Assembly: GCF_001767395.1 (NCBI RefSeq)
Contig: NZ_CP017014.1
Location: 1,992,501-2,056,500 of the forward strand
Reading direction: 5' to 3'
Length of the DNA stretch: 64,000 bases
Origin: Rhodococcus sp. WMMA185
Lineage (GTDB): Bacteria; Actinomycetota; Actinomycetes; Mycobacteriales; Mycobacteriaceae
Shown: piece by piece, positions 1 to 64,000 of the stretch
Numbering within the stretch: the stretch's first letter is position 1
Layout: the number at the start of each line of letters is the position of its first letter
Notes under the pieces: model-generated
Seen by the model: only the letters and a program-made list of their open reading frames with translations
What the model was told of the DNA's origin: nothing
The model's database searches: none
Made by a program: the position numbers and the translations under genes

Positions 1-906
1 GGCCGCAAGTGTCCGTTGCGCCTCGCGGGCATGTGGTCGCTCTGCGGTCGCAATCTCGAGTTCCGCCAGTTCCTCTGCCGAGAGGAAGGTGAACCAGCGC
101 AGGTACTTGATCACGTCCGCATCGCTGGTGTTCACGAAGTACTGGTACCAGGCGTAAGGACTCGTCATGTCCGGGTCGAGCCACAGGCTTCCGCCCCCAG
201 TCGACTTTCCGAACTTCTTGCCGTCGGCCGAGGTCACCAGTGGAACTGTGAGGCCGTGAACCGATTCCGCGTCCACGCGCCGGTTCAGTTCGACACCGGC
301 GATGATGTTCCCCCACTGGTCGGATCCACCGACCTGCAACGTGCACCCATGATTTCGGCGTAGTTGTAGGTAGTCATTCGCCTGCAGCAACATGTAGCTG
401 AACTCGGTGTAAGACATGCCGTCGGATTCGAGGCGACGTCTCACGGTGTCCCTGGCCAGCATCACGTTGACCGAGAAGTGTTTGCCGATGTCACGCAGAA
501 AATCGATCGCCGACAGTTTGCCGGTCCAGTTCATGTTGTTCTCGATGATCGCCCCGCTCGCGGAGTCGTCGAAGTCCACGAATCGCTCGAGTTGTCCTCG
601 AATCCGGTCTGCCCACTCCGCCACCGTGTCGGCGGAGTTCAGCGTGCGCTCACCGACGTCGCGTGGATCACCGATCAAACCAGTTGCCCCGCCAGCAAGG
701 ACAATAGGACGATTGCCCGCGCGCTGGAACCGCTTCAGCGCCAGCAGCGGCACCAGATGGCCGGCGTGCAGACTGGGCCCGGTCGGATCGAACCCCGCAT
801 ACAACGTGACCGGCCCGGCATCGAGATCACGGCGCAACGCGTCCAGATCGGTTGATTGGGCAATGAGTCCACGCCAGGTCAGTTCATCGATGATGTTCTC
901 AGTCAC
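1..906 (-). CDS. tyrS: Tyrosyl-tRNA synthetase, C-terminal part outside window
   Basis: Class I aminoacyl-tRNA synthetase that charges tRNA-Tyr in the cytoplasm. The first 302 codons are present and the frame runs open through position 1, so the C-terminal tRNA-binding part (usual length about 420 residues) is missing. The HIGH-like motif appears as LHAGH, the tyrosine pocket around [15 protein letters not shown], and the KMSKS equivalent as [10 protein letters not shown] chose the GTG at 906 ([14 protein letters not shown]) because it gives the conserved N-terminus. It lies 16 bp after the stop of the glycosylase gene, so the two are probably co-transcribed. The glycosylase-tyrS pairing matches Rv1688-Rv1689. 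Confidence 0.97.
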
Positions 907-922
907 GCTTTGATCATCCCAT

Positions 923-1531
923 TCACCACTCGACGACCCGCGCACGCGGGCTTCTGCGGTACGCGGAGACCGACTCGGACTCCGGGATCCAGAAGCGCCA
1001 CGGTCGGCCGGCCGCAGCGCTGACCCCGACGCGTGGGCCGCTGACCCAATTGCTCGCCGCGCCTACTTCGAACCGCACAGGCGAATCGGCTGAGAACAGT
1101 GCCGCGCCGTTCTCGGCGAGCGTTATACCCGCAGCGGAAGCCAGATTGCCGGGGCCTCGCGCCCAATCGGCGGGTCGTGCGGCGAGGGGCCGTCGGGCCC
1201 GAACCGTCTCACTGCCACCCTGAACTTCACCCGCCCGCAAGAGCACGCCTCCCGCGTTTCCCACCGGTCCGTACGAGATGTTCATGCAGTGGTGCATCCC
1301 ATAGCTGCGGTAGACGTACAGGTGACCCGCCGGGCCGAACATCACGTCATTCCGAGGCGTCTTGCCCCGATACGAGTGGGACGCAGGATCGGGCCACGGG
1401 CCGTCTCTTTCCCCGCCGTACGCCTCCACCTCGACGATGCGAATGCGGACGTCGCCGACGATCAACGTGGACCCGAGGACGACCATCGCGGCGTCGATCG
1501 GATCGGCCCTGGCAAGTCGTTCGGCGCTCAC
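923..1531 (-). CDS. mpg: 3-methyladenine DNA glycosylase (AAG/Mpg family)
   Basis: A 202-aa monofunctional glycosylase of the AAG/MPG fold, which flips out and removes alkylated purines in base excision repair. Family motifs are visible: IVEVEAYGG with the catalytic Glu near residue 35, then [30 protein letters not shown] and the late [12 protein letters not shown] loop. The length is normal for bacterial members. It is preceded by the Trm112-like gene (46-bp gap) and followed by tyrS (16-bp gap), so it sits inside a minus-strand operon. No damage is visible. Confidence 0.93.
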
Positions 1532-1577
1532 CTATCGATTCTCCACAACCGTTGACGCCGGTACCGGTGCTGCAGTA

Positions 1578-1826
1578 TCAGGCCTCCGGGCCGCTATCGG
1601 CGCCGTCGGGCTGACCAAGATTGCCCTGGCCCCTCGCGAGGAGTGACTCGTGCTCCTCGGCGTCCACGTCTCGCGCTTCGTCGATGAGGAGGACGGGGAT
1701 CCCATTCTCGATGGGATACGCCCGCCTCAGCCTGGGGTTGTACAGCAACTCCTCTCCAACCAGCAACAGAGGTCCCTTGTCCTGCGGGCACGCCAGAATG
1801 CCGAGCAGTGTCGCATCTAGAGCCAC
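1578..1826 (-). CDS. Trm112-like protein (UPF0434/YcaR type)
   Basis: A small protein of about 82 residues starting VALDATLLGILACPQDKG. It resembles the bacterial Trm112/YcaR family, small folds that elsewhere activate methyltransferases. Only one CPxxKG knuckle is present and the C-terminus is an acidic tail. An upstream extension of the frame to 1913 is possible. I prefer the GTG at 1826 because it follows a GGAGAGGAC ribosome-binding site and begins exactly where the family does. It lies 40 bp downstream of the lipase/ANL fusion gene and matches the position of Rv1684. A role as partner of a methyltransferase is inference only. Confidence 0.85.
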   Translation of the reverse strand: MALDATLLGILACPQDKGPLLLVGEELLYNPRLRRAYPIENGIPVLLIDEARDVDAEEHESLLARGQGNLGQPDGADSGPEA

Positions 1827-1866
1827 GTAGGGTCCTCTCCAACCGTTCGGGATGAGCAGTGTCAGG

Positions 1867-4857
1867 TTACCGCGCCACGGCCTTCGTGGCCGAACCCGCC
1901 CGCAAACCTGCAACCACAGCCTTCGTCAACCGCTTGTACTGCTGCGAGTCCGGATCCAGATACCACGCACGCGTTCCCGGCTTCGGCAGCCCGCGTTCGC
2001 GCAAAACCTCAGCATTCGGTCGGTACGAGGACCCCAATGGGATGTCTTCCACCGCATGAACGATGTCGGGTCGCAACTCGAGCGGGAGCGCGGCGAGGGT
2101 TTCGCTGATCTCGGCCACCCGCGGCACACGACCGTCGAACGAGGTGAACGCTGCAACAGCCAGAGTCTTACCGCTAGCCTCCACCCCGTACGCCACCGCC
2201 AGATCGACTCTGTTGGCAGACACCAGGGCATCGACGATCGGTTGTGTGAAGACGGGGCCTCTCGAAGTCGCGATCACGGTCCTTCTGTGATCGACCAGCC
2301 AGTAGTCCCCGTCCGCATCGCGGCGGAAGAGATGCTCCGTCGGAATCCAAGCATCTCCCGCAGCGAAGATTCCTCGAATCGCGCCGCCCGACACCTCCGC
2401 ATGAACGCCCGCCCGGCCGAGAAGCAGACCGACCTCATCGTCCTTGCATTGGCGGATGAATCCCTTCTCATCCTCGATCAGACGACCCGCGATCGGATCG
2501 AAGGCGGCGAGTCGCACATCCGCGCTGCCTGGAAGCGGCCGCCCCTTGGCTCCCACCTTCACGCCTGCGACGTTCGCGAGAACCACATCCCCCTCGGTGG
2601 ACGCGTAGAACTCGAGGACTTTCGCGGGCGCGAATTTCTCGGTCGTCCTGCGCCACAACCCCTTCGGCATGCCTGAGCCGATAAAGAGCCTGACGGGATG
2701 GCCTCCGTCGTGGGCGATGCTGTCCACGTCGAGGATCTCGCGCATCATCGTCCACGTGTAACTGACCACTGTCACGCCGTAGCGGTGAACCTCTTCGTCG
2801 AACCGCTCGGGGTCGAGTCCGCGTGTGAGCGCAAGCCTCGAACCGCCGGCCAGCGCACCACCAATCGCGGCAAGCAGACTCGACGCATGATGCAGTGGAG
2901 CGAGGCAGTACACAGTGTCACCGCGATCGAGATCTGCAGCCGACGCGGTTCCGAATGCAGACAGGGCCCACCGGTAGTTGGTGATCCGCTTCATCTCCCA
3001 CTGCCCATTGGACTCACTGCAGATGATGAACGCCAACTCCCGGGCAACGCCGGAGTCGGGCCGGTACCAGCCCGGCACGGCCACCGCGTCGGGATCGATC
3101 TGCTCGAGATCCACGACGTCAGACGACGGATCCACGTCGAGGCTGCGCACGTCTCCACCGCCGAGCACGAGGATCTGCATTCCGGTCGCGATCACCGAGT
3201 CCAGATTTTCTGGGTCGGTCACGATACGTTCGACGCCGTTGCCTCGAAGAGGAGTCCCTAGAGTCCCTAGTTCCTTTCCCGGAGGCAGCAGAACGGCCAC
3301 GGCACCCAGGCGGGACAGAGCGGCGATCGCGACGAGCGCGCTCGGGCGCGTGTGCATCATGACGCCGACACGGGCTGCGGGGCGAACACCGGACTGGATC
3401 AGACCGCGAACCACATTGTCGATCCGCTGGTTCACCGCCTCGTAGGTGTGGACGCAGTTGTCGAACAGGAAGCACTCCCCATTGGGTGCCTTCCTGCGCT
3501 GCTCTGCCAGCAACCTGCTCAAGGAAATTTGAGTGTGCGGCTGAATCTGATCCAACCGTGCCAGGCGAGGCAGAGCCCGAGTCGCCTCGCCGGACAGTTC
3601 CACCGTTCCCCGCAGCGCGTCCGAGGCGAAACCGCTGATTCCCTTACCGACACCGACTCCGACCTCGGCGACCGATGCCACGGTGTGAATGATGCGATCG
3701 CTGACGGAGACACCGGATTCGCGGCGCAGATTCTTGTCGCAGCGCATCAGCGACAGGTCGGAAGGCCGCGCTCCGAGTCCCTCGTTCCACAGCACCCACT
3801 GTCCGGCAGTCGGCCACGTGCGGGTAGCCGCGGAAGAACCGACGACCAATCCGAAATGCCCCGCCCGCAAGGTCGATTCGTACACTTTCGCGCGTGGGGC
3901 GGCTCTTCGGATACCTCGGACCGCCGCCGGTTGCCCGATATCGTCGACCTCACCGACGAACGCCAGGATGGGGCAGGTCAGTTCCGCGAGCGATACAACC
4001 TGGTCCTTGACCACAAACCCGCCGGTGATCATGCGGTTGTGCGCGATGAACTGTTTGAGCAATTCCGCGACCGCCGGGCCGGACCATGCCACCCACCCGT
4101 CGGACGCGAGGAATCGTCGTTGTTGTTCCCGCGGAAGCAATGCCTCCCTGTCATGGAGTTGCATGACGAAGTCCACTCGCGACTTGAGGGTCTTGACCGG
4201 GTCGAGGAGTTGAAAACCCGTGCGTGCCATCCAGCCCGACACCGCGAGTCGGTTGAAGACGTGATCGGCGAGAAAGTCAGCGGCGTCGGTCGCGATTCCG
4301 GCGGGGATGCCGAACGGAAGTCCAGCGAGCGTGTCGACCGGAGCCCCGAACGTGACCAGGCTCGCAATGTTGCGACTGCGGCGGTACGCGGCAGCCTGGT
4401 AGGCGAACATTCCGCCCTGCGAGTATCCAGAGAGATGGACGTCACGGCCGGTGTGGGCGTGAACCTGGTCGATGATCTCGCTGATCGCAATCACGTGATC
4501 GGCGAGATTGCGATCCCAGCCGCCCTCTTCGGAATCCGGGGATCCGAAGTCGACGACCCACGGGTCGATGCCCATATCGTGCAGGATGCCGACGGCACCC
4601 TGATCCCGAGTCACGTCGTAGACGTCCGCGGACATCATCATGGGCGGGACGAGGACGATCGGTGGTCCTGCCTCAGCGGCATCGGTATCGGGAAAGTACC
4701 GCCGAAGCCGATACATCGGTGATCGTTCGATCACCTCGAACGGTGAGTTCGTGAGACCGGTCTCGAGCCCACCGAGACGAACCACCTCCAACCCGTTCTG
4801 CGCCGTTGCCACCACACGACGGATCGTGCCCATGACCGATTCGGTCGTCGATCCCAC
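1867..4857 (-). CDS. Alpha/beta hydrolase (lipase/PhaC-like) fused to degenerate acyl-CoA-synthetase-like ANL domain
   Basis: A 996-aa two-domain protein resembling M. tuberculosis Rv1683, whose BCG ortholog has been linked to triacylglycerol use at lipid droplets. Residues about 40-370 are an alpha/beta hydrolase of PhaC/lipase type with nucleophile elbow GYSQGG (Ser146), an Asp in FVGEVDD and a His in AGHFG. From about 450 it follows the ANL fold: an LHHASSLL segment, YASTEG (A5-like) and a C-terminal subdomain. The ANL core motifs are abnormal. The TSGTTGxPKG loop is replaced by SESNGQWEMK, and the C-terminal lysine motif reads LGSSYRPNAEVLR with no lysine. The start is the GTG at 4857, with GGGGGGAG seven bases upstream. 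Hydrolase activity looks possible; ligase activity is doubtful. Confidence 0.85.
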   Translation of the reverse strand: MGSTTESVMGTIRRVVATAQNGLEVVRLGGLETGLTNSPFEVIERSPMYRLRRYFPDTDAAEAGPPIVLVPPMMMSADVYDVTRDQGAVGILHDMGIDPWVVDFGSPDSEEGGWDRNLADHVIAISEIIDQVHAHTGRDVHLSGYSQGGMFAYQAAAYRRSRNIASLVTFGAPVDTLAGLPFGIPAGIATDAADFLADHVFNRLAVSGWMARTGFQLLDPVKTLKSRVDFVMQLHDREALLPREQQRRFLASDGWVAWSGPAVAELLKQFIAHNRMITGGFVVKDQVVSLAELTCPILAFVGEVDDIGQPAAVRGIRRAAPRAKVYESTLRAGHFGLVVGSSAATRTWPTAGQWVLWNEGLGARPSDLSLMRCDKNLRRESGVSVSDRIIHTVASVAEVGVGVGKGISGFASDALRGTVELSGEATRALPRLARLDQIQPHTQISLSRLLAEQRRKAPNGECFLFDNCVHTYEAVNQRIDNVVRGLIQSGVRPAARVGVMMHTRPSALVAIAALSRLGAVAVLLPPGKELGTLGTPLRGNGVERIVTDPENLDSVIATGMQILVLGGGDVRSLDVDPSSDVVDLEQIDPDAVAVPGWYRPDSGVARELAFIICSESNGQWEMKRITNYRWALSAFGTASAADLDRGDTVYCLAPLHHASSLLAAIGGALAGGSRLALTRGLDPERFDEEVHRYGVTVVSYTWTMMREILDVDSIAHDGGHPVRLFIGSGMPKGLWRRTTEKFAPAKVLEFYASTEGDVVLANVAGVKVGAKGRPLPGSADVRLAAFDPIAGRLIEDEKGFIRQCKDDEVGLLLGRAGVHAEVSGGAIRGIFAAGDAWIPTEHLFRRDADGDYWLVDHRRTVIATSRGPVFTQPIVDALVSANRVDLAVAYGVEASGKTLAVAAFTSFDGRVPRVAEISETLAALPLELRPDIVHAVEDIPLGSSYRPNAEVLRERGLPKPGTRAWYLDPDSQQYKRLTKAVVAGLRAGSATKAVAR

Positions 4858-4969
4858 GGATACTCCCCCCAGACTCTCTCAAGTACTGACGAACGCCTAA
4901 CAGCGGCCCGCCCCTACATTACTGCGCCCGTACACATCACGCCGCACTCAGATCAGAGAATTGATGTGC

Positions 4970-7620
<2,651 letters not shown>

Positions 7621-7668
7621 GGTCCTTGTGCTCCTTAGGTTGACTATCTGTAAAGACGATTGAAGTTG

Positions 7669-10284
<2,616 letters not shown>

Positions 10285-10288
<4 letters not shown>

Positions 10289-11210
10289 GAGACAACTCCT
10301 TCGGTTGGTGAGGTCTGGATGGGCGTGGCTGTCTGGGAGGGCGTCACCATGGTGCCGATGCCCTTTCCGGTGAACAGTTCGAGAAGGACGGAATGCAGGA
10401 CGCGACCGTCGATGACGTGTGCGGTGGGTACGCCTCCGCGGACCGCGCGCAGGCAGGCCTCCATCTTGGGCACCATGCCTGCATCGAGACTCGGTAGCAG
10501 TTGCGCCAGAGCGGCGGCATCGATCTCGGTGGCCAGCGAATCGCGGTCGGGCCAGTTGGTGTAGAGCCCTTCGACATCGGTGAGGACGACGAGTTTCTCG
10601 GCGCCGATGGCTTCGGCGAGCGCGGCGGCAGCGGTGTCGGCGTTGATGTTGTGCACCACACCGTCCGAGTCGGGGGCGATCGTGGAGACGACGGGGATCC
10701 GGCCGGCCGAGATCAGGTCGAGGACAGCCTCTGGGTTCACGGTCGTCACGTCGCCGACGAGACCGATGTCGGTCGGTCGTCCGTCGACGATCACTGTCCG
10801 CTTGGTCGCAGTGAACAGGTGTGCGTCCTCACCCGAGATCCCGACGGCGTAGGGACCGTGTGCGTTGATCAATCCGACCAGCTCGCGACCGACCTGACCG
10901 AACAGGACCATCCGGACCACCTCCATCACCTCCGGTGTGGTGACCCGAAATCCGCCCTTGAATTCGCCTGTCATGCCGAGTTTTCCGAGCATGGCCGTGA
11001 TCTGTGGACCACCACCGTGCACAACGACCGGGTGGATTCCCACGGTCCGCAGAAATGCCATGTCGGCGGCGAACGCCTTCTTCAGCGCGTCGTCGATCAT
11101 CGCGTTGCCGCCGTACTTGACCACCACGACCTTGTCGCGGAGTTGCTGTAGCCACGGCAGCGCATCCGCGAGGACGTGCGCCTTCTCGTGATCGGTGATT
11201 CCCTCGAGTG

Positions 11211-11214
<4 letters not shown>
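10285..11214 (-). CDS. argB: Acetylglutamate kinase
   Basis: A 309-aa amino-acid kinase family enzyme phosphorylating N-acetylglutamate. The N-terminal [10 protein letters not shown] loop, VVHGGGPQI, and the late [12 protein letters not shown] and GGMxPKM-like [12 protein letters not shown] segments match the family. This enzyme is often the arginine-feedback point. The residues fit an arginine-sensitive cyclic-pathway type, but that is inference from the presence of argJ. Overlaps of 4 bp with argJ and argD support one transcript. Confidence 0.98.
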
Positions 11215-13553
<2,339 letters not shown>

Positions 13554-13593
13554 TAATACACACGGCGGTACCCCACACCTACGGATCAGGGTG

Positions 13594-14022
13594 TCACCGT
13601 TTGCCCAGCGACCGCCGAATCTCCTCGAGTTTGGCCTTCCCGGCCTTCTCCCGCGCTTCCCATTGCTCGTCGAGCGACTTGCCCGACGCGCTGTCGTGTG
13701 CGAGTTCCGAGGAGCCGATCGCAGTCGCCGCGCGCTCCTCGATCCGATCCCGTACTCGATCGAAGGTCGGAACACCGCCCGGCGTGTAGTCGGGATCCGG
13801 AATCCCGGTCGCCAGGTAAGGCAGAGCGTCGGCAGACGCAGGATCGTCCGACGAAATCTCGGGAGCGTGCGCGGCAACGGGACCCGCAGCTCCGACATCG
13901 GCCGCCGCCGCGAGCGCGCCGAGACCCGGACGGCCGGCAGCGACAGCACGCACCACCTCGAGGAACTCGGCGTCGGTCAATCGACTCGCCGCCGCCGCAA
14001 CGTCGCGAACTCCGCTCATCAC
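13594..14022 (-). CDS. Hypothetical protein, Ala-rich
   Basis: A 142-aa protein with an N-terminal helical segment (TDAEFLEVVRAVAAGRPGLG), an Ala-rich middle, a Pro/Asp stretch and a basic, charged C-terminal helix (DEQWEAREKAGKAKLEEIR). I do not recognise a family. Codon use looks like the neighbours and the start MMSG follows a plausible AGGAGC-like site. It lies between argC and pheT, the interval that in M. tuberculosis holds an unrelated PE_PGRS gene. No membrane segment or signal peptide is visible. Confidence 0.7.
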   Translation of the reverse strand: MMSGVRDVAAAASRLTDAEFLEVVRAVAAGRPGLGALAAAADVGAAGPVAAHAPEISSDDPASADALPYLATGIPDPDYTPGGVPTFDRVRDRIEERAATAIGSSELAHDSASGKSLDEQWEAREKAGKAKLEEIRRSLGKR

Positions 14023-14072
14023 ACCGCTCCTCGTCCCGGTCAGTTGAGCTGTCTCTCCCCCAAGGTTACGGG

Positions 14073-16559
14073 TCAGCTGCGCAATTCGGCACCGACGGCG
14101 GCAGATGCGGCAGCAACCGCCGAGTCGCGGGCTGCACTGGCCTCGTCCTCGGTCAGGGTGCGGTCCGAGCCACGGAAACGAAGCGCAAACGCCAACGACT
14201 TCCGGCCCTGACCGACCTGTTCGCCTTCGAACACGTCGAACAACCGGACGTCCTCGAGGAGCTCACCGCCACCCGACTTCAGCGCCGCTTGCACGTCGGC
14301 CGCGGGTACGGTGGCGTCGACCACGACCGCCACGTCCTGGAGCACTGCGGGGAAAGGTGAAACCGTCGGTGCGGGCAAGTTCTCTACGAGCGGCAGTGCG
14401 TCCAGGTCTATCTCCACGGCGCATGTCCGTGGCGGCAACCCAGCGCGTTCGAGCACGGCCGGATGCAATTCACCTGCATGTCCGACGACGACACCGTCCA
14501 CGAGAACCTCCGCCCCGCGACCGGGATGCCACGGCAGATACTGCGCACTGCGGAAGTCCACTTCGACCCCGGCAGCGGCCGCGATCGTGCGTGCGGCCGT
14601 GAACGCATCGGTTGCGTCCGCGGCGCGCCCGGAACCCCACGGTCCGCTCAACTCGCGCTGACCGGTGAGCACCGCCGCAACGTGCACTGGCTGGGCCGGC
14701 AACGACCGCAGAAGCGTCGCGATCTGCTCGTCGGTCGGACGCCGATCCACTGGGAGCGCATCGACGGGCTTGGTGTCGGCACCGGGAAGCACGACCTGCG
14801 CGATCCCGAACAGTGACAAGTCGCGCTGGCCGCGGGAGGCGTTGCGGGCAAGCACCTCGAGCAGCCCCGGAAGCAACGTGGTGGCTAGTTCCGGGCGATC
14901 CGACTCCAGAGGGTTGAGGACCTTGCTGGTGTTCCGGCGCGGATCCTCGGGCTCGAGGCCCCAGGTGTCGAAGACCGCGGAAGGCAGAAAGACGGGGGGC
15001 AGGATCTCGACGTATCCCGAGAACGCCATCGCCCGGCTCACGGCACGCCTACGACGTTGCGCCGGTGTCAGCCCCCGACCCGCAGGAGCGGCAGGCAGCA
15101 CCGATGGAATCTGTTCGAGCCCCTCGAGGCGCAGCACCTCCTCCACCAGATCGGCGGGTTGTGTCAGGTCCGGTCGCCACGAGGGCGGAGTCGCCACGAG
15201 TTGCCCGTGGCCACTGTCGCTGACCCCGACCTCGACATTGCAGCCGATCTGGGTGAGTCGGCGAGCCGCGGTACCGGTGGGGTAGTCGACTCCCGCGACG
15301 CGATCCGGAAGGTCGATGTCCATGCGGATCGGATCGTGTGGAATTACCCCACCGATGTCGGTGAGGACCGGCTCGATCTGCCCGCCCGCGATACTCACCA
15401 GCAGTGTCGCCGCACGGTCGAGCGCCGCGACGGGAATCTCGGGGTCGACCACCCGCTCGAAGCGCTTACCTGCCTCACTGGACAGCTTGTGTCTGCGCGA
15501 AGTCCTGAACACCGCAAGCGGATCCCACGTCGCCGCCTCGAGCAGAATGTCCGTGCTCTCGGATCCGACCTCGGTGGACGCTCCACCCATGACACCGGCC
15601 AGCGAGACGACACCCGAATCATCGGCGATCACGACATCCTCTGGGTCGAGGACGCGTTCGGTCTCGTCGAGAGTCGTCAGCTTCTCTCCCACCACGGCGC
15701 GACGCACGACGAGTTCACCGCTGATCTTGGCGGCATCGAACGCATGCAGCGGCTGGCCGAGTTCGAGCAGAACGTAGTTGGTGACATCGACCGCCGGCGA
15801 TATCGGGCGGACACCCGACAGCAGCAGTCGGCGCTGCAGCCACCACGGACTCACCGCGTTCGGATCGATTCCCGTGACCCGTCGGGCGACGAATCGGGAT
15901 GCGTTCGAAGCGGGATCGACCCGGATAGGCCACGCCTCCCCCTCTGCGGGAAGCGGTGCCACCACCGCAGGATCGGCGAACTCGAGATCGAATCCGCATG
16001 CCAACTCCCGCGTGAGACCGCGCACCGAGAAACAGTAGCCGCGATCCGGGGTGATGTTCAGTTCAATGACGGTGTCGGGCAGGCCCATCAACTCGTTGGC
16101 GTCAGCGCCCGGCAGCGCGGTGCCCTGCTCGAGGACGAGGATGCCCGAGTGGTCCTTGCCGATGCCCAGTTCGGCCACCGAGCAGATCATTCCGTCCGAA
16201 ACCTTGCCGTATGTCTTGCGGGCCGTGATGGCGAAACCACCGGGAAGAACCGCTCCCGGAAGCGCAACCACCACAAGGTCGCCTTCGGAAAAGTTGCGGG
16301 CACCGCAGACGATCCCGTGCGGCTCCGCCGTCCCGACATCGACCTTGCAGAAGCGGATCGGCTTCTTGAATTCGGTGAGTTCGGTGATCTCGAGAACCTT
16401 GCCCACGACGAGCGGGCCTTCGATGGGCTCGAGTCGGTCGACTTCCTCAACCTCGAGCCCGACTCGGACGAAACCAGCATCGAGTTCCTCCGCCGTGACG
16501 TCCCAGTCCGGGGTGGCACGCTGGAGGATCTCGGTCAGCCAGGATTGCGCTACTCGCAC
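14073..16559 (-). CDS. pheT: Phenylalanyl-tRNA synthetase beta subunit
   Basis: An 828-aa beta chain of the (alpha-beta)2 enzyme. Domains in order: an N-terminal EMAP/OB-type tRNA-binding domain (residues about 40-150, with [26 protein letters not shown]), the B3/B4 editing domain (about 210-400, ending near [20 protein letters not shown]), the B5 domain, the catalytic-like core, and a C-terminal ferredoxin-like anticodon-binding domain ([21 protein letters not shown]). It follows pheS by 68 bp. Length is normal. Confidence 0.98.
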
Positions 16560-16627
16560 GTCTGCTCAGCTCTCTCGTTCGTCAAGATGTCGTGACTGGT
16601 TGGTGGGCGGGAATCGGGCGACGCCAG

Positions 16628-17728
<1,101 letters not shown>

Positions 17729-17810
17729 TTAAAGTTCATTCAAGTCAACAGTCTCGACGAAACGAAAAACAGCTCGCCTCAAATCCTATGCGATACGCAA
17801 TGCGGGTCCC

Positions 17811-18620
17811 TCAGTCGACGGCCCGCCCGCTGTTCTGGACTCGCGCACTCGAGTACAGGCAAATCGACGCCGCCGTGGCCAGGTTGAAACTCTCGGCCCG
17901 ACCGTGGATGGGAATCCGGACCCGGTGATCGGCCCGCGCCGCGGTGACCGCGTCGAGACCGTGCGCCTCGTTCCCGAACAGCCAGGCTGTCGGCCTCACT
18001 AGCAATTCGTCAGCGTCGTCCAGGTCGATCTCACCGTCTGCCGCGGTGGCGAGCAACTGGATTCCAGCCTCGCTGATGGCCTCGAGCACCGCGGCGGTGT
18101 CTCGTTCACGTACCACGGGCAGGTGGAAAAGACTCCCGGCTGAAGCCCGAACACACTTGCCGTTGTGCGGATCGACGCTGTCACCCGCGAGGATCGCCGC
18201 GTCCGCACCAACCGCGTCCGCGACCCGAATCACGGTTCCCGCGTTTCCGGGATCAGTGACCGCAACAGGAACTGCGAGTAGTTGCGCCCCGTGGCCGACC
18301 ACCTCTTCCAGAGGGACGTCGAGTTGATCGCACACCGCAACGAGCCCCGGAGGGGTAACCGTGTCGCTGAGTCCCTGGATCGCTCGATCCGTCACCAACG
18401 AAACCCGTACGCCTGCCGCATACGCCCGGTCGATCAGGCCCTCATATCGCCGACCCGCGTCCTCGGTGTAGAAGAGGTCGTGCACGGTAGTGGTGCCGAG
18501 AGCCTCGGCAACCGAGTTCTCCCCCTCCACTAGGAACCGCCTGACCTTTCGGCGTTCCGCCGTACGCAGCAACTTGACAGCAGAAACGACCCGTGGGGTG
18601 CGCTCGGTGAGCGGGTCCAC
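17811..18620 (-). CDS. SpoU/TrmH family 2'-O-methyltransferase (TsnR-like)
   Basis: A 269-aa SPOUT-class RNA 2'-O-ribose methyltransferase with an N-terminal substrate-binding domain (RKVRRFLVEGENSVAEAL) and a C-terminal knotted SAM domain. The three SpoU motifs are clear: DPGNAGTVIRVADAVGAD, WLFGNEAHGL, and IPIHGRAESFNLATAAS. It corresponds in place to Rv1644 (tsnR). The target is probably rRNA, but which nucleotide cannot be told from sequence. It lies 68 bp downstream of rplT, likely in the infC-rpmI-rplT transcription unit. Confidence 0.9.
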   Translation of the reverse strand: MDPLTERTPRVVSAVKLLRTAERRKVRRFLVEGENSVAEALGTTTVHDLFYTEDAGRRYEGLIDRAYAAGVRVSLVTDRAIQGLSDTVTPPGLVAVCDQLDVPLEEVVGHGAQLLAVPVAVTDPGNAGTVIRVADAVGADAAILAGDSVDPHNGKCVRASAGSLFHLPVVRERDTAAVLEAISEAGIQLLATAADGEIDLDDADELLVRPTAWLFGNEAHGLDAVTAARADHRVRIPIHGRAESFNLATAASICLYSSARVQNSGRAVD

Positions 18621-18688
18621 GGGCCGTTTCCGGGCCCTGGCAGGCCGAGACCCAGCAGTTCGGGACTCGCCGGGCCTGGGTGTGAGAC

Positions 18689-19078
18689 TCAGGCCGCTTC
18701 TCCAGCAGGAGCGTTCACGTCCGTCGGGAGTGCCGCCTTCGCCAGTGCGACGAGGCCGGCGAACGCTTCGGCGTCGGAGACGGCCAACTCTGCGAGGTTC
18801 TTACGGTCGACCTCGATCTCGGCAAGACGCAGGCCCTGGATCAGCCGGTTGTACGTGATGTCGTTCGCCCGTGCGGCGGCGTTGATACGAGTGATCCACA
18901 GCTTGCGGAAATCGCCCTTGCGCGCACGGCGGTCACGGTAGGCGTAGGTCAGCGAGTGGAGTTGCTGTTCCTTGGCCTTGCGGTACAGACGCGAGCGCTG
19001 TCCGCGGTAGCCGCTGGAGGCTTCGAGAATCGAACGGCGCTTCTTCTGGGCGTTGACCGCCCTCTTTACGCGTGCCAC
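18689..19078 (-). CDS. rplT: 50S ribosomal protein L20
   Basis: A 129-aa early-assembly protein of the large subunit that binds 23S rRNA. The N-terminus [15 protein letters not shown] and [19 protein letters not shown] are diagnostic. Compared with typical L20 (about 118 residues) it carries a short Ala-rich C-terminal extension, common in actinobacteria. It is the third gene of infC-rpmI-rplT. L20 is the usual autoregulator of this operon in other phyla. Confidence 0.98.
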
Positions 19079-19141
19079 TGAAAAATCCTGTCAATCTTGG
19101 GGCGATGGACTTGCCCCGGGTGGTCAATGAGGGGTGTCGAC

Positions 19142-19336
19142 TCAGATGCCGAGCAGTCGCTTGACGCGAGGCGTGTCAGCCTTGCTCACGACAGCCTTGC
19201 CATCGAGGCGACGGGTCACCTTCGTGGGCTTGTGCTCGAGCAAGTGGCGGCGGCCCGCCTTCTGGCGCAGGATCTTCCCGCTGCCGGACACCTTGAATCG
19301 CTTCGCGGTGCCGCTGTGGGTCTTCGACTTGGGCAT
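19142..19336 (-). CDS. rpmI: 50S ribosomal protein L35
   Basis: A 64-aa basic ribosomal protein with the standard start [20 protein letters not shown] and an [13 protein letters not shown] block. It lies between infC and rplT, 47 bp after the infC stop and 63 bp before rplT, in the near-universal order for this operon. Confidence 0.98.
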
Positions 19337-19383
19337 GGAATCCTCAGTTCTTCCGTAATCCGGGGCGTGCTGTGTATTCGTAA

Positions 19384-20019
<636 letters not shown>

Positions 20020-20083
20020 GGGGCCTCCTAGGTTGAACGGTCTGGTCTCGAGACCGCCAGCAGCCCGTACGCCCGGCCCCAAC

Positions 20084-20121
20084 AAAAAAGCCCCGCTGTG
20101 AATGAATTCACCATGCGGGGC
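20084..20121 (-). terminator. Terminator-like hairpin in infC leader (putative attenuator)
   Basis: On the minus strand GCCCCGC (20121-20115) pairs with GCGGGGC (20096-20090). An inner perfect GTGAAT/ATTCAC stem follows, then a run of six T. This is a textbook intrinsic terminator about 65 bases before the infC start. The gene upstream (20392) points away, so no minus-strand gene needs terminating here. It is therefore best read as a conditional terminator in the infC leader. Confidence 0.75.
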
Positions 20122-20391
20122 CCGATGTCGACCGATCAGATGATCTCACGGCTGACGCCGTTGCCTCATCCCCTCACGCTCGAGGAACTCGAACCGAAAC
20201 TCTCGGAAACGAGCGACCGGACCGCTGAGCTGCAGTTTCACCTGCCGCGCAGAGGTGGGAGTCGGACTCCACTTGCTGCCCCCGACTAATCCGAGGGCGG
20301 TCGTAGCGTCCAGAGTAACATTCGGCGCACTTCGCGAGCTAATCGAGACCGGAGCACGGCCAGGCCGGGCCCTGATGGAATCCTCTAGGTC
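20122..20391 (-). promoter_or_regulatory. infC-rpmI-rplT leader and divergent promoter region
   Basis: A stretch of about 270 bases without a gene between infC and the divergent DUF1844 gene. On the minus strand a possible -10 (TACTCT, 20317-20312) would give a leader of nearly 290 bases. Inside it are small perfect stems, GGAGTC/GACTCC (about 20270-20258) and CACCT/AGGTG (about 20258-20240), upstream of the terminator-like hairpin. The layout resembles a structured regulatory leader. I do not recognise a named riboswitch. Confidence 0.45.
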
Positions 20392-20775
20392 ATGCAGGAG
20401 AACTTCGAAGACACCCCGGATGGCGGCACACCCACCGACGGTGACCAAAATACCGACGTCCGGGAGCTCGCCGACGTTCCCGCGATCGAGGTCATCAGCC
20501 GTGCCGCGGTCATGCTCATGAGCTCGGCAGCCGAAAAGCTCGGCCTCTCCGACCCCGACCCCGAGTCCAGCCCCCACCTCGACCTCGACGAAGCCCGCCG
20601 CGTCATCACTGCGCTGGCCGGCCTCGTGACGGCGTCCGTCGAGTACCTCGGGCCGCACGCGGGCCCGATCCGCGAAGGCCTCCAGGCTCTGCAGCGCGCA
20701 TTTCGCGAAGCATCGTCGCATCCCGATGAGCCTGGCAAGGGCCCCGGCGAAAAGTACACAGGCCCGGTGCACTAG
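20392..20775 (+). CDS. DUF1844 domain protein
   Basis: A 127-aa acidic protein. After a disordered N-terminus (about 25 residues rich in Asp, Gly and Thr) it carries the DUF1844 pattern: VPAIEVISRAAVMLMSSAAEKLGL, then a helical DLDEARRVITALAGLVT. The function is unknown in the family. It is divergent from infC, sharing the leader/promoter region, and convergent with the WYL regulator gene 44 bp on. No signal peptide. Confidence 0.85.
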   Translation: MQENFEDTPDGGTPTDGDQNTDVRELADVPAIEVISRAAVMLMSSAAEKLGLSDPDPESSPHLDLDEARRVITALAGLVTASVEYLGPHAGPIREGLQALQRAFREASSHPDEPGKGPGEKYTGPVH

Positions 20776-20819
20776 TTCGGCAAGGCCAGAGTTGAGAGCA
20801 GACCGAGTTACGGTCCCGC

Positions 20820-21521
20820 TCACCCGCCGAACACGGACCGTGCGTCCGGGGGAGGCTCCCCGAAGAGTTCCGGGTCGCGCGCCACGAACGATTGGCGAGT
20901 GATGGTTGCGTCACTGACCCTGTCCATCCGGAACCAGCGGACACCGTCTCGTGTCCGGCACCAGGCGACCAGGAACCAGGCCCGACCGGTGTGAACGAGC
21001 ATGTGCGGCTCGACGATCCGTTCGGTGCGGTCGCCGTAGCGGTCGACATAGCGCAGCGACACCATGAGGTCGCGCTCGAGCGCCTCCTCGACTACAGCGC
21101 GTATGCGCGCCCCAGCACTCGCATTCCCGGTCGCCGGTCGAATCCACACTCGCGCACCCAGTTTCGCGACGCGGTCGCGCGAGGCCGGATCCATGACGTC
21201 GAGCAGCTTCGCCAGCGCCGCACGACCGTCCGCGGCGAACGGCGCTTCGCCACCAGCTTTGAGCGCCAGCGCCACCGATACCGCCTGCGCCGGAGTGAAG
21301 TTCACGGGAGGAAGCGTGGAGCTTCCGGTGATTGCGTACCCGCCCCCCGGACCTGCAGCAGACCTGATCGCAACGCCGGAGGCCTGAAGAACGGCCATGT
21401 CGCGCTTGATCGTGCGTGTGGTCACCTCGAGTTGTGCCGCCAACTGCCTGGCAGTACGCCCTCGCGCCCCGGCCCGTCGGAGCTCTTCGGTAAGCGCGTG
21501 CAGTCGCGCAGGACGATCCAT
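20820..21521 (-). CDS. WYL-domain HTH transcriptional regulator (YafY/DeoR-like)
   Basis: A 233-aa regulator. The N-terminal HTH (residues about 1-60, TARQLAAQLEVTTRTIKRDMAVLQ) is followed by a C-terminal WYL-type ligand-sensing domain (about 130-215: SLRYVDRYGDRTERIVEPHMLVHTGRAWFLVAWC, then VRWFRMDRVSDA). I chose the ATG at 21521 (MDRPARLHALTEELRRAG) because the upstream in-frame extension has no family similarity and would cover the palindromic operator. It is divergent from an alpha/beta hydrolase gene with a perfect palindrome between them, so control of that gene and of itself is likely. Confidence 0.9.
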   Translation of the reverse strand: MDRPARLHALTEELRRAGARGRTARQLAAQLEVTTRTIKRDMAVLQASGVAIRSAAGPGGGYAITGSSTLPPVNFTPAQAVSVALALKAGGEAPFAADGRAALAKLLDVMDPASRDRVAKLGARVWIRPATGNASAGARIRAVVEEALERDLMVSLRYVDRYGDRTERIVEPHMLVHTGRAWFLVAWCRTRDGVRWFRMDRVSDATITRQSFVARDPELFGEPPPDARSVFGG

Positions 21522-21595
21522 GCTCGCAGTCTGCCGAAGAAACGCCCCGAAGTCCCCCGCTCGGGGCGTGCGTTTCGTTACTCGACTGTGACGAG

Positions 21596-21621
21596 GACGG
21601 TGACACCCAGGTGTCACCGTC
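21596..21621. promoter_or_regulatory. Perfect 26-bp palindromic operator candidate
   Basis: GACGGTGACACC and GGTGTCACCGTC form a perfect 12+12 inverted repeat around a central CA, ending 8 bp before the hydrolase start and about 75 bp from the regulator start. It lies in the only intergenic space between the two divergent genes. It has no T tract, which favours a protein-binding site over a terminator. Confidence 0.7.
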
Positions 21622-21629
21622 TCTGGTTC

Positions 21630-22370
21630 ATGCTGAGCGTCATGACGCAGAACATTTCTAGAACGCACATCGTGCTTGTACCGGGATTCTGGCTCGGGGA
21701 CTGGGCGTGGGACGCCGTTGCCAACGACCTGAACGATCGTGGACACCGAGTCACGGCAGTAACCCCTCCGGGGCTCGAGTCTTCCGAATCAGATCGCAGC
21801 ACAATCGGTCTCGACGACCACATCGCCGCAGTTGTCGCGGCCACCGCTACTACCGCAACCGACCAACGCACCGTGCTGGTCGCGCACAGCGGATCCGGTC
21901 CGGTCGTGTACGGCGCGAGCGATCGAGTGCCGGAACGGATCGACCGAATCGTGTATGTCGACAGTGGTCCACTACAGAACGGCACCGCGCTCCGGCCGGA
22001 CCTCGAGCCTTCGGTGACGGAGATTCCTCTGCCCAGCTGGTCGGAACTCGAGGCTGACGGAAATAGCCTCGACGGATTGGACGACGTGATGCTCAGGACC
22101 TTCCGCGCACGCGCCGTGCCGCACCCTGCTGGCCCGGCCCGCGATGCCCTCGAGCTGACGAACCCGCGGCGGGTCGACGTGCAGTCAACGGTGATCTGCA
22201 CCAGCTTCCCGTCGGAAGCGATCGCACAGATGGTCACAGCCGGCCACCCGATGGTCGCCGAGCTGGCACGACTCACCGCGGTCGAGTACGTCGACCTGCC
22301 GACCGGGCACTGGCCGATGTGGTCACGCCCCACCGACCTCGCGGCCGCGATCGACGCGGCCGCCCGCTGA
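21630..22370 (+). CDS. Alpha/beta hydrolase
   Basis: A soluble alpha/beta-hydrolase of about 246 residues. The oxyanion-hole region is HIVLVPGFWLGDWAWD. The nucleophile elbow VLVAHSGSGPVVYG (AHSGSG, Ser in the GxSxG position) and the terminal GHWPMW histidine complete a plausible triad. It resembles small esterases and hydroxynitrile-lyase-like hydrolases of actinobacteria; the substrate is unknown. Two starts are possible, ATG 21630 and ATG 21642 (MTQNISRTH); the second matches family N-termini better. The gene is divergent from a WYL regulator. Confidence 0.85.
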   Translation: MLSVMTQNISRTHIVLVPGFWLGDWAWDAVANDLNDRGHRVTAVTPPGLESSESDRSTIGLDDHIAAVVAATATTATDQRTVLVAHSGSGPVVYGASDRVPERIDRIVYVDSGPLQNGTALRPDLEPSVTEIPLPSWSELEADGNSLDGLDDVMLRTFRARAVPHPAGPARDALELTNPRRVDVQSTVICTSFPSEAIAQMVTAGHPMVAELARLTAVEYVDLPTGHWPMWSRPTDLAAAIDAAAR

Positions 22371-22376
22371 CCCAGT

Positions 22377-25370
22377 TCAGCCGACCGCCGCGGCCTTCTT
22401 CGGTGCCCGCTTACGCGAAGTGGCCGACTTGGCCGCGGCGGTTTTCTTCGAAGCCGGGGCCTTGCCGTTGGTCGGAGCAGACTTCGGATTGGTCGCGACG
22501 GGCGCCGACGCCGACGCCGACAGAACGCTCTCGAGGAACCGGCCCGTGTAGCTCTCGGGCACCTGCGCCACGTCTTCCGGTGTGCCCTGCGCGACAACCG
22601 TTCCCCCGCCGGAGCCCCCTTCCGGCCCCATGTCGACCACCCAGTCCGATGTTTTGATCACGTCGAGGTTGTGCTCGATGACGATCACGGAATTGCCCTT
22701 GTCCACCAACCCGTTGACGACCTTCAGTAGCTTTCGAATGTCCTCGAAGTGCAGACCCGTCGTGGGCTCGTCGAGGATGTAGACCGTGCGACCTGTCGAA
22801 CGCTTCTGCAACTCGGCAGCGAGTTTGACACGTTGGGCCTCACCACCGGACAGCGTGGGCGCCGGTTGTCCGAGCCGCACGTACCCCAGGCCGACCTCGA
22901 CGAGGGTCTTCAGGTAGCGGTGGATCGAAGTTATCGGTTCGAAGAACTCGGCCGCATCCTCGATCGGCATGTCGAGCACCTCGGCGATGGTCTTGCCCTT
23001 GTAGTGCACTTCGAGTGTTTCCCGGTTGTAGCGCGCACCGTGGCAGACCTCACAAGGCACGTACACGTCGGGTAGGAAGTTCATCTCGATCTTCAGGGTG
23101 CCGTCACCGGAACAGGCCTCGCACCGGCCACCCTTGACATTGAACGAGAACCGTCCGGGCTGGTATCCGCGGACCTTCGCCTCCGTGGTGGCGGCGAACA
23201 GCGTCCGGATCTTGTCGAATACACCGGTGTAGGTTGCCGCATTGGACCGGGGAGTGCGGCCGATGGGTGATTGGTCGACTCGCACGAGCTTGTCGAGTTG
23301 GTCGAGTCCGTTGATCCGCGTGTGCCGCCCCGGAACCTGGCGCGCACCGTTGAGCTTGTTCGCCATCACGGTCGCGAGGATGTCGTTGACGAGAGTCGAC
23401 TTGCCGGACCCGGACACGCCCGTGACCGACGTGAGCACCCCGAGCGGGAAACTGACGTCGATGCCGGCCAGGTTGTGTTCGCGGGCACCGACCACCGTGA
23501 TCTGCCGTTTGCGATCGACAGGTCTGCGGATCGCGGGAATCTCGATGTGGCTGCGCCCCGACAGGTATGCCCCGGTCAAGGACTCGCGGCAGTCGAGCAA
23601 CTCCTGATACGGACCGCTGTGGACAACGCTGCCTCCGTGCTCGCCGGCGAGGGGCCCGATGTCGACGACCCAGTCGGAAGTACGGATGGTGTCTTCGTCG
23701 TGTTCGACCACGATGAGTGTGTTTCCGAGATCACGTAGACGCGTAAGGGTTTCGATGAGGCGGCGGTTGTCGCGTTGATGAAGACCGATCGACGGCTCAT
23801 CCAGCACGTAGAGAACTCCCACCAGTCCCGAACCGATCTGGGTGGCGAGGCGAATACGCTGTGCCTCGCCACCGGAGAGGGTCCCGGCCGCACGGGCAAG
23901 TGACAGGTAGTCGAGACCGACGTCGAGGAGGAACCCGAGCCGAGCCTGAACCTCCTTGAGTACCTGACCGGCAATAGCTTCCTCGCGACTACCCAGCGTG
24001 AGGCTGTTCAGGAAGTCCGCACAGTCCGAGATCGACAGTTCACACACCTCAGCGATCGACTTCATGCCGAACTTCTCACTCGAAATGCTCACCGACAAGA
24101 TCTCCGGACGCAGACGTGCTCCGCCACACGCAGGGCAGGGAACGTCACGCATGTAGCCGTCGTAGCGTTCCTTCATCTGATCAGAGTCGGTCTGCTCGAG
24201 GCGCCGGTGCAGGAAGGGCATGACGCCCTCGAACTCGGCGTAGTAAGAACGGGTACGCCCGTACCGGTTCTTGTACTGGACGTGCACCTGCTCCTCGCTA
24301 CCCTCGAGGATCGCACGGCGCGCCTTCGCCGGGAGCTTGTTCCACGGCGTCGCCATATCGAACCCGAGGATGTCCCCGAGACCGGAAAGCAGCCGGCCGA
24401 AGTACTCCGAACTCTGCCCCATCGACCAGGGCGCAATGGCACCACCCTGCAACGTCAGTTCAGGGTCGGGAACGACGAGATCCGGGTCGACCTCCTTACG
24501 GATGCCGAGCCCTGTGCACTCGGGGCATGCGCCGTACGGAGAGTTGAACGAGAACGAGCGCGGTTCGAGATCGTCGATCGACAGCGCATGACCGTTGGGA
24601 CACGCCAGCTTCTCGGAGAACCGCCGCTCGCGGTCGGGGGCGTTCTCCTCACGGTCGACGAAATCGAGAACCACGATGCCCTCCGCCAACCGCAGCGCTG
24701 TCTCGACGGAATCAGTGAGGCGCTGCTTCGAGCCGGACTTGACGGTGAGGCGGTCGACGACGACCTCGATGTCGTGCTTTTCCTGCTTCTTGAGCTTCGG
24801 TGGATCGGTAAGCGGATGCACCACACCGTCGACCCGCACACGAGAAAAACCCTGCACGTTGAGTTGATCGAACAGGTCGACGAACTCGCCCTTGCGGGTG
24901 CGCACGACAGGGGCAAGAACCTGGAACCGGGTGCCTTCCTCCATATCGAGGACTTGGTCGACGATCTGCTGCGGTGTCTGCCGCGCAATCTGCTCACCGC
25001 ACATCGGACAGTGCGCGGTGCCGGCGCGGGCATACAGCAGACGGAGGTAGTCATAGACCTCCGTGATCGTTCCGACCGTCGACCGCGGGTTCCGATTGGT
25101 CGACTTCTGGTCGATCGAGACGGCGGGTGACAGCCCCTCGATGAAGTCGACATCGGGCTTGTCCATCTGACCGAGGAACTGGCGCGCGTACGCCGAGAGC
25201 GATTCGACGTAGCGTCGCTGGCCTTCGGCGAAGATCGTGTCGAATGCGAGACTCGACTTGCCCGAGCCCGACAGCCCGGTGAACACGATCAGGCTGTCGC
25301 GGGGTAGATCGAGATCGACCCCTCGCAGATTGTGTTCACGGGCACCCCGCACGATTAGGCGATCCGCCAC
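22377..25370 (-). CDS. uvrA: Excinuclease ABC subunit A
   Basis: A DNA-damage sensor ATPase of nucleotide excision repair. There are two ABC modules: Walker [15 protein letters not shown] near the N-terminus and [14 protein letters not shown] near residue 640, each with LSGGEAQR signatures. Zinc-finger cysteines are visible at [17 protein letters not shown] and [22 protein letters not shown]. The frame opens at 25394, but the GTG at 25370 ([15 protein letters not shown]) has an AAGGGA site and matches family N-termini, giving 997 residues. The C-terminal 60 residues are Lys/Ala-rich. No LexA box was seen upstream. Confidence 0.97.
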
Positions 25371-25522
25371 TCCATGTCCCTTCACTCGTTCCACTGCCGA
25401 GGATGCCTGTGAATGTGCAGGTCCCTGACCGAGCCATGGTAAGCCGGGGTACCGACACGTTCTGCGATTCGGATAACCGGCCAGCCACTCATCTGCCTAA
25501 GTTCGACGGTAGCGTTCCTGAT

Positions 25523-26212
25523 ATGACCGAGCAGCACATGGTGATAGACGACTCGTACACCGGCCACGTCTCCCCCGGTTCGCCGCCGCAGCGCCGTGCC
25601 GTGCCGGGAGCCACGATCACGAAGATGTCCGTCGGCCCCATGGACAACAACGTGTACCTGATCGTCTGTTCCGCAACCGGAAAATCCGTCCTCATCGACG
25701 CCGCCAACGAGGCGAACCGCATCGAGCAACTGATCGACGAACACGCTCCGTCCCTCGAACTGATCGTCACCACGCATCAGCACGGCGACCACTGGCTAGC
25801 CCTCGCGGACGTCGCTGCGGCGACGAAGGTGCCGACCGCCGCCCATCCCCTCGACGCAACCGCCCTCCCCGTCCCCCCCAACCGCCTGCTCGAGGACGGC
25901 GACCGCGTGGATGTCGGAGACCTGACGTTCGACGTCATCCATCTAGCCGGCCATACCCCGGGATCCGTGGCGCTGGCCCTCACGGAGAAGGGCGGCGGGC
26001 GAACTCACATCTTCACAGGTGACTCTTTGTTCCCCGGCGGTGTCGGCAAGACGGCGGACGCCGAGAAGTTCGCATCCCTGCTGTCCGATGTGGAGACCAA
26101 GCTGTTCGGCCGTTACGGCGACGACACCGTGGTTTATCCAGGTCATGGCAAGGACACCACGCTCGGCGTGGAACGCCCTCACCTCGGCGAGTGGCGCCGG
26201 CGCGGTTGGTGA
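25523..26212 (+). CDS. Metallo-beta-lactamase-fold hydrolase (glyoxalase II-like)
   Basis: A 229-aa MBL-fold enzyme. Metal ligands appear in order: THQHGDHW (HxHxDH), HLAGHTPGSVAL, FTGDSLFPGGVGKT and VYPGHGKDTTLG, the glyoxalase-II-like arrangement that usually acts on thioesters such as hydroxyacyl-thiols. The start MTEQHMVIDDSYTG at 25523 is favoured over the upstream open frame. It is divergent from uvrA, the same pairing as Rv1637c-Rv1638. The substrate is not predictable here. Confidence 0.9.
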   Translation: MTEQHMVIDDSYTGHVSPGSPPQRRAVPGATITKMSVGPMDNNVYLIVCSATGKSVLIDAANEANRIEQLIDEHAPSLELIVTTHQHGDHWLALADVAAATKVPTAAHPLDATALPVPPNRLLEDGDRVDVGDLTFDVIHLAGHTPGSVALALTEKGGGRTHIFTGDSLFPGGVGKTADAEKFASLLSDVETKLFGRYGDDTVVYPGHGKDTTLGVERPHLGEWRRRGW

Positions 26213-26271
26213 GCCGCCGGCTACATCTGAACAGAGATGCCCGGGACCCGCAATCCCTCGGTGACGCGGAT

Positions 26272-26376
26272 CTACTCCTTGTCGGGGTGGCGGTGCAGAC
26301 TCACGATGGTCGCCACCAATCCGCCCCATATCACGGTGAGGGCAATCAGCATCATCACGATCGCAGAGATGCTCAT
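26272..26376 (-). CDS. metS: Methionine/alanine importer small subunit, copy 1 (MetS-like)
   Basis: A 34-aa single-span membrane peptide reading MSISAIVMMLIALTVIWGGL then a short basic tail ending HRHPDKE. It matches the small subunit that accompanies MetP in Corynebacterium glutamicum MetPS, where the small protein is needed for uptake. Its ATG overlaps the metP stop as ATGA, so translation is coupled. A near-identical peptide follows the second metP at 30683. Confidence 0.88.
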   Translation of the reverse strand: MSISAIVMMLIALTVIWGGLVATIVSLHRHPDKE

Positions 26377-27896
26377 ACTCTTGTACCAGCCTTCGTCGGT
26401 TCGAAGTTATCGAGTTTGTGCGTACGCCGCCACGGGGTGAACGACAACAGCACTGCAACGACGATCACCAGGATCTGCGCACCCCAACCGAAGGTATTGA
26501 CGATGACACTGGGAACACCTTCGTACCCCTCCTGTATGCGCGTGATCGTTTCGTCGATCAACATGTACGCGAGCACAGCCGGGGTGATGACGCCGATGAA
26601 CAGCCGCCACGAGAAGCCGAGCTTCACCGACGACAACGAGTTGAGGTGATCTTCGAGGCTGGTCAGGCGCCGCAGCACCCAGGCGATCACCACGGTCGCG
26701 ACCAGTGCGACACCGACGATTCCGATGTTGCTTGCGAAGCTGTCCAACACGTCCAGGATGTTCAGTCCGGTAGTGGTTGGCAAGAACAGTAGCGATATCA
26801 ACGCCGAGGCCCCACCCACGCCGAGGACGGCCGGTACGCGACCGATGTCGAACTTGTCCTCGATGGCGGCGACGACAACCTGAGTGATGCTGATCATCGA
26901 CGTGAAACCGGCGAGTACCAGGGCTCCGAAGAACAGGATCCCGAACAGGGGACCGCCGGGCATCGTCGACATGATCGCCGGGAACGCGATGAACGCGAGT
27001 CCGATTCCATCGCTGACCACCTCGTTGACGGCGACCCCCGAGATGTTGGCCATGTAGCCGAGTGTCGCGAAGACGCCGATCCCGGCGAGGATCTCGAAAC
27101 TGCTGTTCGAGAAGGCCACCACGAGCCCGGAGTGGGTGAGGTCGGCCTTGCGTCCCAGATAGGAGGAATACGTGAGCATGATGCCGAACGCGACGGACAA
27201 CGAGAAGAAGATCTGCGCGTACGCGGCGATCCATACGGTGGGATGGGCGAGCGCGGACCAGTTCGGCCGGAAGAAGGCGTCGAGTCCCGTACCTGCCCCT
27301 TGGAGAAACAGTGCACGTACGACCAGGATCACGAACATAGCGATCAGCAACGGGACGAACAGCCGCGCCAACGAGCCGATTCCGCTCTGGACACCGAATA
27401 TGAGCACCGCGAGCGTGAGAACCCACACCACCACCAGTGGAAAAGCGACGCCGGGGACGAAGTCGAATGCGACATTCGCCTCGTCGGTCTGATGCAGGAA
27501 CTCGTTGGAGAAGAAGCTCGAAGGGTTGTCACCCCACGTCTCGTTGAACGAGAAGAAGAAGTACCGGATCGCCCACGCGACGATCACCGCGTAGTACACG
27601 CTGATGACGAAACAGATACCGACCTGCCACCAGCCGATGGTTTCGGCACGCTTGTGCAGCCTGCGGAACGCCAGCGGCGGCGAGCCCCGGAACTTGTGGC
27701 CGAGGGCGTAGTCGAGGAACAGGAACGGAATTCCCGCCGTCAGCAACGCGAAGAGGTACGGGATGATGAAGGCCCCGCCGCCGTTCTCGTAGGCGACGTA
27801 CGGGAACCGCCAGATGTTGCCCACACCGACAGCGGAGCCGATCGCGGCCAGGATGAACACGCTCCGTCCCGACCACGCCTCGCGATGATGTTCCAC
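26373..27896 (-). CDS. metP: NSS-family Na+-dependent amino-acid importer, copy 1 (MetP-like)
   Basis: A 507-aa transporter of the neurotransmitter:sodium symporter (LeuT-fold) family with about 12 membrane spans. TM1 signature FILAAIGSAVGVGNIWRFPY contains the unwound Na+/substrate site. By analogy with MetPS it imports methionine and/or alanine. The open frame extends to 28175, but the GTG at 27896 (VEHHREAWSGRS) matches the start of the second copy exactly in position and length. It is about 86% identical by my eye count to the copy at 29163. The two are divergent, and each is followed by an overlapping 34-aa gene. Confidence 0.93.
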   Translation of the reverse strand: MEHHREAWSGRSVFILAAIGSAVGVGNIWRFPYVAYENGGGAFIIPYLFALLTAGIPFLFLDYALGHKFRGSPPLAFRRLHKRAETIGWWQVGICFVISVYYAVIVAWAIRYFFFSFNETWGDNPSSFFSNEFLHQTDEANVAFDFVPGVAFPLVVVWVLTLAVLIFGVQSGIGSLARLFVPLLIAMFVILVVRALFLQGAGTGLDAFFRPNWSALAHPTVWIAAYAQIFFSLSVAFGIMLTYSSYLGRKADLTHSGLVVAFSNSSFEILAGIGVFATLGYMANISGVAVNEVVSDGIGLAFIAFPAIMSTMPGGPLFGILFFGALVLAGFTSMISITQVVVAAIEDKFDIGRVPAVLGVGGASALISLLFLPTTTGLNILDVLDSFASNIGIVGVALVATVVIAWVLRRLTSLEDHLNSLSSVKLGFSWRLFIGVITPAVLAYMLIDETITRIQEGYEGVPSVIVNTFGWGAQILVIVVAVLLSFTPWRRTHKLDNFEPTKAGTRV

Positions 27897-29162
27897 TGCT
27901 GCCGCCTTTCCCTCGACGCAAACCCCCGCTGCCGTTGGGTCGCCGGGCCCACCGAGTGTTCCTCGGTTACCGGCATTTTCGTGCCCAGCAGCACCGACCG
28001 AGTCTCGATGTCGAGATCGTCGACATCGAGTCCCACGGCCTCGAGTTTCTCTTGGCGACTTTTTGCTGTGGAAATACGAATCCCGTGCGTATTGACCTTC
28101 GATAGTTTGATGCGGATCAACGATAAAGTCAACCGCGCAACGGCGACGCAAAGACGCCAACTCGCCGTTGTCCAAAAAGTCGGCTTCACAAACGATCTCT
28201 AGATGTCAAGATGAACCCGAGCAATGCGAGTTGCCAACGTACTTGCACCCTGGTATCGAGTCCGACAAGCCGATTTTTTTTGTATGAAGTACCGTCAATC
28301 CGAATAGTCCGGTTTTCGCTCCCATCAACTAATGCAGCGGGAAGGCCGGGGCCGCGAAGAGCCTGGCTGACGCCGCATCAGCGCAACCTCACCACATAAA
28401 TCCTCGAGCCCTCTCGACACGCGGACGGAAAATAACTCGACGATCATCGCTGAGTGGTATCTGCTAGCCGCCTGCACGAATTGTCGACATTCCTCATACG
28501 TCAAAGCTGAGATGAGGAAGTGAGCGGGAGAATAGGCGGTGACCGAGCGTCAATCATTGCAAATCAAGGATCTCGAAACTCTGCTTCCAGCTGACCAATT
28601 CGGGGCCAGATACGTTGGGCCGAGTCGGATCTATTCATGGCGAGCCTTGCGCAAATACCACTGGGTTCGCTGCTGACAGTTTGGGGTTGCGGTCGACGCT
28701 GACACCTAGGCCAACGAAACCGGCAACCCCGAATCGTGACGGCGTTGTTCCCCAGCAGGGTTCCCGTCCTGAATCCGAGGAGGACCCCATTCTGCGACGG
28801 CGCGACGACTACCGACGGGCCAGACATCGTGGTCTGTCCGAGTCGCGGCGAGGGCACCAAGAGCGGTGTCGACCAACTGCACCTGCACGGGTGGCGTAAT
28901 CGCTGCGGGTGATCCCCATGGCCGTGTGACGCACCATTCACCTTCTGCTGTTGAACCGATCACAGCTGCCAACGCGGCGCTGGACCGGGATCCACGCTCC
29001 CACGGCAAATGTCACCAAACAAAGCTCGAGGCCTTGGCATACCGGCTGCAGGGTGTACTCTTCTGCGGGCACAGAAGTCGCCAATTACTTGGAAAGCACC
29101 CGTAAAGACGGGGCGACTCAGCGGCACCAGAAATCTGCGTCGAGCGAAAGGCAGCAGCGGCA
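27897..29162. other. 1.27-kb intergenic region between the divergent metP copies
   Basis: No convincing gene. The two ends share a short conserved leader (about 45 bp with GCGTCGAG, AAAGGC and GCAG blocks) just before each metP start. The middle (about 28200-28560) is poorer in GC, with a long T run near 28266-28273. A minus-strand frame at 28706-29008 could be a decayed gene: it reads like protein but has low GC at third codon positions and I recognise no family. I looked for a SAM-type riboswitch and saw none. Confidence 0.5.
28095..28170 (-). promoter_or_regulatory. Putative promoter and palindromes upstream of metP copy 1
   Basis: On the minus strand a TTGACT box followed about 17 bases later by CAAACT/TATCGA could be a promoter. 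Its spacer holds TTGAT-4-ATCAA (28107-28120). Just upstream is a perfect 9-bp stem, CAACGGCGA/TCGCCGTTG (28138-28170). These look like protein-binding or folding elements; no factor can be named. Confidence 0.4.
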
Positions 29163-30686
29163 GTGGAACGTCAACGTGAGGCGTGGTCGGGACGGAGCGT
29201 GTTCATCCTGGCCGCGATCGGCTCCGCCGTCGGCCTGGGCAACATCTGGCGGTTCCCGGCCACCGCCTACGAGAACGGCGGCGGCGCCTTCATCATCCCG
29301 TACCTCTTCGCGTTGCTGACGGCGGGAATTCCGTTCCTGTTCCTCGACTACGCCCTCGGCCACAAGTTCCGGGGCTCGCCGCCGCTGGCGTTCCGCAGGC
29401 TGCACAAGCGTGCCGAAACCATCGGCTGGTGGCAGGTCGGTATCGCCTTCGTAATCGGTACGTACTACGCGGTGATCGTCGCGTGGGCGATCCGGTACTT
29501 CTTCTTCTCGTTCAACGAGGCGTGGGGCGACGACCCTGCAAACTTCTTCTCCAACGACTTCCTGAATCAGAACAGCGAGGCGAACGTCGCATTCGACTTC
29601 GTCCCCGGCGTCGCATTTCCACTGGTGGTGGTGTGGGTTCTGACGCTCGCGGTGCTCATATTCGGTGTACAGAAGGGCATCGGTGCGACAGCACGGCTGT
29701 TCGTCCCGTTGCTGATCGTCCTGTTCGCGATCCTGGTCGTGCGTGCACTCTTCCTCGAAGGGTCGGCCGCAGGGCTCGACGCCTTCTTCCGGCCGAACTG
29801 GTCCACACTGAGCGACCCGACCGTGTGGATCGCCGCGTACGGTCAGATCTTCTTCTCGTTGTCCATCGCCTTCGGCATCATGCTCACGTATTCCTCCTAT
29901 CTGGGACGTAAGACGGATCTCACCCGGTCCGGGCTCGTGGTGGCCTTCTCGAACAGCAGTTTCGAGATCCTCGCCGGGATCGGTGTCTTCGCGACACTCG
30001 GCTACATGGCCAACATCTCGGGGGTCGCCGTCAACGAGGTGGTCAGCGATGGAATCGGACTCGCGTTCATCGCGTTCCCGGCGATCATCTCATCCATGCC
30101 TGGCGGTCCCCTGTTCGGGATCCTGTTCTTCGGAGCCCTGGTACTCGCCGGTTTCACGTCGATGATCAGCATCGTCCAAGTCGTCGTCGCCGCCATCGAG
30201 GACAAGTTCGACATCGGTCGCGTACCGGCCGTCCTCGGCGTGGGTGGGGTCTCGGCAGTGATATCGATGCTGCTCTTCCCGACCGTTACCGGGTTGAACG
30301 TGCTTGATGTGGTCGACAACTTCGCCAACAACATAGGGCTCGTCGCAGCGGCACTGGTCGCCATCGTGGTGATCGCCTGGGTGCTGCGGCGCCTGACCAG
30401 CCTCGAAGATCACCTCAACTCGTTGTCGTCGTTCAAGCTCGGCTTCGCGTGGCGCTTGTTCATCGGCGTCATCACCCCCGCCGCGCTGGCGTACATGTTG
30501 ATCGACGAGACGATCGAACGCATACAGGACGGGTACGGGAATCTGCCCGGCGGCCTCGTCAATACGTTCGGTTGGGGTGCGCAGATCCTGGTGATCGTCC
30601 TTGCAGTGCTGTTGGCAAATGTCCGGTGGCGGCGCACGCACAATCCCGAAAACTTCGAACCGACGAAGGCTGGTACAAGAGTATGA
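29163..30686 (+). CDS. metP: NSS-family Na+-dependent amino-acid importer, copy 2 (MetP-like)
   Basis: A 507-aa LeuT-fold symporter and paralog of the copy at 26373. TM1 reads AAIGSAVGLGNIWRFPATAY, differing from copy 1 (GVGNIWRFPYVAY) right at the substrate/Na+ site, so substrate range or affinity may differ. The remaining differences cluster in the loops after TM3 and in the last TM segments. The start is the GTG at 29163 (VERQREAWSGRS). It is followed by an overlapping metS and a strong hairpin terminator. Confidence 0.93.
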   Translation: MERQREAWSGRSVFILAAIGSAVGLGNIWRFPATAYENGGGAFIIPYLFALLTAGIPFLFLDYALGHKFRGSPPLAFRRLHKRAETIGWWQVGIAFVIGTYYAVIVAWAIRYFFFSFNEAWGDDPANFFSNDFLNQNSEANVAFDFVPGVAFPLVVVWVLTLAVLIFGVQKGIGATARLFVPLLIVLFAILVVRALFLEGSAAGLDAFFRPNWSTLSDPTVWIAAYGQIFFSLSIAFGIMLTYSSYLGRKTDLTRSGLVVAFSNSSFEILAGIGVFATLGYMANISGVAVNEVVSDGIGLAFIAFPAIISSMPGGPLFGILFFGALVLAGFTSMISIVQVVVAAIEDKFDIGRVPAVLGVGGVSAVISMLLFPTVTGLNVLDVVDNFANNIGLVAAALVAIVVIAWVLRRLTSLEDHLNSLSSFKLGFAWRLFIGVITPAALAYMLIDETIERIQDGYGNLPGGLVNTFGWGAQILVIVLAVLLANVRWRRTHNPENFEPTKAGTRV

Positions 30687-30787
30687 GCATGTCTGCGATC
30701 GTGATGATGCTGATTGCCCTCACGTTGATATGGGGCGGCTTGGCGGCGAGCCTGACGGGCCTGCGCCATCACCCCGACGAAGAATAG
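30683..30787 (+). CDS. metS: Methionine/alanine importer small subunit, copy 2 (MetS-like)
   Basis: A 34-aa single-span peptide starting MSMSAIVMMLIALTLIWGGL and ending HHPDEE. It is almost the same as the copy at 26272 but with a more acidic tail. The ATG overlaps the metP stop as ATGA. Family knowledge from MetPS says such subunits are required for the transporter to work, so each metP having its own suggests both are functional. Confidence 0.88.
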   Translation: MSMSAIVMMLIALTLIWGGLAASLTGLRHHPDEE

Positions 30788-30802
30788 AGGCGGCTTCAAG
30801 CT

Positions 30803-30839
30803 GAGCGACCCACGTCCTCGACTCGGACGTGGGTCGCTC
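30803..30839 (+). terminator. Strong hairpin after metPS copy 2
   Basis: GAGCGACCCACGTCC (30803-30817) pairs perfectly with GGACGTGGGTCGCTC (30825-30839) around a 7-base loop. There is no T tract, as is common in actinobacteria. It separates metPS from the helicase gene. Confidence 0.75.
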
Positions 30840-30931
30840 GGCGTGAGACGGAAGCCGGTTCGGCCGACTAGACTATTTAGGCACTTTTGCAGCCGATCGG
30901 ATCTGCAGCCGAAGTAGTCAAGGAGACCTCA

Positions 30932-33214
30932 TTGCGCGACGAGGACGCGGCAGGCGACGAGCGCGAGTTCGAGCAGCAGTACGTGACGATGCTCTACACA
31001 CGACTGGACGGACTTCGCCGTTACACGGCGACCCGCCTGAGCCGCGTACTGCTCGAAAGCGGCGGGACCCCGCAGGCCCGGAGTGAGCGAGAGTCCTTCA
31101 ATCAGCTCTACACCGAAGACCTCGCCAAGTACGACGCCGCCGAGAACGGGCTCTGCTTCGGGCGCATCGACCTCGACGGCGAACACCGCTACATCGGGCG
31201 TCTCGGCATTCTCGACGAGGAAAACGACTACGAGACAATGCTTCTCGATTGGCGCGCACCACTTGCCCGCCCGTTCTACCTCGCCACACCCGCGGCTCCG
31301 GATGGCGTCTCGCGTCGACGGCATATTCGGACCCGAAGCCGCCGCGTGACGGCCATCCATGATGAGTACCTGGACCTGGAAGCCGCCGAAGCTGCCGGCG
31401 CAGTCACCGGTTCGGACGGTGTTGCGGGCGAAAGCGCACTGCTCGCAGCCTTGAACGCCGCGCGAACGGGTCAGATGAACGACATCGTCGAGACGATCCA
31501 AGGTGAGCAAGACGCCATCATTCGGTCCGAGCACAAGAGCGTGCTGGTGGTCCAGGGTGGTCCCGGAACCGGGAAGACCGCAGTCGCTCTACACCGCGCC
31601 GCGTACCTCCTCTACACCTACCGTCAGCAACTGGCGAAGGCCGGGGTCCTCATCATCGGCCCGAATGCGACGTTCCTGGACTACATCAGCCAGGTACTCC
31701 CGTCGCTCGGCGAGACGGGTGTGCTGCTGTCGACTATCGGCGACCTGTACCCCGGCGTTCAAGCCACCGTGCAGGACAGCCTCGAGTCCGGCGAGATCAA
31801 GGGCTCTCTCGACATGTTGGACGTTCTGAAGAAGGCGGTCCGGGATCGACAGGAAGTACCGTCGCGACCCGTCGAGTTGACGTTCGACACCTACCCGATC
31901 ACCCTCGACCGCAAGGTCGTCACGCGCGCCCGTGGCCGGGCGCGATCGTCTCGGCGCCCCCATAACCTTGCCCGACCGATCTTTGTCTCGGCGGTCATCG
32001 AAGCGCTGGCCCAGCAACTCGCAGACACCCTGGGCGCCAACGTCGTCGATGGCGGAAATCTGCTGAGTGCAGACGATATCGCCGACATGCGGGATGAGAT
32101 GCGCGAGGACCCGGAGATCATGGGGGCGATCAACGCTCTCTGGCCCGAACTGTCGCCGCAGCAGGTTCTCACCGAGTTGTACGCTTCACCGAAGCGCCTG
32201 GCCGACGCCACACCGAAGTTGCCCGAGTCTCGCCGCGCCTTGCTGCTACGCCCGCACACTCAGGGGTTCAGCGCCGCCGATGCTCCCCTCCTCGACGAAC
32301 TCGCCGAACTGCTCGGCGTCGACGACACCGCCGAACGCGAACGTGCCCGTCGGCAATGGAGAGCACAGATCGCCGACGCACAAGGCGCACTCGACATCCT
32401 GACCGGTTCGGCGCCGCAGGACCTCGAGGACGAGTTGGATCCCGAGATCCTCATGGCCTACGACCTTGTCGACGCCAGTCAATTGGCGAGGCGGCACGAC
32501 GTGGGGCGGCACCAAACCACGGCGGAACGTGCGGCCGGCGACCGCACGTGGACCTACGGTCACGTCATCGTCGACGAGGCTCAGGAGCTCTCGGAAATGG
32601 CCTGGCGAATGCTGATGCGTCGCATACCGAATCGCTGGATGACCCTTGTCGGGGATACGGCGCAGACCGGCGATCCCGCAGGCACGTCCTCATGGCAGAG
32701 AATTCTCGAGCCGTACGTGGCGAACCGCTGGAAGCTGACCGAACTTACAGTCAACTACCGCACGCCTGCTGAGATCATGACCCCGGCGCAGCGGCTACTC
32801 ACCGAGATCGACCCCGAACAGACGGCGCCCCGGTCGATTCGCGAGTCCGGCTCCCCACCGTGGGCCCTGCTGGTCTCGTCGAACGAGATGGCAGACACGC
32901 TGCGCGCGTGCGTGTCTCGCGAAACCGGCCCGGGTACGACTGCGGTGATCGCCGGCCACGACCTTGTAGCCGCTCTCTCGGATCTGGCTTCGGACAACGT
33001 CAGCGTCCTCACGGTGCGAGATATCAAGGGACTGGAGTTCGACTCGGTGCTCATTGCCGAACCCCAGGACATTCTCGAGGAGTCGCCACGCGGGATTAAC
33101 GACCTGTACGTCGCGCTGACACGCGCCACCCAGCGCCTCGGCGTGGTGCATGCCCGACCACTGCCCGAGGTGTTGTCCGACCTGGTGTCGGCAGAAGTCG
33201 CAGTGCAGCCGTGA
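30932..33214 (+). CDS. HelR/HelD-like RNA polymerase recycling helicase (SF1 UvrD-like)
   Basis: A 760-aa SF1 ATPase of the HelD/HelR type, which enters RNA polymerase channels and releases stalled enzyme. In Streptomyces and M. abscessus HelR helps resistance to rifamycins. An N-terminal charged helical arm (DEREFEQQYVTMLYTRLDG) is followed by Walker A GGPGTGKTAVALHR (about residue 210), VDEAQELSEMAW (motif II), LVGDTAQTGDPAG (III), KGLEFDSVLIAEP and YVALTRATQRLGV (VI). I chose the TTG at 30932 (LRDEDAAGD) because AAGGAG lies six bases before it; a TTG at 30887 lacks this. I saw no rifamycin-associated element upstream, so whether this is HelR or a housekeeping HelD is open. Confidence 0.88.
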   Translation: MRDEDAAGDEREFEQQYVTMLYTRLDGLRRYTATRLSRVLLESGGTPQARSERESFNQLYTEDLAKYDAAENGLCFGRIDLDGEHRYIGRLGILDEENDYETMLLDWRAPLARPFYLATPAAPDGVSRRRHIRTRSRRVTAIHDEYLDLEAAEAAGAVTGSDGVAGESALLAALNAARTGQMNDIVETIQGEQDAIIRSEHKSVLVVQGGPGTGKTAVALHRAAYLLYTYRQQLAKAGVLIIGPNATFLDYISQVLPSLGETGVLLSTIGDLYPGVQATVQDSLESGEIKGSLDMLDVLKKAVRDRQEVPSRPVELTFDTYPITLDRKVVTRARGRARSSRRPHNLARPIFVSAVIEALAQQLADTLGANVVDGGNLLSADDIADMRDEMREDPEIMGAINALWPELSPQQVLTELYASPKRLADATPKLPESRRALLLRPHTQGFSAADAPLLDELAELLGVDDTAERERARRQWRAQIADAQGALDILTGSAPQDLEDELDPEILMAYDLVDASQLARRHDVGRHQTTAERAAGDRTWTYGHVIVDEAQELSEMAWRMLMRRIPNRWMTLVGDTAQTGDPAGTSSWQRILEPYVANRWKLTELTVNYRTPAEIMTPAQRLLTEIDPEQTAPRSIRESGSPPWALLVSSNEMADTLRACVSRETGPGTTAVIAGHDLVAALSDLASDNVSVLTVRDIKGLEFDSVLIAEPQDILEESPRGINDLYVALTRATQRLGVVHARPLPEVLSDLVSAEVAVQP

Positions 33215-33305
33215 CATCCGTGCGTCCGTAACATCGGTGCGGCTGGGGATTCGATCCTCGGACATCCGATCCCCACGGCTCACTACGAGTGGCCGAACGA
33301 GCGAT

Positions 33306-33758
33306 TTACCGAACGGTATGGACAATCAGGACGTCTGATGTGGACTTGCGGGCCGCATCAGAAGGAACCGATCCCAGGAGCCGGCCGGTGAGAGTGTTGA
33401 GTCCCCGGTTACCGACTACCAACAGTCCTGCTTCCACCTCGTCGACCAGCTTCAACAAGGACTCCACCGGGCCACCGACGACCGCACGTTCCGTAACCTC
33501 CTTTGCACCTACGGCATGTGCGCGCTCCCTTGCCGTGCGCAGGATTTCATATGTCGGTGTCGAACCCATGATCTGATAGGCCTCGTCACCGAGTGCGTCG
33601 GCTGCCTGCCCGAGGTCCTTGGGGTCGGTCGGATGGTAGGCGCACGCGATGATCAATTCGGCACCGGCGTCACGTGCGATGGCAGCGGCCTTCTCGACGG
33701 CCAGAAACGATGACTCGGAGCCATCGGTTCCAACTACTACGGTCTGGTAGGCGCTCAT
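33306..33758 (-). CDS. Universal stress protein (UspA family)
   Basis: A 150-aa single-domain USP. The N-terminal VVVGTDGSESSFLAVEKA and C-terminal LLVVGNRGLNTLTGRLLGSVPSDAARK contain the nucleotide-binding GxxGxn-S pattern. Position between uvrA and uvrB matches Rv1636, a USP reported to bind cAMP, so a cyclic-nucleotide or ATP-binding role is plausible. The ATG at 33758 follows a good GGAGGA site; the open frame begins 6 codons earlier. Confidence 0.92.
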   Translation of the reverse strand: MSAYQTVVVGTDGSESSFLAVEKAAAIARDAGAELIIACAYHPTDPKDLGQAADALGDEAYQIMGSTPTYEILRTARERAHAVGAKEVTERAVVGGPVESLLKLVDEVEAGLLVVGNRGLNTLTGRLLGSVPSDAARKSTSDVLIVHTVR

Positions 33759-34004
33759 ACATTCCTCCATGTTCACGATGGTCGATTGACTTTATCGGTA
33801 CGGAGCAGATGCAGCTGTAAGACATGCCCAGATATCGGCGTGAGAGAGGTCAACTACTTCGTCCTGCCCGCTCGAACTCACGTACCGTACATATATGTGG
33901 CGTTGCTTCTCGCAGGACCTGCACTTTCGCCGATTCGATAGCCGTGCGGCACCGAGCTTCGCGCAACGGCGAGGCGGGAGCAGTAGCGGCGAGCCGGGTG
34001 CGGC

Positions 34005-35042
34005 ATGCGAGTAGCTGTAGTCGGCGGTGGAGTAATCGGACTGGCCACTACCTACTACCTACTCCAGTCGAATCACACCGTGAGGTGCTTCGAGAAGAAC
34101 CAGCCCATGTCGGAACGCTCACTCGGCTCGTCACGGATATTCCGATTGGCGCACCAAGATCCCGAGCTCGTCGCCATTGCATCGAAATCTCGTGCGCTAT
34201 TTGCTCAGTGGGAGATGCGTGGGGGGCCGATCGTAAGCGACTGCGGAACGGTTATCAGCGACGAAGAACTGGAGCCCTGGGTATCGAGCATGGCGGCCGC
34301 GGGCGCGAAGTATGAGATCGCTTCGTCGTCATCAACAAACACCCTCCGCCTTCCGACCCGGAAGCTCCCCAGCCACGCCCTGCTCGACCTCAGCGGCGGA
34401 GTCATCGACGTCGACAGAGTCAAGAGTTTGTTGACTGGCGCAACGGCAGCGGCAACGCACCTCGAGCAAGTCCGTGCTCTCGAACAACTTGCTCGAGGCG
34501 TTCGAATCTGGACCGAGAGTGGGCACGCCGATTTCGACACCGCAGTCATCACGGCGGGAGCAGGAACGCCCGAACTCGCGGCGCAAGTTGGTATGCATAC
34601 ACCCAGCGAAATGGAACATGCCTTACGGCTGACATTCCGCTTACGCGCGGGCGTCGAGAATCCTCAGTGCTGGATAGACAAGCCCTTTGACGGAGTCAGC
34701 ACCTATCAGCACGAGAACACCCGTGGGCAGTGGGCCGTGGGTGCTCACATGCCGATCGATGATGTGGCCTGGGAAGTCGGCCGCGATCACGCGGAGAAAG
34801 CCTCGGCCCGCGTTGTCCGCAACTATGTCGCATCAACACTCGATGACGTGGACCCCACCGAGATCGGAAGGGTCTACTGCACACACCCGAACCTGGGAGA
34901 CGGATTTCATTTCTTACGGGAAGGCGGCATTGTTGCCTTTTACGGTGACAACTTGTTCAAGATGGCACCCTTCGTAGGCAAAACACTCGCCGAAGCGATC
35001 GTGGATGGTTCCACCCCATCTCAGGCCGACCTCGCACACTGA
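34005..35042 (+). CDS. FAD-dependent oxidoreductase (sarcosine-oxidase/DadA-like)
   Basis: A 345-aa flavoenzyme with an N-terminal GxGxxG dinucleotide fold (MRVAVVGGGVIGLATTYYLL), followed by SLGSSRIFRLAHQD, the pattern of the monomeric sarcosine oxidase/NikD group that oxidises secondary or cyclic amines. A C-terminal APFVGKTLAEAI segment closes the FAD site. The covalent-flavin Cys of sarcosine oxidase aligns with Arg in GRVYCTHPN, with a Cys three residues on, so covalent attachment is uncertain. It is a single gene with no partner nearby; the substrate is unknown. A clear Shine-Dalgarno is lacking. Confidence 0.82.
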   Translation: MRVAVVGGGVIGLATTYYLLQSNHTVRCFEKNQPMSERSLGSSRIFRLAHQDPELVAIASKSRALFAQWEMRGGPIVSDCGTVISDEELEPWVSSMAAAGAKYEIASSSSTNTLRLPTRKLPSHALLDLSGGVIDVDRVKSLLTGATAAATHLEQVRALEQLARGVRIWTESGHADFDTAVITAGAGTPELAAQVGMHTPSEMEHALRLTFRLRAGVENPQCWIDKPFDGVSTYQHENTRGQWAVGAHMPIDDVAWEVGRDHAEKASARVVRNYVASTLDDVDPTEIGRVYCTHPNLGDGFHFLREGGIVAFYGDNLFKMAPFVGKTLAEAIVDGSTPSQADLAH

Positions 35043-35088
35043 AATCCTGCGCTGTGATGCTTGAAGCCCGTGCTGCTCCGCCCCGGCA

Positions 35089-37251
<2,163 letters not shown>

Positions 37252-37327
37252 ACAACAAGGCTAGGCGTAGGCACCGACATACTCACCAGCCAGCCGCCGC
37301 GTCGACGAAAACCGGTACATTCCCCTC

Positions 37328-37846
37328 ATGGAGGACGCTGGCCACCGCATTCACGCGCCGAAGATCGAGTACTTCGACCTCGTGGAGCGCACCAACACCG
37401 ATCCGAAGGGCTTTGTTCGTGCGGTCGATCACTACCGTGTCGAGCCCTGGGGGTTGTACATGGCACGAACATCCGACCACCGGCAGTTTCACTATCTCGA
37501 GTCGTGGCTGCTCCCCGATCTGGGAATCCGCGCGTCGATCTTCCACTATCACCCCTACCATGAACGCGACCAGGACCACTACGTCGACATCGGCACCTTC
37601 ACTCGCGGCGACCGCGTGTGGAAATCCGAGGATCACTATCTCGACCTCGTCATCCGAACCGGACGCGACACCGAACTCCTCGATGTCGACGAGTTGATGG
37701 AGGCGAACCGGCAGGGACTGCTGGACGGCGGGGCGGCCGAGCGGGCGGTGCTGTCCGCGACGACAGCCATAGACGGCATTGCCACCCACGGCCACGACCT
37801 CGGTCGATGGCTGGCGTCACTGGGGATGCCGATCACGTGGCGGTGA
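37328..37846 (+). CDS. DUF402 domain protein
   Basis: A 172-aa protein with the DUF402/FomD-like pattern: a beta-rich N-terminus (KIEYFDLVERTNTDPKGFVR, VEPWGLYMAR) and the core DLVIRTGRDTELLDVDELMEA with conserved Asp residues that bind divalent metal in characterised relatives, which are nucleoside-phosphate hydrolases. The gene lies between divergent uvrB and convergent coaE. Substrate not predictable. Confidence 0.82.
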   Translation: MEDAGHRIHAPKIEYFDLVERTNTDPKGFVRAVDHYRVEPWGLYMARTSDHRQFHYLESWLLPDLGIRASIFHYHPYHERDQDHYVDIGTFTRGDRVWKSEDHYLDLVIRTGRDTELLDVDELMEANRQGLLDGGAAERAVLSATTAIDGIATHGHDLGRWLASLGMPITWR

Positions 37847-37849
37847 CGC

Positions 37850-39103
37850 CTACGGCGACCACCCTGTTTGCTCCGCCCACTGAGAGGCCCGGTTGAAGGC
37901 GAGATCGAACCACGGCGCTTTCGCGTCCATGTAGGCATCTCTCGCATCCCGATCCGAAGTGTATGCTGCCGCTTTGTCTGCGGCACGCATCTTGATCGCT
38001 GAGTACTCAGCGCGAACCGCTTCGTCAGCGCGTAGCCAGTCGCGGAACAGAAGCGCGAACCGCTGCCCGGGCCACTCGGCGACGCGCACATGGATGTTCG
38101 CCGGTCGTGCCGGGTCTGCAGCCCCATGAATTCGCTTGCTCCACAGCGCCGGGTCGGTCTCTCCACCTTGGTACGTGGGCTTCGGGTCGTCGGCCGTGAT
38201 GTTGTCGATCCGGGGAAACCCAGCGGCGAGAAGAGATCCGGCGAGCTCGTCCGCTGTCTCCAGGCTCGCAACCGTGATCTGAATATCGATGACATCCTTG
38301 GCGGGTAGTCCGTCCACCGCCGTGGACCCGATGTGGTCGACACGTAGAGCGCGATCACCGCATGCGAGTTCGAGCCGGGCGATCAGCCTGCGCGCCTGCG
38401 CTGCCCATTGCGGATTCGGCGATGCGAGCACCCGCGGAGCGCTCACCACGGTTCCGGTGCGGATGTTGGACTCGAAGGGCACGAGCCGCTCGGACCACAA
38501 TGCCCGGACACTTGACTCGAGGGCGTCCGGTGCCCCGTTGTTGTCGAGCAGAATATCGGCAGCCGCCCGCCGCTGATCGTCGTCTGCCTGGGCAGCGATG
38601 CGAGACCGCGCGTCAGCTTCCGACATTCCCCGCGAGCCGACGAGTCGGCGCACCCGCTCTTCGGCTTCGACGGACACGATGAGCACCAGATGGAAAGCTG
38701 CGCCCAACCCATTCTCGACGAGCAACGGGATGTCCTGGACGAGCACCGCGTCCTCGGGCACCGATTCGATGATCTCCATCGTGCGCGCACCAACCAGCGG
38801 GTGGACTATCGAGTTCAGTGCGAGGCGCGATTCATCGTCCGCGAACGCCGTGGCTGCCAGGGCCTGACGGTCCAACTCCCCGTTCGATGTGAGGATCGCC
38901 TCGCCGAATCGATCGACCAGGGCCGCGAGGCCTGGGGTCCCGGGTTCGACGACCTCCCTCGCAATCAGGTCGGCGTCGACGATGACGGCCCCGAGTCCGG
39001 CAAGGACCTTCGACACGGTGGACTTTCCTGCTCCTATGCCTCCGGTGAGGCCGATTCTCAGCACGCTTCCCAGTGTTGCATCAAGGGAAGAGGGCACATC
39101 CAC
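37850..39103 (-). CDS. coaE: Dephospho-CoA kinase fused to GrpB/UPF0157 domain
   Basis: A 417-aa fusion. Residues about 14-200 are CoaE, the last step of CoA synthesis: P-loop GLTGGIGAGKSTVSK, DADLIAREVVEPGTPGL and QDIPLLVENG are present. Residues about 230-410 are a GrpB-like nucleotidyltransferase-fold domain (DHIGSTAVDGLPAKDVIDIQI). The same fusion occurs in mycobacteria (Rv1631), where the extra domain has been linked to solubility or regulation of CoaE. It sits 3 bp past the end of the convergent DUF402 gene. Confidence 0.95.
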   Translation of the reverse strand: MDVPSSLDATLGSVLRIGLTGGIGAGKSTVSKVLAGLGAVIVDADLIAREVVEPGTPGLAALVDRFGEAILTSNGELDRQALAATAFADDESRLALNSIVHPLVGARTMEIIESVPEDAVLVQDIPLLVENGLGAAFHLVLIVSVEAEERVRRLVGSRGMSEADARSRIAAQADDDQRRAAADILLDNNGAPDALESSVRALWSERLVPFESNIRTGTVVSAPRVLASPNPQWAAQARRLIARLELACGDRALRVDHIGSTAVDGLPAKDVIDIQITVASLETADELAGSLLAAGFPRIDNITADDPKPTYQGGETDPALWSKRIHGAADPARPANIHVRVAEWPGQRFALLFRDWLRADEAVRAEYSAIKMRAADKAAAYTSDRDARDAYMDAKAPWFDLAFNRASQWAEQTGWSP

Positions 39104-39521
39104 TGGCGGGTCGCGTCTCCGGCAACGGGTTACTGCCCGTGAGCATCTCCATCACCCACTACCCCTACAGACTCACCTGCCTCAGATAGCACATGGGTCT
39201 CGCATCTTCGATTAGGTTCGAAGACGCGCACCCGACCTACTACTTTCTCGACGAAGAGGAACGCCATGCGTGAGCACGACAATCAGATCGGTCGGCACCG
39301 CCTCGGGATTGCAGGCGGAGTACATTGCGTCGACCTTCCCGAGGTATCCCTCGCCCTCGCCCAGCATCGACGATCGCGGCTCATGGCGCTCGGAAGCCAT
39401 GGCCGGCACGCCTTCGGATCGATTCGCAGGCGCTCCGACGCGCAAACGTCACCCAACTATCGGATTCCCGCAACCGCAAGCTGAGCAACAGGGTCCGTTC
39501 GACAGGGCTCCGCCCATAGCA
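39104..39521. other. Intergenic stretch with an inverted repeat and an ambiguous small ORF
   Basis: Between coaE and the rpsA terminator. A near-perfect 10+10 inverted repeat (39202-39211 and 39218-39227; core TCTTCGA-6-TCGAAGA) lies about 40 bp before an AGAGGA ribosome-binding site. Two overlapping plus-strand frames follow: ATG 39266-39484 (72 codons) and GTG 39270. The latter has clearly higher GC at third positions over its first 50 codons but stays open through the terminator into rpsA. Either a frame-damaged small gene or chance; I recognise no family. Confidence 0.35.
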
Positions 39522-39557
39522 AAGACCCCGTTCCAGCAGTCGCTGGAACGGGGTCTT
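39522..39557. terminator. Bidirectional terminator downstream of rpsA
   Basis: AAGACCCCGTTCCAGC (39522-39537) pairs perfectly over 16 bp with GCTGGAACGGGGTCTT (39542-39557) around a 4-base loop. On the minus strand it is followed by TTTG, ending rpsA transcription. It would also work for plus-strand transcripts. Confidence 0.85.
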
Positions 39558-39587
39558 CGTTGTGACGCTGAGCGTCGGTCAGATCAA

Positions 39588-41072
39588 TCAGGCGTTGCCG
39601 GACAGCTTCTCGCGCAGAGCGGCGAGCTGTGCATCGCTGGCCAGCGAGCCACCAGTGGCCTCCGACGGCGCGGAGTTGGCGGACGCAGCCGAGTCTGCCT
39701 CGTCTGCACCCGACTCCGAGGAGTAGCCCGCGGCAGCATTGGCGGCCTCAGCGGCCTCGTCGGCGGCGGTCTTCTCCATCTGAGCGGTGTGCATCTTGTG
39801 GCGACGCTCGGCCTCGGCGTAGCGGTTCTCCCACTCTTCACGCTGCTTGTCGAAGCCCTCGAGCCATTCGTTGGTCTCGGGGTCGAAGCCCTCGGGGAAG
39901 ATGTAGTTGCCCTGCTCGTCGTAGCTGTCGGCCATGCCGTACTTGGACGGATCGAACTCGGCGTTGTAGTCCTCGTTGGCCTGCTTCAGTGACAACGAGA
40001 TGCGACGACGCTCGAGGTCGATGTCGATGACCTTGACGAGTGCATCGTCGCCGACGCCGACAACCTGGTCCGGAACCTCGACGTGGCGCTCGGCCAGCTC
40101 GGAGATGTGGACGAGGCCTTCGATTCCCTCTTCGACCCGTACGAAGGCGCCGAACGGGACCAGCTTCGTGACCTTGCCGGGCACGATCTGGCCGATGGCG
40201 TGCGTGCGGGCGAACTGACGCCACGGGTCTTCCTGCGTGGCCTTGAGCGACAAGGAGACGCGCTCGCGGTCCAGATCGACGTCGAGAACCTCGACGGTGA
40301 CCTCGGTGCCGACCTCGACGACCTCGGACGGGTGATCGATGTGCTTCCAGGACAGCTCGGACACGTGCACCAGACCGTCGACGCCGCCGAGGTCCACGAA
40401 GGCGCCGAAGTTGACGATGGAGGACACAACGCCCTTGCGGACCTGGCCCTTCTGCAGCTGGTTCAGGAACTCGCTGCGAACCTCGGACTGCGTCTGCTCG
40501 AGCCATGCGCGACGCGAGAGGACCACATTGTTGCGGTTCTTGTCGAGCTCGATGATCTTGGCCTCGATCTCCTTGCCGACATACGGCTGGAGATCCCGGA
40601 CCCGGCGCATCTCGACGAGCGAAGCGGGAAGGAAGCCGCGCAGTCCGATGTCGAGGATCAGGCCACCCTTGACGACCTCGATGACGGTGCCCTTGACCGC
40701 CTCGTCCCTCTCCTTGAGCTCCTCGATGGTGCCCCAGGCGCGCTCGTACTGAGCGCGCTTCTTCGACAGGATCAGTCGGCCTTCCTTGTCCTCCTTGGTG
40801 AGGACCAGAGCTTCGACCTCATCGCCCACGGAAACGACCTCGTTGGGGTCGACGTCGTGTTTGATGGAGAGTTCGCGGGAAGGGATGACGCCTTCGGTCT
40901 TGTAACCGATGTCGAGCAGAACCTCGTCCCGATCGACCTTGACGATGGTGCCTTCGACGATGTCGCCATCGTTGAAGTACTTGATCGTGGCGTCGATGGC
41001 GGCGAGGAAGTCCTCGGCGGAGCCGATGTCGTTGACGGCTACCTGCGGCGAGGTCACGGTGGTGGAGGGCAT
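39588..41072 (-). CDS. rpsA: 30S ribosomal protein S1
   Basis: A 494-aa RNA-binding protein with four S1 (OB-fold) repeats: about residues 36-105 (DGDIVEGTIVKVDRDEVLLDIG), 123-187, 208-276 (RKGVVSSIVNFGAFVDLGG) and 293-362 (VPGKVTKLVPFGAFVRVEEG). The acidic/Ala-rich C-terminus is typical for actinobacteria, whose S1 is shorter than the six-repeat E. coli form. The ATG at 41072 (MPSTTVTSPQVAVND) is chosen over a longer open frame. In M. tuberculosis it lies next to polA; here polA is 14 kb away. Confidence 0.97.
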   Translation of the reverse strand: MPSTTVTSPQVAVNDIGSAEDFLAAIDATIKYFNDGDIVEGTIVKVDRDEVLLDIGYKTEGVIPSRELSIKHDVDPNEVVSVGDEVEALVLTKEDKEGRLILSKKRAQYERAWGTIEELKERDEAVKGTVIEVVKGGLILDIGLRGFLPASLVEMRRVRDLQPYVGKEIEAKIIELDKNRNNVVLSRRAWLEQTQSEVRSEFLNQLQKGQVRKGVVSSIVNFGAFVDLGGVDGLVHVSELSWKHIDHPSEVVEVGTEVTVEVLDVDLDRERVSLSLKATQEDPWRQFARTHAIGQIVPGKVTKLVPFGAFVRVEEGIEGLVHISELAERHVEVPDQVVGVGDDALVKVIDIDLERRRISLSLKQANEDYNAEFDPSKYGMADSYDEQGNYIFPEGFDPETNEWLEGFDKQREEWENRYAEAERRHKMHTAQMEKTAADEAAEAANAAAGYSSESGADEADSAASANSAPSEATGGSLASDAQLAALREKLSGNA

Positions 41073-41321
41073 GTGTCGAGTTGCTCCGGACGGGTTGTGG
41101 TCGGTTGATGGTGTTCTGTCGGACAAGTAACCCGAGCCGACGAAACACTCCGCCGAATCAGGCCACCCCAAGTGCAGCGAACGACACCCGATTGGAACCG
41201 AACAAACTCGAACTGAACCGAATCCGATGTCGCACACGTAGACACTTGCGTGCAATAGGCTACGCGCCCGGGGGCAAGCTGGGCAAACCCGGGCACGTCT
41301 CCGCGCTCTAGTCTGTTCCCC

Positions 41322-42203
41322 ATGCCCGATCCCCGCCCCGTCTCATCTCCCCTGTCTCCGGACGACGACCGCCACGGAGCGGCCAACGCCGCCCTCGGAA
41401 CGACCGGAGTCAGCCGCGTGCGCGTCGATTCCGAGACCAGTGAACGTGCAAGCCGCGCCTGGTGGGATGCGGACGCCGAGGACTACCACCGCACGCATGG
41501 CGAGTTCCTCGGGGTCGACGCCACGGACGGTGAGTTCGTTTGGTGCCCGGAAGGACTTCACGAGGGCGACTACCACCTGCTCGGCGACGTGGCCGGAAAG
41601 GACGTCCTCGAAGTCGGTTGCGGGTCCGCCCCCTGCGCACGCTGGCTCGCCGGCCGGGGTGCTCGCGCCGTGGGCCTCGATCTGTCGATGCAGATGTTGA
41701 CCCGCGGCGCACAGGCAATGCGGGCGGGAGGGGTGACGGTGCCGCTCGTGCATGCCGGGGCCGAGCATCTCCCCTTTGCAGACGAGAGCTTCGACATCGC
41801 TTGTTCGGCTTTTGGCGCCGTTCCGTTCGTGGCGGATTCACAGCAGGTCATGCTCGAAGTGGCCCGAGTTCTTCGGCCCGGAGGGCTCTGGGTATTCGCT
41901 GTGAACCATCCGATCCGCTGGATCTTCCCGGATGATCCGGGACCGCGGGGGCTCACCGCCGCCCTCCCCTACTTCGACCGCACGCCCTACGTAGAGGTCG
42001 ACGACGACGGCATCCCCACCTACGTCGAGCACCACCGGACAATCGGCGACCGGGTCCGTGAGATCGTCGCGGCTGGGCTCGAGGTCCGCGACATCATCGA
42101 GCCGGAGTGGCCCGAATGGCTCGAACGCGAATGGGGCCAGTGGAGTCCCCTACGCGGGCAGCTGTTCCCTGGCACGGCCATCTTCAGTTGCCGAAAGCCG
42201 TGA
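41322..42203 (+). CDS. Class I SAM-dependent methyltransferase
   Basis: A 293-aa methyltransferase. SAM motif I is DVLEVGCGSAPCARWLAGRG (about residues 88-107), with post-I GLDLSMQML and motif II/III around FDIACSAFGAVPFV and RVLRPGGLWVFAVNH. It resembles small-molecule or ubiquinone/menaquinone-type methyltransferases; the acceptor is unknown. It is divergent from rpsA and ends 47 bp before the convergent ABC ATPase. Confidence 0.88.
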   Translation: MPDPRPVSSPLSPDDDRHGAANAALGTTGVSRVRVDSETSERASRAWWDADAEDYHRTHGEFLGVDATDGEFVWCPEGLHEGDYHLLGDVAGKDVLEVGCGSAPCARWLAGRGARAVGLDLSMQMLTRGAQAMRAGGVTVPLVHAGAEHLPFADESFDIACSAFGAVPFVADSQQVMLEVARVLRPGGLWVFAVNHPIRWIFPDDPGPRGLTAALPYFDRTPYVEVDDDGIPTYVEHHRTIGDRVREIVAAGLEVRDIIEPEWPEWLEREWGQWSPLRGQLFPGTAIFSCRKP

Positions 42204-42250
42204 GTGGTTCTCGACCGGTCGCGCGCCACGAAACACTCACGGCCACCGCG

Positions 42251-43012
42251 TCACAACAGCTTCGACAGGAACGCCTTCGTGCGTTCATGCTGCGGATTGG
42301 TCAGTAGCTCATCGGGTTTGCCCGATTCGACGACAACACCGTCATCCATGAATACCAAGTGGTCGGCCACCTCTCGCGCGAAGCCCATCTCGTGGGTCAC
42401 GACGACCATCGTCATGCCGCCGGCGGCGAGGTCTTTCATCACACCGAGCACCTCCCCGACCAGTTCCGGGTCGAGAGCAGAGGTCGGCTCGTCGAACAGC
42501 ATTAGCTTGGGATCCATCGCCAGCGCGCGGGCAATGGCGACGCGCTGCTGCTGGCCGCCCGACAGTTGTGCCGGGTAGGCATCGGCCTTCTCGGTCAACC
42601 CGACCTGCCCGAGCAGATTGTGCGCCCGCTCGATGGCCTTCTTCTTGTTCAGCCGCTTCACCTGCGTGGGCGCCTCGATGATGTTCTCGAGCGCCGTCCG
42701 GTGCGGAAAGAGGTTGAAGTGCTGGAACACCATGCCGATGTCGCGGCGTTGCTTCGCCGCCGCGCGGTGATGCAGTTCGTGGAGTTTTCCGTGCCGCTCG
42801 GCATAGCCCACGATCTCGCCGTCGACATACAGACGCCCCGCATTGACCTGCTCGAGGTGGTTGATGCAGCGCAGGAACGTCGACTTGCCCGAACCGGAGG
42901 GGCCCACGATACACAGGACCTGACCGCGCTCGATTTCGAGCGACACGCCCTTGAGCACCTCGAGCGCTCCGAAGTTCTTACACACCCGATCGGCCTTGAC
43001 CATCGGCGTCAT
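42251..43012 (-). CDS. Polar amino-acid ABC transporter ATP-binding protein
   Basis: A 253-aa ATPase of the GlnQ/HisP type. Walker [15 protein letters not shown], signature [16 protein letters not shown] and Walker [15 protein letters not shown] are intact, and it ends with the family's HERTKAFL. It overlaps the permease gene by 4 bp. Together with the permease and the binding lipoprotein upstream it forms an importer for a polar amino acid such as glutamate or glutamine. A broken partial copy of its 5' half lies at 46151-46330. Confidence 0.93.
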
Positions 43013-44001
43013 TTTCGGTCACCTCCGGGTGCATCCGGCAAATGCGCGGTGCCGGGTTCGATGATGAGCGGCTTGCCCTCCGCGTCAGCGAGGGCCTGCA
43101 ACTGTCGCGCGGTCAGCTCCCGGGTCGCACCCTTCGAGAAGTACCGCTCGAGGTAGTACTGGCCGATCATCAGCAGGCTCGTGATGACCAGATACCAAGT
43201 GGCGGCCACCATCAACAACGGAATCGGCTGAAAGTTCGCCCCGGAGATTTCTCTCTGACGACCGAACAATTCGAGGGTGTATGGAACAGCAGAGACCAGA
43301 GAGGTCGTCTTGAGCATGCCGATCAGCTCGTTGCCCGTGGGCGGGATGATCACACGCATGGCCTGAGGCAGAACCGTTCGCCGCATGGTCTGCGCCCAGG
43401 TCATGCCGAGCGCCACCGATGCCTCGGTCTGCCCCTCGCCCACCGAGTTCACGCCGGCCCGGACAATCTCAGCCATGTAGGCGGCCTCGTTCAGCCCGAG
43501 GCCGATTATCGCGAACAGGAACGGCGAGTAGATTCCTTCGAGCTCGATGTGCACGAACTGGTGGACGAACGGGATACCGAGATCCAACTGCTTGTAGATG
43601 GCGGGAATCAATCCCCAAAAAACCAACTGCACGTATACCGGGGTGCCGCGGAATACCCACAGATAGATCCACGCAGCAGTCTTCAGCACGGGATTCGGCG
43701 ACAACCGCATCACCGCGAGGACGACACCCAGCACGATGGCAATCGCCATCGACAGCACGGTGAGCTGAATGGTGTTCCACGCTGCGGCCGAGATCCGTTC
43801 GTCGAACAGGTATTGAGCGTAGATGTCCCAGCGGTAGTTCTCGTTGGTCCGTGCACCATTGACGAACAGGACGAGCAACACACCGACCACGATCGCGGCT
43901 ATCCATCGACCGGGGCGCCGCAATGGGACTGCCTTGATCGGCTCCGGTTCCTCGCTCGCCGCGCTCGCCGACCCCTTGGACGTGTTCTCCGAATCAGACA
44001 C
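43009..44001 (-). CDS. Polar amino-acid ABC transporter permease
   Basis: A 330-aa HisMQ-type permease with a charged N-terminal cytosolic tail of about 30 residues, then five or more membrane spans. The EAA loop region reads [20 protein letters not shown] followed by [21 protein letters not shown], which couples to the ATPase. It starts 11 bp after the binding-protein gene. Pieces of the same gene are found twice more in this window, at 46363-46731 and in reverse at 49266-49335. Confidence 0.93.
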
Positions 44002-44012
44002 TGGTCAGCCGC

Positions 44013-44927
44013 TCAGCTCGTCGCGCCGTTGATCTGCGACGTTGTGATGACACCCTGCTCGACGCCCCAGTTCTCCGCGATCGTCTGGTAGGTGCCGTCG
44101 TCGATCAGATGCTGGAGAGCCTGCTGGAGCACCTCCGCCAAAGGCGAGCCCTTCGCAACGGGCCAGCCGTAGGGCTGGGCATCAAAAATCTCTCCGGCGG
44201 CTACGATCTTTCCCTCGCTCCGTCTGATCGCGTATCCGGTGACCGGGGAGTCTGCAGACATCGCGTCGATCCTGCCGAGAGTGAGCGCATTGGCCACGCT
44301 GTCCTGACTGTCGAACTTGACGATGTCGATGGGAGGCTGTCCGGCTGCGACACACGCCTCGCTCTTGGCAGGCACCTCCTCGATGTCCTCGATGGTGTTG
44401 GTCTGCACGCCGACCCGTAGCCCGCAGGCATTATTCGGATCCACCGACCCGCCCGCGGCCTGGGCCCACTGCACACCCGCGCTGAAGTAGGTGACGAAGT
44501 CCACCGACTCCTCACGTTCCAAGGTGTCGGTGAACGAGGAGGCGCCCGTGTCGTAACTGCCGGCCTGTATCGCCGGAATTATCCTGTCGAAGTCGGCCTC
44601 CATGAAGACCGGCGTCACACCGAGCACATCCCCGACCGCATCCATGAGGTCGATGTCGAAGCCGACGATGTTGCCGTCCGAATCCTTGAACTCGTTGGGG
44701 GCGTAGGGAACATTGACGCCGACGACAAGCTCGCCGTCAGAGGCGATCTCCTCGGGCAGCTGGGCCGCGATCGCGTCCACCTTGCTCACCTCCGGGTTTT
44801 CGCCCGCGACGGGCACGCCGCCCTCGGTGTTGGAGACGCACCCTGCAAGCAGCAGAGCACTGGCACCCACGAGTGCCCCGAGGCTGCGGGCAGTTCGGCC
44901 TCGCGTGATGACGGATTGACCAGTCAC
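44013..44927 (-). CDS. Polar amino-acid ABC transporter substrate-binding lipoprotein
   Basis: A 304-aa family 3 extracellular solute-binding protein. The signal peptide ends in lipobox LLAGC (about residue 31), so it is membrane-anchored. VVGVNVPYAPNEFKDSDGNIVGFDIDLM is the ligand-binding start typical for glutamate/glutamine/arginine binders. I prefer the GTG at 44927 (VTGQSVITRGR) because the GGAGGA site is seven bases away; it lies one base from the ATG at 44933. Its first 45 bp and upstream region are part of the duplicated segment. Confidence 0.92.
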   Translation of the reverse strand: MTGQSVITRGRTARSLGALVGASALLLAGCVSNTEGGVPVAGENPEVSKVDAIAAQLPEEIASDGELVVGVNVPYAPNEFKDSDGNIVGFDIDLMDAVGDVLGVTPVFMEADFDRIIPAIQAGSYDTGASSFTDTLEREESVDFVTYFSAGVQWAQAAGGSVDPNNACGLRVGVQTNTIEDIEEVPAKSEACVAAGQPPIDIVKFDSQDSVANALTLGRIDAMSADSPVTGYAIRRSEGKIVAAGEIFDAQPYGWPVAKGSPLAEVLQQALQHLIDDGTYQTIAENWGVEQGVITTSQINGATS

Positions 44928-46150
44928 TGGCATGTCCTCCAAGAAGATATCGTGGTGCACCGAGCAAACTACGGCGACGGAGAGCTCTCGAACTCCGAGA
45001 TTGTCAGACGGAAGCGTACGTCACCCGGATCCGCGCGCGGAATCATCGAACCTCCTCGGCCTGTCGGACAACGAAGACGGTCTTCATCGGCGGAGTGTGC
45101 GGGCGAGGACCGTCTCGGCGAATTCGGCGGTCGACGCGAGCCCACCCAGGTCCGCGGTGGCTACTCCGGAGCAGATCGTATCGCGTACCGCCTCGCTGAT
45201 CCAACGCGAAGCTGCGTTAAGGCGATGGTCGTCACGGCGATCGCCGAGCACCTCGAGCATCATTGCCGCCGACAGCATCAGCGCGGTGGGATTGGCCCTG
45301 TTCCGCCCCGCGATGTCGGGTGCAGCGCCGTGCGCCGCCTGGGCCATCACCTTGGTCTCGGAGGCATTGACCGATGGAGCCGTGCCGAGTGAGCCGGACA
45401 GTTCGGCAGTCAGGTCCGACAAGATGTCGCCGAACATGTTCTCCGTCACGATGACGTCGAAATCACGGCCTCGGCGGACAAGGTGCGCTGCCATCGCATC
45501 CACGTGCTCGTCGTCGATCCGTACGTCGGGGTAGCTGCTCTCCCCCACCTCCCGGCACACGTCGCGGAACAAACCTGTGGTCATCGACAGCACGTTCGCC
45601 TTGTGGACGATCGTGACGTGCCTACGGCGAGCACACGCGAGCGCGAATGCGGTGTGCGCGATACGCTCACACGCCTTCCTCGTCACCATCCCGACCGCCA
45701 TCGCGACATCGGGTGTCGGCATGAACTCGCCGCTACCGGCAAACATGTTCCGGTCGGCGTACAGCCCCTCGGTGTTCTCCCGGACGATCACCAAGTCCAT
45801 GTCCGTCACCATGGAGGCGACTCCCTCGAGCGAGCGAGCCGGCCGGACGTTCGCGAAGAGATCGAACCGCTTGCGCACCACTGCGCCAGGTGTCAACTGC
45901 CCCCGAAACCGTTCCGGATAACCGGCGCTGTCGTGCGGCCCGAGAATCCACGCATCGAGTTCGTCCAACGTGGCGAGAGTGGAATCGGGGATCGGGGTCC
46001 CGTGCGACTCGATAGCCTCCAACCCCACAGGCAAATCCACCCAGTCGACGTCGATGCCTGCGGCCGCGGTTGCGGCGGCGACCACGCGCTGAGTTGCCGG
46101 AACGATCTCGCGTCCGATGCCGTCACCGAGAATCACACCGATCCTCATAC
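44883..46150. repeat. 1,268-bp direct repeat, copy A
   Basis: Bases 44883-46150 recur at 49370-50637 with a constant offset of 4,487. The encoded dehydrogenases are residue-for-residue the same and I found no difference in the stretches compared. It contains the 5' end of the binding-lipoprotein gene, its upstream region and the whole dehydrogenase gene. Copy A is joined to the intact transporter. Confidence 0.92.
45084..46148 (-). CDS. Isocitrate/isopropylmalate/tartrate dehydrogenase family protein, copy A
   Basis: A 354-aa beta-decarboxylating dehydrogenase (MRIGVILGDGIGREIVPATQ; VIVRENTEGLYADRN; VTIVHKANVLSMTTGLFRDV; VTENMFGDILSDLTAEL with the metal-binding Asp). It is NAD(P)-dependent and acts on a 2-hydroxy acid. 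The nearest types are 3-isopropylmalate and tartrate dehydrogenases; it is probably not the main LeuB. The frame stays open to 46226 because an ATPase remnant is fused in frame ahead of the ATG (its residues read [13 protein letters not shown]), so a chimeric N-terminus is possible. It lies upstream of the transporter operon on the same strand. Confidence 0.88.
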   Translation of the reverse strand: MRIGVILGDGIGREIVPATQRVVAAATAAAGIDVDWVDLPVGLEAIESHGTPIPDSTLATLDELDAWILGPHDSAGYPERFRGQLTPGAVVRKRFDLFANVRPARSLEGVASMVTDMDLVIVRENTEGLYADRNMFAGSGEFMPTPDVAMAVGMVTRKACERIAHTAFALACARRRHVTIVHKANVLSMTTGLFRDVCREVGESSYPDVRIDDEHVDAMAAHLVRRGRDFDVIVTENMFGDILSDLTAELSGSLGTAPSVNASETKVMAQAAHGAAPDIAGRNRANPTALMLSAAMMLEVLGDRRDDHRLNAASRWISEAVRDTICSGVATADLGGLASTAEFAETVLARTLRR

Positions 46151-46330
46151 CGGAGTTGACCTGCTCAAGGTGGTTGATGCGGCGCAGAAACGTCGACTTG
46201 CCCGAACCGGAGGGACCGCGATGCACAAGACCTGGCCGCTCTCGATTTCGAGCGACACGCCCTTGAGTACCTCTTGAGCGCTCCGAAGTTCTTACACATC
46301 CGGTCCGCCATGACGATCGGCGTCATTCTC
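46151..46330 (-). pseudogene. 5' remnant of the ABC ATP-binding protein gene
   Basis: On the minus strand this reads as the first 50-60 codons of the ATPase at 42251-43012 (VMADRMCKNFG, then [29 protein letters not shown]) but with a 2-base insertion and a 1-base loss that break the frame. It stops abruptly at the border of the dehydrogenase repeat. It is a decayed partial duplicate. Confidence 0.85.
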
Positions 46331-46362
46331 GTTCACCTCCGGGTGCATCCGGAGGTGAACGA

Positions 46363-46731
46363 AAATGCGCCGTGTCGGGTTCGACGATGAGTGGCTTACC
46401 CTCGGCATCGGCGAGGGCCTGCAGCTGCTGCTGCTGGGGTCAGCTTGCGGGTAGCACCCTTCGAGAAGTACCGCTCAAGATAGCGCTGGCCGATCATCAG
46501 CACACTTGTGATCGCGAGATACCAAGTGGCGGAAGCGATCAACAACTGAATCGGCTGAAGGTTGGCCCCGGAGATATTTCTGGTACGGCCGTATAACTCG
46601 AGGCGATATGGAATAGCGGAGACCAGAGAGGTCGTCTTGAGCATGCCGATCAGCTCGTTGCCCGTGGGCGGAATAATCACACGCATGGCTTGAGGCAGGA
46701 CCGTTCGCCGCATGGTCTGCGACTAGGTCAC
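46363..46731 (-). pseudogene. 3' remnant of the ABC permease gene
   Basis: It reads as the last 100 or so residues of the permease at 43009 ([40 protein letters not shown]) with about 85% identity, then shifts frame near AAAAAGPRRCRG. It is followed by the ATPase remnant in the original operon order, so one event copied the permease-ATPase junction. A perfect 13-bp stem (46330-46342 with 46349-46361, CGTTCACCTCCGG) replaces the original junction sequence. Confidence 0.85.
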
Positions 46732-47087
46732 GCCGCGCGCCACCACTCTCCGTGCTGGTGCCGCACCGAGAATGCCGGTCAATACCAAAACGGTCAGAAA
46801 GAGCATCAGCGCTTGAGACCAGACACGCGGGCCTCCCCAGCCGAAACCCACTCCTGCGGAAGGCAACACACGTACGAACTCCCGAGCACTTTCGTGCATG
46901 TCGGGGGCCCAGATCTGACCGCGCGTCGTCAACGGCACTCTCACCGCCCAGTGTGGGGCAGATAATAGCGAGCGTTCTGTTTGGTGTTAGAGTCCCGGGC
47001 GTCTGTCCGGCCGCAGCGCGATGCTCACCGGACTGTCGCCAAAGTTCCACGCATGTCAGGACATCCACCTCCAGGAAGAAGTGCATC
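46732..47087. other. Region between the ABC remnants and lectin gene A
   Basis: No firm gene. A minus-strand frame 46723-46944 (73 codons from a GTG) encodes one plausible membrane span (ALMLFLTVLVLTGILG) but runs into the permease remnant and has mixed codon use; it may be another fragment. The lectin A promoter should lie about 46950-47060, where an AT-richer patch (GATAATAGCG then TGTTTGGTGTTAGAG) occurs. Confidence 0.35.
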
Positions 47088-47867
47088 TTGTATCTCACGT
47101 TACGGTCCGGATATCGGAGGGGCGCCACGCGTTTCTTCGGAGCCGTCGCGGTAGCCTCCACACTCGTGGTTACCGGCGCCAGCATCGCCGCCGCAGCCCC
47201 GTCAGTGGCCCCGTCCACCACCGAGGAGACAGCTGAACCGACCTCTGTGTCGGAGTTGCCCACACCGTCCGTCGAGCCGACCACAACACCGGAGGCCGAC
47301 ACCGAAGGTAGCGCCCCCACACCGGAGGCCGACACCGAAGGTAGCGCCCCCACACCGGAGGCCGACACCGAAGGTAGCGCCCCCACACCGGAGGCCGACA
47401 CCGAAGGTAGCGCCCCCACACCGGAGGCCGACACCGAAGGTAGCGCCCCCACACCGGAGGCCGACACCGAAGGTAGCGCCCCCACACCGGAGGCCAAGGC
47501 CGCGGGTCTTATCAATACGATTCGGAGCAACGCTACCGGGGCGTGCTTGGATTCCAGTTCATTCGGAGTCCGCGGATTTCCGTGCAATGGACTCGCATAT
47601 CAGCGTTGGAATGTAAGTCAGCTTGATTTTGCCCAGTTTGAGCTAGAGAGCCATGGGACTTGGCAGTGCCTTGACCACAACGACGCTTACGGCCTGCGAA
47701 CTAGCGAATGCCGTACTCTCTCAACAAATCAGAAATGGAACATAACGAACAAAGGCGGCTTGGAGATCAGGAACAGGGCGACCAATAAGTGTCTCGATGA
47801 CAGTGCCCTGGGTGTCCGTGTCATCACATGCAACGACACGGTGTACCAACGCTGGAGTCTTATCTAA
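47088..47867 (+). CDS. Secreted ricin-type beta-trefoil lectin with TPEADTEGSAP repeats, copy A
   Basis: A predicted exported protein of 259 aa. Residues 1-37 are a signal peptide (RSGYRRGATRFFGAVAVAS then an Ala-rich AIAAAA-type end). Residues 67-132 are six exact 11-residue repeats TPEADTEGSAP, a Pro/acid linker. Residues about 141-259 are a three-lobe ricin B-type trefoil: ACLDSSSFGVRGFPCN-YQRW, CLDHNDAYGLRTSEC-NQKW and CLDDSALGVRVITCN-YQRW, with paired cysteines per lobe. It has no catalytic domain, so a carbohydrate-binding surface or secreted role is inferred. The TTG at 47088 is chosen because the same TTG-TAT start precedes the signal peptide of copy B. The sugar specificity is unknown. 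Confidence 0.8.
   Translation: MYLTLRSGYRRGATRFFGAVAVASTLVVTGASIAAAAPSVAPSTTEETAEPTSVSELPTPSVEPTTTPEADTEGSAPTPEADTEGSAPTPEADTEGSAPTPEADTEGSAPTPEADTEGSAPTPEADTEGSAPTPEAKAAGLINTIRSNATGACLDSSSFGVRGFPCNGLAYQRWNVSQLDFAQFELESHGTWQCLDHNDAYGLRTSECRTLSTNQKWNITNKGGLEIRNRATNKCLDDSALGVRVITCNDTVYQRWSLI
47286..47495 (+). repeat. 33-bp tandem repeat array in lectin A (6 full units)
   Basis: Six identical 33-bp units beginning ACACCGGAGGCC, head to tail and in frame from 47286 to 47483, then a partial seventh to 47495. DNA identity between units is complete as far as I can read, more than protein selection alone needs, so recent slippage or homogenisation is likely. Confidence 0.95.
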
Positions 47868-47915
47868 ATCGGAAGTCCGTACTTTGCAAGAACCTTGAAA
47901 GAAGTGGAGTGCACG

Positions 47916-48665
47916 TTGTATCACAATTCATTACGCGGACACCAGTCCCGGCGCGGATATCGCAAGGGAGCCGCGCGTTTCTTCGGAGCCGTCGCAGTAG
48001 CCTCCACGCTCGTGGTTACCGGCGCCAGCATCGCCGCCGCAGCCCCGTCCACCACCGAAGAGGCAGCTGAATCGACTTCTGTGCCGGAATTGCCGACACC
48101 GTCCGTCGAGCCGACCACAACACCGGAGGCCGACACCGAAGGTAGTGCCCCCACACCGGAGGCCGACACCGAAGGTAGCGCCCCCACACCGGAGGCCGAC
48201 ACCGAAGGTAGCGCCCCCACACCGGAGGCCGACACCGAAGGTAGCGCCCCCACACCGGAGGCCGACACCGAAGGTAGCGCCCCCACACCGGAGGCCAAGG
48301 CTGCCGGCCGCATCAATACGATGCGGAACCAAGCCACCGGGGCATGTGTGGACGATAGTTCATTCGGACTCCGCGGATATGCGTGCAACGGAACCGATTT
48401 CCAACGATGGAGCTTCTTCCTTCTTGGTGATGTTAATTATCGGATTCAGAATACGGCCACTGGACGGTGCCTCGATCACAGTGAATTCGGCCTTCGGACC
48501 ATCGACTGCAACGGTGGAGGTCATCAAGCTTGGAGGGTGGTCCAACTTGGTAACAGCTACCAGATCTTGAATTTTCAGACCGCAGCCTGTCTCGATGACA
48601 GCAACCTGGGTTTACGTGCCATCGGCTGCAATAGCGGCAAGTATCAAGCCTGGAGTGTCTACTAG
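47916..48665 (+). CDS. Secreted ricin-type beta-trefoil lectin with TPEADTEGSAP repeats, copy B
   Basis: A 249-aa tandem paralog of lectin A, 48 bp downstream. The signal peptide and start of the mature protein are almost the same (GAARFFGAVAVASTLVVTG). The linker has five 11-residue repeats (residues 69-123). The trefoil domain (about 133-249) has diverged strongly: ACVDDSSFGLRGYACN-FQRW, CLDHSEFGLRTIDCN-HQAW, CLDDSNLGLRAIGCN-YQAW. Conserved 5' half plus divergent binding domain suggests selection for new ligands or gene conversion of the 5' half. The start TTG at 47916 has GTGGAG six bases upstream. A perfect 17-bp terminator follows. Confidence 0.8.
   Translation: MYHNSLRGHQSRRGYRKGAARFFGAVAVASTLVVTGASIAAAAPSTTEEAAESTSVPELPTPSVEPTTTPEADTEGSAPTPEADTEGSAPTPEADTEGSAPTPEADTEGSAPTPEADTEGSAPTPEAKAAGRINTMRNQATGACVDDSSFGLRGYACNGTDFQRWSFFLLGDVNYRIQNTATGRCLDHSEFGLRTIDCNGGGHQAWRVVQLGNSYQILNFQTAACLDDSNLGLRAIGCNSGKYQAWSVY
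48120..48296 (+). repeat. 33-bp tandem repeat array in lectin B (5 full units)
   Basis: The same 33-bp unit as in lectin A, five times from 48120 to 48284, then a partial unit. One silent C-to-T change is seen in the first unit (GGTAGTGCC). The different unit number in the two genes shows that copy number varies. Confidence 0.95.
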
Positions 48666-48720
48666 TTCGAATGAATCGAGCATACGGCCACGGGTGTAGA
48701 TCGGGGTAGATCCCGAACCG

Positions 48721-48763
48721 AATGGTGGGAACCGGACTTTGACTAGGTCCGGTTCCCACCATT
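48721..48763 (+). terminator. Terminator after lectin genes
   Basis: AATGGTGGGAACCGGAC (48721-48737) pairs over 17 bp without mismatch with GTCCGGTTCCCACCATT (48747-48763). It lies 55 bp after the lectin B stop. Confidence 0.88.
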
Positions 48764-49369
48764 GTGCGGTGTGTTCGAACGTCGCGGACCAGTGCTCGCC
48801 CACCGTTGGTTGCGGCGCGGCAGGCGGACCGACCATGACCTCGCCCCGGAGTGCGTCCTTCGCGCCCGCTCCCGACCCGACAATTTACTCGGGCGACGAG
48901 GTTCGCGTGGCCTGCAAATCCTCTACACACTTGCACCCGGCACTGACACCGTGTCCGCGTCGTCGCTCAAGCGAACACCCCACCGAACTGGAACCTCGAT
49001 GACGGTGTCCTCATTGGCTGCATTCGACCAACGCACCCCTGACCGGCACAATCACTTTTCAAATGACCACGGCACCCCCGCAATCCACCGCAACCCGGCC
49101 CACACCGAATCCGGCATCCGGCACGCGCGGAAAGGATCCCGTTCCCGCCGCCGACCGCAAGGAATGGGCCGGCCCGAAAAGCACTCCCCGCGCGGGGCAT
49201 CACGTCGTCAACCTGACCATCCGCCCGACTCGAGAGCACAACGAAGTCCCTGCCACGCAACAAGCGCCCGCAACCCGACTACGTGGCCGAGATCGTGCGC
49301 GCCGGTATGAGCTCTGTGGGCGAGGGACAGACCGGTGGCCGCACGCGGTCGGTCAGCTCGTCACGTCGA
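48764..49369. other. Scrambled region with a reversed permease fragment
   Basis: No intact gene is seen. At about 49266-49335 on the plus strand the sequence encodes YVAEIVRAG then SSVGEGQT, a clear match to the permease segment [18 protein letters not shown], here in the opposite orientation to all other copies. It joins directly (via about 34 bp) to repeat copy B. The rest (48764-49265) gives only poor overlapping frames, one of which (49063 on) reads as a Pro/Thr-rich N-terminus; I recognise nothing. Confidence 0.6.
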
Positions 49370-50637
49370 GCTGCGGGCAGTTCGGCCTCGCGTGATGACG
49401 GATTGACCAGTCACTGGCATGTCCTCCAAGAAGATATCGTGGTGCACCGAGCAAACTACGGCGACGGAGAGCTCTCGAACTCCGAGATTGTCAGACGGAA
49501 GCGTACGTCACCCGGATCCGCGCGCGGAATCATCGAACCTCCTCGGCCTGTCGGACAACGAAGACGGTCTTCATCGGCGGAGTGTGCGGGCGAGGACCGT
49601 CTCGGCGAATTCGGCGGTCGACGCGAGCCCACCCAGGTCCGCGGTGGCTACTCCGGAGCAGATCGTATCGCGTACCGCCTCGCTGATCCAACGCGAAGCT
49701 GCGTTAAGGCGATGGTCGTCACGGCGATCGCCGAGCACCTCGAGCATCATTGCCGCCGACAGCATCAGCGCGGTGGGATTGGCCCTGTTCCGCCCCGCGA
49801 TGTCGGGTGCAGCGCCGTGCGCCGCCTGGGCCATCACCTTGGTCTCGGAGGCATTGACCGATGGAGCCGTGCCGAGTGAGCCGGACAGTTCGGCAGTCAG
49901 GTCCGACAAGATGTCGCCGAACATGTTCTCCGTCACGATGACGTCGAAATCACGGCCTCGGCGGACAAGGTGCGCTGCCATCGCATCCACGTGCTCGTCG
50001 TCGATCCGTACGTCGGGGTAGCTGCTCTCCCCCACCTCCCGGCACACGTCGCGGAACAAACCTGTGGTCATCGACAGCACGTTCGCCTTGTGGACGATCG
50101 TGACGTGCCTACGGCGAGCACACGCGAGCGCGAATGCGGTGTGCGCGATACGCTCACACGCCTTCCTCGTCACCATCCCGACCGCCATCGCGACATCGGG
50201 TGTCGGCATGAACTCGCCGCTACCGGCAAACATGTTCCGGTCGGCGTACAGCCCCTCGGTGTTCTCCCGGACGATCACCAAGTCCATGTCCGTCACCATG
50301 GAGGCGACTCCCTCGAGCGAGCGAGCCGGCCGGACGTTCGCGAAGAGATCGAACCGCTTGCGCACCACTGCGCCAGGTGTCAACTGCCCCCGAAACCGTT
50401 CCGGATAACCGGCGCTGTCGTGCGGCCCGAGAATCCACGCATCGAGTTCGTCCAACGTGGCGAGAGTGGAATCGGGGATCGGGGTCCCGTGCGACTCGAT
50501 AGCCTCCAACCCCACAGGCAAATCCACCCAGTCGACGTCGATGCCTGCGGCCGCGGTTGCGGCGGCGACCACGCGCTGAGTTGCCGGAACGATCTCGCGT
50601 CCGATGCCGTCACCGAGAATCACACCGATCCTCATAC
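49370..50637. repeat. 1,268-bp direct repeat, copy B
   Basis: Second copy of 44883-46150. Here the binding-lipoprotein gene is cut off after about 15 codons, so only the dehydrogenase is complete. On the far side the flanks differ (CGGAG in copy A, TGGAA in copy B), which fixes the right border at 46150/50637. Confidence 0.92.
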
Positions 50638-50665
50638 TGGAACTGTTTGCCGTAGTACCGCTCAT
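49571..50665 (-). CDS. Isocitrate/isopropylmalate/tartrate dehydrogenase family protein, copy B
   Basis: Identical in sequence to copy A from MRIGVILGDG onward. An upstream in-frame ATG (50665) adds ten residues, MSGTTANSSS, so this copy may have the original N-terminus. The initiation region has no clear Shine-Dalgarno and the IS605-type element begins within about 20 bp, so its native promoter is probably displaced. No transporter genes follow it. Confidence 0.85.
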   Translation of the reverse strand: MSGTTANSSSMRIGVILGDGIGREIVPATQRVVAAATAAAGIDVDWVDLPVGLEAIESHGTPIPDSTLATLDELDAWILGPHDSAGYPERFRGQLTPGAVVRKRFDLFANVRPARSLEGVASMVTDMDLVIVRENTEGLYADRNMFAGSGEFMPTPDVAMAVGMVTRKACERIAHTAFALACARRRHVTIVHKANVLSMTTGLFRDVCREVGESSYPDVRIDDEHVDAMAAHLVRRGRDFDVIVTENMFGDILSDLTAELSGSLGTAPSVNASETKVMAQAAHGAAPDIAGRNRANPTALMLSAAMMLEVLGDRRDDHRLNAASRWISEAVRDTICSGVATADLGGLASTAEFAETVLARTLRR

Positions 50666-50716
50666 CGAACACCGCCCGAGAAGCCCCCGGCTTTACCCGT
50701 GGGGAGGAAAGGGCGG

Positions 50717-51112
50717 TTAGGCGTTGCGTTGGTTCTCGACATATTTCTTGACTACCTCCAGTGTTGCGCCGCCAACGGTGGCGACGAAGTATGAATTAGT
50801 CCAGAGCGTGGGGATTTTCGACTTCAGGTGCGGGAACTCCTGCCGCAGCAGCCGGGAGGACCGGCCCTTGATCTGCTTGACGAGACGATGAATCCCGTAC
50901 TGCGGATCGACCGAGACAAGCAGCTGAACGTGGTCGGGCATCGTCTCCAGCTCAACAATCGTGGCGTGCCGTTCCGAACAAACCTCCTGGATGATTTGCT
51001 TGAGTCGGTCATCGACCGCACCGCCGATGACCTTGCGTCGGTACTTCGGGCACCACACGACGTGGTAGGTGCATCGGTACACGACACCATTATTTGATCG
51101 AATCTCGGCCAT
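50717..51112 (-). CDS. tnpA: IS200/IS605 transposase TnpA (Y1), His-x-Gln variant
   Basis: A 131-aa Y1 single-strand transposase: YHVVWCPKYRRKVIGG, then MPDHVQLLV, LWTNSYFVATVGGA and VVKKYVENQ with the nucleophile Tyr124. The metal-binding HUH motif of the family (His-hydrophobic-His) reads H61-V-Q63 here. A Gln in the second place is found in some HUH relatives but is unusual for this family, so activity is uncertain. The ATG at 51112 gives the usual length; a longer frame is not needed. Confidence 0.92.
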   Translation of the reverse strand: MAEIRSNNGVVYRCTYHVVWCPKYRRKVIGGAVDDRLKQIIQEVCSERHATIVELETMPDHVQLLVSVDPQYGIHRLVKQIKGRSSRLLRQEFPHLKSKIPTLWTNSYFVATVGGATLEVVKKYVENQRNA

Positions 51113-51150
51113 AAAGAACAGTATATTGCTGAAATGTATATACTGTTCCT

Positions 51151-52308
51151 GTGATCGAGACGGTGCGCTACAACTACCGGCTGCGCCCCGGCACGCAGGC
51201 CGAACGCACAATCCTCGAAGAGTGGCACCGCTGCCGGTTCCTGTGGAACGAGGCCGTCCACCAACAGAAGTCGGGAAAGAGACCAGACCTCAAGAAGCTG
51301 GGCAAACTCCTCACCGAAGCCCGTAGCCGGAACGCATGGCTTAAAGCTGGCTCCCAAAACACCCAGCAGCAGGTACTCCGCACCTACACACAGGCCCTCA
51401 GTCACTCCTTCAGCGTGAAAGGCCGTGGGCGACCCAAGGTCAAGGCCCGGAAGAAGACGTTGCCGTCACTCGAGTACAACACTCGGGGATTCTCCATCCG
51501 TGACAACCGGTTGGTGCTGCCGAAAGGTGTCACCATTCCGGTTGTGTGGTCCCGTAACCTGCCCTCAGAACCGGCCTCCGTTCGCGTCTTCCAGGACAGC
51601 CTCGGACACTGGTACGCCTCGTTCGTCGTGCAACGCGAGGCCACACCCGCCCCCGAGGTTGACCCGGAAAGCCAGGTCGGCATCGACTGGGGCGTCACTA
51701 CCACCGCCACTACCACCGATGAAGCCCACGACCTGCCCTATTTGGGGCACCGGAAACGATGCGCCGCCGAACTCGCCAAAGCCCAGCGCAAAATGTCACG
51801 CCGGCACCGCGGTAAACGCGGACCCCAATCCAGCGGGTACCAGCGGGCGAAACGTGAGGCTGCCAGGCTGCATAAGAAAGCGGCCCGCCAAACCCAGCAC
51901 GACTCGAGGGTCTGGGCGAAGCAGGTCGCCGACAACCATCAGTTGCTCGCCGTCGAAGACTTCAAACCAAAGTTCCTGAAGAAGTCCCGGATGGCCCGCA
52001 AAGCCGCCGATGCTGCGATCGGGGCGGCGAAACGAGAACTTGTCGACCGTGGTCTGCGGGCTGGCCGGAAGGTGGTGTTGGTCAAGCCCGCGCACACGAC
52101 GATGACGTGTTCGAGTTGCTTCGCGAGAGCCAAGCAACAGCTCGAACTCGACGAACGCACTTTCCTGTGCCACTGCTGCGGTTACACCGACAGTCGGGAC
52201 AGGAACGCCGCCAAGACGATCTTGGCTGTGGCAGAACGAGGTCACACCAGCGTTGACGACATAAGACACATTCACCCCACCTCCGGGTTCGGTGAGTGTG
52301 CAGCCTGA
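51151..52308 (+). CDS. tnpB: TnpB-family RNA-guided endonuclease of the IS605-type element
   Basis: A 385-aa TnpB, ancestor group of Cas12. Catalytic RuvC residues are all present: D179 in GIDWGV, E269 in VEDF, D350 in DRNAA. The zinc ribbon TCSSC-14-CHCC lies between the last two. The basic helical N-terminal part (NYRLRPGTQAERTILEEWHR) fits the guide-RNA-binding domain. TnpB cuts DNA guided by an RNA made from the element's right end and helps keep the element at its site. The start codon is GTG. Confidence 0.93.
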   Translation: MIETVRYNYRLRPGTQAERTILEEWHRCRFLWNEAVHQQKSGKRPDLKKLGKLLTEARSRNAWLKAGSQNTQQQVLRTYTQALSHSFSVKGRGRPKVKARKKTLPSLEYNTRGFSIRDNRLVLPKGVTIPVVWSRNLPSEPASVRVFQDSLGHWYASFVVQREATPAPEVDPESQVGIDWGVTTTATTTDEAHDLPYLGHRKRCAAELAKAQRKMSRRHRGKRGPQSSGYQRAKREAARLHKKAARQTQHDSRVWAKQVADNHQLLAVEDFKPKFLKKSRMARKAADAAIGAAKRELVDRGLRAGRKVVLVKPAHTTMTCSSCFARAKQQLELDERTFLCHCCGYTDSRDRNAAKTILAVAERGHTSVDDIRHIHPTSGFGECAA

Positions 52309-52360
52309 GCTGGAAATCCCCCGGCTTAAGCCCTGGGGAACCGTTAAGGGGCCATCATTG
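52220..52360 (+). ncRNA. Putative omega-RNA (TnpB guide) at the right end
   Basis: By family rule the TnpB guide RNA overlaps the 3' end of tnpB, includes the right-end hairpin (52318-52338) and ends with a guide copied from the flank, here around 52345-52365. The hairpin is seen; the RNA itself and its boundaries are inferred. Confidence 0.45.
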
Positions 52361-52365
52361 TCTAC

Positions 52366-52887
52366 ATGGTCCAGTCTGTGGAACTGCTGTTCGACGAGGC
52401 AACCGATGTCGCCGTTCGTGCCGAGTGGCAGCGGCTATGGGATGCGGGTCTACCCAGTCGATCCCGCGTTCGCGCTGTGTCGAATCGACCACACATCACC
52501 TTGTTCGTGGCCCGCCACATCCCGACCGAGATCGACGATCTCCTCGGCCGGAAAATCGCGACGCCTTCCTTTCACATCCGCCTGGGCGGTCTGGTGATGT
52601 TCGGTAGCCGGCATGTCACGTTGTCGCGCCTGGTGGTGCCGTCGAAGGCACTGCTGTCGCTACACCGCACGGTCTTCGACGTGGCGGAACGCGCCGCGGA
52701 AGTCCCCCCGCACATTCGGCCCGGGGAGTGGACGCCGCACGTGACCCTCGCGCGGCGACTTCCGGCCGATCAGATCGCGGAAGCCGCGCGGTTGCTCGAC
52801 GGCGGCGACATCATCGGTCGCGCCTCCGTGATACGCAGATGGGACGGGGACGCCAAACGTGAGTGGGTTCTCACCGCGCCCCCGTGA
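52366..52887 (+). CDS. 2H phosphoesterase (2'-5' RNA ligase/LigT-like)
   Basis: A 173-aa 2H-superfamily protein with both signature motifs, RPHITLFVA (about residue 42) and TPHVTLARR (about 125), which form the two-histidine active site for 2'-3' cyclic or 2'-5' phosphodiester chemistry. The natural substrate is unknown. The ATG is only about 25 bp beyond the right hairpin of the IS605-type element and has no good ribosome-binding site, so its original upstream region may have been replaced. It ends in a 17-bp tail-to-tail overlap with the EamA gene. Confidence 0.85.
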   Translation: MVQSVELLFDEATDVAVRAEWQRLWDAGLPSRSRVRAVSNRPHITLFVARHIPTEIDDLLGRKIATPSFHIRLGGLVMFGSRHVTLSRLVVPSKALLSLHRTVFDVAERAAEVPPHIRPGEWTPHVTLARRLPADQIAEAARLLDGGDIIGRASVIRRWDGDAKREWVLTAPP

Positions 52888-53794
52888 TCATGATGCGCCC
52901 TCGAGTCATCGCATTCGTGGACATTCGCGACGCTCGTTGTGTGACAACGATTCCCGCGATCACGACCAGCGCTCCCACCGGATGGTTCCAGGAGATGCTC
53001 TCCCCGAGCACGACGGCACCGAGCACTATCCCGAACAGCGGGGTCAGGTAGGTGACGGTAGACGCGGCGGTCGGGCCCCAACCACGAACCACGTTGGTAT
53101 TCCAGACGAACGCCAGTCCGGTGCCGAATACTCCGAGCCCGATCATCGACGCAACGACCGCGGGCGTCAGATGCATCGGAGAACTCGCCGCCCACGGCGT
53201 TGCGACCAGCATGACCGTCGCCGCGATGGACACCTGCATGAACGCGATGGTCGGTGTGTCGACACCTCGCGGAAGTACGAAGCGGCGCAGGTAGACCAGC
53301 GCCACGCCGTACGATGCTGTCGCGCCCAGGCACGCGAGCTGCGCAGGGACACTACCGACGATGCCGGCCTGCCAAGGCGCCAGCACCACCATCACCCCCG
53401 AGAATCCGAGCAGCAGGCCGAACAGCTTTGCGTCCGTTAGCCTCTCCGAAGGAAGGAACGCCAGTGCCACAGACATCGTCATCAACGGTGTCGTCGCGTT
53501 GTAGATACTGGCAAGCCCGGAACTGATGGTCTGCTCGGCCCAACTCAGCAGCAACCACGGCACGAGGCACTGCACGACCGCGAGCACGGATAGATGCGTC
53601 CAGGTAGTTGCGTCGCCGGGCAACCGCGATCGGGTCAGGGCGACAACCACACCGAGAGTCAGCGCGCCGAGAACCAGTCTCCACAAGACGACCTGGCTGA
53701 AAGACAAGCCCTCGAGCCCGATTTTGATGAAGAGGAAGCTTGCGCCCCACGCAAGCGCCGCGCCGGCGTACTGGACCGCCAGACCCACCCTCAA
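52871..53794 (-). CDS. EamA/DMT-superfamily exporter
   Basis: About 307 residues with ten predicted membrane spans in two EamA repeats (QYAGAALAWGASFLFIKIGLEG; later ATASYGVALVYLRRFV and TVTYLTPLFGIVLGAVVLGE, the typical second-repeat end). These export amino acids or other metabolites; the substrate is unknown. I set the start at TTG 53794 because it overlaps the stop of the small upstream gene as TTGA, the layout of coupled genes. A GTG two codons on is the alternative. Confidence 0.87.
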   Translation of the reverse strand: MRVGLAVQYAGAALAWGASFLFIKIGLEGLSFSQVVLWRLVLGALTLGVVVALTRSRLPGDATTWTHLSVLAVVQCLVPWLLLSWAEQTISSGLASIYNATTPLMTMSVALAFLPSERLTDAKLFGLLLGFSGVMVVLAPWQAGIVGSVPAQLACLGATASYGVALVYLRRFVLPRGVDTPTIAFMQVSIAATVMLVATPWAASSPMHLTPAVVASMIGLGVFGTGLAFVWNTNVVRGWGPTAASTVTYLTPLFGIVLGAVVLGESISWNHPVGALVVIAGIVVTQRASRMSTNAMTRGRIMITGAR

Positions 53795-53907
53795 AACCGG
53801 AAGTCCCCGTGCTGGCTGACATCGTTGTGTGTGTCGGGTGTACGTCCGCTGAGCACCAGCACGTCGAGCGCCAGGAATACGAGGAGAATCGCGACCAGGA
53901 TTGTCAT
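53791..53907 (-). CDS. Small membrane protein (38 aa)
   Basis: A 38-aa peptide, MTILVAILLVFLALDVLVLS then a soluble tail with Asp/His/Asn and a final GDFRF. One membrane span is followed by a short exposed tail. It is supported mainly by its position: the stop overlaps the EamA start by 4 bases. The upstream region is shared with the divergent regulator gene. No family recognised. Confidence 0.55.
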   Translation of the reverse strand: MTILVAILLVFLALDVLVLSGRTPDTHNDVSQHGDFRF

Positions 53908-53942
53908 TCTTAGAGCCTGGCCACCGCTCACCCCGCACAAAA

Positions 53943-53979
53943 GTGGCAGGAGTGACACAGTTCGACGATTTTCTGCCAC
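53943..53979. promoter_or_regulatory. Inverted repeat before the GlxA-type regulator
   Basis: GTGGCAG (53943-53949) and CTGCCAC (53973-53979) form an inverted pair 10 bp before the regulator start and 36 bp from the divergent small gene. It may be an operator shared by both; the arms are short so the evidence is modest. Confidence 0.35.
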
Positions 53980-53988
53980 ACTGATGCG

Positions 53989-54987
53989 GTGCTGAACAAG
54001 GTTGTCGTCCCACTATTACCTGTGACCGAGGCTTTCGAACTCGGCGTCGCCTGCGAGGTCTTCGGAGTCGACAGATCAGATGACGGACTCCCCACCTACG
54101 ACTTCTCCTTGGTCGCGGGCGCACCGGAGCCCATTCGCACCCGTTTCGGGTACGGAATCGATGTTCCCTACGACCTCGATCGACTCGACGACGCCGATCT
54201 CATCATCGTTCCGGCTGGTGGAACGTACACGGAAACAGACTGCATCGACGTTCGCGCTGTGGACCTCGACTCATGCATGGACCCACTTCTGGACAAGCTC
54301 CGTGGTGCCATCGAGCGCGGAGCCAGAGTCGCGAGCCTCTGCAGCGGCGCGTATGTGCTGGGTGCCGCTGGACTCCTGGACGGCCGCAGGTGCACTACCC
54401 ACTGGAAGCACACCCAGCGACTCACCGAACGCCATCCTGCGGCCACGGTCGATCCGGACGTCCTCTACGTAGACGACGACCCCATCCTGACCAGCGCAGG
54501 TACCGCGGCGGGTATAGATCTGTGCCTGCACATCGTGCGCAAGGAGCAGGGCAGCGCAGTGGCCAACGGCATCGCGCGGCGCATGGTGGTCCCACCTCAC
54601 CGGGACGGTGGTCAGGCTCAATACGTGGCGATGCCGCTTCCGAAGCCGTCGATCGACACCCTCGGGCCTGTGCTGGACTGGATGACCGAACATCTGGCCC
54701 TCGACCTCTCGGTGCCGGCCCTGGCCGCGAAGGCCAACATGTCGCCACGCACATTTGCGAGACGGTTCCAGGCCGAAACCGGCACCACTCCGGCCCGGTG
54801 GCTCCGCGATCAACGGGTCCTCGCCGCGCAACACCACTTGGAGAACTCGGACCTGCCGATCGACGTGGTTGCCGAGCGCGTGGGATTCGGGGGTGGAGCA
54901 GTGCTGCGGCAGCATTTCCTGCGTCTGCGTCACACCACCCCGCAGGCGTACCGCCGCGCCTTCCGCGACACCGAACGAACCGCCTGA
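53989..54987 (+). CDS. GlxA/AraC-family transcriptional regulator with DJ-1/PfpI-like domain
   Basis: A 332-aa regulator. An N-terminal class I glutamine amidotransferase-like domain (residues about 5-180, with VASLCSGAYVLGAAGLLDGRR, the Cys in the nucleophile-elbow position) is followed by an AraC-type double helix-turn-helix (about 225-325: LAAKANMSPRTFARRFQAETG; DVVAERVGFGGGAVLRQHF). Members often control amino-acid or amine metabolism. Start GTG 53989. It is divergent from the small membrane protein/EamA pair, which is its most likely target. Confidence 0.92.
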   Translation: MLNKVVVPLLPVTEAFELGVACEVFGVDRSDDGLPTYDFSLVAGAPEPIRTRFGYGIDVPYDLDRLDDADLIIVPAGGTYTETDCIDVRAVDLDSCMDPLLDKLRGAIERGARVASLCSGAYVLGAAGLLDGRRCTTHWKHTQRLTERHPAATVDPDVLYVDDDPILTSAGTAAGIDLCLHIVRKEQGSAVANGIARRMVVPPHRDGGQAQYVAMPLPKPSIDTLGPVLDWMTEHLALDLSVPALAAKANMSPRTFARRFQAETGTTPARWLRDQRVLAAQHHLENSDLPIDVVAERVGFGGGAVLRQHFLRLRHTTPQAYRRAFRDTERTA

Positions 54988-55060
54988 TCGCCCCACCGGG
55001 AAGAATCGGGCAGATCCGTACGTTACACAAGCAACACCCTCACCGATCGGAAGGACCCTC

Positions 55061-55429
55061 GTGGCCACCAAGACACTGACTCAACAGAACTTCGACGAGA
55101 CCGTGACCGGTAATGACGTGGTTCTCGTCGACTTCTGGGCATCGTGGTGCGGACCCTGCCGCGCGTTTGCTCCCACCTTCGAGGCTTCGTCGGAGAAGCA
55201 CCCCGACGTGGTCCACGCCAAGGTTGACACCGAAGCGGAACAAGGCATTGCAGCGGCGGCGAACATCCGCTCGATCCCGACCATCATGGCGTTCCGCGAG
55301 GGTGTACTGGTATTCAGCCAGCCGGGCGCCCTGCCGCCGGCCGCACTCGAGGATCTCGTCACGCAGGTGAAGGCCCTCGACATGGACGAGGTACGCAAGC
55401 AGATCGCCGAGCAGGCTCCGGCCGAATAG
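55061..55429 (+). CDS. Thioredoxin
   Basis: A 122-aa thioredoxin: VVLVDFWASWCGPCRAFAPTFE with redox pair CGPC, cis-Pro in SIPTIMAFREG, then a C-terminal helical extension of about 20 residues. It is longer than classical TrxA, like actinobacterial TrxC-type secondary thioredoxins. The GTG at 55061 follows GGAAGGA. Preceded by the GlxA-type regulator (73-bp gap), convergent with polA. Confidence 0.93.
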   Translation: MATKTLTQQNFDETVTGNDVVLVDFWASWCGPCRAFAPTFEASSEKHPDVVHAKVDTEAEQGIAAAANIRSIPTIMAFREGVLVFSQPGALPPAALEDLVTQVKALDMDEVRKQIAEQAPAE

Positions 55430-55463
55430 GGGCGAAGGGGCCGAACAGGACGAGGGGCGCCGC

Positions 55464-58208
55464 CTAGTGTGCGGCGGCGTCCCAGCTGCGACCGGTGCCG
55501 ACGGACACCTCGAGAGGCACCGACAGCTCGATGGCCGAGGACATCTCGTGCCGCACCAGCTGTTCAACCTGTTCACGCTCCGACAGGGCGACCTCGAGGA
55601 CGAGCTCGTCGTGAACTTGCAGCAGCATGCGTGACCTCAGCCCGGCTTCGCGCAGCGAGCGTGCAACGTTGATCATCGCGACCTTGATGATGTCGGCGGC
55701 CGTGCCCTGGATCGGGGCATTCAACGCGGCCCGCTCCGCGACTTCTCGACGCTGGCGGTTGTCGCTGTTGAGATCGGGCAGGTAGCGACGGCGGCCGTAC
55801 AGCGTCGAGGTGAAACCGTCCTTCCGTGCCTGTTCCACCACCTCGCGCAAGTAGTCGCGAACGCCACCGAACCGCGCAAAGTAAGCCTCCATCTGAGACT
55901 TGGCCTCTTCGGTCGAGATCTTGAGCTGTGCAGCGAGCCCGAAGGCGCTGAGCCCATAGGCAAGACCGTAGGACATCGCCTTCACCCGGCGGCGCAGCTC
56001 GGGCGTGACCTCCTCGATCGGCACGCCGAACGCGCGGGCGCCTACGAAGCTGTGCAGGTCCTCGCCGGTGTTGAACGCCTCGATCAGCCCCTCGTCCCCG
56101 GACACGTGGGCCATGATCCGCATCTCGATCTGGCTGTAGTCCGCGGTGAGCAGGGTGTCGAAGCCTTCGCCGACTACGAACCCGTCACGGATCTGACGAC
56201 CCGCGTCGGTGCGGACCGGGATGTTCTGGAGATTGGGTTCGGTCGAAGACAGCCGGCCGGTGGCAGCGACCGTCTGGTTGAACGTGGTATGTATGCGACC
56301 ATCCTCCGCAACGGTCTTGAGCAGACCGTCCACCGTCACCTTCAGACGTGTCGCGTCACGGTGGGCGAGCAGGTGCTCGAGGAACGGGTGAGACGTCTTC
56401 TCGAACAAGTTCTGCAGCGCATCGGCGTCGGTGGTGTAGCCGGTCTTGGTCTTCTTCGTCTTGGGCATCTCCAGTTCTTCGAAGAGCACGACTTGCAGCT
56501 GTTTGGGTGACCCGAGATTGATCTGCTTCCCGATGACCCCGTAGGCAGCCTCCGCCGCGTCCGAGACCCTGGCGGCGAACTGGCTCTGCAGATCTTGCAG
56601 GTGAGAACCGTCGACGGCGATACCCGATGCTTCGAGATCGGCGAGCACCTCCAACAGAGGCAACTCGATCTCGGAGAGCAGGGTGCTCGATTCGATGTCG
56701 GAAAGTTCGGCATCGAGCGCCGATGCGAGATCAAGCACGGCACGGGCGCTGAGGATTTCGGTTTCCGCTGCCTCGGCCTCCACCTGATCGGCGTCGTCGA
56801 GAAGCGACAATTGCTCCTCGCCCGTCTTCTCCGCCCGCAGCTCTCGGCGCAGGTAGCGCAGCGCCAGGTCGTCGAGGTTGAACGTCCGCTGCCCCGGCCG
56901 TACCAGGTAGGCCGCCAGCGCGGTGTCGCTGGTGAGACCGCCGAGCACCCAGCCGCGGCCGCGCAGAGCGTGCATCGCCCACTTGGCTTCGTGCAGGGCT
57001 TTCGGCTGATCCGCATCAGCGAGCCAGTCGCCGAGCGCCTTCTCGTCTTCGGGTGTAACCCTTGCGGTGTCGATGTAGGCGCCTTCGCCGTCCGCGGACG
57101 CAATCGCGATCGCCGTCACGTCGGCGCCGTAAGGTCTGCGGGTTCCGACCACGGAGACTCCGGATCTTTCGCCGCCCGACGTGTGCTCGGACAGCCAGTC
57201 AGCGACCGCACCGGATTCGAGCGCACCACCACGCACCTCGAAGCCCTCCTCGGCTTCGGCCTCGACGGGTGCGAGCGTCGCGAACAACCGGTCTCGCAAC
57301 ACCTTGAACTCGAGGTCGTCGAACAGTGCGTGGATCTTGTCACGATCCCACTGCGCGAGAATGAGTTGGTCCGGTGTGTACGGAAGTGGAACATCGCGCA
57401 CCATCTCGGTGAGTTCCCGATTGAGAAGAACGTTCGGAAGATTCTCGCGCAGTGCGTCACCGACCTTGCCACGCACTTTGTCGACGTTGTCGACGAGTCC
57501 GACGAGGTCGCCGTATTCCTTGATCCACTTGGTGGCGGTCTTCTCCCCCACGCCCGGGATGCCCGGCAAGTTGTCGCTCGGGTCGCCCCGAAGCGCCGCG
57601 AAGTCCGGGTACTGCGCTGGGGTGAGCCCGTATTTCTCCTCCACCGCCGCGGGGGTGAACCGGGCCAGCTCCGAAACACCCTTCTTCGGGTACAGCACCG
57701 TCACCCCATCGGTGACCAACTGGAGCGAGTCCCGGTCACCGGTCACCACGAGAACGCGGTACCCGAGCGCCTCCGCCTGGGTGGTCAGTGTCGCGATGAT
57801 GTCGTCAGCCTCGAAGCCTTCTTCCGCCATGACAGGGATGCCGAGCGCGCCGAGAACGTCCTTGGTGATCTCCACCTGGCCTTTGAACTCGTCCGGCGCC
57901 TTGCTGCGATTCGCCTTGTATTCGGGGAACTTCTCCGCCCGGAAGGTTTGCCTTGACACGTCGAACGCGGCCGCGACATGGGTGGGCTGTTCGTCGCGCA
58001 GCAGGTTGATCAACATCGACGTGAACCCGTAGACCGCGTTGGTGACCTGACCGCTGTGGGTCTTGAAGTTTTCTGCCGGCAGTGCGTAGAACGCGCGGAA
58101 GGCCAGCGAATGACCGTCGAGAAGCATCAAGGTGGGACGGTCACCGTCCAGCGCAGCTGCACCGGACGTAGCGGACGTGGTGGACCGGGGTGTCGTTGCG
58201 GGGCTCAC
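55464..58208 (-). CDS. polA: DNA polymerase I
   Basis: A 914-aa Pol I: an N-terminal 5'-nuclease (LLDGHSLAFRAFYALP; VTGDRDSLQLV; GDPSDNLPGIPGVGEKTA), a middle 3'-5' exonuclease-like domain in which I do not see the usual DxE metal residues, as in mycobacterial Pol I, and a C-terminal polymerase with motif A LLTADYSQIEMRIMAH, motif B RRRVKAMSYGLAYG and motif C LLQVHDELVLEV. It probably does Okazaki-fragment processing and repair without proofreading. The left flank is the accessory region. Confidence 0.97.
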   Translation of the reverse strand: MSPATTPRSTTSATSGAAALDGDRPTLMLLDGHSLAFRAFYALPAENFKTHSGQVTNAVYGFTSMLINLLRDEQPTHVAAAFDVSRQTFRAEKFPEYKANRSKAPDEFKGQVEITKDVLGALGIPVMAEEGFEADDIIATLTTQAEALGYRVLVVTGDRDSLQLVTDGVTVLYPKKGVSELARFTPAAVEEKYGLTPAQYPDFAALRGDPSDNLPGIPGVGEKTATKWIKEYGDLVGLVDNVDKVRGKVGDALRENLPNVLLNRELTEMVRDVPLPYTPDQLILAQWDRDKIHALFDDLEFKVLRDRLFATLAPVEAEAEEGFEVRGGALESGAVADWLSEHTSGGERSGVSVVGTRRPYGADVTAIAIASADGEGAYIDTARVTPEDEKALGDWLADADQPKALHEAKWAMHALRGRGWVLGGLTSDTALAAYLVRPGQRTFNLDDLALRYLRRELRAEKTGEEQLSLLDDADQVEAEAAETEILSARAVLDLASALDAELSDIESSTLLSEIELPLLEVLADLEASGIAVDGSHLQDLQSQFAARVSDAAEAAYGVIGKQINLGSPKQLQVVLFEELEMPKTKKTKTGYTTDADALQNLFEKTSHPFLEHLLAHRDATRLKVTVDGLLKTVAEDGRIHTTFNQTVAATGRLSSTEPNLQNIPVRTDAGRQIRDGFVVGEGFDTLLTADYSQIEMRIMAHVSGDEGLIEAFNTGEDLHSFVGARAFGVPIEEVTPELRRRVKAMSYGLAYGLSAFGLAAQLKISTEEAKSQMEAYFARFGGVRDYLREVVEQARKDGFTSTLYGRRRYLPDLNSDNRQRREVAERAALNAPIQGTAADIIKVAMINVARSLREAGLRSRMLLQVHDELVLEVALSEREQVEQLVRHEMSSAIELSVPLEVSVGTGRSWDAAAH

Positions 58209-58400
58209 GGTTGCCCAGTCTAGGGAGCGGATACGACAGCGATCAGCCGGACGCTTGGAAACCCAACCGAAACTTGCCGGAAATCCGAGAACCCGATTTC
58301 TCGCGACCTGAGCCGCTAGAGTCCGGAAGTCGCGAACCGGCTTTCAGTCCGGTCCGCCACATCAGACAGTGACCGACTATCACGTCCCCGGAGGACTTGC

Positions 58401-59804
58401 GTGGCTCCAACCGTAAGGAAGCGACTCTCAGCAGCGAGGGCGCGACCGACATCCCCCAGGGAAAACTCGAGACGAGAGCCGGTTGCCCGGCACCTCGGCC
58501 GCGTGTTCGCCCTCGTCCTGCTCAGCCTCGTGGCAGCAATCGCACTCGGCGGTCCCGCGACGGCGCAAGAGCCCACCCCGACACCGTCACCTCCCGTGGC
58601 CAGCGCGCATACAGCGCCGCCGGACAACGCGGTCCGGGTCAGCGGCACCCTCAACAACGGCGGGGACCGTCTGGCGAGCGTCGAAGTGCGCGCGCTCGAC
58701 TCGTCGGGCCGAGAAGCTGCCCGCACCGAATCAACGAACAAGGGCCGGTGGGAGGTTCACCTCGTCCCCGGCACCTACACGTTCGAGATCGTCGAGGGAT
58801 CACTCTCCGACGGCGTGAGCGTGCAGGGGACCGTGGAACGAGACGTGGTGGCCGGCCGCGCCAACACAGTGATCTTCCTGTTCGGTGAAGAGAAGACCGG
58901 TTCCGACATCTCGTTCTACGAAAAACTGATCCGTCAAACCGTCGACGGGCTGAGGTTCGGTCTGATCATCGCCATCGCGGGCGTCGGCTTGAGTCTGATC
59001 TACGGCACCACCGGTCTGACGAACTTCGCGCACGGCGAACTCGTGACGCTCGGTGCCGTTGCGGCGTGGGTCATCAACGTGACCTTCGGCATGCAGCTGA
59101 TCGCCGCCTCTGTCATCGCAATCATCGTCGGTGTCCTGATCGGTCTGTTGAACAACGCCGCTGTGTGGAAACCTCTGCGCCGCCGCAAGACCGGGCTGAT
59201 TGCGCAGCTCGTGGTGTCGATCGGACTCGCGATCGCACTGCGCTACCTGATTCTCATTTTCTTCTCGGACCGCACGGAGCCGTTCGACGACTACCAGGTC
59301 CAGGTGCAGAGGCAGTGGGGGCCGATCGCGATCACCGACGCCAACCTCCTGTCCATCATCATCAGTCTCGTCGTCCTGATCGGTGTCGCAGTGCTCCTGC
59401 AGAAGACGCGCATCGGCAAGGCGATGCGGGCGGTATCCGACAACCGTGATCTCGCGGAGTCGTCCGGCATCGACGTCGAACGCGTGATTCGCTTCGTCTG
59501 GGGTCTCGGCGGCGGTCTCGCCGCTCTCGGCGGGATCCTGTTCGCCATCTCGGAACTCGGTGGGCGGGTGCAGTGGGAAATGGGCTTCAAGCTTCTTCTG
59601 CTGATGTTCGCGGGAATCACGCTCGGCGGACTCGGCACCGCCTACGGCGCGCTGCTCGGTTGTGTGATCGTCGGCCTGCTCGTCCAATTGTCCACGCTCG
59701 TGATCAACCCCGACCTCAAGTACATCGGAGGCCTGCTCATCTTGATCGTCATCCTCGTCGTCCGACCTCAGGGCATTCTCGGCAGCCGACAAAGGATCGG
59801 GTGA
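58401..59804 (+). CDS. livH: LivH-type permease with N-terminal secreted Ig-like domain fusion
   Basis: A 467-aa branched-chain amino-acid-type ABC permease. Residues about 31-57 form a signal-like span (VFALVLLSLVAAIALGGPAT). Residues about 73-160 are a beta-sandwich similar to carboxypeptidase-regulatory/Ig-like domains (VRVSGTLNNGGDRLASVEVR; VPGTYTFEIVEG). The LivH permease with about eight spans runs from about 172 to 467 (LSLIYGTTGLTNFAHGELVT). Ordinary LivH has about 290 residues, so the first 170 are extra. The GTG at 58401 follows GGAGGA. It starts a four-gene operon. Confidence 0.9.
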   Translation: MAPTVRKRLSAARARPTSPRENSRREPVARHLGRVFALVLLSLVAAIALGGPATAQEPTPTPSPPVASAHTAPPDNAVRVSGTLNNGGDRLASVEVRALDSSGREAARTESTNKGRWEVHLVPGTYTFEIVEGSLSDGVSVQGTVERDVVAGRANTVIFLFGEEKTGSDISFYEKLIRQTVDGLRFGLIIAIAGVGLSLIYGTTGLTNFAHGELVTLGAVAAWVINVTFGMQLIAASVIAIIVGVLIGLLNNAAVWKPLRRRKTGLIAQLVVSIGLAIALRYLILIFFSDRTEPFDDYQVQVQRQWGPIAITDANLLSIIISLVVLIGVAVLLQKTRIGKAMRAVSDNRDLAESSGIDVERVIRFVWGLGGGLAALGGILFAISELGGRVQWEMGFKLLLLMFAGITLGGLGTAYGALLGCVIVGLLVQLSTLVINPDLKYIGGLLILIVILVVRPQGILGSRQRIG

Positions 59805-59807
59805 GGC

Positions 59808-60797
59808 ATGGACATCATCGGAGCACTCCAGGTTTCACTCGCCCAGCTGATCGGGCCGTCGGCGATCTTCTACGCGCTGCTCGCGATCGGCTTGAACCTG
59901 CATTTCGGCTACGCCGGACTGCTGAACTTCGGCCAGATCGGTTTCGCGCTCCTCGGTGGCTACGGCGTGGGGATCATGACAGTCACCTATAACCAACCGT
60001 TGTGGCTCGGCGTTCTCGTCGGTCTGGCCGCAGCCGGACTCCTGGCCCTGATTCTCGGTATCCCGACGCTTCGCCTGCGGGCCGACTATCTCGCCATCGT
60101 CACGATCGCCGCATCGGAGATCCTGCGGCTGGTATTTCGTTCCACAGCTTCGGATTCCGTCACCGGGTCCACCAATGGGCTATACGGTTTCGCCGATCCG
60201 TTCACGGACTTCAGCCCGTTCGAATCGGGGAAGCAATACTCCTTCCTCGGTGTGAAGTTCTACGGCGACGACCTGTGGTCGATGGTGGTCGGCTGGTCGC
60301 TCGTGCTCGTGCTGTGCGGGTTCGTATACCTGTTGACACACAGTCCGTGGGGTCGAGTACTCAAAGCCGTCCGGGAAGACGAGGACGCCGCACGGTCGTT
60401 GGGCAAGAACGTCTTCGTCTACAAGATGCAGGCCTTGGTTCTCGGCGGCATGATCGGCGGCCTGGGTGGCGTGTTCAACGCGCTGCAGACCAAGTCGATC
60501 AACCCTGACTTCTATTCGACCGCTCAGACGTTCTTCGCCTTCGGCGCACTCATCCTCGGTGGCGCCGCCACCGTCTTCGGACCCGTCATCGGCGCCATGC
60601 TGTTCTGGTTTCTCCTGGCCATCCCCGACGCACTGCTACGGCAGGCCATCTCGGGACCCGAACCGCTCCTAGCGCTGACCGAACAACAGGTTGGCGCCAT
60701 GCGGTTCGTCCTGCTCGGCATCATGATCGCCGTCCTGATGGTGTTCCGGCCACAGGGCATACTGGGCAACAAACGGGAGGTACAGCTCAATGCCTGA
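59808..60797 (+). CDS. livM: LivM-type branched-chain amino-acid ABC permease
   Basis: A 329-aa second permease with family blocks ALLAIGLNLHFGYAGLLNFGQ, TLRLRADYLAIVTIA and the coupling region LKAVREDEDAARSLGKNVF, and about nine membrane spans. It pairs with LivH to make the channel. It starts 3 bp after the livH stop and overlaps livG by 8 bp. Confidence 0.95.
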   Translation: MDIIGALQVSLAQLIGPSAIFYALLAIGLNLHFGYAGLLNFGQIGFALLGGYGVGIMTVTYNQPLWLGVLVGLAAAGLLALILGIPTLRLRADYLAIVTIAASEILRLVFRSTASDSVTGSTNGLYGFADPFTDFSPFESGKQYSFLGVKFYGDDLWSMVVGWSLVLVLCGFVYLLTHSPWGRVLKAVREDEDAARSLGKNVFVYKMQALVLGGMIGGLGGVFNALQTKSINPDFYSTAQTFFAFGALILGGAATVFGPVIGAMLFWFLLAIPDALLRQAISGPEPLLALTEQQVGAMRFVLLGIMIAVLMVFRPQGILGNKREVQLNA

Positions 60798-61779
60798 CAC
60801 CGACCTCACAGCCGAGCAGCGCGCGGCGATCTTCGCTGACGTGCCGCACTCCCCCGGCGTACCCAAACCGGATCCGATACTCGTGGTGGACAACGTGTCC
60901 CGGTCGTTCGGCGGTCTCAAGGCCGTCGATGTAGACCACCTCGAGGTCCAGCGCGGCTGCATCACCGGGCTGATCGGACCCAACGGTGCGGGCAAGACAA
61001 CCCTGTTCAACCTGCTCACCGGATTCGACCGGCCCGACACCGGTACCTGGTCGATGGACGGGCAGCCCCTGGGCCGCCTATACCCGCACCAGGTGGCCCG
61101 CAAGGGTGTGGTGCGAACGTTCCAGCTCACCAAGGCACTGTCGAAACTGTCCGTGCTCGACAACGTGCGACTCGGAGCAACGGGGCAACGGGGCGAACGC
61201 ATCGCGCACACCCTGCTGCCATGGACGTGGAAGGCCCAAGAACGTGCCGTCACCGAACGCGCCCACGAACTGCTCGTCCGATTCAAGCTCGATGCCAAGG
61301 CCGACGACCTCGCCGGCTCGTTGTCCGGTGGGCAGCGCAAGTTGCTGGAGATGGCGCGGGCATTGATGACCGATCCCACGGTAGTGATGCTCGACGAACC
61401 CATGGCCGGCGTGAATCCGGCGTTGACCCAGAGTCTGCTCGGCCACGTCAAGTCGCTGCGCGACGAGGGCATGACCGTTGTGTTCGTCGAACACGACATG
61501 GATGTCATCCGCGACATCAGCGACTGGGTGGTGGTGATGGCTCAGGGCAGCGTGATCGCCGAGTCCACGCCGGAGCATCTCTCGTCGAACGAGGCGGTGG
61601 TCGACGCGTACCTGGGCGCCCATCACGACCAGGCACTCCAATTCGACGACGCGGGAAATCCGGTGGGCGAAACCGCCGTCCTCGCCGAAGCTCTCGAATC
61701 GGCCGAGGCCGAGACTCTCGAAAGCGGCGGCGACCTCTCCGAACCTGACATAACCGAACTGAGGCACGAGAACCGATGA
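60790..61779 (+). CDS. livG: LivG-type ABC ATP-binding protein
   Basis: A 329-aa ATPase with Walker A GPNGAGKTTLFNLLTGF, signature SLSGGQRKLLEMARAL, Walker B VVMLDEPMAGVNP and the LivG-type H-loop VFVEHDMDVI. It has an N-terminal extension of about 30 residues and an acidic C-terminal tail of about 50 (DAGNPVGETAVLAEALESAE) compared with typical LivG (about 255). The role of the tail is unknown. The end overlaps livF by 4 bp. Confidence 0.95.
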   Translation: MPDTDLTAEQRAAIFADVPHSPGVPKPDPILVVDNVSRSFGGLKAVDVDHLEVQRGCITGLIGPNGAGKTTLFNLLTGFDRPDTGTWSMDGQPLGRLYPHQVARKGVVRTFQLTKALSKLSVLDNVRLGATGQRGERIAHTLLPWTWKAQERAVTERAHELLVRFKLDAKADDLAGSLSGGQRKLLEMARALMTDPTVVMLDEPMAGVNPALTQSLLGHVKSLRDEGMTVVFVEHDMDVIRDISDWVVVMAQGSVIAESTPEHLSSNEAVVDAYLGAHHDQALQFDDAGNPVGETAVLAEALESAEAETLESGGDLSEPDITELRHENR

Positions 61780-62573
61780 CCGAACTGACTCCAGCGGAAT
61801 TCGCGGCCACACCCGAGGAACACGCACGACTCGCCGAAGGGGCACTCCTTCGAGCGGATGGCGTAGTCGCCGGCTACATCCCCGGTGTCAACATTCTCAA
61901 CGAGTGCAACTTCTTCCTGCGCGAGGGCGAGATCGTGGGCATCATCGGTCCCAACGGTGCGGGGAAATCCACACTCCTCAAGTCGTTGTTCGGGCTGATT
62001 CCAGTTCGGAAGGGATCGGTGGTCCTGCGCGGAGAGGACATCACATCGAAACCTGCCCACGTGCTCGTGCAGAAGGGGGTCGGGTATGTCCCGCAGACGC
62101 AGAACGTCTTTCCCTCGCTCACCATCGAGGAGAACCTCGAGATGGGGATGTATCTGCGTCCCAAACTCTTCGAGGAGAGGTTCGAGTTCGTCGGCGACCT
62201 GTTCCCCTTGCTGGTCGAGCGGAGAAAGGTGAAGGCAGGCGCCCTGTCCGGCGGCGAACGGCAGATGGTCGCCATGGGGCGCGCATTGATGATGAACCCA
62301 TCAGTTCTACTCCTGGACGAACCGTCCGCCGGCTTGTCACCGATGTTCCAGGACGAGGTGTTCATCCGCTGCAAGGCCATCAACGGCGCAGGGGTATCGG
62401 TGATCATGGTGGAGCAGAACGCCCGCCGATGCCTACAGATCTGCGACCGCGGATACGTGCTCGACCAGGGTCGCAATGCATACACCGACTCCGGACCGAA
62501 CCTGATGCACGATCCGAAGGTGGTCGAACTCTATCTGGGCACGCTCGCCGGGAGTCAAGAAAAGAAGAAGTAG
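61776..62573 (+). CDS. livF: LivF-type ABC ATP-binding protein
   Basis: A 265-aa ATPase: Walker A GPNGAGKSTLLKSLFGL, signature LSGGERQMVAMGRALM, Walker B LLLDEPSAGLSP, H-loop IMVEQNARRCLQI. The Q-loop VPQTQNVFPSLTIEENL is normal. It is the last gene of the transporter operon, followed by a shared bidirectional terminator. Confidence 0.95.
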   Translation: MTELTPAEFAATPEEHARLAEGALLRADGVVAGYIPGVNILNECNFFLREGEIVGIIGPNGAGKSTLLKSLFGLIPVRKGSVVLRGEDITSKPAHVLVQKGVGYVPQTQNVFPSLTIEENLEMGMYLRPKLFEERFEFVGDLFPLLVERRKVKAGALSGGERQMVAMGRALMMNPSVLLLDEPSAGLSPMFQDEVFIRCKAINGAGVSVIMVEQNARRCLQICDRGYVLDQGRNAYTDSGPNLMHDPKVVELYLGTLAGSQEKKK

Positions 62574-62598
62574 TTCACCTACGCTTGCCGAGGCGCAA

Positions 62599-62637
62599 CA
62601 CAACTGCGGGCCAGGGATTTCCTGGCCCGCAGTTGTG
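62599..62637. terminator. Bidirectional terminator between livF and the binding protein
   Basis: CACAACTGCGGGCCAGG (62599-62615) pairs perfectly over 17 bp with CCTGGCCCGCAGTTGTG (62621-62637) around GATTT. It lies between two convergent genes and should serve both. Confidence 0.9.
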
Positions 62638-62669
62638 TCGAGATCCCTTAGTTGTGTTGCGAGGTCAGA

Positions 62670-64000
62670 TCATCCACCGACGATGATGAAGTCATCCGCC
62701 GTCGTCGGCGCCAATGTGTTGTCCGCGCCGAACTGCAGTTTGGCGTACGACCCGATCGACGGCTCTCCGGCTGCCCCGAAGTCGAGTGCACCCGTGACGC
62801 CGTCGTAGTCGATGTCCTGACCGTCCTGCACCAGGGGGAGGCATTCCTCGTACGAGGCGCAGGGGGTGCCACCTCCGGTGACGGCGTTGATGTTGGCAGC
62901 GATGTCCGTGCCTGCGGTCGACTTCGCTGCTTCCGCGGCCAGGGCCGAAATGATCACGGCATCGTAGGATTCGGCGGCGTAGTTGAAGTCGATCAAGCCG
63001 GGGTCGACGACCATGAGGCGATTCTCGAACGCCTCGCCGATGTCGGTCATGGGCGTGGTGCCCTTCATACCATCCAGCAGCGGTGCGGCCACGTTCTCAC
63101 CCAAGGCGTTGCCCATGTTGCCGTCCACACCGTAGACCATCATTCCGTCCGACGGTCCGATGCCCACCGAGTGCATACGGTCGATGATCTTGGCCGACTC
63201 CTCGAATCCGATTACAGCCACCGAGTCCGGGCCGAAGTCCTTGACCTGGTCGACCTCGGAGTTGAACGACTGTGCATTGGGGTCGTAGACGATCTTCTGA
63301 ATCTGATCGTCGGGGATACCGGCGTCGACGAGATTTTGCACCAGGTTGTCGGCGAGGCCGGTGCCGTAGGGATCGTTGAGAGCCAGGATCGACACACGCT
63401 GGCCGCCATCATCCGAAATGAGCTGTGACACAGCCTGGGCCTGCAACACGTCGGTTGGGGCTGTCCGGAAGTACATCCCGCCGTCCTCGTAGCAGACGAA
63501 CTGATCGGATGTGTTTGCCGGGGAGAACATGACAACTCCCGCGCTGGTCACCTTGTCGATGACCTTGAGTGACACCGACGACGATGCCGCACCGATGATC
63601 ACTTGGGTGCCCGCAGCGAGCTCCCGGTCGACGGTGACGTTCGCCGTATCGGTAGTGGTGTCACCGGAGTCTCCGGGGATCAGTTCGACCGGTTGGCCGA
63701 GGACCCCTCCGGCTGCGTTGACATCGTTGACGCCTAGCTGGGTGCCGGCCACCATCGGCGGGCCCAGGAAGGACAGGCTGCCCGTATTCGGAAGTAGGGT
63801 ACCGATTTTCAGCGGCGCGGTGGACGGAACATCTGATGCTGTTGCCACTTCGGGCGTGCAGTCGGTTGAAACTGTGGTGGCCGGGGCGGAGCTGTCGCTG
63901 TCACTCGCGGCGGCGTCGCTACTGCTCGAACTGCAGCCCGCGAGTGCGAGAGACGCCGCGCCGAGAACCGCAGCCGTCCGCACGAAGGTCTGTCTTGCCA
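62670..64000 (-). CDS. Branched-chain amino-acid-type ABC substrate-binding lipoprotein, 5' end outside window
   Basis: At least 437 residues of a type I periplasmic-binding protein (LivK/LivJ-like): lipobox LALAGC, a Ser/Asp-rich linker, then LKIGTLLPNTGSLSFLGPP, GVNDVNAAGGVLGQPVELI and VIIGAASSSVSLKV. The frame is open to the right edge (ARQTFVRT precedes the GTG at 63983), so the start probably lies a few codons beyond. It is convergent with livHMGF yet most likely supplies them with substrate; the ligand may be amino acids or small amides. Confidence 0.92.
   Translation of the reverse strand, partial: ARQTFVRTAAVLGAASLALAGCSSSSSDAAASDSDSSAPATTVSTDCTPEVATASDVPSTAPLKIGTLLPNTGSLSFLGPPMVAGTQLGVNDVNAAGGVLGQPVELIPGDSGDTTTDTANVTVDRELAAGTQVIIGAASSSVSLKVIDKVTSAGVVMFSPANTSDQFVCYEDGGMYFRTAPTDVLQAQAVSQLISDDGGQRVSILALNDPYGTGLADNLVQNLVDAGIPDDQIQKIVYDPNAQSFNSEVDQVKDFGPDSVAVIGFEESAKIIDRMHSVGIGPSDGMMVYGVDGNMGNALGENVAAPLLDGMKGTTPMTDIGEAFENRLMVVDPGLIDFNYAAESYDAVIISALAAEAAKSTAGTDIAANINAVTGGGTPCASYEECLPLVQDGQDIDYDGVTGALDFGAAGEPSIGSYAKLQFGADNTLAPTTADDFIIVGG

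Follow-up and report, generated by a model that had tools for sequence, protein, structure and literature searches.

Actinohivin of Longispora albida, a three-module beta-trefoil lectin that binds mannose and has been studied as an antiviral protein, is the closest solved structure by sequence to both lectin domains described here. Like actinohivin, each of these domains is a single trefoil of about 115 residues, and both have QxW motifs in common with the CBM13/R-type lectins, although neither is attached to an enzyme or toxin chain. Unlike actinohivin, both proteins carry an N-terminal repeat tail. Tandem paralogs with a constant carrier and a variable head, homogenized by gene conversion, are a further point of comparison and represent a general evolutionary pattern, with which the pair shares opposite tree topologies of its two halves. 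The pair was found in a 64,000-nucleotide stretch of the Rhodococcus sp. WMMA185 chromosome (hereafter the window; NZ_CP017014.1, positions 1,992,501 to 2,056,500), and its components are located as follows.

47088..47867, forward strand: gene A, leader, linker repeats, and trefoil lectin, TTG start
47916..48665, forward strand: gene B, leader, linker repeats, and trefoil lectin, TTG start
47088..47195, forward strand: Sec-type signal peptide of gene A, assigned by eye
47916..48041, forward strand: Sec-type signal peptide of gene B, assigned by eye
47286..47495, forward strand: tandem array of gene A, 33-bp unit, 6.4 copies (Tandem Repeats Finder)
48120..48296, forward strand: tandem array of gene B, 33-bp unit, 5.4 copies (Tandem Repeats Finder)
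47508..47864, forward strand: lectin domain of gene A, Ricin_B_lectin, actinohivin-like
48303..48662, forward strand: lectin domain of gene B, Ricin_B_lectin, actinohivin-like

The two genes are separated by 48 bp. As the initial annotation of this DNA had proposed, they are adjacent and share a signal peptide; the leader core (RFFG...AAA, 22 residues) is identical at 22/22 protein and 64/66 DNA positions. Both linkers are acidic, rich in Pro/Thr/Glu, and built from 33-bp units. Tandem Repeats Finder reports the same consensus unit and a period of 33 for the two arrays (100% match and score 420 in gene A; 99% match and score 347 in gene B), and translation yields six and five copies of the peptide TPEADTEGSAP, respectively, in agreement with the unit numbers first given. 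The description of these repeats as exact holds for array A, but array B has a single base difference located in its first unit. The lectin halves are identical at 54/116 residues, and they carry the annotated QxW motifs, QRW/QKW/QRW in A and QRW/QAW/QAW in B. When the genome (4,444,448 bases, one contig) was searched with the gene A protein, only this pair was found. The Ricin_B_lectin domain also occurs at genome positions 1475870-1476280 and 3838707-3839096 of this strain.

Among the 28 genomes of the genus searched with the gene B protein, two have matches, namely the window's own and R. marinonascens NBRC 14363 (G007). In the latter, the pair is located on NZ_BCXB01000009.1 (locus L035:9449-10132 and 10428-11126). 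The leader is recognizably alike, and the linker repeat of both genes is a 66-bp unit present in 2.1 copies. The layout thus extends beyond the window strain. No description of it was found in open-licence literature listings or in passages of PMC11212257 and PMC11039641.

Both domains pass the Pfam cut-offs of the CBM13/R-type profiles PF00652 and PF14200 (for PF00652, Ricin_B_lectin, 46.5 and 36.2 bits against a cut-off of 29), which confirms the ricin-type assignment. Structure prediction gave three-fold beta-trefoil models (pLDDT 93.4 and 88.9), the best structural matches of which are trefoils. Membership in the cytolethal distending toxin A/C family (CDtoxinA; PF03498) was dropped, as the scores of 17.1 and 18.4 bits are below the cut-off of 22. 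The residues of the actinohivin pocket, including its tyrosine (Tyr99), are numbered here according to PMC3498932. The four Rhodococcus lectins have 12 modules, of which all 12 keep the pocket Asp and 11 keep the pocket Asn; the exception is module two of gene A in the window. In contrast, the position of Tyr99 is occupied by Arg in 12/12 modules. The Leu101 position has Leu in 2/12 modules, and the Tyr108 position has Tyr in 6/12 and Phe in 3/12. Two cysteines are present in every Rhodococcus module, compared with one module of actinohivin in the alignments to it.

For the phylogeny, trefoils were collected from 49 loci (29 from a class-wide search, 19 from an order-wide search, and L012), of which 46 were kept as rows (E 1e-6, 95-150 residues); actinohivin itself is not a row, and its motif type defines the group named after it. 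Rows with the actinohivin motif cluster on their own (18 rows, 99/96). The four Rhodococcus lectins are found together with 16 Arg-type rows in a group of 20 that has moderate support (88/87), and membership inside the actinohivin-type clade was rejected on this placement. By motif counts, 22 of the 46 rows are Arg-type, 17 are actinohivin-type, and seven are neither; among those labeled Arg-type, L116, L119, L121, L124, and L127 branch with other parts of the tree, and the Arg-type group does not include L112. The Arg-type lectins ("GLR", a label coined in this analysis) are single-trefoil actinomycete lectins that share the motif CLDxS..G(L/F/V)R..xC with the pair and come from at least five other actinomycete families. 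Unlike the pair, those found elsewhere have no exact-repeat linker and no tandem arrangement among the open frames examined. With moderate support, these sequences thus suggest that the two domains belong to a sister group of actinohivin in which Arg replaces the ligand tyrosine. No report of a ligand for the Arg-type group was found in open-licence literature listings. Four other loci (L079, L084, L110, and L111) combine an Arg-type domain with an apparent N-terminal helix-turn-helix and a membrane segment, as judged by eye, and perhaps encode membrane-bound regulators with an outside sugar sensor. In addition, L122 has a 292-aa open frame with six Arg-type modules, which may form two tandem trefoils.

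Comparison of the two species indicates that the front and lectin halves of these genes have opposite histories. The tracts homogenized within a genome, delimited by site patterns and by 60-nt blocks, are the following.

47130..47495, forward strand: homogenized tract of gene A, from the leader core to the end of the array
47976..48296, forward strand: homogenized tract of gene B

Counts of informative sites that favor the within-genome pair, the orthologs, and the crossed pairs are 19:0:0 in the leader core plus the non-repeat beginning of the linker, whereas they are 9:31:3 in the lectin. Consistent with these counts, the paralog tree leads for the leader and linker with a margin of 52 log units over the other trees (AU 1.3e-10), and the ortholog tree leads for the lectin with a margin of 24 (AU 1.9e-4). 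The topology switches at the end of the repeat array when 60-nt blocks are compared, although blocks across the arrays are illustrative and dependent on the repeat alignment. Within genomes, synonymous divergence is 0.11 (window) and 0.05 (R. marinonascens) for the leader, and 0.23 and 0.05, respectively, for the linker start, whereas between genomes the leader/linker values are 0.39-0.78. Synonymous divergence between the lectin orthologs is 0.72 for A and 0.57 for B. These values are close to that of uvrB (0.47), the one core gene compared, which suggests that the pair is about as old as the species split. Furthermore, each lectin is closer to its ortholog than to its own neighbor, so the duplication is older than this split. 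The opposite topologies and the likelihood tests together indicate that the front halves were homogenized in each lineage and that the heads have been separate since before the split. Protein change in the heads is about twelve times faster than in uvrB (dN 0.32 vs. 0.026), and the lectin dN/dS is 0.44 for A-A and 0.56 for B-B, both below 1, compared with 0.055 for uvrB. At the 5' edge, the ortholog grouping reappears: the first codons contain an 18-nt indel common to the A-A and to the B-B orthologs, and the best alignments of the upstream regions are A-A and B-B; the base patterns of this edge alone are mixed (5:3:2).

Perfect short repeats are prone to slippage, and the initial annotation had attributed changes in stalk length to this process. 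The linker does change, as the 66-bp unit of R. marinonascens illustrates. However, slippage alone is insufficient as an explanation, given that non-repeat leader DNA is common to genes A and B and that the orthologs have another unit. Because both the unit and the leader DNA are shared within a genome, exchange between genes A and B is needed. The simplest reading of these patterns would be gene conversion or unequal exchange that ends at the start region on one side and, on the other, at lectin halves that have diverged too far for recombination.

The flanks of the pair also have elements in common between the two species.

46978..46993, forward strand: conserved 16-bp element TGTTTGGTGTTAGAGT upstream of gene A, probably a promoter or regulatory site
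48721..48763, forward strand: 17-bp perfect hairpin 3' of gene B, probable terminator with no T run

The element TGTTTGGTGTTAGAGT is exact in both species and lies 110 bp upstream of gene A in the window and 120 bp upstream in R. marinonascens. With up to two mismatches allowed, it has one match in each of the two genomes and the reversed-pattern control has one and two, so its weight lies in the exact identity and the same place rather than in rarity. The ribosome-binding region and TTG of gene A are kept in the R. marinonascens ortholog, and the ribosome-binding regions are common to the pairs of both species. The hairpin is found at the same place after gene B in R. marinonascens, with fold z-scores of -7.8 (window) and -4.7 (R. 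marinonascens). When read gapless, the stem differs between the species at two pairs, in both partners of each, and has one mismatch in R. marinonascens; the covariation that this may represent is not firm, as the alignment puts a gap at the differing pairs. The shared 16-bp element, ribosome-binding regions, and 3' hairpin argue for a two-gene unit. An invertible DNA switch was also considered and rejected, because the sole perfect long one among the 25 inverted repeats listed for 46600-49450 is this hairpin. No Rfam match was found over 44000-53000, and no tRNA was found across the window.

Taken together, we consider it probable that the locus is a conserved two-gene unit that secretes paired small, three-module beta-trefoil lectins from a sister group of actinohivin, with a signal peptide and tail kept alike by conversion or unequal exchange and with heads kept different. 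What the analysis shows is the anatomy, the predicted fold, the relatedness, the opposite histories of the halves, and the shared flanks; the further steps are deduced. Both proteins would be secreted via Sec, cleaved after the AAA motif, and released outside the cell. The heads would bind sugars through Asp/Asn/Arg pockets, and those of A and B, being kept different, probably recognize different glycans. The disordered acidic P/T-rich tail may serve as a solubilizing or spacing segment and could, as a guess, be O-glycosylated. As a role, the lectins may act as agglutinins toward foreign or own glycans. A bolder version, which we regard as speculative and rather unlikely, is that the pair forms a head-swapping cassette, in which recombination through the common leader and linker maintains a single secretion carrier and can move lectin heads between a promoter-proximal and a distal slot, and that the invariant pocket Arg marks an uncharacterized class shifted from neutral mannose to acidic or other glycans.

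Among the alternatives, a surface adhesin with a repeat-tuned stalk, retained by an uncleaved signal peptide or by the mycolate envelope, fares best but is still doubtful. The order of leader, long disordered acidic linker, and binding head would suit an adhesin, as would a repeat that differs in number and kind between species. Nevertheless, no sorting signal, lipobox cysteine, second membrane segment, or other anchor is visible by eye in either protein, and the leader ends in AAA-AP, which looks like a cleavable site. Of the initial annotation, the two secreted-type trefoil lectins with a common repeat linker and divergent heads are supported, whereas adhesin and stalk stay hypothetical terms.

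It is less probable still that the domains are CBM13-like modules that aid a separate enzyme in carbohydrate scavenging. More distant trefoils do end enzyme-sized frames (e.g., L102 and L104-L106, by eye), but Pfam detects no catalytic domain in either protein of the pair. Moreover, none of the ten Pfam-tested neighbors acts on carbohydrates; they comprise components of transporters, two copies of one dehydrogenase, transposases, CoaE, and DNA polymerase I, along with a single matchless fragment.

The genomic setting bears on a further alternative. The chromosomal place of the pair differs between the two species, and the cassette is the sole match between 20 kb of the R. marinonascens contig and the window (blastn E 1e-4). 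A region of 7.1 kb that includes the pair (approximately 45203-52347) is absent from the matching R. marinonascens site (L132/L133), where the flanking transporter and downstream genes are within 86 bp of each other; insertion in the window strain and loss in R. marinonascens are both possible. The pair is bracketed by a 1268-bp exact direct repeat (44883-46150 and 49370-50637) that corresponds to an isocitrate/isopropylmalate-type dehydrogenase region, and recombination between the copies would delete the lectin pair. The absent stretch contains most of both copies, a split permease fragment, and an IS200/IS605 element. This element (50717-52308), beside the lectin stretch, has divergent genes for a Y1 transposase and an OrfB/TnpB-type protein. 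Additionally, the start of the first dehydrogenase copy (45084-46226) is replaced by an in-frame ABC-ATPase fragment (by eye). A second, diverged amino-acid ABC transporter copy is broken, with one part at 46156-46744 in direct orientation (86% over 590 bp) and a 60-bp continuation inverted on the far side of the lectins at 49275-49334 (82%), which suggests insertion plus inversion. In R. marinonascens, an integrase, a resolvase, a transposase, and a DUF3631 gene are within 20 kb of the pair. The G+C content of the lectin halves is 52% in both species, below that of the window (64%) and of L035 (62%). By inference, the pair was likely translocated on mobile DNA.

Decaying mobile cargo with no present function would fit the location between exact direct repeats and a split permease fragment, beside IS200/IS605, as well as the patchy distribution (two of the 28 genus genomes, one of them the window's own). 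However, four of four reading frames are intact, the lectin dN/dS is below 1, and the upstream element, ribosome-binding regions, and hairpin are common to both species, such that we consider this alternative improbable. Searches beyond the genus gave broader counts. The lectin alignment matches at least 117/397 genomes of the order (E 0.001) and the full alignment at least 73/394 genomes of the class, both counts taking in the general Ricin_B_lectin background. The gene B protein matches at least 23/401 family genomes, with up to six first-look candidates scored per genome. Among the 21 besides the window's own and R. marinonascens, the best match falls in the leader and linker (residues 1-140) for 13 and in the lectin half for just three, G189, G327, and G368 (29-38% identity); these 21 were not counted as relatives of the pair. 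With the full-length gene B protein, 95 pattern matches in genome contigs (own genome maybe left out) yielded none confirmed. The search of phages gave no match, and in viral contigs none of the 45 and 37 stretches found with alignments A2 and A3 was confirmed. Among plasmids, 11 records (nine Streptomyces and two Streptantibioticus) match at below 60% identity in the lectin half and at most the linker end. Separately, Ricin_B_lectin is matched 37 times in R. marinonascens, at about 23 places (e.g., L060, L061, L063, and L068) spread over 19 contigs, that of the pair among them, compared with zero to six matches in each of the other 27 genus genomes. Among four proteins of this expansion scanned with Pfam, three have the domain at the C-terminus, and no match at E 0.001 was found in the four beyond two ricin-lectin models. 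The expansion was rejected as the same family, as the proteins examined are larger and carry a distinct, mostly QQW-type domain.

Finally, a recent whole-gene duplication, in which slippage alone made the arrays identical and the heads diverged fast under selection, is very unlikely: the repeat number does differ between A and B, such repeats are slippage-prone, and the lectin dN/dS is high (approximately 0.44 and 0.56 vs. 0.055 for uvrB), but the non-repeat leader DNA is homogenized too and each window lectin is closer to its R. marinonascens ortholog than to its neighbor, a topology that, barring convergence of the lectin halves, rejects the duplication (AU p 1.9e-4).

The preferred reading, that of a secreted lectin pair with a shared tail and distinct heads, thus places opposite histories within a few hundred bases of one bacterial gene pair, in which the carrier was homogenized and divergent heads were preserved. 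The pair offers a clean and testable case, on a small scale, of one carrier that is combined with two different binding heads. No bacterial lectin case of this kind was found in open-licence listings, which is weak evidence of absence. Because actinohivin is studied as an antiviral mannose binder and the pocket is changed here, an Arg-type relative may be useful for comparing the evolution of specificity on the trefoil fold.
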